A DNA stretch of 33,444 nt from NCBI GenBank assembly GCA_949289145.1, contig CASEML010000157.1, positions 1 through 33,444 of the forward strand, given 5' to 3'. The position numbers and the translations under genes were made by a program. Position 1 is the first letter of the stretch; every line of letters starts with the position of its first letter. Source of the stretch: an uncultured Eubacteriales bacterium. GTDB lineage: Bacteria > Bacillota > Clostridia > Lachnospirales > Lachnospiraceae. Positions 1 through 33,444 of this stretch are shown here, one piece after another. Below the pieces are notes generated by a model that was not told where the DNA came from, did no database searches, and worked only from the letters and a program-made list of their open reading frames with translations.

Positions 1-82
1 AGGCTGCTTCCTGAATGTCCTTGGAACATTCACCGGAAACCCTTGCAGATTCAAGGTTTCTTGCCGCTTTTCCTCAGCGGCG
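1..82 (-). other. Hairpin-rich leader of a probable stable-RNA operon (partial)
   Basis: This is the transcribed stretch just downstream of the strong minus-strand promoter at 89-117. Read on the minus strand it folds into three consecutive stem-loops: GCCGCT/AGCGGC (about 64-82), AAACCTTG/CAAGGGTTT (about 37-59) and GAATGT/ACATTC (about 13-31). It contains no start codon with a ribosome binding site. Leaders of this type precede rRNA or tRNA operons in Clostridia, so I infer that an rRNA/tRNA operon lies just outside the left edge. No mature RNA sequence is visible here. Confidence 0.5.
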
Positions 83-768
83 TATATTAATATATCATAT
101 CTTTTTCGACCTGTCAACAAGTTTTTTAAAGTTTTTTTTACCTCAAGCAGTCCTCGAATAAATAATGCATGCTCCATCATAATCTGATTCCAGAACAAAT
201 ATTTCTCTTTTCTGTCTTCCATGCATATAGTGCCTTTGGTTTCCAGTTCCATTAAAAATTCTCTGTACAGCTTTGCTTCCCGAATAATGTGTTTCAAAAG
301 CAAAGGGTAATTGGCTGTATACATATGACAGCACTCTACTTCTTTTAAGACCTTTTCTTTAAATCCGATAAAGCCATCCAAAAGTTCTACTGCCCGCTTA
401 TTAAGGCTCTGTACTCTCATTCTAAGTTCTTTTTCATGGCATTTTTCGCTCCAGCGTAATTTTTGTTCCAATAAAGTAATATTTCGATTGATAGAAATTC
501 CTGTAAGGCTCTGGGTTTTTTCTTCTGCTTTTAAAGTATAAGGAGTAACAATTTCCTCTGATTCTATCACCTGTCTGCTGACAGCCCTATCACCTATTCT
601 CACCACATCTAAAAGCAGTTTTTCAAATTCTCCTTTGTATGCATCTGCTGTTCGTATAAAGGAACTGTCTTTTCTTTGGAATGCAGCTTCCATAAATATT
701 GCATGCTCCTTCATAATTCGCAGGAAAAATAGGTGCAGATCCACCGAAAAATTAACATATTGTTCCAT
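1..768 (-). CDS. DUF2935 family protein, 3' end lost (open at the left edge)
   Basis: The ATG at 768 follows an AGGAGAT ribosome binding site. The frame stays open to base 1 without a stop (256 codons). The first ~209 codons look like a DUF2935 protein of the Firmicutes: an N-terminal helical repeat containing RIMKEHAIFMEAAF (residues 17-30) and a second repeat containing NQIMMEHALFIRGLLE, ending near 142. DUF2935 proteins are usually about 260-270 residues with two such repeats and conserved HAxF motifs, probably metal-binding; their function is unknown. Beyond 142 the frame reads through an A/T-rich UP-like stretch, a consensus promoter and an RNA leader, so the last ~60 residues of the family are missing. 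The gene is either truncated by a rearrangement next to a stable-RNA operon or joined there by an assembly error at a repeat. Confidence 0.75.
   Translation of the reverse strand, partial: MEQYVNFSVDLHLFFLRIMKEHAIFMEAAFQRKDSSFIRTADAYKGEFEKLLLDVVRIGDRAVSRQVIESEEIVTPYTLKAEEKTQSLTGISINRNITLLEQKLRWSEKCHEKELRMRVQSLNKRAVELLDGFIGFKEKVLKEVECCHMYTANYPLLLKHIIREAKLYREFLMELETKGTICMEDRKEKYLFWNQIMMEHALFIRGLLEVKKTLKNLLTGRKRYDILIYAAEEKRQETLNLQGFPVNVPRTFRKQP
89..117 (-). promoter_or_regulatory. Strong sigma-A promoter, stable-RNA type
   Basis: On the minus strand there is a perfect -35 TTGACA (117-112), a 17-nt spacer and a -10 TATATT (94-89). The bases upstream of the -35 are A/T runs resembling an UP element. 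It points off the left edge. Its strength and hairpin leader fit an rRNA or tRNA operon. It lies inside the open reading frame of the DUF2935 gene, which shows that the end of that frame is not genuine coding sequence. Confidence 0.8.
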
Positions 769-869
769 ACTATTCACTATCTCCTAATAGATTCTAACTT
801 AATATATGCAATAAATTTTCTGTGGTGCTTTGCAGCATCGGTGCAGTTACATCTATATATTTTCCGGTT

Positions 870-1421
870 TTATAGTGCTGTTCCTTTCTTTGGAATAAAA
901 AAGGACTGCATATCCGCTTTTTCTAAAGTCAACAATTTTACTTTTCTGTCAATCCCGCCTGCATAACCTGTCAAGCTGCCGTTTGTTCCAACAACTCGAT
1001 GACAAGGTACGATAATTGAAATTTTGTTATGACCGACTGCTCCGCCCACTGCTTGTGCAGACATACGTTCAAGTCCTCTTTTTGCTGCAAGTTGTTTTGC
1101 TATTTCTCCGTAGGTGGCGGTTTCTCCGTATGAAATGGAACAGAGGATTTCCCATACCTCTTTTTGAAAATCTGTCCCTATAAAATGAAGTGGTACTGTA
1201 AAATCCGGCTCTTTGCCTGTAAAGTAAATATCAAGCCAGTTCTTCACCTTTTCAAACAGAGGTATCTCTATTTTTTCCTGTTCCTCATCTAAATGTAGGG
1301 CAAAATACTTCTGCCCCTCCAACCATAGCCCCGTCAAACCTATATCATCTGCCGCTAAAAGAATATTTCCTATAGGAGATTGATAATAACTAATATACTG
1401 CCTGTGTCTCTCTTTATACAT
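870..1421 (-). CDS. ogt: Methylated-DNA--protein-cysteine S-methyltransferase
   Basis: A DNA-repair suicide enzyme that moves the alkyl group from O6-alkylguanine (and O4-alkylthymine) onto its own cysteine. The 183-residue product has the active-site motif PCHRVVG with the acceptor Cys at residue 140. The DNA-binding helix region (FQKEVWEIL...YGEIA, residues 85-108) and the upstream asparagine hinge precede it. The N-terminal YYQSPIG segment is typical of the Ogt/MGMT class, and the length is normal. AGAGGAAA precedes the ATG. It sits 20 bp downstream of the ICMT-family gene on the same strand, so both are probably transcribed from the promoter at 2076-2104 and share its operator. Confidence 0.95.
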   Translation of the reverse strand: MYKERHRQYISYYQSPIGNILLAADDIGLTGLWLEGQKYFALHLDEEQEKIEIPLFEKVKNWLDIYFTGKEPDFTVPLHFIGTDFQKEVWEILCSISYGETATYGEIAKQLAAKRGLERMSAQAVGGAVGHNKISIIVPCHRVVGTNGSLTGYAGGIDRKVKLLTLEKADMQSFFIPKKGTAL

Positions 1422-1441
1422 AATTGATTTCCTCTTGTTTA

Positions 1442-2023
1442 TTATTTATTTATAACTCCAAAATATCTTCCAACCTTCTGCTTATAAATCTCATATTCTT
1501 CTCCAAATACCTTAGCAAGAAAGGATTCTTCCACTAAAATCTGAAAATGTATTAATACAATTCCCACTATACTTATGAAAGCAAGAACCGGATTTAAAAA
1601 TGCTGTTCCGATTCCAATATACACTAAATCAAACCCTAAAAATGCAGGATTTCTGCTGACTTTGTATATTCCCGAAGTAACAAGTCTGGTTTTATCACCC
1701 GTAGGAATTCCGGCGCGCCAACTGTCCTGCATTGTAATCATTGCGAAAATGAAAATACCAGTCCCGAAGGCAGCTATAAGAATACCTGCAATCTTAAAAA
1801 ATCTATGTACGGGAAAACTAACTTCAAATACTATACTTACTATCTCAATAAGCACCGTTACCTTTGATAATGCTTTTTCGACTATCATTGTATGTGTGGA
1901 TTTATCTCCCCTTCCTAATTGAGTAGTGTGAATTCCCTTTTTCTTCTGACCAAGCAATTTTATGATATATGCAGCATAATAAACTATAAGTATTCCTAAT
2001 GCTGATATTTGGTATATGTTCAT
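1442..2023 (-). CDS. Isoprenylcysteine carboxyl methyltransferase (ICMT) family membrane protein
   Basis: A 193-residue integral membrane protein with about five hydrophobic segments. The C-terminal half carries the ICMT/PEMT-like signature: SGIYKVSRNPAFLGF (residues 116-130) followed by EESFLAKVFGEEYEIYKQKV. In this fold the R-x-P and E...Y residues bind S-adenosylmethionine at the membrane face. Bacteria do not make farnesylated CaaX proteins, so the true methyl acceptor is unknown; lipids or small amphipathic compounds are possible. It is the first gene of a two-gene unit with ogt, under a consensus promoter with a palindromic operator, which suggests induction by a small molecule through a repressor encoded elsewhere. 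Confidence 0.85.
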   Translation of the reverse strand: MNIYQISALGILIVYYAAYIIKLLGQKKKGIHTTQLGRGDKSTHTMIVEKALSKVTVLIEIVSIVFEVSFPVHRFFKIAGILIAAFGTGIFIFAMITMQDSWRAGIPTGDKTRLVTSGIYKVSRNPAFLGFDLVYIGIGTAFLNPVLAFISIVGIVLIHFQILVEESFLAKVFGEEYEIYKQKVGRYFGVINK

Positions 2024-2051
2024 AATGATGCGCCCCTATATTTTGTTTCGT

Positions 2052-2067
2052 ATGAACAATTGTTCAT
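2052..2067. promoter_or_regulatory. 16-bp perfect palindromic operator
   Basis: ATGAACAATTGTTCAT is a perfect 16-bp inverted repeat lying just downstream of the -10 box, at or just after the predicted transcription start of the ICMT-ogt unit. Its length and symmetry fit a TetR-type dimer. No regulator gene is next to it in this window. Confidence 0.7.
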
Positions 2068-2075
2068 CTGTTTAT

Positions 2076-2104
2076 ATAATAAATTATTCGCTACATTATG
2101 TCAA
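2076..2104 (-). promoter_or_regulatory. Promoter of the ICMT-ogt unit
   Basis: Minus strand: -35 TTGACA (2104-2099), 17-nt spacer, -10 TATTAT (2081-2076), followed at once by the palindrome at 2052-2067. A repressor on that site would block initiation or escape. Confidence 0.8.
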
Positions 2105-2128
2105 CATATATCATTATCCAAAATTCTA

Positions 2129-2794
2129 TTATCTTGAAACCCTATAATGTCCAACTATATCGTTTCTTTTTTCAAGAATATCCTGCTCATAATAGGTCTG
2201 GATTGGACTATGATGATGGATTACATAAGGAACTCCATTCTCATTATGCCGCTCTGAAACAATACCAATATGATGTTGAAAAATCACAATATCGCCTCCT
2301 TGCCATTGTTCTACATCAGAGACCTCCGTTGTCAGTTCAATCGCCGTATTCTTATAATAAACCTCCAAATTTTTAACACGCCGAAAATCTATATTGGCAT
2401 CTACCTTTTCAAGTGCATAAGCATCTGGGTGCTGTGCAATATCTTTTTGCACTTCCTCCATAAGATCATATCCTGCATTTTTCATGGCATAAGCAACTAC
2501 ATCTGTACACACTCCATAACCATCATCCGGATACCCCCCATCATAATACTTACTTTTGTATTTGGGATGACTATTCACATAATTTAAAGCACCTTGTAAA
2601 ATATCGGTCTGATCATCAATTCCATCCTTATCTTTGTCCACTGAACTTCGTACAACAGCTATTGGAGTAGTATTTCGTGCCTCCGGTCTCTCGGAAGATG
2701 TATTTTGGTAATGCATTGTCCCATAACTCAAGCCACCAATAATACCACCTATTAAAATAACGCAAACTGCTATCCAGCATTTTTTCTTTTTCAT
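2129..2794 (-). CDS. DUF1287 domain-containing secreted or membrane-anchored protein
   Basis: The start is the ATG at 2794, preceded by GGAAGG at good spacing; an in-frame ATG 45 bases upstream (2839) lacks a ribosome binding site. The 221-residue product opens with KKKK and a hydrophobic segment (about residues 5-25), a signal anchor or signal peptide. A DKDKDGIDD acidic stretch follows (around residues 53-61), and then the DUF1287 domain with conserved YYDGGYPDDGYGVCTDVV, ...HPDAY..., WQGGDIVIF and HHIGIVSER. DUF1287 belongs to the NlpC/P60-like cysteine peptidase superfamily; the Cys in GVCTDVV and the His in HHIGIVS are the expected catalytic pair, suggesting a cell-wall peptidase or amidase. 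The target is unknown. It is monocistronic with its own promoter at 2888-2916. Confidence 0.85.
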   Translation of the reverse strand: MKKKKCWIAVCVILIGGIIGGLSYGTMHYQNTSSERPEARNTTPIAVVRSSVDKDKDGIDDQTDILQGALNYVNSHPKYKSKYYDGGYPDDGYGVCTDVVAYAMKNAGYDLMEEVQKDIAQHPDAYALEKVDANIDFRRVKNLEVYYKNTAIELTTEVSDVEQWQGGDIVIFQHHIGIVSERHNENGVPYVIHHHSPIQTYYEQDILEKRNDIVGHYRVSR

Positions 2795-2887
2795 ATCAGC
2801 CTTCCATATCCATAATAATTTATATTTTTTAATAGTCATTTAGCAATACTGGTCGACCATTTTTTAACTTAAGTTTACTGTTATTAT

Positions 2888-2916
2888 ATATTAACCCTTT
2901 TAAAATGCGGATGCAA
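2888..2916 (-). promoter_or_regulatory. Promoter of the DUF1287 gene
   Basis: Minus strand: TTGCAT (2916-2911), 17-nt spacer, TAATAT (2893-2888). The ~90-nt leader contains a 10-bp palindrome TGGTCGACCA (2850-2859) of unknown role. Confidence 0.55.
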
Positions 2917-3037
2917 GATGTTATTTGTCACTAATTCAATGACATATGTCACTTTTCCTACAAGCCATTCAATAACCCATACTATAGAACACCAACACTA
3001 GAAAACATGCCTTGTAAACTTTCTGTGGTCATAAAAA

Positions 3038-3059
3038 AACGCCATAAGTATACTTATAC
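3038..3059 (-). terminator. Weak candidate terminator after the XRE/membrane-protein operon
   Basis: The palindrome ATAAGTATACTTAT (3044-3057) is followed on the minus strand by GGCG and a run of T residues. The stem is only about 5 bp and AT-only, and the T run begins 4 nt away, so this is a weak call. Confidence 0.3.
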
Positions 3060-3080
3060 TCTACCTATGCCGGTTCCCTC

Positions 3081-3308
3081 TTATCTTCCAACTATCTTTT
3101 TCATCGTCCGCAATTTCCACTGACGGAAATTACTTAAATCATATTTTCTGCCAACCAGACCCAAACCCATGCCAGCCAGTGCGATTCCTGTAATACCCCC
3201 CTGAATAAAACCCGGAAAAGCCTCTATTTCTTTTGAAAAAAGATAAATTCCATTTGCCAGCAAACCGATTAACATAAACTTTTTATTTTCATTCTTATTA
3301 TTTCTCAT
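3081..3308 (-). CDS. Small hydrophobic protein of the XRE operon
   Basis: The best start is the ATG at 3308, 8 nt after GGGAG; the in-frame ATG at 3314 is only 2 nt from it. The 75-residue product begins with a basic/polar head (MRNNKNENKK), then has one or two hydrophobic segments (FMLIGLLANGIYLFS; GGITGIALAGMGLGLVG), and ends in a basic tail. I do not recognise a named family. It starts 14 bp after the preceding membrane-protein gene and is the third gene of the operon headed by the XRE regulator. Small membrane proteins of this kind often sit beside YozG-like regulators in Firmicutes; a function cannot be assigned. Confidence 0.7.
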   Translation of the reverse strand: MRNNKNENKKFMLIGLLANGIYLFSKEIEAFPGFIQGGITGIALAGMGLGLVGRKYDLSNFRQWKLRTMKKIVGR

Positions 3309-3321
3309 ATTCATTTCTCCC

Positions 3322-3801
3322 TTAAATCCTTTTTGAGACAATTTTATAAGCAACACCATAAGCCGCCACAAACAGGCAGATCAGAAAGCATAATACCTTC
3401 ATTAAAACCGGATACCACAATCCTCCGATCAACATTACCAAATACATAGCTATGATCAATACCATCAGTGCAATCTTTGTTGCCTCTGTACTGATCTGCC
3501 GATTTCGTTCATCCGATAATTCCACTCTTGCCATTCTTAATCTTTCTTCCTCTTTCAACAATCTTCTGTTTTTGAGGAAAAGAACTATACTGGCTGCCGT
3601 TAGTCCGCTTCCAAAACCCATATATGTACCCAATATATACTCTGGAATATTTACTTTCCAAAGGCGTTGAGCCAGTATTGACACAACAAGGGTTACTACT
3701 CCTATCAAAAATAAAACAGCTAACTTATAATTACGTTTTTTGAGATATTTTTTATATTCTTCATTTGATGTAATATCAGTTCCACAAAAAATTCCTAACA
3801 T
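3322..3801 (-). CDS. Four-helix membrane protein, DUF2178-like
   Basis: 159 residues with four predicted transmembrane segments (about 28-46, 58-76, 108-127, 131-153). Between helices 2 and 3 there is a charged cytoplasmic loop with LSDERNRQISTEAT. A DER-x-x-x-I motif before a helix pair is characteristic of the DUF2178 type of small membrane proteins that are co-transcribed with short XRE regulators; the family assignment is by motif only. The start overlaps the regulator's stop by 7 bp (ATG at 3801), indicating translational coupling. The role is unknown; the regulator/membrane-protein pair suggests that the membrane protein modulates or is controlled by the regulator. Confidence 0.8.
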   Translation of the reverse strand: MLGIFCGTDITSNEEYKKYLKKRNYKLAVLFLIGVVTLVVSILAQRLWKVNIPEYILGTYMGFGSGLTAASIVLFLKNRRLLKEEERLRMARVELSDERNRQISTEATKIALMVLIIAMYLVMLIGGLWYPVLMKVLCFLICLFVAAYGVAYKIVSKRI

Positions 3802-4004
3802 AAATTTTCTTCCTCCTCAAAAATAAAAATGTCCTCAATTGATAACTGAAAATACTGTGCAATTTTATGAGCTAAAACAAGAGAAGCTTTATATTTTCCA
3901 CTTTCCAATGAAATAATGGTCTGACGTGTCACATCCAAAGCATCTGCCAGCTCACTTTGAGTTATCTTACGCTGTTTGCGTAACTCCTGTATTCTTGTTT
4001 TCAC
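3795..4004 (-). CDS. Short XRE-family transcriptional regulator (GTG start)
   Basis: A 69-residue protein that is almost entirely one Cro/C1-type helix-turn-helix: ITQSELADALDVTRQTIISLE covers the recognition helices (residues 14-34), followed by YFQLSIEDIFIFEEEE. It belongs to the short YozG-like class with no sensory domain. The start is GTG at 4004 after GGAGAG. It heads an operon with two membrane proteins and probably represses its own promoter, where two direct copies of ATTTTACAT lie (see 4053-4094). Confidence 0.9.
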   Translation of the reverse strand: MKTRIQELRKQRKITQSELADALDVTRQTIISLESGKYKASLVLAHKIAQYFQLSIEDIFIFEEEENLC

Positions 4005-4052
4005 ACCCTCTCTCCTTTCTTATATTTTATGTCTAGTTCGCTCTACATCTAA

Positions 4053-4094
4053 AGTATAGTTTATTTTACATAATATATCAAGTGCATTTTACAT
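4053..4094 (-). promoter_or_regulatory. XRE operon promoter with paired direct-repeat operators
   Basis: Minus strand: TTGATA (4081-4076), 17-nt spacer, TATACT (4058-4053). The nonamer ATTTTACAT (plus-strand reading) occurs at 4063-4071, inside the spacer, and again at 4086-4094, just upstream of the -35, with starts 23 bp apart. Placement on one face of the helix about two turns apart suggests autoregulatory operators for the XRE protein. Confidence 0.65.
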
Positions 4095-4100
4095 TTTTAC

Positions 4101-4135
4101 AAAAAAATAGCGAAGATTATCTTTGTATCTTCACT
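4101..4135 (-). terminator. Rho-independent terminator of the YyaL gene
   Basis: Minus strand: AGTGAAGAT (4135-4127) pairs with ATCTTCGCT (4117-4109) with one G-U pair, followed by A then seven T residues (4107-4101). It lies 24 bp after the stop codon. Confidence 0.85.
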
Positions 4136-4158
4136 ACTTTTCTAATAAACCCTATCTA

Positions 4159-6159
4159 CTATAAATTAACAGGCGGCATACAGCTATGAGCTTTGCAAAT
4201 ATAAAGGGTTGTTTTGTCATTTATCCTTTTATATTCTGCCGTTTCCTCCTCAAACACCAGAATATCTGCTCCCTGTTTCATTCTTTCTTTTAACTTTTCT
4301 AAATCCGCCTGATTTTTCAATACACATACAATATGCTCCGGTGGATTTTGATAGGCAGACAATGCTGTCAGAAAAAAACTTTGTCCTGCCGCCTTTCCAT
4401 TTCCAGCGAAAGAAGCTGAACTTTGTTCAGACTCTGCCCCGCAAGAAGCCAGAAATCTTAGCTGTTTTTCCGCCTGTTCCTGCCATTCATCTTCTAAAAG
4501 CAGATTCCGCAATTTTACCAAATTAAATGCCATCACCGAATTACCGCTTGGAATAGCACCGTCGTAAGTTTCTTTTGGTATTAAAATTAATTGTTCGTTT
4601 TCCCTGCCATAAAGGTAAAAGCCACCCTGCTCTTTATCACCAAAATCAGTCATTGCTTTTTTACAATACCTGATTGCTTTATCTAAATACTTTCTATCCA
4701 ATGTGGCTTCATATAAATTTATCAAAGCAAATACATAAAAAGCATAATCATCTAAAAATCCTGTTCCCTGACATCTGCCTTCCCGAAAACTGACAAATAG
4801 TGCATCTTCTTGTTGTTGATGGTTTTCTATAAAATCACAGGCTGCTTTTGCCTGCTGCAAATAGACTTCTTTATCAAATATCCGGTACATCATTGCCAAA
4901 GCTCCGATCATCAGACCATTCCATGAAGTTAAAATTTTATCATCTAAATGAAGTTTATTCCGTTCCTTTCGATAAGAATATACCTTAGTAATATATTCCT
5001 TAAATTCTTCTTCGCAAAAATCATCAGCGGCCTTTAAACGGTTGGGAATATTTTTACCTTCAAAGTTTCCCTGTTTTGTTATGTTATAATGAGCATTAAA
5101 TTGCTTTCCCTTTTCCACGCCCAACAATTCAATGATTTCATTATAGTCAAATACATAGTATTTACCTTCCACTCCTTCGCTGTCAGCGTCCTGTGCAGAG
5201 TAAAATCCCCCTTCAGGACTGGTCATTTCGCGCAGAATATAGTCCGCAGTTTTTTCTGCAATGCTTCGGTAAATCATTTTTCCGGTAATAGAAAAGGCCT
5301 TGGTATAACTAAGCAGAAGCAATGCATTATCGTACAACATTTTTTCAAAATGGGGAACCAGAAAATAATTGTCTGTGGAATATCTGGAAAATCCATAACC
5401 GATATGGTCAAAAATTCCTCCCTTGTACATTTGGAGTAAAGTTTTTTCCGCCATTTCAAGAGCACGTTTCTCCCCTGTCACCTTATAATACTCCATTAAA
5501 AACATAAGATTGTGAGGAGTAGGAAATTTAGGAGCCCTTCCAAAACCACCATTTACTCTGTCAAAATGATTCCAAAACCACAAAAATGCCTGTTCTGACA
5601 ATTTTTCATATATTCCTTTGCTTTTCTGATCTTCTGTAAATTGCAGAGTTTCTCCTTCTGTATAACTTTTTAGCTGTCTTGTAATTTCTTCGCCGGTTTT
5701 TACAAGACTGTCCTTATTTTGTTCCCATTTTTCATGGATAAGTTTCAATAATTCTAAAAATCCAATACTTCCGTAAGAAGCATTTTTCGGAAAATAGGTT
5801 CCTGCGTAAAAAGGCTTTTGCTCCGGTGTCATAAAGATGCTTGTGGGCCAGCCGCCACTTCCGGTAAGCATCATACAGACAGACATATAAATACTGTCAA
5901 TATCCGGCCGTTCTTCTTTGTCTACTTTAATGGAAATAAAGTTCCGATTTAACTCCTCCGCCACTTCCTCATCTTCAAAACTTTCATGGGCCATAACATG
6001 ACACCAGTGACAGGTGCTGTAGCCAATACTTAAAAATATAGGTTTATTCTCTTTCTTTGCCTGTTGAAACGCCTCCTTACACCAGGGATACCAATGTACA
6101 GGATTATCTGCATGCTGTAATAAATAAGGGCTTGTCTGGTCTTTTAAATTATTTTTCAG
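4159..6159 (-). CDS. yyaL: Thioredoxin domain-containing protein, YyaL/DUF255 (SSP411) family
   Basis: A large cytosolic protein with an N-terminal thioredoxin-like DUF255 domain ([17 protein letters not shown], then STCHWCHVM with a CxxC pair at residues 50 and 53 of the short form) fused to an (alpha/alpha)6-barrel like that of glycoside hydrolases and N-acylglucosamine epimerases. The family is widespread, highly conserved and biochemically undefined. The ATG at 6219 would give 686 residues but has no ribosome binding site and lies about 4 nt from the predicted transcription start. A textbook GAGGTGAT (6171-6164) is instead placed 4 nt before an in-frame CTG at 6159, giving 666 residues beginning just before the conserved [12 protein letters not shown] take CTG as the likely start. 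The gene is monocistronic, with a terminator at 4101-4135. Confidence 0.93.
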
Positions 6160-6229
6160 TTTTATCACCTCTGTTTTAATATTGGCTTTTTTCGCAAAAC
6201 TATTCCAAGAACAGCCCATAACGAATCAG

Positions 6230-6258
6230 ATTAAACTATCACAAAAATCTTTCGACAA
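6230..6258 (-). promoter_or_regulatory. Candidate promoter of yyaL
   Basis: Minus strand: TTGTCG (6258-6253), 17-nt spacer, TTTAAT (6235-6230). The predicted start near 6223 would leave the ATG at 6219 almost leaderless and gives the CTG at 6159 a ~60-nt leader. Confidence 0.45.
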
Positions 6259-6374
6259 AATTCTACTTTTTATTTTTCTAATAAATACCCTATTTTTCTT
6301 ATTTTTTAGCTTTTTATCCCATTTTTTCAGTTATATTTTGCTATTGCAAAACTTTCATTCTACATTTTTCGCTA

Positions 6375-6403
6375 TTGACTTTGCTTTTTATACATAGTAC
6401 TAT
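6375..6403 (+). promoter_or_regulatory. Promoter of the CBM21 protein gene
   Basis: TTGACT (6375-6380), 17-nt spacer, TACTAT (6398-6403). The leader is about 50 nt and includes the palindrome AGTAAGTACTTACT (6410-6423). Confidence 0.65.
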
Positions 6404-6462
6404 CCAACTAGTAAGTACTTACTATAGTTAAACATAATAAGAAAAAAATAGGAGTGTATATT

Positions 6463-7212
6463 ATGAAGATACGAAAAACTTTAAAAAAATTGTCAGCTAT
6501 TGTTATGAGCTTTGCCATGTTATTTGGAATTCTTCCGATGTTAGGCTGCGGAATTACAGCCAAGGCAGCTTCTAATCCGGTGAAAATGTATTTCATGGAT
6601 TTTACTTTCAGTAAATATGGTATTACAGACCGCAATATTTATATTCAAGTAGATGCCGGCAGTGCTGCTAACAAGGCTGTTTATGTTCATTATGAAAATA
6701 TTCATGAAGGAGTGTGGCAGGATGCACAGGCAAGTTTTGTTACCAAATTAGATGCCAACACAGAAATTTGGAAAGCAAATGTTCACGGTACTGGATTAGG
6801 TGAAGAATATGCGATTAAGTATATTGGAGATGGCCAGACTTATTGGGACAACAACAATGGAAACAATTACACAAACAGCGACCTTTTAGGCGAAGCCAAC
6901 GTATCTGCACAGCGCCTTCGTTTTGGAAACAACGGCTATTATTTACAGGTTGCAGTAAAGAATCTGGCTTATAACAAAATTGTTAAAGTGAGATATACCG
7001 AAGATAACTGGGCAACTTATAAGGACGTGGATTTACAATATAAATCTGCTATTACCGGAACAAACAGTGAGTTATGGGATGTCACATTGAATTTGGACAA
7101 TGCTTCAAGAGATAATTTTGAATTCTGTGTGTACTATCAGGTAAACGGTCAGACTTACTGGGATAATAATTTCGGTTCTAATTATGATATTAGTTATTAT
7201 AGAGCATATTAA
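6463..7212 (+). CDS. Secreted protein with two tandem CBM21-like starch-binding domains
   Basis: The start is the ATG at 6463, after GGAG at 6451. The 249-residue product has a signal peptide (MKIRKTLKK, a hydrophobic core, then TAKA before ASNPVK). Two domains of about 100 residues follow. Each ends in the CBM21 hallmark: GQTYWDNNNGNNY in the first and NGQTYWDNNFGSNY in the second, the latter preceded by FEFCVYYQV. CBM21 modules bind starch or glycogen in fungal glucoamylases and in glycogen-targeting phosphatase subunits. There is no catalytic domain, no sortase motif and no S-layer domain, so this is a free secreted glucan-binding protein or a partner in a starch-degrading complex. The gene stands alone between its own promoter and terminator. 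Only the starch-binding call is firm; the biological role is inferred. Confidence 0.85.
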   Translation: MKIRKTLKKLSAIVMSFAMLFGILPMLGCGITAKAASNPVKMYFMDFTFSKYGITDRNIYIQVDAGSAANKAVYVHYENIHEGVWQDAQASFVTKLDANTEIWKANVHGTGLGEEYAIKYIGDGQTYWDNNNGNNYTNSDLLGEANVSAQRLRFGNNGYYLQVAVKNLAYNKIVKVRYTEDNWATYKDVDLQYKSAITGTNSELWDVTLNLDNASRDNFEFCVYYQVNGQTYWDNNFGSNYDISYYRAY

Positions 7213-7296
7213 TTCAATGGAAACAATAATATAGGTAATTTTTATCTGGTAAAGTCACTGAAAACAATAGATAAAAGCATTTTAAAATAAAAGCAG

Positions 7297-7349
7297 TGGA
7301 GTGTTGCAATAACATTTTTTATTGTTATTGCACACTCCATTTTATTTTT
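7297..7349 (+). terminator. Rho-independent terminator of the CBM21 protein gene
   Basis: A long stem: arm 7297-7314 pairs with arm 7323-7339 with a single bulged T, loop TTTTTTAT, then TTTTATTTTT. This is a strong, unambiguous intrinsic terminator 85 bp after the stop. Confidence 0.95.
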
Positions 7350-7367
7350 CAGCAGTGAGAATCATTT

Positions 7368-7500
7368 CTATATTTTTATCTTCTTCCCTTTACCGCCTTG
7401 CTGTACAATAACCTTGTTATTCGCAATATACACTTATATATTGCTCCATGTAACCTCCCCTTCCTTGATGATAAGTATTTCTTTTCCCTCAATATAATGC
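7368..7500 (-). pseudogene. Possible degraded coding remnant, unrecognised
   Basis: On the minus strand, EGKEILIIKEGEVTWSNI runs to a stop. After one frameshift, VYIANNKVIVQQGGKGKKIKI continues to TAG at 7370-7368. The two pieces together read like the end of a protein, but there is no start, no ribosome binding site and no family match I can name. It may be debris or chance. Confidence 0.25.
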
Positions 7501-7540
7501 TACATTTTAATTAAATATTGTGGACACTTTATAACGATAG

Positions 7541-7684
7541 CATCTCAACTTTAGCACAGTAGATTATAGCGGCATGTGTTATGGAAAATCCCTCCTATCG
7601 GAACATATATTAAAGGTAACTGTAAAAGATACCGCGGGCAATATAGTCTCAAAATCCAAAACACATAAAATAATAAAGAAATAA
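7541..7684 (+). pseudogene. Remnant of the C-terminus of an Ig-like-repeat surface protein
   Basis: An open frame after TAG at 7538-7540 encodes 47 residues ending ILKVTVKDTAGNIVSKSK, then THKIIKK and TAA. VTVKDTAGNIVSKS is the terminal-strand pattern of bacterial Ig-like or fibronectin-like repeats (compare the common VTVxDxAGN). No ribosome binding site or full-length gene precedes it, so I read it as the leftover tail of a deleted surface or secreted protein. The rest of 7350-7831 holds no convincing gene. Confidence 0.4.
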
Positions 7685-7831
7685 GTTTTACCTTTTCATA
7701 ACATAATGAGTCATAGAACTGATATACAGTCAGAGGACTCATCTTGTTTCTTCCATTACCTAAGTATCTAACAGCACAAAAAATATGTTAACACCGCTAT
7801 ATCCTCTATTTAAAAATATAGGAATTCCCTC

Positions 7832-7861
7832 TTGCATCGAACATTTTTTCTGTATTATAAT
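7832..7861 (+). promoter_or_regulatory. Promoter of the DUF4317 gene
   Basis: TTGCAT (7832-7837), 18-nt spacer, perfect TATAAT (7856-7861), about 50 nt before the start codon. Confidence 0.75.
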
Positions 7862-7910
7862 AGACGCATGTCCGTGCACATGTATATTATAAATGAAAGG
7901 TCGTACATAT

Positions 7911-9164
7911 ATGAACAAAAAAGATATTCTGGAACTAAAAAGACGTTTTAAAAAAGATACCTGCACTTTTACAAGGCTTTGCGGCTGCTACGTGGACGCA
8001 GACCGCAATAAGATTACTACCTTTGGTGAAACCTTTTTAAATTTAGAAGAAGAAGAATTTTATAAATATATAGAGATTGCCAAGAAAGTACTGTCAGGTA
8101 CCGTGGGAAATAATATATTAAATCTGGAATTTCCCTTGGAAGAAGAAGGAAGCGGCGGTAAACAACAGTTTCTTATGGGCTTAAGAGCCTCTGCCTTGAA
8201 AAACGAAGATTTAATGGAGGCTTTCTTTGACTTAGTCATTGACAACTACAGTTATGCCGGAAATTATCTAATCTTAATATATCATGATGCCTATGATGTA
8301 ATGACAAAAACCTCAGATAACAATAAGTTAGATGAATCTGAGGAAGTTTATGAATACCTGCTTTGCGCCATTTGCCCTGTTGCTCTTTCCAAACCGGGAC
8401 TGGGTTATCGTGAAGATGAAAACCGTATTGGACCACGTATCAGAGACTGGGTAGTAGGTGTACCGGACACCGGTTTTGTATTCCCTGCCTTCTCTGACCG
8501 CAGTACAGATATTCACTCCTGTATGTTCTACACAAAAGATGCCAAAGCACCACATAATGAATTCGTGGAATCCGTTTTAGGCTGTAACTCTAAATTTACA
8601 GCCACAGAACAAAAATTAACCTTCCAAAATATTGTAAGGGATGTCATCGGCGAAGATGATGCAGAATCAGAAGCTCTCTTTTTAGATATTCACGACAACT
8701 TAAACAACCTGATTCCATTCACTGACGATGAAACCGCAGAACCAGAACCCATTCCGGTCACTCCGAGCACCATTTCCTCTGTGCTGTGCGAAAGCGGCGT
8801 ACCTGATGACAAAGCACAAATCATAGAAAAAACCTATGAAAACATCTTTGGTGAAGAAGTACCTTTAGCAGAACATTTAGTGGACCCTAAGCTGTTAGAA
8901 GTCAATGCCAAACGCAAAGAAAAATTAGAACTTATTCATCAAGTAGAAAATCTAAAACAGCAGTTAGAAGAAACCCGCTCTGTACCCGTAGAAGAGGGTG
9001 AGGATGGTACACCTGCTGTGAAGACTTATGATATTATTTTGCGTGTAAAACCGGAAAAGGTGGGACAGATTCACTCTGAAATCATCAACGGTCAGAAATG
9101 CCTTGTAATCCCCATGGAAGAAAATGAACATGCGGCGGTAAATGGTGTCAATACCACAGTGTAA
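7911..9164 (+). CDS. DUF4317 domain-containing protein
   Basis: The 417-residue product starts at the ATG 7911 (MNKKDILELKRRFKKD), preceded by GAAAGG; an ATG at 7893 overlaps that site and has none of its own. The sequence matches the DUF4317 family throughout: the N-terminal LKRRFKKDTCTFTRLCGCYVDADRNKITTF block, a central region with YLLCAICPVALSKPGLGY and WVVGVPDTGFVFPAFSDRSTDIH, and a C-terminal coiled-coil-prone stretch (KRKEKLELIHQVENLKQQLEE). There is no signal peptide or membrane segment, so it is cytosolic. The family is largely restricted to Clostridia and its function is unknown. It has its own promoter and is convergent with the ABC transporter gene, with a hairpin repeat between them. 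Confidence 0.93.
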   Translation: MNKKDILELKRRFKKDTCTFTRLCGCYVDADRNKITTFGETFLNLEEEEFYKYIEIAKKVLSGTVGNNILNLEFPLEEEGSGGKQQFLMGLRASALKNEDLMEAFFDLVIDNYSYAGNYLILIYHDAYDVMTKTSDNNKLDESEEVYEYLLCAICPVALSKPGLGYREDENRIGPRIRDWVVGVPDTGFVFPAFSDRSTDIHSCMFYTKDAKAPHNEFVESVLGCNSKFTATEQKLTFQNIVRDVIGEDDAESEALFLDIHDNLNNLIPFTDDETAEPEPIPVTPSTISSVLCESGVPDDKAQIIEKTYENIFGEEVPLAEHLVDPKLLEVNAKRKEKLELIHQVENLKQQLEETRSVPVEEGEDGTPAVKTYDIILRVKPEKVGQIHSEIINGQKCLVIPMEENEHAAVNGVNTTV

Positions 9165-9181
9165 TTTCATCAAAACTATGG

Positions 9182-9251
9182 TAACAGATGTAACGGTTCA
9201 GCCTTGATGGGCGTCCTGACAACCATCAAGGCTGAACTGTTACTAACAGAT
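9182..9251. repeat. 54-bp inverted-repeat element flanked by 8-bp direct repeats
   Basis: Two 21-bp arms (9190-9210 and 9223-9243), complementary at 20 of 21 positions, surround a 12-nt loop. The octamer TAACAGAT abuts the element on both sides (9182-9189 and 9244-9251). It lies between the convergent DUF4317 and ABC genes, and the right octamer overlaps the ABC stop codon. No T tract follows on either strand, so it is not a standard intrinsic terminator, although it could act as a bidirectional processing or termination hairpin. The flanking octamers suggest a target-site duplication of a tiny palindromic (REP/MITE-like) element. Confidence 0.6.
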
Positions 9252-10981
9252 CAGCAATGCATGTGATACAGCTTCTCATAAATTCCGCCCTGTTTTAATA
9301 ATTCCTCATGGGTTCCGGACTCTGCAATCCCCTCTTCTGTCAGAACCAGTATTTTTTCTGCATTCTGTATAGTGGTCAGACGGTGGGCAATTACAAAGGT
9401 GGTTCTGTTCTTTGCCAGTTTTTCCAAGGACTCCTGCACAATCCGTTCACTTTCGTTGTCCAGTGCCGAAGTTGCTTCATCAAAAATCAATATCGGCGGA
9501 TTTTTTAAGAATACTCTGGCTATGGAAAGGCGCTGTTTCTGACCTCCCGACAGCTTAATACCTCTCTGTCCAATGTCTGTGTCATAACCGTTGGAAAATG
9601 ACATAATAAATTCATGGGCATTGGCATTTTTTGCCGCCTGAATCACTTCTTCTTTTGTGGCACCAGGCCTTCCGTAGGCAATGTTTTCATAAATAGAACC
9701 TGCAAACAAATATACATCCTGCTGTACCATTCCAATCTGATTGCGCAGACTTTTTAACGTAACATGCCGTATATCATGTCCGTCAATTTTTATTTTTCCT
9801 CCTGTTACATCATAGAAACGGGGAATCAACGAGCAAAGTGTGGTTTTTCCTGCACCGGAGGAACCTACCAAAGCCATATAAGCCCCCTCCGGCACCTCTA
9901 GATTAATATGATTCAACACATTTTCTGTTCCGTCTTTGTATTGGAAAGATACATCCTCAAATGTAATACGTCCTTTTACATCGGTAAGTTCTACCGCATC
10001 TTCTTCCTCTTTTACGTCCGGCATAATATCCATAATTTCACGAAAACGCTCAAACCCGGTATATCCATTCTGAAACTGTTCTGTGAAATCCACTAAGGTC
10101 TTAATAGGCTCTGTAAATACTCCGATGTATAAAAGAAACGTGATCAAATCACTGACATCTACCATCTGCCTTGCGATCAACACACCGCCCACAAGTATTA
10201 CGTTTACCTGAATCAGAGTGGTAAATACGCCCACTCCCGCTTGAAAGCTGCCCATGTAGCGATAACTGTTCTTTTTTGCAGCCAAGAATCCCTGATTGCC
10301 TACTGCAAACTTTTGATTTTCAATGTCTTCATTGGCAAAGGATTTTACCACACGGATTCCTGCAAGATTATCTTCAATCTGTCCATTGATATCTGCAATT
10401 TTTTCCCGATTTCTTCGAAAGGCACGGCGCATTTTCTTGTTTAAGATAAAAGCAAAAGCAAACATGAAAGGCAATACGATAAAAGCCGCCAATGCCAGCC
10501 ACGGATTGATATTTACAAGAATAATAAAAGCTCCCGTAATTTTTAACAGAGAAAGTATTAAATTTTCCGGTCCATGATGCAGTAATTCCGTAATATCAAA
10601 TAAATCCGAGGTAATCCGGCTCATTAACTGTCCCACCTTGGCATCATCGTAAAAGGAAAAGGACAATTTCTGCATATGACCAAATATTTCTGCACGCATA
10701 TCATATTCCATTTTAGCTCCCATTACATGACCGTAATTTCCAATATAATAACGACTGTAACAGTCCACCACCAAAAGTACAAAAAGTAAAATTCCTATAT
10801 ACAAAATCCTCTGTAATATTTCTTCTGGCTCCATGTAAATCAGCGTGGAAGTTACATATCTTACCACCAGCGGAATGGTCAGTGCCACCGCTGCCGATAG
10901 TGCTGCAAAAAACATATCTGCCCAGAAGACAGAGAGGTATGGCTTATAATAGCCCATCATTTTTTTTAAATTCTTTCCCAT
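9251..10981 (-). CDS. ABC transporter, fused permease/ATPase half-transporter (exporter type)
   Basis: A 576-residue B-type half-transporter with an N-terminal six-helix exporter membrane domain (about 15-310) followed by a nucleotide-binding domain. Visible motifs are Walker A GSSGAGKTT (373-381), Q-loop VQQDVYLF (around 419-426), signature LSGGQ (477-481), Walker B ILIFDE (497-502) and the H-loop AHR. All catalytic residues are intact, so a homodimer should be active. Such proteins export lipids, peptides or drugs; the substrate cannot be read from the sequence. AGGAG precedes the ATG. The DUF6483 gene lies 58 bp upstream on the same strand and is probably co-transcribed. Confidence 0.95.
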   Translation of the reverse strand: MGKNLKKMMGYYKPYLSVFWADMFFAALSAAVALTIPLVVRYVTSTLIYMEPEEILQRILYIGILLFVLLVVDCYSRYYIGNYGHVMGAKMEYDMRAEIFGHMQKLSFSFYDDAKVGQLMSRITSDLFDITELLHHGPENLILSLLKITGAFIILVNINPWLALAAFIVLPFMFAFAFILNKKMRRAFRRNREKIADINGQIEDNLAGIRVVKSFANEDIENQKFAVGNQGFLAAKKNSYRYMGSFQAGVGVFTTLIQVNVILVGGVLIARQMVDVSDLITFLLYIGVFTEPIKTLVDFTEQFQNGYTGFERFREIMDIMPDVKEEEDAVELTDVKGRITFEDVSFQYKDGTENVLNHINLEVPEGAYMALVGSSGAGKTTLCSLIPRFYDVTGGKIKIDGHDIRHVTLKSLRNQIGMVQQDVYLFAGSIYENIAYGRPGATKEEVIQAAKNANAHEFIMSFSNGYDTDIGQRGIKLSGGQKQRLSIARVFLKNPPILIFDEATSALDNESERIVQESLEKLAKNRTTFVIAHRLTTIQNAEKILVLTEEGIAESGTHEELLKQGGIYEKLYHMHC

Positions 10982-11039
10982 TTTGAACTCCTAACATTTT
11001 CTTAATTTTCTCATCGCCACCTCATATTACATAAGCCCT

Positions 11040-11411
11040 TTACAAAAAAGCTTCCGTCACACCCTCATATCCATATAATTTTACCACTGTCTTTAAACCG
11101 TCTTCCACTTCTTCCCGTGAGAAATTGCTGGCAGATAAAAACTCATCACTCTTTTCATTGAGATACTGGTAAAATAATAAGGCAACTAAAAAATCCTGCT
11201 TATTTTCCACATTTAATCCCTCCAGCAGTTGATTCTCTGCTTTTTCCACCTGTGAATCATCTGCTAATTTTTTTAGAGATAAAAGTTTTTCCGCCGCCTC
11301 TTTGTCTAATTGTAAGTCTTCTGTTTTCTCCAAATCTATATTACACAAAAGTTTTATCAGTGTGCGTATCATTTCCCGAATCATACGCATAATATAATCA
11401 TTTTGGAACAT
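11040..11411 (-). CDS. DUF6483 family protein
   Basis: The start is the ATG at 11411, with GAGAAAGG upstream; an ATG at 11444 is possible but lies before the ribosome binding site. The 123-residue all-helical product begins MFQNDYIMRMIREMIRTLIKLLC, the signature opening of DUF6483, and continues with amphipathic, tetratricopeptide-like helices. There is no signal peptide. The family is found in Clostridia and has no known function. It precedes the ABC exporter gene on the same strand. A TATAAT hexamer lies roughly 65 bp upstream, but no clear -35 box accompanies it. Confidence 0.8.
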   Translation of the reverse strand: MFQNDYIMRMIREMIRTLIKLLCNIDLEKTEDLQLDKEAAEKLLSLKKLADDSQVEKAENQLLEGLNVENKQDFLVALLFYQYLNEKSDEFLSASNFSREEVEDGLKTVVKLYGYEGVTEAFL

Positions 11412-11495
11412 TTTATCCTTTCTCTCCTTCCCATTTTGATTCACTCTACAGCTAAATATTGTATATTTTCATTATATTAAGTGAATTTTAATCAC

Positions 11496-11544
11496 TAAAA
11501 AAGAACCGCCGCATTTTTAACCATTCAGTCATGTGCGACAGTTC
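11496..11544 (-). terminator. Rho-independent terminator of the purO-purH unit
   Basis: Minus strand: GAACTGTCGCA (11544-11534) pairs over 11 bp with TGCGGCGGTTC (11513-11503), including two G-U pairs, followed directly by TTTTTT (11502-11497). Confidence 0.9.
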
Positions 11545-11631
11545 CTCTTTCCAACTGTTTTAAAACACACAATAACTTTTGCATGTTTCTTACATATTGT
11601 GCCCTTTTCTCTTTTCTTCCAAGACTACTGA

Positions 11632-12810
11632 TTAATGGTGGAATAATCTGATGCCGGTAAATGCCATCACCATGCCATACTTATCTGCACATTCAATGAC
11701 AAGGTCATCTCTTACAGAACCACCAGGCTGTGCAATGTATTTTACACCACTCTTGTATGCTCTCTCAATGTTGTCTGAGAATGGGAAGAATGCATCCGAA
11801 CCAAGTGTTACGTTTGTATTACCATCAAGCCATGCTCTCTTTTCTTCACGAGTAAATACCGGAGGTTTTACCTTAAAGCGTTTCTGCCATTCACCTTCCC
11901 GAAGTACATCTTCGTATTCCTCCCCAATATAAACATCAATGGTATTATCCCTGTCTGCACGTCCCAGAGAATCCACAAACTGAAGATTTAGTACCTGCGG
12001 TGCCTGACGAAGATACCAGTTGTCAGCCTTCTGTCCGGCTAATCTGGTACAATGTACTCTGGACTGCTGGCCTGCTCCGATACCGATTGCCTGCCCGCCC
12101 TTTACATAACACACCGAGTTAGACTGTGTGTATTTTAATGTGATTAAGGAAATTTTCATATCAATTAAGGCAGATTCTGGAATTTCCTTATTCTTTGTTA
12201 CAATATTAGATAACAAATCACCGTTGATATCTAATTCGTTTCTTCCCTGTTCAAAAGTAATACCATAGACCTGCTTTCTTTCTAATTCTGCCGGCACATA
12301 AGAAGGATCGATCTGGATAATGTTATAATTTCCCTTCTTCTTCTGCATTAATAAATCAAAGGCTTCCTCCGTATATCCGGGAGCAATGACACCGTCAGAC
12401 ACTTCTCTCTTAATCAGTCTTGCTGTGTCAGCATCACACACATCAGATAATGCGATAAAATCACCGAAAGAAGACATTCTGTCTGCCCCTCTGGCTCTTG
12501 CATAAGCACAGGCTAAAGGTGATAATTCTCCTAAATCATCTACCCAGTAAATTTTTGCCAAAGTATCATCTAGAGGAAGACCTACTGCGGCACCTGCCGG
12601 AGATACATGCTTGAAAGAAGTTGCAGCAGGAAGTCCTGTTGCTTCCTTTAATTCTTTTACTAACTGCCAGCCATTGAAAGCATCTAAGAAATTAATATAT
12701 CCTGGCTTACCGTTTAATACCTTTACTGGTAAGTCACTTCCATCTTCCATATAGATTCTGGATGGTTTCTGATTTGGATTACAACCGTACTTTAACTGAA
12801 TTTCGTTCAT
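11632..12810 (-). CDS. purH: Stand-alone phosphoribosylaminoimidazolecarboxamide formyltransferase
   Basis: It catalyses AICAR + 10-formyl-THF to FAICAR, the ninth step of de novo IMP synthesis. The 392-residue product contains only the AICARFT half of the usual bifunctional PurH; the IMP cyclohydrolase half is absent and is supplied by the neighbouring purO. Diagnostic stretches are MNEIQLKYGCNPNQKPSRI at the N-terminus, SFKHVSPAGAAVG with the catalytic Lys-His pair, and the C-terminal GSDAFFPFSDNIERA...YIAQPGGSVRDD. The ATG at 12810 follows AAAGGAG; an upstream in-frame extension (to 12876) lies inside purO and is not used. It starts 13 bp after purO and is under the same ZTP riboswitch. 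Confidence 0.95.
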   Translation of the reverse strand: MNEIQLKYGCNPNQKPSRIYMEDGSDLPVKVLNGKPGYINFLDAFNGWQLVKELKEATGLPAATSFKHVSPAGAAVGLPLDDTLAKIYWVDDLGELSPLACAYARARGADRMSSFGDFIALSDVCDADTARLIKREVSDGVIAPGYTEEAFDLLMQKKKGNYNIIQIDPSYVPAELERKQVYGITFEQGRNELDINGDLLSNIVTKNKEIPESALIDMKISLITLKYTQSNSVCYVKGGQAIGIGAGQQSRVHCTRLAGQKADNWYLRQAPQVLNLQFVDSLGRADRDNTIDVYIGEEYEDVLREGEWQKRFKVKPPVFTREEKRAWLDGNTNVTLGSDAFFPFSDNIERAYKSGVKYIAQPGGSVRDDLVIECADKYGMVMAFTGIRLFHH

Positions 12811-12823
12811 ATTCGTACTCCTT

Positions 12824-13537
12824 TTATTTATTCTTGTTAATGATTCTTGTTTCATAATTGCCTGTTGCAATGTCAATATATCTTACAAATAAAGATACTT
12901 TATTATCTTCATTTAAGCTTGTCCATACTAAGTCAGTAAATTCATCAATATTATCTGAAATTTCTACCAATTTTGGTTCTCCTTCAAAACTTGGAAGTGG
13001 ATTTCCGTCATGCATATAAGTATGAATGAAATGTCCTTCTCCTGCTACCGGCTTATCATAGGTAAATGTATAACGATTACAACATTCAGGATTGCCATTG
13101 CTACTCTTTAAAATAGACATGGCATAATCATAATGTCCGCCTTCTACATGCATTACGCCAGAAATTCTCGGTGTGTAGTTTGGAGCATCCGGTTCAAATT
13201 CACGGCATCTTAAAGACTGTTCAAAAGTAAGTTCCTTATCCATTCCTTCATAAATTGTGTCCGTCTGGTCGCCGTTTGTCACGATAGTTCTGTTTCCTAA
13301 AACTCTTACTGGTGCATAAATGATAAGACTTGGATCTTCTAGTTTAGACGGATCAAAAGCTTCTGTACGGATTCCCTGTCCTTCTTCCACAAATACGCGA
13401 TTTCTGCTGTTTGAACTTCTTCCCATAATAAAATATGCTGTCACTGCCTTTTTGCCGTCTTTTGACTTGCCAATTACAATACCACGTCCCGGGTATGCAT
13501 TGTTTTTCAGTTCCTGTTCCAATGATAACATTTCCAT
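12824..13537 (-). CDS. purO: IMP cyclohydrolase, PurO type
   Basis: The final step of IMP synthesis, closing FAICAR to IMP. The 237-residue product belongs to the PurO-like family first defined in archaea rather than to the N-terminal domain of bacterial PurH. It shows YPGRGIVIGKSKDGKKAVTAYFIMGRS near the N-terminus, RNRVFVEEGQGIRTEAFDPSKLEDPSLIIYAP, and a later NGDQTDTIYEG. The ATG at 13537 has GGAGG seven nucleotides upstream; the reading frame extends further 5' but only into the riboswitch terminator. It is the first gene of the operon with AICAR formyltransferase, which together rebuild the PurH function from two proteins. Expression is gated by the ZTP riboswitch just upstream. Confidence 0.93.
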   Translation of the reverse strand: MEMLSLEQELKNNAYPGRGIVIGKSKDGKKAVTAYFIMGRSSNSRNRVFVEEGQGIRTEAFDPSKLEDPSLIIYAPVRVLGNRTIVTNGDQTDTIYEGMDKELTFEQSLRCREFEPDAPNYTPRISGVMHVEGGHYDYAMSILKSSNGNPECCNRYTFTYDKPVAGEGHFIHTYMHDGNPLPSFEGEPKLVEISDNIDEFTDLVWTSLNEDNKVSLFVRYIDIATGNYETRIINKNK

Positions 13538-13582
13538 TTTGTACCTCCAGATTTTTATTGTTTGTAATGCTTTTTGACACAG

Positions 13583-13624
13583 AAAAAACCGCCTGAGCGC
13601 ACTCATCTGTGTCTGCCCAGGCGG
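13583..13624 (-). terminator. Riboswitch-controlled terminator (ZTP expression platform)
   Basis: Minus strand: CCGCCTGGGC (13624-13615) pairs over 10 bp with GCTCAGGCGG (13598-13589), followed by TTTTTT (13588-13583). The 5' arm is the conserved 3' segment of the ZTP aptamer, so ligand binding and terminator formation are mutually exclusive: ligand turns the operon on. Confidence 0.93.
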
Positions 13625-13696
13625 TCGGCTTAATCTCGTGCATACACTCCCTGTAGGTCATCCTACCCAGGTCACCCTGTTTCCGCCAGTCGTGTA
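13614..13696 (-). ncRNA. ZTP/ZMP riboswitch (pfl motif)
   Basis: Read on the minus strand it has every pfl landmark: CGACTGGCGGAA at the 5' side (from 13692), the GGTAGG/CCTAC hairpin followed by AGGGAG, then CCGACCGCCTGGGCA at the 3' side (ending 13614). It senses ZTP or ZMP (AICAR nucleotides), which accumulate when 10-formyl-THF runs short. The operon it controls consumes AICAR, a direct feedback fit. Confidence 0.97.
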
Positions 13697-13707
13697 CTCT
13701 ACTTACT

Positions 13708-13736
13708 ATATTAATTGACGTGAATGGAAATTGCAA
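13708..13736 (-). promoter_or_regulatory. Promoter of the purO-purH operon
   Basis: Minus strand: TTGCAA (13736-13731), 17-nt spacer, TAATAT (13713-13708), placing the start of transcription just before the ZTP aptamer. Confidence 0.7.
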
Positions 13737-13758
13737 GAGGTATTTTGCGGCTGGAGCA

Positions 13759-13965
13759 TTAGTTTATCTTTGTAATATTTCCATTGCTATAACTATAAGT
13801 TCCTGTCTTAAAATTATAATTTGCCCCATTGCGACTGTCCCAATTTCCATTTCCATCGTTAAAGCATACAATTAAGTCTGTACTATTTCCTAAATTAATT
13901 GTAATTTTGTGAGTATATCCGGGCATTTCTGCAGTTGCTTCCATTAATACCCCCGGTACATCAGT
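13759..13965 (-). pseudogene. Separated tail of the metalloprotease: rest of the second CBM25 domain
   Basis: Directly in frame after the TGA at 13968-13966, the sequence continues with the remainder of a CBM25 module: GYTHKITINLG...LIVCFNDGNGNWDSRNGANY, and TYSYSNGNITKIN to TAA. It matches the first CBM25 of the same gene residue for residue over long stretches. An ATG at 13944 has no ribosome binding site, so this piece is probably untranslated unless the TGA is read through. Confidence 0.8.
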
Positions 13966-15795
13966 TCAATTTCCATCGCCTATTTTATAGTGAATATATG
14001 GCGTATTGTATCCTTTATAATAAATTGTTGTAGCGTTCTGTGCAATAGGTGTTACAGTCGGTGTACCGGTTGGGGTAACCTCTGAAATGGCTGTAATCAC
14101 TCCGTTGCTGTATGTATATGTCCCTGCATTGAACGTGTAGTTTGCTCCATTACGGCTGTCCCAATTTCCATTTCCATCATTGAAACATACGGTCAAGTTG
14201 TCAGCAGTTCCCAAATCAATTGTTATTTTATGCGTATACCCGGCAACTTCATTAGCTGTCTCCATCTGCACACCCGGTACATTTGTCCAATTTCCATTGC
14301 CTATTTTATAATGAATATATGGGGTACTATAACCCTTGTAATAGATAGTGGTAGTATTTTCTGAAACAGGTGTTACGGTGGGCGCTTGGGTCGGTGTTAC
14401 AGTTAGAGTTCCAGACTCACTGATTATCCATTTTTGTGCAGTTGTTGGAACATCAGCATTTTTTATAACCGCCTGTGCACCTGGTTTATTTATGGTAATA
14501 GCACGACCACTGCTATAAGCAGTTCTAATACAATAAGTCCCATCCGCGTTTTGGGTCAATTTCCAGCTCTGAGCGTTCACATAACCGGTGGGATAACATA
14601 GTCCTACGTTATTTCCTTCTATATCCCATGCATTAGCAAGATCTATTCTCTTTGATAATATATTGACTGGAATTAATATATAACTATCTTTGTTACTATA
14701 CCGAACAAGCCACTTACAAGCCTCAGACGTCATTGTTAATGATGGTTCTGACAACTGACCTGTCAAATAATATTCTCCTGTTGCACTTTTAAAAGTAAAC
14801 TCTCCAATATTAAGCACATCACGCTTGATCAGTTTCCACATTTTAGGATACATTCCTACATATTGCACGGAACCATTACCTGTATACGGCAGCTTGCCCC
14901 CTAAAACCAGCTCATAAAACTCACAGTAATCGTAATTATTTTTCCCGGCAATATATTCTTGATATCCCGGAAATTCCTCTCCCCCTCTATAAGCATGTGT
15001 GGATGGGTACTCAATATCTAAAACTTCTCCTATATACTCAAGCTGATGCATCCATTCATGTATTGCAACAGCGGTTGCATACAGAGACGGAACTTTAGGA
15101 TCTTGTAAAGGGTATGTACCTGCAACCGGTTCCCAAAGATTAAATGTAGAATATCCCATTACATTTTCAATTCCAGCAGTTTTAAGTCCAAGTACAACAT
15201 CACTTGTTCCATACCCAGGCTTTCCTTCATTGCGAAGTCTATTTTCCTCACCTTTTGTTTGGACCGTAGTTAATACCGTATCGTACTTTCCACTTGCATT
15301 ATACTGATCTATCTCTGATTGAACTGTCTCCTGTGCAAGATACAGCCAACCGGCATTAGCATCATTTGTAAGTGTTTTTGCTGTATCCACAAAGTAAAGG
15401 TCAACTTCTATATCAATATTATGATTTGAATACTCCTCTACTACTTTTTCAAAATTAAGTACAACAGAACGAAGATACTCCTTGTCAAATTCTGTCATGC
15501 GAAAATCCAGTTGTTCATATGTAACACGGGTAAATCCAAGCCATAGTATTTTGTATTTTACCGGCTCAGACAAAGGTGTATAATCCTTCGCCTCAACTTG
15601 AGCTTTTGCCTCAGATATCAGTCGGTTGATTTCTGTTACTTTAGCCGTCATATCTAAAGCTGAATTTGTGGCTGCTACTGATGTTTCCGCCACATCTGCT
15701 ATTTGTGCTGCCACAGCACTATTGCTTATTGAAACTAATGATACCATGATACTCAAAACAAGTAATAATAGCAACGGCGTAAATTTTCTTTTCAT
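13966..15795 (-). CDS. Secreted HEXXH metalloprotease with ricin-type and CBM25 starch-binding modules (C-terminus truncated by TGA)
   Basis: The start is the ATG at 15795, after GGGAGG; an upstream ATG overlaps that site. The product is 609 residues. Domain order: signal peptide (to about residue 30); a putative catalytic domain (about 75-335) with zinc-binding HEWMHQLEY (HEXXH at 246-250) and a downstream GGEEFPGYQEY that may give a third ligand; a ricin B-type beta-trefoil (about 345-458, with IDLANAWDIEGNNVGL and QKWII); a Thr/Pro linker; one complete CBM25 (about 482-572, IYYKGYSTPYIHYKIG...WDSRNGANY); a second Thr/Pro linker; and the first ~20 residues of a second CBM25. That copy stops at TGA where the first copy has TGG (Trp). 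CBM25 binds raw starch. I infer a secreted protease that clings to starch granules or glycans. The peptidase family is not identified, and the substrate is unknown. Confidence 0.85.
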   Translation of the reverse strand: MKRKFTPLLLLLVLSIMVSLVSISNSAVAAQIADVAETSVAATNSALDMTAKVTEINRLISEAKAQVEAKDYTPLSEPVKYKILWLGFTRVTYEQLDFRMTEFDKEYLRSVVLNFEKVVEEYSNHNIDIEVDLYFVDTAKTLTNDANAGWLYLAQETVQSEIDQYNASGKYDTVLTTVQTKGEENRLRNEGKPGYGTSDVVLGLKTAGIENVMGYSTFNLWEPVAGTYPLQDPKVPSLYATAVAIHEWMHQLEYIGEVLDIEYPSTHAYRGGEEFPGYQEYIAGKNNYDYCEFYELVLGGKLPYTGNGSVQYVGMYPKMWKLIKRDVLNIGEFTFKSATGEYYLTGQLSEPSLTMTSEACKWLVRYSNKDSYILIPVNILSKRIDLANAWDIEGNNVGLCYPTGYVNAQSWKLTQNADGTYCIRTAYSSGRAITINKPGAQAVIKNADVPTTAQKWIISESGTLTVTPTQAPTVTPVSENTTTIYYKGYSTPYIHYKIGNGNWTNVPGVQMETANEVAGYTHKITIDLGTADNLTVCFNDGNGNWDSRNGANYTFNAGTYTYSNGVITAISEVTPTGTPTVTPIAQNATTIYYKGYNTPYIHYKIGDGN

Positions 15796-15961
15796 TTTTA
15801 TTCCTCCCATTGGTACTAATAATAAACGTCCGTTCCATACATTGAAACTTTTTCATTGTATCACCTTTTTTTGTCAGACAATAAAAATCAGGTATTTATT
15901 TCCATTTTCGCCAAAATGAAAACAGCAAGAATAAGGCAAAAAGGGATATTTATATATCATT

Positions 15962-15989
15962 TTGAAACTTAACTGATTTATGATACAAT
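15962..15989 (+). promoter_or_regulatory. Promoter of cbiG-cobK
   Basis: TTGAAA (15962-15967), 16-nt spacer, TACAAT (15984-15989) with an extended TG two bases upstream. The leader is only about 25 nt, too short for a cobalamin riboswitch. Confidence 0.7.
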
Positions 15990-16018
15990 GAATTCAAATA
16001 TCATTGAGGAGGTGGCTT

Positions 16019-17116
16019 ATGGAAGCAGTTATTTTTACTTTTACAGGAAATGGTGCCCGTTTGGGAGAAAAAGTAGCAGATTTTTTTTGTACACAAGAAA
16101 ACATGGAGGAAAATTCTGTTTTGGTCTATGCCATGGATAAGTTTTGTCCCATTAGCGCAGAACAATCCCTTTTGTCCCCTTATAAAAAGCCTACAGCTGA
16201 GTATGTGAAAGAATCTTTTTCTAAGGATGCGCTGATTTTCATTGGTGCCGCCGGAATTGCTGTCCGCATGATTGCACCTTTGATAAAACATAAAACAACG
16301 GATCCCTGCGTACTTGTATTAGATGAATTGGGGAAATTTGTAATCCCTATTTTATCGGGACATATGGGCGGCGGCAATGACCTTGCTTTGAGCATTTCTT
16401 CCTTTTTAGGAAGTACTCCGGTAATCACCACTGCCACCGATGTGAACTGTCTCTTTGCTGTGGACAGCTTTGCGGTAAAAAATAACTTTGTAATAGACAA
16501 CTTAACGCTTGCCAAGGAAATCTCTGCTGCATTGTTGGAGAAAAAAACAGTGGGAATTTTTTCTCAATTTGCTGTACCAAACAAGGAAAAAGAACATATC
16601 CCTTCCTGTCTGACTTGGATTTCTGACGAATCAGCTTACTCTCCTGCCTATCTGATACAGATATCTGTAAATTGCATACCAGCCACCAAAAGGGTAGAGC
16701 CTGACCATATATTACATTTAATTCCCAAAGCCATTGTACTGGGGATTGGATGCCGCCGAGGAATCCGTTGTGAACAAATTGAACAGTTAGTGTTTCCTAC
16801 CTTAGAGAAATATAACATAGATCCACGGGCCGTATTTGGAGCAGCCACCATTGATTTAAAAGCAGACGAACCGGGGCTGATAGAGTTCTGCCGCAAATAT
16901 CACTGGGATTTGATCACATATTCTGCCGAACAATTATCCCGCATACAGGGAAGTTTCACTGGCTCTGATTTTGTAAAAAGTATTACCGGCGTGGACAATG
17001 TATGTGAGCGGGCTGCTTTGGCTAGTGCCGGCACCACTAATTTATGGGTTCCAAAACATTCCTTACATGGCGTGACTATGGCGGTGGCTGTGCGGCAGCC
17101 TGAAATGAAATTTTAA
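16019..17116 (+). CDS. cbiG: Cobalt-precorrin-5A hydrolase
   Basis: Anaerobic cobalamin pathway enzyme that opens the delta-lactone of cobalt-precorrin-5A and releases acetaldehyde, giving cobalt-precorrin-5B. The 365-residue protein has the expected layout: N-terminal region with FIGAAGIAVRMIAP and SGHMGGGNDLA, a variable middle, and the C-terminal CbiG domain (GIGCRRGIRCEQI ... AAALASAG-type end). The start is the ATG at 16019, eight bases after GAGGAGG; an upstream TTG-initiated frame starts inside that site. It is followed by cobK 39 bp downstream. It belongs to the same corrin pathway as the convergent hem/cob operon, although the other cbi genes are not in this window. Confidence 0.95.
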   Translation: MEAVIFTFTGNGARLGEKVADFFCTQENMEENSVLVYAMDKFCPISAEQSLLSPYKKPTAEYVKESFSKDALIFIGAAGIAVRMIAPLIKHKTTDPCVLVLDELGKFVIPILSGHMGGGNDLALSISSFLGSTPVITTATDVNCLFAVDSFAVKNNFVIDNLTLAKEISAALLEKKTVGIFSQFAVPNKEKEHIPSCLTWISDESAYSPAYLIQISVNCIPATKRVEPDHILHLIPKAIVLGIGCRRGIRCEQIEQLVFPTLEKYNIDPRAVFGAATIDLKADEPGLIEFCRKYHWDLITYSAEQLSRIQGSFTGSDFVKSITGVDNVCERAALASAGTTNLWVPKHSLHGVTMAVAVRQPEMKF

Positions 17117-17155
17117 ATTTATCATTGCTCTTAATATAAGCAGAAAGGATCTGAC

Positions 17156-17944
17156 ATGGAATCTATTTTAATCTTTGCAGGCACCACAGAGGGGCGGGAA
17201 TTAATTGAGTTCGCACTTTCCAACACAGAATACCGGGTGTATGCCTGTGTGGCAACAGAATATGGTAAGTCACTGCTAACCAGCAGCGAGCAGTTGACAG
17301 TATCTTCTAAACCCCTGAATGTCCCAGAAATGTGTCAGTTAATGAAAAAATTCAATTTCTCACTGGTGTTAGATGCAACCCATCCCTACGCCACAGAAGT
17401 TTCTAAAAATATTAAAAAGGCCGCAGAAACCTGCAGACTTCCTTATTACCGAGTATTACGTCCTGAAAACGAATCTGGTTCTGACATAGCATTTTCTGAA
17501 TCTGACCATATAGTAAACGTAAATTCCATGGAAGATGCCGCAGCCTTTTTCCGAAATACCAGCGGCAATATTCTGGCAACTACCGGAAGCAAAGAACTGT
17601 CCGTACTCTGCAGACTTCCTGATTACAAAATACGGGTTTATCCTAGAATTCTGCCCAACCCTGATATGCTTCAGATGATTATAAGCCAAGGCTTTGCACC
17701 TCAAAATATTATCTGTATGCAAGGTCCCTTTTCTGCCGATTTAAATGCGGCGATGCTGCAGCAAATCAATGCCGCCTTCTTATTAACTAAATCTTCCGGC
17801 ACAAAAGGCGGCTTCCCGGAAAAGCTTGCCGCTGCCGCCAGACTTTCCGTCACTGCAGTGGTGATTGGACGTCCCCCTCAGACAGAAGGAATTTCCTTAG
17901 AACAGGCATACCAATTATTGCTGGCAAAGTATTTTTCGCTGTGA
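17156..17944 (+). CDS. cobK: Precorrin-6A / cobalt-precorrin-6A reductase
   Basis: NAD(P)H-dependent reduction of the corrin macrocycle at the precorrin-6A stage (CobK/CbiJ). The 262-residue product shows the family's N-terminal ILIFAGTTEGRELIEF, then VLDATHPYATEVSKNI (around residues 74-89), TTGSKEL, and TKSSGTKGGFPEKL near the C-terminus, all typical. GAAAGGA precedes the ATG at 17156. It is co-transcribed with cbiG and ends only 22 bp from the 3' end of the opposing sirC, with no terminator hairpin in between, so transcripts of the two units may overlap. Confidence 0.94.
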   Translation: MESILIFAGTTEGRELIEFALSNTEYRVYACVATEYGKSLLTSSEQLTVSSKPLNVPEMCQLMKKFNFSLVLDATHPYATEVSKNIKKAAETCRLPYYRVLRPENESGSDIAFSESDHIVNVNSMEDAAAFFRNTSGNILATTGSKELSVLCRLPDYKIRVYPRILPNPDMLQMIISQGFAPQNIICMQGPFSADLNAAMLQQINAAFLLTKSSGTKGGFPEKLAAAARLSVTAVVIGRPPQTEGISLEQAYQLLLAKYFSL

Positions 17945-17966
17945 CCGGCAGCCTGCCCTTATACTC

Positions 17967-18434
17967 TCATTCCAAATTACCAAGTCCCTTTAAAAGTTTT
18001 CGACACTGCCCAGTCAGCTTTTTGGCAAGGGAATGATTTTTTCCGCTGGCGCAGACACCTATGACTGCGCCACTTTCTTCCTCTGCGGCAATTCCCGGAA
18101 ACAGAAAATTACATTCCTCTTTACAGTCTGCCACAGACACAAATGCGCCGGAAGTTTTTGCCTCTTCCCCTGCCTGATGATTCACTGTCCGATCATTGGT
18201 ACATGCCACGAGCAGAAACACATCTTTTCCGTCTCCCTGCCGATAGCATCTGCTGTAATAGGTAATTTTATTTTCTTTTACAATATATTCCATTTCCGGA
18301 CAAATGGTTGGCGAGATTACCGTAATATCATTACAGAAATCCAAAAGTGTCCGTACTCTGCGGACAGCAATAGTTCCACCGCCAATCACAACACATTTCT
18401 TATGTTCCAACGATACAAATATAGGAAAAAACAT
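17967..18434 (-). CDS. sirC: Precorrin-2 dehydrogenase (siroheme synthase N-terminal type)
   Basis: NAD-dependent oxidation of precorrin-2 to sirohydrochlorin, the branch point to siroheme and, with cobalt insertion, anaerobic cobalamin. The 155-residue protein has a Rossmann start, FVSLEHKKCVVIGGGTIAVRRVRTLL with GGGxxAxRR, followed by NDITVISP and a VACTNDRTVN motif, then NFLFPG. It is the short, single-domain form without ferrochelatase or methyltransferase domains; the methyltransferase is supplied by the cobA-hemD fusion in the same operon. It is the last gene, 9 bp after cobT. Confidence 0.9.
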   Translation of the reverse strand: MFFPIFVSLEHKKCVVIGGGTIAVRRVRTLLDFCNDITVISPTICPEMEYIVKENKITYYSRCYRQGDGKDVFLLVACTNDRTVNHQAGEEAKTSGAFVSVADCKEECNFLFPGIAAEEESGAVIGVCASGKNHSLAKKLTGQCRKLLKGLGNLE

Positions 18435-18443
18435 CTTTTTACC

Positions 18444-19544
18444 TCACTGTTTTGAGTAATCTTCATATTGTTCAATGGCTATTTCTCCAAATATCCCCAT
18501 CCGGTTATAAACCTGAGCTGCCATGCGAATCATTGGAATAACCGTCAATGCACCGGTGCCTTCTCCAAGGCACATATCTGCTGTAACCACCGGCTCCAGT
18601 TCTAAAGCCTCCAACACCAGTGCCGCTCCCGGTTCTTTGGAAACATGGGTAGCAAACATACAGGTTCTTGCCTCTGGGCAGATTTCTGCCGCACACAGTG
18701 CAGAAACTGCCGAAATAAATCCATCAATCAGCACCGGAATCTTATAAATATATCCTCCCAAAAACAGCCCTGTGATTCCTGCCATATCATAACCGCCCAG
18801 ATTTGCCAGCACTTCTATGCCACTTCCTGTAAGCTGCTGCTTTTTGTAACGTCCTAGGGCAGTTTCCACTACTTTTCTTTTCCGCTCTATGCCCTCTTTG
18901 GAAAGTCCTGCTCCCTTTCCTGTCATCTTCTTTGGAGGCTGTTTTAAAAGAAAGGAAGCAAGAGCACTGCTGGGGGTGGTATTGCCAATACCCATTTCCC
19001 CGGTAGCAATCATATGGTATCCCATATCCTTTATCTCACCTGCCAATGAAATTCCTGTAAGCAGTGCCTGTCTGCACTGTTTCTCACTCATGGCAGCTTC
19101 TTTTGCAATATTGCCGCTGCCTCTGGCTATTTTCCGATTCAATACCACCCCTTTTTTTATTTGATTTTCCGGGTAAGGCACACAGTTAATTCCCATATCT
19201 ACCGGAAACAAATCCACTGCAACTTCCTGTGCCATAATAGCCGCGCTGGCTTTGCCAGCCACAAAGTTATCCGTAACCACTTTGGTAATTTCGTAACCGG
19301 TCTGGGTAACACCTTCTGCCACTACCCCATGATCTGCGCACATGATTACCAATGCCGCCTTCTTTGCCATTACCTGGCTGCTGTTCCCCTGAATGGCTGC
19401 CATACGGCTTATGATGGCTTCTAACTTTCCAAGACTGTACAAAGGCTTGGCAATTCTGTTCCAATGTTCTTTTGCTTCCTGCAGGACTTTCTGGGATATG
19501 GGATCTGCTTTAGCCAACATTTCTTCTATTGCTTTTTCTTCCAT
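18444..19544 (-). CDS. cobT: Nicotinate-nucleotide--dimethylbenzimidazole phosphoribosyltransferase
   Basis: It activates the lower-ligand base of cobalamin by transferring phosphoribose from nicotinate mononucleotide. The 366-residue protein has the family's AKPLYSLGKLEAIISRMAAIQG opening, VIMCADHGV, GEMGIGNTTPSSALAS, GGYDMAGITG and the C-terminal catalytic-Glu region LGEGTGA. The length is normal. It lies between hemL and sirC in the hem operon, which indicates that the organism finishes or remodels cobalamin rather than making only siroheme. The gap to hemL is 40 bp, with GGAAGGG before the ATG. Confidence 0.95.
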   Translation of the reverse strand: MEEKAIEEMLAKADPISQKVLQEAKEHWNRIAKPLYSLGKLEAIISRMAAIQGNSSQVMAKKAALVIMCADHGVVAEGVTQTGYEITKVVTDNFVAGKASAAIMAQEVAVDLFPVDMGINCVPYPENQIKKGVVLNRKIARGSGNIAKEAAMSEKQCRQALLTGISLAGEIKDMGYHMIATGEMGIGNTTPSSALASFLLKQPPKKMTGKGAGLSKEGIERKRKVVETALGRYKKQQLTGSGIEVLANLGGYDMAGITGLFLGGYIYKIPVLIDGFISAVSALCAAEICPEARTCMFATHVSKEPGAALVLEALELEPVVTADMCLGEGTGALTVIPMIRMAAQVYNRMGIFGEIAIEQYEDYSKQ

Positions 19545-19584
19545 ATACTATGCCCTTCCTATACATCTTCTCCGTCACATCTAT

Positions 19585-20880
19585 TTATGATGTTATAAAT
19601 CTTTTATTTTCTAAATATTTATGCACCAATTCCAACACTCTGTCCAGTTCCTCTTTTTTGTGTGCTGCTGACAAAAACATAGCTTCAAATTGTGCCGGTG
19701 CCAAATTTACGCCATGTCCTAACATATATTTAAAATAATCTGCATATTTATCCGTATCGGAGGTTTTGGCAGACTCATAGTCGGTTACTGGGTTCCGGGT
19801 AAAGAACAGACATCCCAGGGAACCAATGTGATTTACCTGGCAGGGCGCTCCCGCCTGTTGTACCATTTTCTTTAAACTGCCATAGAAATCATCACCCATC
19901 TGGTTTAATTTTACATAAATATCCGGATGTTCTTTTAATATAGTAAGCTGTGTAATACCCGCCGCCATTGCCACCGGATTACCGCTTAAAGTACCTGCCT
20001 GATACACCGGCCCTGCAGGTGCCACCATTTCCATAATATCACGTCTGCCCCCATAGGCTCCTACTGGCATTCCGGCACCGATAATCTTTCCAAAGGTGAG
20101 TAAATCCGGAGTAATATGAAAGTATTCGCTGGCTCCGCCGGCTGCCAAACGAAATCCAGTTATTACTTCGTCAAAAATCAGCAGGCTTCCATATTGGGTA
20201 CAAAGTTCCCGCAGTCCTTCTAGGAATCCTTTCTTTGGCAGAACCACTCCCATGTTGGCACCTACCGGCTCTACAATCACTGCCGCAATTTCTTCTCCCA
20301 TAGAGGCAAATAACTCTTTTACACCTGAAAGGTCATTGTAAACGGCACTGACCGTATCTTTTGTACAGCCTTCTGTGACTCCTGCACTGTCGGGAACACC
20401 ACTTGACATCACTCCGGAGCCAGCAGAGATCAGCATAGAATCCGAATGTCCGTGGTAACAGCCAGCAAACTTCACTATTTTTTTCCGCTTTGTATAACCT
20501 CGTGCTACACGAATGGCACTCATCACCGCTTCTGTGCCGGAATTTACCATACGAACCATTTCCACTGCCGGAACCATCTGAGTAATCAGCTTTGCCATTA
20601 CTACTTCTCTCTCTGTAGCAGCCCCAAAGCTCAATCCGTTTTGGCAGGCTTTTACAACACTGTCTAACACATCTTTCTGATTATGTCCCAATATCATAGG
20701 TCCCCAGGAACAAATAAAGTCCAGATATTTCCCTCCTTCCACGTCATACAGATAGGCTCCCTCCGCCCGTTCTATAAATTTTGGTGTTATGCCAATATTG
20801 CCGAAGGCACGCACCGGACTGTTTACGCCCCCCGGCATATATTTAACTGCTTCCTGAAACAATGCTTGTGATTTTTCCAT
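19585..20880 (-). CDS. hemL: Glutamate-1-semialdehyde 2,1-aminomutase
   Basis: Second enzyme of the C5 pathway, converting glutamate-1-semialdehyde to 5-aminolevulinate with PLP. The 431-residue product has FQEAVKYMPGGVNSPVRAF at the N-terminus, VNSGTEAVMSAIRVARG, YHGHSD, LIFDEVITGFR and the PLP lysine in TFGKIIGAGMPVG (Lys265). All key residues are intact. Its ATG overlaps the hemB stop codon as TAATG, so translation is coupled. Confidence 0.97.
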   Translation of the reverse strand: MEKSQALFQEAVKYMPGGVNSPVRAFGNIGITPKFIERAEGAYLYDVEGGKYLDFICSWGPMILGHNQKDVLDSVVKACQNGLSFGAATEREVVMAKLITQMVPAVEMVRMVNSGTEAVMSAIRVARGYTKRKKIVKFAGCYHGHSDSMLISAGSGVMSSGVPDSAGVTEGCTKDTVSAVYNDLSGVKELFASMGEEIAAVIVEPVGANMGVVLPKKGFLEGLRELCTQYGSLLIFDEVITGFRLAAGGASEYFHITPDLLTFGKIIGAGMPVGAYGGRRDIMEMVAPAGPVYQAGTLSGNPVAMAAGITQLTILKEHPDIYVKLNQMGDDFYGSLKKMVQQAGAPCQVNHIGSLGCLFFTRNPVTDYESAKTSDTDKYADYFKYMLGHGVNLAPAQFEAMFLSAAHKKEELDRVLELVHKYLENKRFITS

Positions 20881-21863
20881 TATCCAATCCTTCCTTCATC
20901 CATAAAGCCTGCCAGTTCTTCCGCAAAATAAGTAAGATAAATATCTGCTCCTGCCCTGTAAGTGCTCACCGCCATCTCACAGATAATCTTTTCTTCATCA
21001 ATATACCCTAAGCTTCCTGCCGCCTTTACCATGGCGTATTCACCGCTGACACTGTAGGCCGCCACCGGAAGATTTACCTGATCTGCCACTCTGCGAATCA
21101 CATCTAAATAGGACAGCGCCGGCTTTACCATGATAATGTCAGCTCCTTCTTCCACATCCAGCAAAGCTTCTTTGATTCCCTCTTTCACATTGTGAAAATC
21201 CATCTGATAAGACTTGCGGTCTCCAAAGGACGGAGCAGAGCCTGCCGCCTCTCTGAAGGGACCATAAAAAGAGGATGCATATTTTACTGCATAGGACATA
21301 ATTGGTGTTTCCACATATCCGTGAGCATCCAGTGTGTTTCGGATTACAGCAATTCTTCCGTCCATCATATCAGAAGGAGCCACCATGTCAGCACCTGCTT
21401 TTACATGGGACAGTGCAGTTTTTGATAACAGTTCCAAGGTAGCATCATTGTCCACATAATTTCCCTTTAACATACCGCAGTGACCGTGGGAGGTATATTC
21501 ACACATACATACATCTGTGATTACATACATCTCCGGAAAACGCTTTTTTATCTCTGCTACTGCCTGCTGAATAACTCCATGTTGGTCATAAGCACCGCTG
21601 CCACAGGAATCCTTATGCTTTGGGATTCCAAACAGCATTACACTGGTAACCCCTTTCTTTAACAATGCTTCTATTTTTTGATTCATGGAATCCATACCGT
21701 ATCGGTACTGTCCCGGCATAGCACTGATTTCTTCTTTTCCTCCCAATCCTTCCATCACAAACATCGGATAAATCAGGGAGGCTTTATCTACCCTTGTTTC
21801 TCTTACCATGCGTCTTATGGTTTCATTTGTTCTGATTCTTCTTGGCCTTTTCTGTATCTCCAT
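20880..21863 (-). CDS. hemB: Delta-aminolevulinic acid dehydratase (porphobilinogen synthase), zinc type
   Basis: It condenses two 5-aminolevulinates to porphobilinogen. The 327-residue product carries the Schiff-base lysines in YAVKYASSFYGPF (Lys194) and MVKPALSYLDVIR (Lys247). The zinc ligands are DVCMCEYTSHGHCG (Cys119, Cys121, Cys129), marking the Zn-dependent class rather than the Mg-dependent Asp-rich class. An unusual stretch SYQMDFHNVKEG replaces the common SYQMDPANxxEA. It lies 9 bp after cobA-hemD in the operon. Confidence 0.97.
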   Translation of the reverse strand: MEIQKRPRRIRTNETIRRMVRETRVDKASLIYPMFVMEGLGGKEEISAMPGQYRYGMDSMNQKIEALLKKGVTSVMLFGIPKHKDSCGSGAYDQHGVIQQAVAEIKKRFPEMYVITDVCMCEYTSHGHCGMLKGNYVDNDATLELLSKTALSHVKAGADMVAPSDMMDGRIAVIRNTLDAHGYVETPIMSYAVKYASSFYGPFREAAGSAPSFGDRKSYQMDFHNVKEGIKEALLDVEEGADIIMVKPALSYLDVIRRVADQVNLPVAAYSVSGEYAMVKAAGSLGYIDEEKIICEMAVSTYRAGADIYLTYFAEELAGFMDEGRIG

Positions 21864-21872
21864 GATTTCTCG

Positions 21873-23387
21873 CTATCCTTTCTGTTTTCCACTGGCTGCC
21901 AGTTCTTCTAACTTTTCTATTACACTTTCCATGGTAGCTTCCTTCGATACGAAAGTTTTCATACCATAGCTTTTGGCGGCTTCTTCTGTCTTCTTGCCGA
22001 TACATACTGCCTGTACTTTATCATATACACAAGATTCCACTAATTCAGCAAAACTTTTCACAGTAGAGGCACTGGTAAATACTGCATAATCAATGGCTCC
22101 CTGCTTTATTTCCCAAGTCAGATTAATCAACTGCTCCCTCTCATATAGGGTATCGTAAATAGGAAGCTCCACTACTTTTGCTCCGGATTTTACTGCTTCC
22201 TCCACAAGCTCCGGATTTCCATTGGCTGCTCTTGGAAGGAAAATGATGTCTTCTGCTGAGCATTTCTGACACAACAATTTTCCTAACGAAGCAGCATCAT
22301 ATACCTTCGGCATATAGTCCACAAAGATACCCCGTTCTTCCAATTCCCTGGCGGTACCCTTTCCAAGAGCTGCTATTTTTAAATGTGACAGTCTCCGAAT
22401 ATCCATTCCCGCAAGTCTTAATTGGCGAAAAAATACTTGCACACCACTTGGACTAGTAAAAGCAAGCACTGTATATTCTGAGAGTTTTTCCAAGGCTTTT
22501 TGAAAACTACTCTCATCTGTACTGGGTACAATGGATACTGCCGGAACTTCCAGCACTTCAGCCCCTTTCTCCCTAAGCTTTGCTGCCATGCCGGAAATGA
22601 GATGCCTTGGCCTGGTAATCACAATCCTCTTTCCCGATAACTCCATATCTTCATACCATGCCAATTTTTCTGCCAGTGCACACACAGCTCCCACCAAAAT
22701 CACTGCCGGTGACTGTATGTTTTCCTTTTTGGCTTTCTCCTTTAAAGTAGAAACTGTAGCTACCACCTTCCTCTGCCTTGCGGTGGTGCCCTGCTGCAAA
22801 ATCGCCGCCGGAGTATCTTCTTTCATACCTGCATTGATAAGCCCTATGCAGATATCCTCCAATGCGGTGACACCCATTAAGAATACAAGGGTTCCCTTCA
22901 TTTTCACAAGGGACTCAAAATCAATATCCAACGGCTCTCCCTTCCGCTTATGGGCTGTAATGATATGCAGAGAAGAACTAAAATCTCTGTGGGTTACCGG
23001 AATTCCATTGTAAGCAGGTACAGAAATGGCAGAGGTGACCCCTGGAACTACTTCACAGGTGATTCCATGTTCCTTAAGAAGTTCCATCTCTTCTCCACCT
23101 CTGCCAAAGAGAAAGGGATCTCCGCCTTTTAAGCGCACCACACGCTTTCCTTCCAATGCTTTCTTCACCAAGAGCTGGCTGATATCTTCCTGCTTCATGG
23201 TGTGGTGACCAGAACGTTTGCCTACATCAATCTGCTCTGCCTCTTTGGGAATCATCCCAAGGATACCAAGGCCCACCAAGGCATCGTACACCACTACCTC
23301 TGCCTGTTCCAACACTTGCTTTCCTTTCACTGTCATCAAACCTGCATCGGAAGGACCGGCTCCTACCAGCCATACTTTTCCTGCCAT
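21873..23387 (-). CDS. cobA-hemD: Fused uroporphyrinogen-III C-methyltransferase / uroporphyrinogen-III synthase
   Basis: A two-domain enzyme. The N-terminal SUMT domain (about 1-245) has VWLVGAGPSDAGLMT, VVRLKGGDPFLFGRGGEE and the VTHRDFSSSLHIITAHK region, and methylates uroporphyrinogen III twice to precorrin-2. The C-terminal HemD domain (about 252-500), starting at SGKRIVITRPRH and containing LAFTSPSGVQVFF and AVFTSASTVKSF, cyclises hydroxymethylbilane to uroporphyrinogen III. The fusion channels the intermediate from ring closure to methylation and commits flux to corrin/siroheme. This architecture is common in Clostridia. No heme-branch gene (hemE, hemN) is nearby. Confidence 0.97.
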   Translation of the reverse strand: MAGKVWLVGAGPSDAGLMTVKGKQVLEQAEVVVYDALVGLGILGMIPKEAEQIDVGKRSGHHTMKQEDISQLLVKKALEGKRVVRLKGGDPFLFGRGGEEMELLKEHGITCEVVPGVTSAISVPAYNGIPVTHRDFSSSLHIITAHKRKGEPLDIDFESLVKMKGTLVFLMGVTALEDICIGLINAGMKEDTPAAILQQGTTARQRKVVATVSTLKEKAKKENIQSPAVILVGAVCALAEKLAWYEDMELSGKRIVITRPRHLISGMAAKLREKGAEVLEVPAVSIVPSTDESSFQKALEKLSEYTVLAFTSPSGVQVFFRQLRLAGMDIRRLSHLKIAALGKGTARELEERGIFVDYMPKVYDAASLGKLLCQKCSAEDIIFLPRAANGNPELVEEAVKSGAKVVELPIYDTLYEREQLINLTWEIKQGAIDYAVFTSASTVKSFAELVESCVYDKVQAVCIGKKTEEAAKSYGMKTFVSKEATMESVIEKLEELAASGKQKG

Positions 23388-23449
23388 AGATTTCTTTCCT
23401 TTCCTATTTTTATATATTTACATCCCATATATATAAATCCAGCAATGCT

Positions 23450-24346
23450 CTATGTTTCTTTTGCTTCATACTCTGTCTTTAACTTATGGGCAAGTTTCAC
23501 TCCTAGTTTTTCTGCCTCACTACATGGGCCACAAATACTTCCTGTCAGATAATCCTCATCTTTTTCATTATAATACAAGCCAAACAACTGCAGCTTTCCT
23601 TCCATGATTACTGCATGGGCTGCCACCGGTGAGCTGCACCCGCCATTTAATTCTCCCACAAAAGCACGCTCCGCCAAAGCCGCATACATAGCGCTCTTTT
23701 CGTGAAAGCCTTCCAGATAGCTGTAGACCTCCCCTGTTCTTCCCTGCACCGCTAAAATTCCCTGACCTGCCGCCGGAATCATTTCTTCTATAGTAAAATA
23801 TCGACTGATGCGTTCCTCTAACCCCAACCTCTTCAAGCCTGCCGCCGCCAATATAATAGCACTGTATTCTCCACTGTCTAATTTACTTAAGCGGGAGCAT
23901 ACATTTCCACGAATACTCTTAAATTCTGCATGTGGATATATTCTTTTTAACTGAAGTATCCTACGCAAACTGGAACTGCCGATAGGTTTTGAAAAATCCA
24001 ATTCCTTAACCCCCTTAGGCAACACCAGCACATCTCTTGGATCTTCTCTTTTGGAGTAGGCCACCACTGGAAGATTCTTTGGAATTTCCATAGGCATATC
24101 CTTTAGGCTGTGTACAGAAATATCCGTCTGGCCCGTCAGCAGTGCTTTATCTAATTCTTTCACAAATAACCCCTTACCGCCAATTTTATCCAATGTTCTG
24201 TCCAAAATCTTATCTCCTGTGGTTTTCATGGTAAGAAGTTCTGCTGTTACATGATTGTTATTATTTTCACAAATAAAATTCTTCACCATTTCAGACTGAA
24301 TCACTGCAAGCCTGCTTTCTCTGCTTCCTATGATCACCTTTTTCAT
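23450..24346 (-). CDS. hemC: Porphobilinogen deaminase (hydroxymethylbilane synthase)
   Basis: It polymerises four porphobilinogens to hydroxymethylbilane using a dipyrromethane cofactor attached to a Cys. The product is 298 residues from the ATG at 24346, chosen because GGAGGATGCC places the Shine-Dalgarno ahead of it; the ATG at 24358 overlaps that site. Visible are IGSRESRLAVIQSEMV, VHSLKDMPMEIP, GSSSLRRILQL, RGNVCSRLSKLDSGEY and ELNGGCSSPVAAHA with the cofactor Cys at residue 237. It is separated from hemA by 12 bp. Confidence 0.97.
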   Translation of the reverse strand: MKKVIIGSRESRLAVIQSEMVKNFICENNNNHVTAELLTMKTTGDKILDRTLDKIGGKGLFVKELDKALLTGQTDISVHSLKDMPMEIPKNLPVVAYSKREDPRDVLVLPKGVKELDFSKPIGSSSLRRILQLKRIYPHAEFKSIRGNVCSRLSKLDSGEYSAIILAAAGLKRLGLEERISRYFTIEEMIPAAGQGILAVQGRTGEVYSYLEGFHEKSAMYAALAERAFVGELNGGCSSPVAAHAVIMEGKLQLFGLYYNEKDEDYLTGSICGPCSEAEKLGVKLAHKLKTEYEAKET

Positions 24347-24358
24347 GGCATCCTCCAT

Positions 24359-25588
24359 TTATTCCTGTAATATTTTTTCCATTGCCTGAATGCATTCCAA
24401 ATAAGTCTCTTCACTGACCTGACCTTTCAATTCAAACAATAACTTTCCCATAGTATTTTCAACGGCATGTTGGATATGGCTGGCAAGCTTATCCTTTTCC
24501 GCTTCCCTCAAATCCGTCTTCTTCATTACTTTGGTAAGTCTTAAATTGGTATCCGCCGCTGCCTGTTTTTTAATGGTATCTACAGCACAGATCATATCTC
24601 TTCCCTCATACCAATCATAAAACTCTTTTTTATATACTCTTAATATATCTTTCGCCTGTGCCACAGCTTTTTTCTGATTTTCATCCAAACTGTCTCCCGG
24701 AAAATCATCTACATCATACATGGTGATTCCTGGTAATTCCCTGATGGAATTTTCCATATCTCTAGGAACTGCCAAATCAATCAATAAAAGTCCATTGTGA
24801 TAGCCGGATAACTCCATCATTTTCTTAGTCAAGGTATAGTTAGGGCTTGATGTGGCACTGACAACCACTTCACACTCCTTAAGCAGCCGTTGCCGCTCCC
24901 CATAATTAATGCGCTTGCACTGAGGCGGAATATTTACGATTCCACTGTGATACTGTCGCACAGTCACAGTGACATCTGCTCCCTGTTCCATGAAAAGTTC
25001 TGCTGTCAGCCTGCCCATCTCTCCATTCCCGATCACCATACATTTTTTATGTTTCAGATTGACACCAGTCTGCTGTAATTTTTCCACTGCTTTATGTATC
25101 ACAGACTGGTTTGCTTTTGACAGCACCACCTGAGTTTTCACACGCTTTGCGGCCGTTACTGCCTTGCGAAACAGTACTTCCAGTACATTGTCTGTACAAT
25201 AATTCTCTCTGGAAAACCCCAAGGCATCTTTCACCTGGGAAAGTATCTGATCTTCCCCCAATATCTGTGACTTTAAGCCTGCGCTTACCGTGAATAAGTG
25301 CTTTACTGCCTCTTTTCCCTTTCGTGTCCGAAATAAGCTGCAATACTGTTCCGGCTCCACTTGTTTTATCTGACAAAGCAATTCATATAGATTATCTTTA
25401 TACTTTTCGTTGACGCTGACCCACAATTCCATCCGATTGCAGGTAGACAGAATCACAACACCCAGAATTCCCTTCTGTGCTTTGAAAAAAGTCAAGGCAC
25501 TCTGCATATTTTTTCTTGTAAAAGAAAACACTGCACGTTCATCAATTCCTGCTTTTTCATAATCAATTCCAAGCATCTGAATATTCAT
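24359..25588 (-). CDS. hemA: Glutamyl-tRNA reductase
   Basis: First committed step of the C5 route: NADPH reduction of glutamyl-tRNA to glutamate-1-semialdehyde. The 409-residue product has the nucleophile Cys50 in VILSTCNRMELW, then GLKSQILGEDQILSQVKDA, the Rossmann segment KKCMVIGNGEMGRLTAELF, and the C-terminal dimerisation helices. It is the first gene of a seven-gene unit (hemA-hemC-cobA/hemD-hemB-hemL-cobT-sirC). The promoter at 25630-25657 leaves a leader of about 35 nt, so no B12 riboswitch or T-box precedes it; control must be at protein level or by factors acting on the promoter. Confidence 0.97.
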   Translation of the reverse strand: MNIQMLGIDYEKAGIDERAVFSFTRKNMQSALTFFKAQKGILGVVILSTCNRMELWVSVNEKYKDNLYELLCQIKQVEPEQYCSLFRTRKGKEAVKHLFTVSAGLKSQILGEDQILSQVKDALGFSRENYCTDNVLEVLFRKAVTAAKRVKTQVVLSKANQSVIHKAVEKLQQTGVNLKHKKCMVIGNGEMGRLTAELFMEQGADVTVTVRQYHSGIVNIPPQCKRINYGERQRLLKECEVVVSATSSPNYTLTKKMMELSGYHNGLLLIDLAVPRDMENSIRELPGITMYDVDDFPGDSLDENQKKAVAQAKDILRVYKKEFYDWYEGRDMICAVDTIKKQAAADTNLRLTKVMKKTDLREAEKDKLASHIQHAVENTMGKLLFELKGQVSEETYLECIQAMEKILQE

Positions 25589-25629
25589 CTTTCTACCTTG
25601 CTCCCTTCGTTTCTTATGCCGCTATTAGT

Positions 25630-25657
25630 ATCATATCATATTTGGGGTTAGAATCAA
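25630..25657 (-). promoter_or_regulatory. Promoter of the hem/cob operon
   Basis: Minus strand: TTGATT (25657-25652), 16-nt spacer, TATGAT (25635-25630). Confidence 0.6.
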
Positions 25658-25659
25658 GA

Positions 25660-26033
25660 TTTTTGCACGAAACCTCTCAATTACCTAAAGATACTCTGCT
25701 TAATCTTCCATTACTGTCTGTATTATTTTTTCGTTGGCAATATCTCTACTGAACAAAAACTTAAATACGGTTCAGATCAATGGCTGAATAAAGAATAACT
25801 GTTTAAAGAATGCAAGCGGTAATTTTTTCCGGTAAACAAATAATTGCTGTTTCGTGGCATAATTCATTCTTCTTTTTTTAAAAAAACACAAGTAGCTATA
25901 CTGTACCCTTAAGAGGTTTACATGCAAAGCACTACTTGTGTCGTTTACGTGTCATCGTTTTCCACATAAAAAAACGTAAGCATAAACCAGGAAACTATGT
26001 GTCAAAGTTATGCTCCTTCCCAATCTTTAAGCC
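25660..26033. other. Intergenic stretch without a gene
   Basis: Apart from the hairpin at 25880-25941, I see only a short plus-strand open stretch ending STEQKLKYGSDQWLNKE then TAA (about 25749-25799). It has no ribosome binding site and no recognisable family and may be the last trace of a lost gene. Confidence 0.4.
25880..25941 (-). terminator. Candidate terminator downstream of the methyltransferase gene
   Basis: Minus strand: ACACAAGTAG (25941-25932) pairs perfectly over 10 bp with CTACTTGTGT (25895-25886), followed by a T run (25886-25880). The loop is long (about 36 nt), which weakens the call. It lies about 90 bp after the methyltransferase stop. Confidence 0.55.
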
Positions 26034-26792
26034 TTACTTTTTTGCAATAATTAGGTATCGATGAATTGTTCCTTCAATGCTTCCGTCTTTATCAATAATC
26101 TCTTGCATTTTCAATAACTGTTCAAAACATTTATCTACTGAAAAATTCGGAAACTCCCATTCAATGATATGAGCAAACCAAACAAATGCTCCTACATCGT
26201 AAAATTTTATAGGACGATATGCTTCTTCAGCCTTAACAATTTTAAATCCAGCATCTTCAAAATTCTTACACTGCTCCACAAGGTTTAAGTAAGGAAATGG
26301 TATATCTGTCCCAGGCAGCACCATTTCAACTAAATCTCGCTCGTTATCACCGCCTACTTGTTCCGTAATAAACATACCATTATAGCGTAATAACCTAAAT
26401 AACTCCCTTGCATCAAAATTACCATGTCTATTAATAACCAAATCAAATGTTTCATCTTCAAATGGAATTCGAGATGGATTATTACATTCCTTGAAATTAA
26501 TTCCTAGCGGTAACAATTTATCACTACACAACTCGACATTTGGTGGATAGCCTTCTGTTGCGGAAGTTTTGTCATATGGATGATTTAAGGATAGTAAAAA
26601 TTCGCCACCACCTGTATCATAATCCATAATATTCAAATTACTTTTTAGATACTTTCTAACTAACTTTTTATAATTCCATGGCAAATCATTTTCCTCGTCG
26701 TATCTCCCATGAATATGCGAAAAATCCCAACCATGAATACGTGCTATTTCCTCTTCTTGTTTCCAAATGGTTTTTAAATAATCTTTATTCAT
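26034..26792 (-). CDS. Class I SAM-dependent methyltransferase
   Basis: A 252-residue cytosolic methyltransferase with motif I as LNIMDYDTGGGEFLLSL (the GxGxF-type SAM loop, residues 53-69), an acidic residue after strand 2 (ATEGYPPN), motif IV FEDETFDLVINRH and motif V-like LFRLLRYNGMFITEQVGG. The N-terminal region (KTIWKQEEEIARIHGWDFSHIHGR) resembles small-molecule or antibiotic-type methyltransferases rather than RNA or DNA enzymes; the substrate is unknown. GAAAGGAAA precedes the ATG. A possible leader peptide and large hairpin separate it from its promoter, an arrangement often seen with inducible resistance genes. Confidence 0.85.
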   Translation of the reverse strand: MNKDYLKTIWKQEEEIARIHGWDFSHIHGRYDEENDLPWNYKKLVRKYLKSNLNIMDYDTGGGEFLLSLNHPYDKTSATEGYPPNVELCSDKLLPLGINFKECNNPSRIPFEDETFDLVINRHGNFDARELFRLLRYNGMFITEQVGGDNERDLVEMVLPGTDIPFPYLNLVEQCKNFEDAGFKIVKAEEAYRPIKFYDVGAFVWFAHIIEWEFPNFSVDKCFEQLLKMQEIIDKDGSIEGTIHRYLIIAKK

Positions 26793-26838
26793 AAAACTGC
26801 TTTCCTTTCATTGATAAATAAAATAGTATTCATGATAG

Positions 26839-26915
26839 GTGCAGTTCCTGACAACCTGAACATTGTCCAAATAATTAACCTCGATACAATCCGTTGCCAG
26901 TTTTTAGAACCGCAC
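26839..26915 (-). promoter_or_regulatory. Large hairpin in the methyltransferase leader (possible attenuator)
   Basis: Minus strand: GTGCGGTTC (26915-26907), which is the end of the leader ORF, pairs with GAACTGCAC (26847-26839) with one G-U pair; the inner segments CAAC...ATTGT and ACAAT...GTTG can extend the stem. The outer 5' arm lies inside the leader peptide coding region, so ribosome stalling would open the stem. No T tract follows, so any control would be translational or by RNA stability. Confidence 0.4.
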
Positions 26916-26936
26916 CGAGTAGTTAATTCGTTTCAT
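26904..26936 (-). CDS. Possible 10-residue leader peptide (MKRINYSVRF)
   Basis: GGAGG (26950-26946) stands 9 nt before ATG at 26936, followed by ten codons and TAA. The strong Shine-Dalgarno for so short an ORF, its place between the promoter and the methyltransferase, and the overlap of its last codons with a hairpin arm suggest a regulatory leader. It may instead be the start of a degraded gene, since the frame stays open for a further ~30 codons after the TAA. Confidence 0.4.
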   Translation of the reverse strand: MKRINYSVRF

Positions 26937-26982
26937 CACATTAAACCTCCAAATTTCTATTTGTTGCTCTGTTTTCGAAATA

Positions 26983-27011
26983 AGTATAACATACAGATAT
27001 GAACAAATCCA
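26983..27011 (-). promoter_or_regulatory. Promoter of the methyltransferase transcript
   Basis: Minus strand: TGGATT (27011-27006), 17-nt spacer, TATACT (26988-26983) with an extended -10 TG. The leader would be about 185 nt. Confidence 0.6.
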
Positions 27012-27195
27012 CTGTTCCTTCAAAAATCCAGCGAAAAAGAGGTAGAAGTTTAACCTGTTAGTACCCATGACAGTCAGTTTGCATTTATGCTGCCTCTGCC
27101 TTGAGGGGACGAATTGATATCACTTATAAGCGTATGGAGAAGCAATAAAGCTAAACTGTCTAATCTCCGTTCACTGCCCTTAATTCTATATGATC

Positions 27196-27771
27196 CTATA
27201 TAAATCCTAAATGGCTTAACAGAATTCTAATTCCCAGCAAGTTCAGAATCAGTCCTCCTGCAAATTCCGCCTTATTTTTATATTTATTTCCAAAGAAATT
27301 CCCCACATACACCCCACATATGGAAATGACAAATGTGGTGACTCCAATAATCGATATAGCTTCCATAATGGGATAATTAAGAAATGCAAAGGTAATACCT
27401 ACTGCCAAGGCATCTATACTGGTAGCAACTGCTAATATAAATAAGTCCCTGATATTCAGTGGTGTATCATACTGGTCTACTGTTACATCTTCCTTACATT
27501 TTATTGCTTCCACAATCATCTTTCCGCCAATAAAAGCAAGGAGTGCAAAAGCTACCCAATGGTCAATACTGGTTATGTACTGTTCAAACTGACGTCCCAA
27601 TAACCAGCCGATCAACGGCATCAATGCCTGAAATCCGCCAAAAAACAGTCCTATGACTGCCGCCTGCTTTTTATTGACTTTACTCATTCCTAAACCCTTG
27701 CAGATGGACACCGCAAATGCGTCCATTGCCAAACCGATTCCCATGAAAAATAGTTCAAAAAAAATTGTCAT
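27196..27771 (-). CDS. mntP: Manganese efflux pump MntP
   Basis: A 191-residue inner-membrane protein with six predicted helices that exports excess Mn2+. The conserved acidic motifs are present: GLAMDAFAVSICKG (helix 1) and ATSIDALAVGITFA (helix 4), with intervening FGGFQALMPLIGWLLG. The length is typical. AAGGAAAAACAC precedes the ATG. The gene is preceded by a long leader carrying a yybP-ykoY Mn2+ riboswitch with a terminator, which independently supports the function. Confidence 0.96.
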   Translation of the reverse strand: MTIFFELFFMGIGLAMDAFAVSICKGLGMSKVNKKQAAVIGLFFGGFQALMPLIGWLLGRQFEQYITSIDHWVAFALLAFIGGKMIVEAIKCKEDVTVDQYDTPLNIRDLFILAVATSIDALAVGITFAFLNYPIMEAISIIGVTTFVISICGVYVGNFFGNKYKNKAEFAGGLILNLLGIRILLSHLGFI

Positions 27772-27879
27772 GTGTTTTTCCTTCTTTCTCCTAATTGGGA
27801 GTGCGTTTGTTTATAGCGTGAGACAACTGTCTCTTAACATAAACAATAGAACGTATGCTTTGCGGCTTTCTATTATCAT

Positions 27880-27987
27880 AAATAAAATAATAAAAGACTC
27901 GTGTATACTTTATTATATACTTTATGCAATGATATCTTGACACCATTCCATAAAGTATATGATTATTTTAAAGTATACATGAGTCTT
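27880..27987 (-). terminator. Long terminator hairpin of the Mn2+ riboswitch
   Basis: The arms AAGACTC...(27987 inward) and ...GAGTCTT (27900-27894) form a long imperfect stem: a 7-bp end, one mismatch, an 11-bp run (TGTATACTTTA with its complement), then a further stem around ATAAAGTATAT. On the minus strand it is followed by a T-rich tract (27893-27880). The 5' arm begins within the 3' strand of the aptamer's P1 helix, so the two structures exclude each other. Confidence 0.8.
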
Positions 27988-28066
27988 GTTCTTTAAGATT
28001 TGCCAGATGAATGATCATCAGCATGTTGACAAACCACGATATACGCAAACTACTCCCTCACGGTAA
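27979..28066 (-). ncRNA. yybP-ykoY manganese riboswitch
   Basis: Read on the minus strand, the aptamer begins CCGTGAGGGAGTAG (28063-28050) with the diagnostic GGGAGTAG. P2 is TTTGC/GCAAA, and it closes with AACAAGACTCAT (about 27991-27980), whose CTCAT pairs with GTGAG to form P1. The GGGAGTAG...AAGAC pair is the hallmark of yybP-ykoY RNAs. Upstream of mntP, Mn2+ binding is expected to stabilise P1, prevent the terminator and switch efflux on. Confidence 0.85.
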
Positions 28067-28097
28067 ATTTATTTACTTATGTGTTGTGTGAGCTTTC

Positions 28098-28126
28098 ATT
28101 GTACAGGAATATAAGGTTTTTGTCAA
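28098..28126 (-). promoter_or_regulatory. Promoter of mntP and its riboswitch
   Basis: Minus strand: perfect TTGACA (28126-28121), 17-nt spacer, TACAAT (28103-28098), about 30 nt before the aptamer. Confidence 0.85.
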
Positions 28127-28159
28127 CTATGCCACTTACTTTCACAGTATTTTGGTTAG

Positions 28160-29350
28160 TTATGGTGAGAAATCAGAACGCATCCTCTTATAGTGCAAGG
28201 CACATAGGATAAGTGTTAACGGAAAAATTTCTGCTGTCAGCAATCCAATTTTAAGATTGTCTGCAAATACTCCTGAGACCACTCCAACCAAAGTAGGACC
28301 TCCTGAGCAGCCCAAATCTCCTGCCAAAGCAAGCAAGGCAAACATAGCAGTTCCCCCTTTTGAAAATTTTTCAGATGCAATGCTGAATACCCCCGGCCAC
28401 AACACTCCTACAGATAAACCGCAAAGCCCACAACCCACTAGTGATATTGCAGGTACCGTGCAAAATGAGGTTAAGAAATATGCTATCATACATAAAATGC
28501 CGCTTACGATAATAAACGTAAGCAAATCTATTTTCTCACCAGTCTTTGCATAAAAAGTCCTCGCACTTCCCATCAAAACAGAGAACATACAGGGACCTGC
28601 CAGATCACCTATGATTTTTGATACTCCCAATCCGCTTTCTGCAAATGCAGAAGCCCACTGACTCATAGCCTGTTCCGCTGCCCCGGCACAGAACATTAAT
28701 AACATAAAAATCCAGAATGTTTTCTGAGAACATAGAACTTTTACCGACATAGCTTCTCCGTCTTCCATGAGCGTGGATATAGGGACTTTTGCAAAGAACA
28801 GTGTATTTACTAAAGGAAGAATTGCCCATAGTAAAACAAGAGTTTTCCAGTGTTCTTCTCCTGCAACTCTTAAAAATACGGTTGAAACCAATACAACAGC
28901 CACTGTACCCCAGCAGTAAAATGAGTGCAATAAACTCATAATGGAAGCTTTGTTTTTTGTTGGACAAGCTTCCACAATAGGGCTGATCAACACCTCAATT
29001 AAACCACCGCCAATCCCATAAAGAACCGCCGCCATAAATAATGCAATAAATTTATCCGGAATAATTTCTGGAAACACTGCCATTCCTATAAGACCTGCCG
29101 CTGCAAAAACATGAGCACCAAGAATACACTTTCTATACCCTATTTTATCCACAAATTTTGCAGACAACATATCTATCAGTAACTGTATCATAAAATTGAC
29201 AGTAATTAATAATGTAATTTTCTCTAAAGAAATTCCCAGTGAATTTTTAAAAATCATAAAAAGTAATGGTGCAAGATTATTAACTATTGCCTGAGTAATA
29301 TACCCAAGATAACTTGCATATATGGTATATTTATAATTTGTAGTCAACAT
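28160..29350 (-). CDS. Major facilitator superfamily transporter
   Basis: A membrane protein of about 396 residues with roughly 12 transmembrane helices. An MFS-type loop lies between helices 2 and 3 (AKFVDKIGYRKCILG, the GxxxDrxGrr equivalent), a pattern recurs in the second half, and a polar central loop follows helix 6. The best ATG is at 29350; a TTG at 29362 lies too close to GGAAGG to be an ideal start, and the ATG is about 14 nt from it, so the start is uncertain. The substrate is unknown; the overall look (GGGLIEVLISPIVEACP, GLCGLSVGVLWPGVFSIASE) resembles sugar or drug MFS carriers. It is the last gene of the five-gene unit, 38 bp after the MATE gene. Confidence 0.9.
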   Translation of the reverse strand: MLTTNYKYTIYASYLGYITQAIVNNLAPLLFMIFKNSLGISLEKITLLITVNFMIQLLIDMLSAKFVDKIGYRKCILGAHVFAAAGLIGMAVFPEIIPDKFIALFMAAVLYGIGGGLIEVLISPIVEACPTKNKASIMSLLHSFYCWGTVAVVLVSTVFLRVAGEEHWKTLVLLWAILPLVNTLFFAKVPISTLMEDGEAMSVKVLCSQKTFWIFMLLMFCAGAAEQAMSQWASAFAESGLGVSKIIGDLAGPCMFSVLMGSARTFYAKTGEKIDLLTFIIVSGILCMIAYFLTSFCTVPAISLVGCGLCGLSVGVLWPGVFSIASEKFSKGGTAMFALLALAGDLGCSGGPTLVGVVSGVFADNLKIGLLTAEIFPLTLILCALHYKRMRSDFSP

Positions 29351-29388
29351 AAAGATGCTCAATTCCTTCCCTAAATTGGGGTATCATA

Positions 29389-30735
29389 CTATAATTGCTG
29401 TGCTATGTTTCTCATCCAGCGTTTCGATCGAAAAACATAAATCCCCAATATGACTCTTACATATTCTTCCAACGATAAAATAAAATACACATAGTAAATG
29501 GGCAGCTGCAATACATAAGCAGCGACAATTCCTAATGGTACACCGATAAGCCATGTGCCAATCATGTCGATTATCATAATATATTTTGTCTGTCCACCGC
29601 TTCTTAATACACCGCCACCAAGAACCATGTTGACTACCTTAGCACAAAATACAAGTGAATATGCGTGTAATATGTATATAGTAACATTTCTTGTATCCTG
29701 GCTTACATTGTATAATTTTACATAATATCCTGCTAAAGCGCTGATTACCACACCAATACATATTGCTGCTAATACCGTCATTTTTACAAAGCTTGTAGAT
29801 TCCTCATATGCCTTATCATACTTTCCAGCTCCAAGGGATTCCCCCACAATAATTCCGGCAGATGCAGAAAGTCCTGACAACGCACCTATTGCAATAGTTT
29901 GAATAGGATAGGTCAATGTCATTGCCGCACAGGCTTCCGTTCCAATATGTCCATAAATTACTGCATATACGTTTTCGCCAAGGCTCCATAAAAATTCACA
30001 TAATAAAATAGGTGCGAGAACGTAGCAGATTTTTTTTACAAAACTTTTCTCAAAGGTAAATGTAAATTTTAATTGGATTTCTTTCTGCTTCTTAATTTTC
30101 CAAAACAGCCCAATAATGATTCCAAGCTCAATAATTCTTGAAACACTGGTTGCCAACGCTGCTCCAGCTACATTCATTTTAGGAAAAATTCCCACTCCAA
30201 AAATGAATAAGTAATTTAATATCGTGTTAGTAATTACCGAAATTCCACTGGCTATTGTGGCAGATTTTGCCGATTCCATATTTCGCAATAGCGAAGACAG
30301 CATCAGCGTAATGGTCTGAGGAATAAATCCCAGTGCCATAATTCTTAGATAAATTGCTGCCTGATTTATAGTAGCATAATCCTCAGAATATAATCTCATG
30401 ATCTGCTTTGGAAAAATTAATGATAACAATATAAATAAAATTGCAACTGCTAACGAAAAATATAGATTACAAAAAAAGCTGTTATTGATTCCTTCTTTGC
30501 TCTTATATCCTTTATACTGCGCTATCATAATTCCGGCTACCGTAACAATGGCTGTCATTGTTACGGTAAATAAAGAAATAAATTTAGCTGCAAGTCCAAC
30601 ACCTGCAATACTTGCACTTCCCAAATTTCCAATCATAATCTGATCAATAAGAGTTAATGCTGCCTGCAAAAGACTTTGTATAGTAATCGGAAATGCAACT
30701 GTTTTTATATTTTGGTAAAATTCTTTTTTATCCAT
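29389..30735 (-). CDS. MATE family efflux transporter
   Basis: A 448-residue cation-coupled multidrug/toxin exporter with 12 helices in two MatE halves. The N-terminal half has TIQSLLQAALTLIDQIMIGNLGSASIAGVGLA, with the family's DQIMIG motif, and the second half begins near residue 235 with LAPILLCEFLWSLGENVYAVIYGHIGTEACAA. Its ATG overlaps the stop of the AAC(3)-family gene as TAATG, so the acetyltransferase and exporter are translationally coupled. That coupling suggests that the acetylated compound, or the same drug, is exported. Confidence 0.95.
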   Translation of the reverse strand: MDKKEFYQNIKTVAFPITIQSLLQAALTLIDQIMIGNLGSASIAGVGLAAKFISLFTVTMTAIVTVAGIMIAQYKGYKSKEGINNSFFCNLYFSLAVAILFILLSLIFPKQIMRLYSEDYATINQAAIYLRIMALGFIPQTITLMLSSLLRNMESAKSATIASGISVITNTILNYLFIFGVGIFPKMNVAGAALATSVSRIIELGIIIGLFWKIKKQKEIQLKFTFTFEKSFVKKICYVLAPILLCEFLWSLGENVYAVIYGHIGTEACAAMTLTYPIQTIAIGALSGLSASAGIIVGESLGAGKYDKAYEESTSFVKMTVLAAICIGVVISALAGYYVKLYNVSQDTRNVTIYILHAYSLVFCAKVVNMVLGGGVLRSGGQTKYIMIIDMIGTWLIGVPLGIVAAYVLQLPIYYVYFILSLEEYVRVILGIYVFRSKRWMRNIAQQL

Positions 30736-31535
30736 TATTCATGCCTCTTATTTCTATTTTTTTCAATCCATTTTACTGCAAAATCAACAATTCCTCTCTG
30801 ATTCATGCATGTAACAGTTGCATTGCCAATATGGACTTTATTTACATTCATTGCTGCTTCAAAGGCTTCTCCTATCAGTTTAAAATCTTCTCCATCAACA
30901 ACAAGTGTTTCATATGTTACCCACTGTCTTTTTCCCTCCACCATCATGGCGCTACTTTCATTTGCATACCTCTTTCCCGGATAATCTGCTCTTACATCAG
31001 CCAGATGAAGGGAGGTATTCTTGTCATGTCCTACTCCAATAAGAAGAACTTTTCCATCTAGTGCATATAACTTTCCAAGAGGTGATTTTTCGCCGAAAAT
31101 ATCACTCAAATCATGATCTTTTACTAAATATTCTGCATTCTTTCCTTTTGCGGCAAAAGAGCGGGCCGGATGGGCACTTCGCTTTGCACCGGGCCATTTT
31201 CGAAACATTTCAGCAACTGCCCCCATGGTATTTGTAGGAGTAATGTCTTTATCATATGCAGGCCAGTTATCTCTAATCATCTGCCACCATTCTTTTGGTT
31301 CCTCCCAATGAACCCCCGCCTCAGGATCTAAATTTTTCCAGCTTTGAGATGGCATTATAATAGTTCCACTATCCTTAACTGTTTCAAGGAGTGCCTCTAT
31401 AACAATCTGGGAACCTCCACATACAAACCCTAAACTGCTAAGTGATGTATGTACAATGACATTATCACCTTCTTTTAATCCCAGCTTTTTAAATCCTTCT
31501 TTTAAATCTTCTTTAAGAACTATTTTTCTTTCCAT
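30735..31535 (-). CDS. AAC(3) family N-acetyltransferase
   Basis: A 266-residue member of the aminoglycoside 3-N-acetyltransferase / YokD family, which uses acetyl-CoA. Diagnostic stretches are DNVIVHTSLSSLGFVCGG, GTIIMPSQSW, DITPTNTMGAVAEMFRKWPGAKRSAHPARSFAAKG, SPLGKLY and GVGHDKNTSLHLAD with the catalytic His. The start is ATG 31535, eight bases after AGGAGG; ATG 31541 is too close. Family members in Firmicutes acetylate aminoglycosides or unidentified amines, so resistance is possible but the substrate is not proven. It sits 17 bp after the RibD_C gene and overlaps the MATE gene. Confidence 0.92.
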   Translation of the reverse strand: MERKIVLKEDLKEGFKKLGLKEGDNVIVHTSLSSLGFVCGGSQIVIEALLETVKDSGTIIMPSQSWKNLDPEAGVHWEEPKEWWQMIRDNWPAYDKDITPTNTMGAVAEMFRKWPGAKRSAHPARSFAAKGKNAEYLVKDHDLSDIFGEKSPLGKLYALDGKVLLIGVGHDKNTSLHLADVRADYPGKRYANESSAMMVEGKRQWVTYETLVVDGEDFKLIGEAFEAAMNVNKVHIGNATVTCMNQRGIVDFAVKWIEKNRNKRHE

Positions 31536-31552
31536 ATTCATTGCCTCCTGTT

Positions 31553-32206
31553 CTATACTTTCACATAATTGTCTATTGTTACGTTCCCTCTGAGTTCAAC
31601 ACGCTTTAAAGTAAATTTCTTTGCAAACTTACATTCTGTATATCCTTCTCCGTCTACCAGTGATACATTGTCTTTTCCGCCGATGATAATGGGAAGCCTT
31701 ATTATTATAATTTCACTTACCATGTTTTTATCAATTAGTGTCCAATTTAAAGTACCTCCACCTTCCAGCATGATAGTATGTATTTCATACTGACTTTCCA
31801 GCTGTGAAAATGCGTTTACAAAATCTATTTTATTCTGCCCTGCAAATACAAATTTTACATTATCATGCATTTGATATATCTTTGTTTTTTCTCTGTTTAT
31901 CTCTGTTGTGATTATTATTGTAGGAATATTATCATTTAATATCACAGCATCTTTCGGTATTTCAAGTTTACTCGTGGGAATGATTCTAATCGGATTTTTT
32001 CCTTTTCCATATCGACAGGTTAAAGAAGGGTTATCATAGCGTATAGTATTCATTCCCACTAGAATCCCATCCACCTTTCCTCTTATTTCATGGATATATT
32101 CCATATCTTCTGTGGAAAGCAAAGAGAAAAGATCTTTGCTACTCTTTCCTTCTCCAAATGTTATTTTACCGTCAATTGATACTTCACTAACTAAACTAAT
32201 TTTCAT
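31553..32206 (-). CDS. RibD C-terminal / dihydrofolate reductase-like domain protein
   Basis: A 217-residue single-domain NAD(P)H reductase with the RibD_C fold: MKISLVSEVSIDGKIT at the N-terminus, VDGILVGMNTIRYDNPSLTCR (the family's GxNTxxxDxPxLTxR signature, about residues 46-66) and IMLEGGGTLNWTLI (about 144-157). In riboflavin synthesis this fold reduces the ribosylamino-pyrimidine; here there is no deaminase domain and no other rib gene nearby, so a modified substrate in a dedicated pathway is as likely. AGGGGA precedes the ATG. It lies 16 bp after the binding-protein-like gene. Confidence 0.9.
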   Translation of the reverse strand: MKISLVSEVSIDGKITFGEGKSSKDLFSLLSTEDMEYIHEIRGKVDGILVGMNTIRYDNPSLTCRYGKGKNPIRIIPTSKLEIPKDAVILNDNIPTIIITTEINREKTKIYQMHDNVKFVFAGQNKIDFVNAFSQLESQYEIHTIMLEGGGTLNWTLIDKNMVSEIIIIRLPIIIGGKDNVSLVDGEGYTECKFAKKFTLKRVELRGNVTIDNYVKV

Positions 32207-32222
32207 ATTTTTTCCCCTTATT

Positions 32223-33281
32223 CTACTTATTACTGTTTTCTACTATCCTCTCTAAAATTTTCTCTCCTGTGTGCCATAAATCATTAATACATTCTTCATT
32301 AACCAAAAAATGATTTTTTTTCATTTGTTCATAACAGATTGTCACATTTTTATCAATCTCCTGTTTATCCATTTGAGCAAGTACCTGTTTATTTACAGGA
32401 ATTCTTTTGTGACTTACCAACCATTTTTCCTGAATTTCTTTACTGAGCATATAATTAATAAATGTGTCAAGCTCTTTCTTTTTTTCTCCCTGCAAGGAGT
32501 TTTCCGGAAAAGCAACTCCTACGGTTGATGAAATACCAACCATATCCATATTTTCTATTTTGGGTAACTGACAAACTCCTATGTCTTCGCCCATTTCTTT
32601 ATTCAAATATTCATACAGCCATTCGCCATTTATCATACATGCAATTTGACCTGACACAAATTTTTCAAGCATGGTGCTAATTGCACTATAAGAGCAAAGT
32701 GTTCCCTGCCTTATAAGATCTATAAGGAATTTTTGGACTTCCTTGGTATTTTCCGTTGTAATTATCACTTTTCCATTTGCTATAGGCTCACCATATATGG
32801 AATAAATAAATGGCATCAGCCAATATGCCACCTGTAAATCCATGGAAAAATTACAAACATTTTCTTTCTTTAACTTTTTAATATCATCCCAGGATTCCGG
32901 CTTTTGGGCAAAATATTTTTTATTGTAAAACAATACTGCATGATTTCCCTGTAAATAAGGTACGCCCCTTTGAATTCCTTTATATTTCATAGCATCCCAG
33001 ATTCTTGTGTCCATATAATGACTATATTTTTCCGGTACCTCTGATAAATTTGCTTTTTCCAACGTAACCATATCCTGTGCAATAAAAATAATATCTGGTT
33101 TTTCTTTTTCTTGCCCTAAGTTTTCCAATTTCTCTAAAAACGGGACTATATTCATCTGCACAAATTTAAACTTAAGATTTTCTTTGTTTTCCAAATCACG
33201 GCATATAGATTCTATAAAATTTAAGCTGCTATCTCCTACACCGTCCATTTCATGCCAAATTATAATTTCTTTGTTTTTCAT
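32223..33281 (-). CDS. Solute-binding-protein-like protein without a signal peptide
   Basis: The 352-residue product resembles family 1 ABC solute-binding proteins: IIIWHEMDG at the first strand, PDIIFIAQDMV, VPYLQGNHAVLFYNKKYFA (the N/C-lobe crossover typical of maltose-type proteins), GQIACMINGEWLYEYL and a helical C-terminal lobe ending in the usual ILERIVENS. It begins MKNKEIIIWHE directly at strand 1, with no hydrophobic signal, no lipobox and no N-terminal Cys. Only 19 mostly polar codons are available upstream before an in-frame stop, so a missed signal peptide is excluded. There is no cognate ABC permease or ATPase nearby. I infer a cytosolic binding or catalytic role; compare SBP-fold enzymes such as the THI5-type pyrimidine synthase. 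It is the first gene of the cassette. Confidence 0.8.
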   Translation of the reverse strand: MKNKEIIIWHEMDGVGDSSLNFIESICRDLENKENLKFKFVQMNIVPFLEKLENLGQEKEKPDIIFIAQDMVTLEKANLSEVPEKYSHYMDTRIWDAMKYKGIQRGVPYLQGNHAVLFYNKKYFAQKPESWDDIKKLKKENVCNFSMDLQVAYWLMPFIYSIYGEPIANGKVIITTENTKEVQKFLIDLIRQGTLCSYSAISTMLEKFVSGQIACMINGEWLYEYLNKEMGEDIGVCQLPKIENMDMVGISSTVGVAFPENSLQGEKKKELDTFINYMLSKEIQEKWLVSHKRIPVNKQVLAQMDKQEIDKNVTICYEQMKKNHFLVNEECINDLWHTGEKILERIVENSNK

Positions 33282-33319
33282 ACCTATATCTTCCTCATCA
33301 TTTACGGTAGTGTCAAAAA

Positions 33320-33442
33320 CTACCTCTTTTTTATTGTTCTAACTTTATTAAAACCTTGATTTATTGGAGGTTTGCAAATAAAAAGAGCATTGACCTCCAT
33401 TTTTTGATATAATATCCGCGACCAAACATCAACCACATCAAA
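33320..33442 (-). CDS. Partial open frame at the right edge, unrecognised
   Basis: A minus-strand frame enters from beyond the right edge and ends at TAG (33322-33320) after 40 codons, including MEVNALFICKPPINQGFNK. It may be the tail of an upstream gene or non-coding leader sequence of the cassette. An inverted repeat (TGGAGGT at 33367-33373 with ACCTCCA at 33394-33400) lies inside it; on the plus strand it is followed by TTTTTT and could act as a terminator for leftward-facing neighbours. No family is recognised. Confidence 0.3.
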   Translation of the reverse strand, partial: FDVVDVWSRILYQKMEVNALFICKPPINQGFNKVRTIKKR

Positions 33443-33444
33443 GG

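Follow-up and report, generated by a model that had tools for sequence, protein, structure and literature searches.

A conserved RibD_C, GH13 and binding-protein gene set in Firmicutes: a candidate source of exported iminosugar-type conjugates

The cassette and its missing upstream part

The window, that is the whole stretch of 33,444 nucleotides analysed, carries at its far end five genes on the minus strand followed by part of a repeat:

32223..33281, minus strand: SBP, a cytosolic maltodextrin-binding-protein-like protein (PF13416/PF01547, 352 aa, without signal peptide)
31553..32206, minus strand: RibD_C-type reductase, proposed to act on 5-phosphoribosylamine (PF01872, 147.5 bits, 217 aa)
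30735..31541, minus strand: AAC(3)-family N-acetyltransferase, accessory (PF02522, 293.5 bits, 268 aa)
29389..30735, minus strand: MATE family exporter (448 aa; TIGR00797, 189.8 bits against a cut-off of 147.4)
28160..29362, minus strand: MFS transporter, accessory (Pfam MFS_1, 98 bits, 400 aa counted from TTG)
33305..33444, no strand: end of a multicopy insertion-sequence-like repeat with copies on other contigs

These are the five same-strand genes described in a sequence-only reading of the window, and the families named there are confirmed, each ORF scoring above the curated Pfam cut-off. From SBP to MFS the intergenic gaps are 16, 11, -1 and 26 bp. The MFS gene has a TTG start with an alternative ATG four codons further in, and with internal ATG starts the second gap becomes 17 bp and the gap before MFS 38 bp, which are the distances that reading had given. 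It had also described the cassette as poorer in GC than the hem operon, from hand counts of 16 and 27 G+C that are exact. The difference stands (35.5% against 43.9%), but it is no marker of foreignness because the window's first 17 kb have a similar value (37.3%), and a foreign origin inferred from low GC is rejected.

The claim that no internal promoter is present agrees with a count of sites between 27100 and 33444. Promoter-like sites show no excess over chance (21 against 26.8 +/- 4.3 in shuffles). Terminator-like sites in the same stretch are above chance (9 against 3.4 +/- 1.6), and none of the four on the minus strand is intergenic within the cassette. A unit split by internal promoters or terminators is rejected on these grounds. 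The top promoter-like site (28126-28098, minus strand) lies beyond the MFS gene, and mntP could be a separate transcription unit read from it. Membership of mntP and of the gene at 26034-26792 is rejected since both are absent after the cluster in two other genomes that carry it (G001 and G003); in a third, G002, the sequence past MFS is 1.7 kb only.

The contig ends at 33444 and cuts the cassette, two upstream genes of which sit on another contig. In same-genus genomes this pair encodes a zinc-dependent dehydrogenase (ADH) and a cytosolic GH13 protein related to a Thermotoga maltosyltransferase, and in the window's genome both are located at the end of contig C21. The break coincides with the insertion-sequence-like repeat: 33305..33444 has copies of 99-100% identity on six other contigs of the genome and of 81% on two more, and the end of C21 past GH13 is also repeat, with 100% copies on five other contigs. 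The sequence TAGTGTCAA is present at both contig ends, facing inward. No full-length copy of the repeat was found when the genus was searched with one repeat end. The best explanation is that the window holds the last five genes of an operon of seven, in the order ADH, GH13, SBP, RibD_C, AAC(3)-like, MATE and MFS.

A gene set shared by 43 loci

When 84,980 species genomes were scanned, 43 loci were recovered: 32 in Paenibacillaceae, 9 in Lachnospiraceae/Clostridia MAGs and 2 in Clostridium. The grouping is not confined to this genome and its near relatives, a restriction that the sequence-only reading had named as fatal to its unit. ADH and GH13 are present in 43/43 loci, SBP in 42/43, RibD_C in 41/43 and MATE in 39/43, with the core genes on one strand throughout. 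The RibD-like reductase and the PF00107 dehydrogenase are found together in 41 loci, and the two loci without RibD_C (L054 and L066) stop early at a contig end; in the window's genome the two genes are on separate contigs, split at the repeat. The conserved core, in content and in order, is ADH-GH13-SBP-RibD_C-MATE, two of which lie beyond the window. The five genes first proposed as a unit are therefore part of a real one, including the cytosolic binding-fold protein, but they form an incomplete core supplemented with two accessories, AAC(3) (6/43 loci) and MFS (7/43, with a 59% identical homologue in Clostridium cibarium, L043).

For the five core genes, pairwise distances correlate across 30 Paenibacillaceae loci (r 0.82-0.93), with 0 of 999 permutations as high for every pair, a pattern of joint descent. 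Around 27 GH13 relatives at no more than 37.6% identity, none of the other query genes was found at E<1e-8. The neighbourhood is rich in starch enzymes: extra alpha-glucan enzymes flank 17 of the 43 loci, and 33 flanking GH13 ORFs were counted in 446 kb where about 0.9 were expected. An alignment of RibD_C at E 1e-45 matched in 2 of 391 genomes of the class, one being the window's own, so the unit is rare in Clostridia.

Further genes are added in other lineages. An NRPS is found in 7 loci; the one tested by Pfam has a weak BtrH_N match (23.8 against a cut-off of 29.7), and the tail has no PDB sequence match at E 0.1. A HAD phosphatase gene directly follows RibD_C in 6 loci, and C. cibarium and C. 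weizhouense have a second PurF in the order RibD_C-HAD-PurF (492 and 480 bits, cut-off 350), with a higher-scoring PurF also present in each genome. The unit has no phosphatase in the window, G001, G002 or G003, and no PurF in the window. A module for self-resistance and export, or else a short pathway of biosynthesis, had been suggested for the cassette. Biosynthesis followed by export is the best reading, and self-resistance is less likely because other lineages add NRPS, phosphatase or PurF.

Functions suggested by the encoded proteins

On balance, the unit seems to make and export a small amino-sugar or iminosugar conjugate, with chemical steps and a product that are predicted from the gene content. 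The product is probably a sugar-mimicking molecule that is decorated with sugar, exported and active on starch metabolism.

The best NCBIfam matches of the RibD_C protein, TIGR01508 (pyrimidinone-phosphate reductase, 159.5 bits) and TIGR00227 (149.7), are below the cut-offs of 186.45 and 150.15, as is TIGR00326 (93.4, cut-off 156.35). The phosphate-site (sugar-phosphate) residues K14, S22, R42, D58 and R65 are kept in 41/41 readable sequences and E148 in 42/42. The Trp/Thr pair of RibD, including the pyrimidine-stacking Trp, is missing from the cluster proteins. However, the solved pyrimidinone-phosphate reductase 6p8c likewise lacks this Trp at the aligned site, so the loss is compatible with a pyrimidine substrate. 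The enzyme might instead reduce another glycosylamine (ribosylamino-pyrimidine or -pterin) to give a ribityl-type or modified-flavin metabolite carrying the glucan, an unlikely alternative that would suit both these family matches and the nearest solved structures, which are riboflavin-pathway reductases. Against it, and against a riboflavin role, is the separate full RibD (379.7 bits) in the window's genome. Moreover, the annotated subset of recurrent neighbours included no recognisable deaminase, lumazine or flavin gene, and the PurF that adjoins RibD_C in two genomes suggests phosphoribosylamine itself as substrate.

The GH13 protein resembles PDB 1gju, which we take to be the Thermotoga maltosyltransferase (entry title: maltodextrin glycosyltransferase), over residues 68-571 (E 1e-117). 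Its Asp/Glu/Asp residues D372, E401 and D457 (L034 numbering), presumably the catalytic positions, are intact in 43/43 loci. Family kinship and an intact triad are thus shared with the Thermotoga enzyme, whereas the GH13 protein described here sits in a biosynthetic-looking cluster and has an acceptor that is only putative. The zinc-ligand positions of ADH are kept, one of them in 42/43.

The SBP has no signal peptide or lipobox in 43/43 loci, and the maximum 12-residue hydropathy within its first 45 residues is 0.05-0.98 compared with 1.88 in one MalE-type lipoprotein control. Its modelled fold is that of maltodextrin- and acarbose-binding proteins, with GacH as the top aligned chain. Assuming the residue numbering and maltose-contact roles of MBP, Trp is found at the positions aligned with Trp230 and Trp340 in 42/42 readable sequences and Asp65 is kept in 43/43, but the contact positions Lys15, Trp62, Arg66, Glu111 and Glu153 are not kept. 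The ligand may differ from maltose because several of these positions have changed. The maltodextrin type of GH13 and SBP, and the alpha-glucan enzymes beside the loci, would also be expected if ADH, GH13 and SBP acted on maltodextrins in alpha-glucan or amino-glucan handling (metabolism, osmolyte or storage), with export of the surplus and no iminosugar. This is quite improbable, as glucan catabolism would not be expected to involve a reductase of the RibD type, PurF, a MATE exporter, and an N-acyltransferase or NRPS.

Solved relatives of AAC(3) include YokD and FrbF, and the position of the histidine that chain 3n0s has as alanine is conserved as histidine (7/7). Resistance proteins occur within the AAC(3), MATE and MFS families, but a drug-resistance cassette, in which AAC(3) modifies antibiotics, MATE and MFS export them and the remaining genes are passengers, is very improbable and is not accepted as the principal explanation: AAC(3) scores 215.1 bits against the NCBIfam AAC_3 equivalog (aminoglycoside 3-N-acetyltransferase, cut-off 270), was not found in 37/43 loci (a few of these cut by contig ends) and stands outside the conserved core.

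A candidate pathway and its known relatives

In the preferred biosynthetic reading, 5-phosphoribosylamine would be supplied by a housekeeping or dedicated PurF and reduced by RibD_C to 1-amino-1-deoxyribitol 5-phosphate. The phosphate would be removed by a phosphatase, from the HAD gene in some clusters and otherwise a housekeeping enzyme. Oxidation of a hydroxyl by ADH would allow ring closure by the amine to an imino sugar, and GH13 would be the putative transferase of maltosyl units, with maltodextrin as donor. In some lineages AAC(3) might acetylate the amine, or the NRPS with its BtrH-like tail might aminoacylate it; the product there may be an open-chain N-acyl aminopolyol because an acylated primary amine could not close the imine ring. 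The SBP would keep the maltosylated product in the cytosol, either as carrier or as a shield for the cell's own alpha-glucan enzymes, before export by MATE/MFS. A bolder version is put forward only tentatively. In this Firmicute pathway, phosphoribosylamine from the purine pathway would become a maltosylated iminosugar inhibiting starch- or glycogen-active enzymes, and a maltodextrin-binding protein moved to the cytosol would hold the inhibitor for MATE export as self-protection. This would be an independent invention of a strategy like that of acarbose, found both in Lachnospiraceae of the ruminant gut and in Paenibacillus.

The sequence-only reading knew of no described system of this composition, but the RibD-like/ADH part has a precedent in galactosyrin (gsnABCDE) of Pseudomonas syringae. 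According to PMC11844564, a RibD homologue reduces 5-phosphoribosylamine, ADH leads to the iminosugar ring, and this enzyme logic was reconstituted in vitro; the comparison in that paper calls the RibD-type purine-derived route unique to the Pseudomonas cluster. The shared features are a RibD-like reductase (GsnB), a PF00107 dehydrogenase (GsnA), a phosphatase, the proposed use of PurF-made phosphoribosylamine and the lack of an aminotransferase, the likeness to GsnA and GsnB being one of family and description. In contrast to galactosyrin, the Firmicute core also includes GH13, a cytosolic SBP of the maltodextrin-binding type and MATE, AAC(3) or NRPS being optional, and the phosphatase directly follows RibD_C only in the 6 loci noted above. 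No earlier description of the cluster was found in the open-licence PMC literature, judged on titles and abstract openings, and PMC11844564 was the only paper found there to combine RibD with an iminosugar.

Azasugar clusters of the 1-deoxynojirimycin type, with Paenibacillus among the carriers, are described in PMC8382821 as aminotransferase-phosphatase-dehydrogenase clusters, often with an MFS transporter nearby. They share with the present loci the dehydrogenase and, in some, the HAD phosphatase, but they use an aminotransferase where the window's seven-gene unit has RibD_C; no aminotransferase was found among its seven genes, and neighbours of the 43 loci were classed where recurrent and in part annotated. 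The acarbose clusters of Actinomycetes (acb/gac) combine a secreted amylase, AcbE, with a sugar-binding protein, and GacH, which belongs to the second cluster, recognises acarbose homologues (PMC3364876). The parallel is a sugar-mimic inhibitor cluster with a sugar-binding protein. The acarbose clusters, however, have the cyclitol synthase AcbC and extracellular binding proteins, whereas no cyclitol synthase is encoded by the seven genes and their SBP is a cytosolic protein.

Carriers with strain names (Paenibacillus, Fontibacillus and C. cibarium) make the hypothesis directly testable. If true, it would extend the RibD-type purine-derived iminosugar route to Firmicutes of the gut and other habitats and tie it to alpha-glucan transfer and acylation. 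It would also point to glycosidase inhibitors from a new source and give a solute-binding protein an intracellular use.

Gene content and the contig end

The five-gene cassette described in the sequence-only reading was recovered at its positions when ORF coordinates and gaps were recomputed, on a single strand and tightly spaced, and its family assignments were upheld by Pfam and NCBIfam:

28160-29362 (-), MFS transporter
29389-30735 (-), MATE transporter
30735-31541 (-), AAC(3) acetyltransferase
31553-32206 (-), RibD_C reductase
32223-33281 (-), cytosolic binding protein (SBP)

That reading found no internal promoter, and promoter-like sites in the region are no more frequent than in shuffled sequence. 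Terminator-like sites exceed chance by the same comparison, with none on the minus strand within the gaps between the five genes. The lower GC content attributed to the cassette holds against the hem operon, and against that operon only. Elsewhere in the window are:

26034-26792 (-), 252-aa protein, methyltransferase-like by eye, no Pfam or NCBIfam match at E 0.001
13608-13703 (-), an ordinary ZMP/ZTP riboswitch (Rfam RF01750, 50.3 bits), directly upstream of ORFs 12824-13606 and 11632-12876, both purine-pathway-like by eye

The unit extends past the window. The window is contig C157, which ends 163 bp upstream of the SBP gene, and the genome is incomplete (88% complete, 170 contigs). Of four further genomes of the genus, G001, G002 and G003 repeat the five genes in identical order and have upstream of them, on the same strand, a Zn-type dehydrogenase (ADH, ~345 aa) and a GH13 protein (632-634 aa) without a signal-like start; in G004 no SBP or GH13 passed the thresholds applied. 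In the window's genome the dehydrogenase and GH13 genes sit on another contig, C21, which stops 144 bp past GH13. Repeats lie at both contig ends: that of C21 recurs with 100% identity on five further contigs of the genome, and that of the window (33305-33444) with 99-100% identity on six others and with 81% on another two. TAGTGTCAA is found at both ends, facing inwards. The simplest reading is that an insertion sequence lies between the second and third genes of the operon, GH13 and SBP, the multicopy insertion-sequence-like repeat apparently separating them in this genome. A search of the genus with one end of the repeat gave no complete copy.

Distribution and joint descent

Of 98 genomes searched, 4 matched the SBP, the window's own among them and every one from its genus; GH13 matches were found in 4 of 397 family-drawn genomes (own, G002, G189 and G404) and RibD_C alignment matches in 2 of 391 class-drawn genomes (own included). 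A GH13-alignment scan of contigs from 84,980 species gave 70 loci, a lower bound, the scan depending on two short peptide patterns. In 43 of them (L034-L073, L075, L079 and L093) GH13 identity is at least 42%. Nine of the 43 come from Lachnospiraceae/Clostridia MAGs, one each from Clostridium cibarium and C. weizhouense, and 32 from records whose titles name Paenibacillus, Fontibacillus, Cohnella, Paenibacillaceae or (one) Bacillus; L034, L035, L036, L037 and L041, matched on length and coordinates, are contigs of G002, G001, G003, G189 and G404 and add no further evidence. ADH is present in 43/43 loci, SBP in 42, RibD_C in 41 and MATE in 39, and every one of the 43 has its core genes on a single strand. 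L054 and L066 stop early, L042 stops at 7.7 kb, L093 has GH13 and RibD_C only in part, and L044 has no MATE within 21.8 kb. The most frequent order, ADH-GH13-SBP-RibD_C-MATE, occurs in 21 loci and in 2 more that are followed at some distance by a HAD gene on the opposite strand.

Pairwise distances of the five core genes correlate in 30 Paenibacillaceae loci (r 0.82-0.93, 0/999 permutations each), which shows that the genes descended together but does not bear on function. In the remaining 27 loci, whose GH13 is no more than 37.6% identical and several of which are short contigs, no other query gene was detected at E<1e-8. A wider maltosyltransferase-like GH13 family, 26-38% identical (L074, L076-L078, L080-L092, L094-L103), is recorded from Spirochaetes, Mollicutes, Bacteroidetes and others, with the cluster absent. 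The cluster surroundings in two same-genus genomes (L007 and L009, also L035 and L036) are a starch locus: on each side of the cluster is a large GH13-domain protein whose start looks secretion-like, and a MalE-type lipoprotein lies nearby.

Reductase residues and candidate chemistry

PurF yields 5-phosphoribosylamine, and RibD reduces a ribosylamine to a ribitylamine. A full RibD is also present in the window's genome. According to PMC3668577, Arg188 and Arg211 of Acinetobacter baumannii RibD bind phosphate and Trp174, named together with Thr176, stacks the pyrimidine. Through the seven RibD sequences from relatives that the alignment includes, mapping by eye places these arginines at R42 and R65 of the cluster RibD_C, and Lys156, Asp204 and Glu290 at K14, D58 and E148; all five are invariant in the readable cluster sequences (41 or 42). 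The Trp174 and Thr176 positions are substituted, and an adjacent insertion holds an invariant SSKxLF. Since a solved pyrimidinone-phosphate reductase (6p8c) likewise has no Trp, its absence fits a substrate lacking pyrimidine but does not prove one.

A described precedent is galactosyrin of Pseudomonas syringae, for which PMC11844564 describes reduction of 5-phosphoribosylamine by the RibD homologue GsnB, then the phosphatase GsnC, and formation of the iminosugar by GsnA (a PF00107 dehydrogenase), the route being reconstituted in vitro. The RibD-ADH part of the unit resembles GsnB and GsnA in enzyme roles. The sequences themselves establish which genes make up the unit, their order, their joint descent and the retention of active-site residues. 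Substrate, ring closure, glycosylation and product we infer: a phosphoribosylamine-derived amino- or iminosugar would be made, glucosylated by GH13 and exported. This reading is weakest in that most clusters have no phosphatase gene beside them and in the tension between N-acylation and ring closure. Because the window's unit has no phosphatase, unlike the galactosyrin route, and the likeness to GsnA and GsnB is drawn from enzyme roles, it is not classed as a galactosyrin-type member. Literature searches brought up no description of GH13, cytosolic SBP and MATE combined with RibD-ADH and spread in Firmicutes.

Accessory genes

AAC(3) is found in 6/43 loci, all Lachnospiraceae/Clostridia MAGs, and MFS in seven: those of the window's genus, L038-L040 (divergent placement) and L043. 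Another seven-locus feature is a single-module NRPS between MATE and GH13, with Condensation-AMP-binding-PP-binding domains (Pfam, 1 of 7); in two of these loci a phosphopantetheinyl transferase-type gene adjoins GH13 (1 of 2 confirmed by Pfam). The NRPS has a C-terminal region:

L051:8168-9895 (+), ~550 aa, homologues in L057, L061, L068, L071 and L073

This region has a weak BtrH_N match (23.8 bits against a cut-off of 29.7, in the Pfam-checked NRPS) followed by a conserved part, and a PDB sequence search gave no match at E 0.1. The tail may consist of a fused acyl-transferring domain and a second domain of no recognised family.

A HAD gene follows RibD_C in 6/43 loci (Pfam check on 3 of 6), and PurF follows the RibD_C/HAD stretch in two, C. 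cibarium and C. weizhouense. Both Clostridium genomes also have a higher-scoring PurF, so that the cluster copy (492 and 480 bits, cut-off 350) is a second one; in the three further cluster genomes examined a single PurF exceeds the cut-off. Lineages thus differ in the N-acyl donor (acetyl or aminoacyl) and the supply step (PurF or phosphatase) that they attach to one core, as is usual for biosynthetic clusters.
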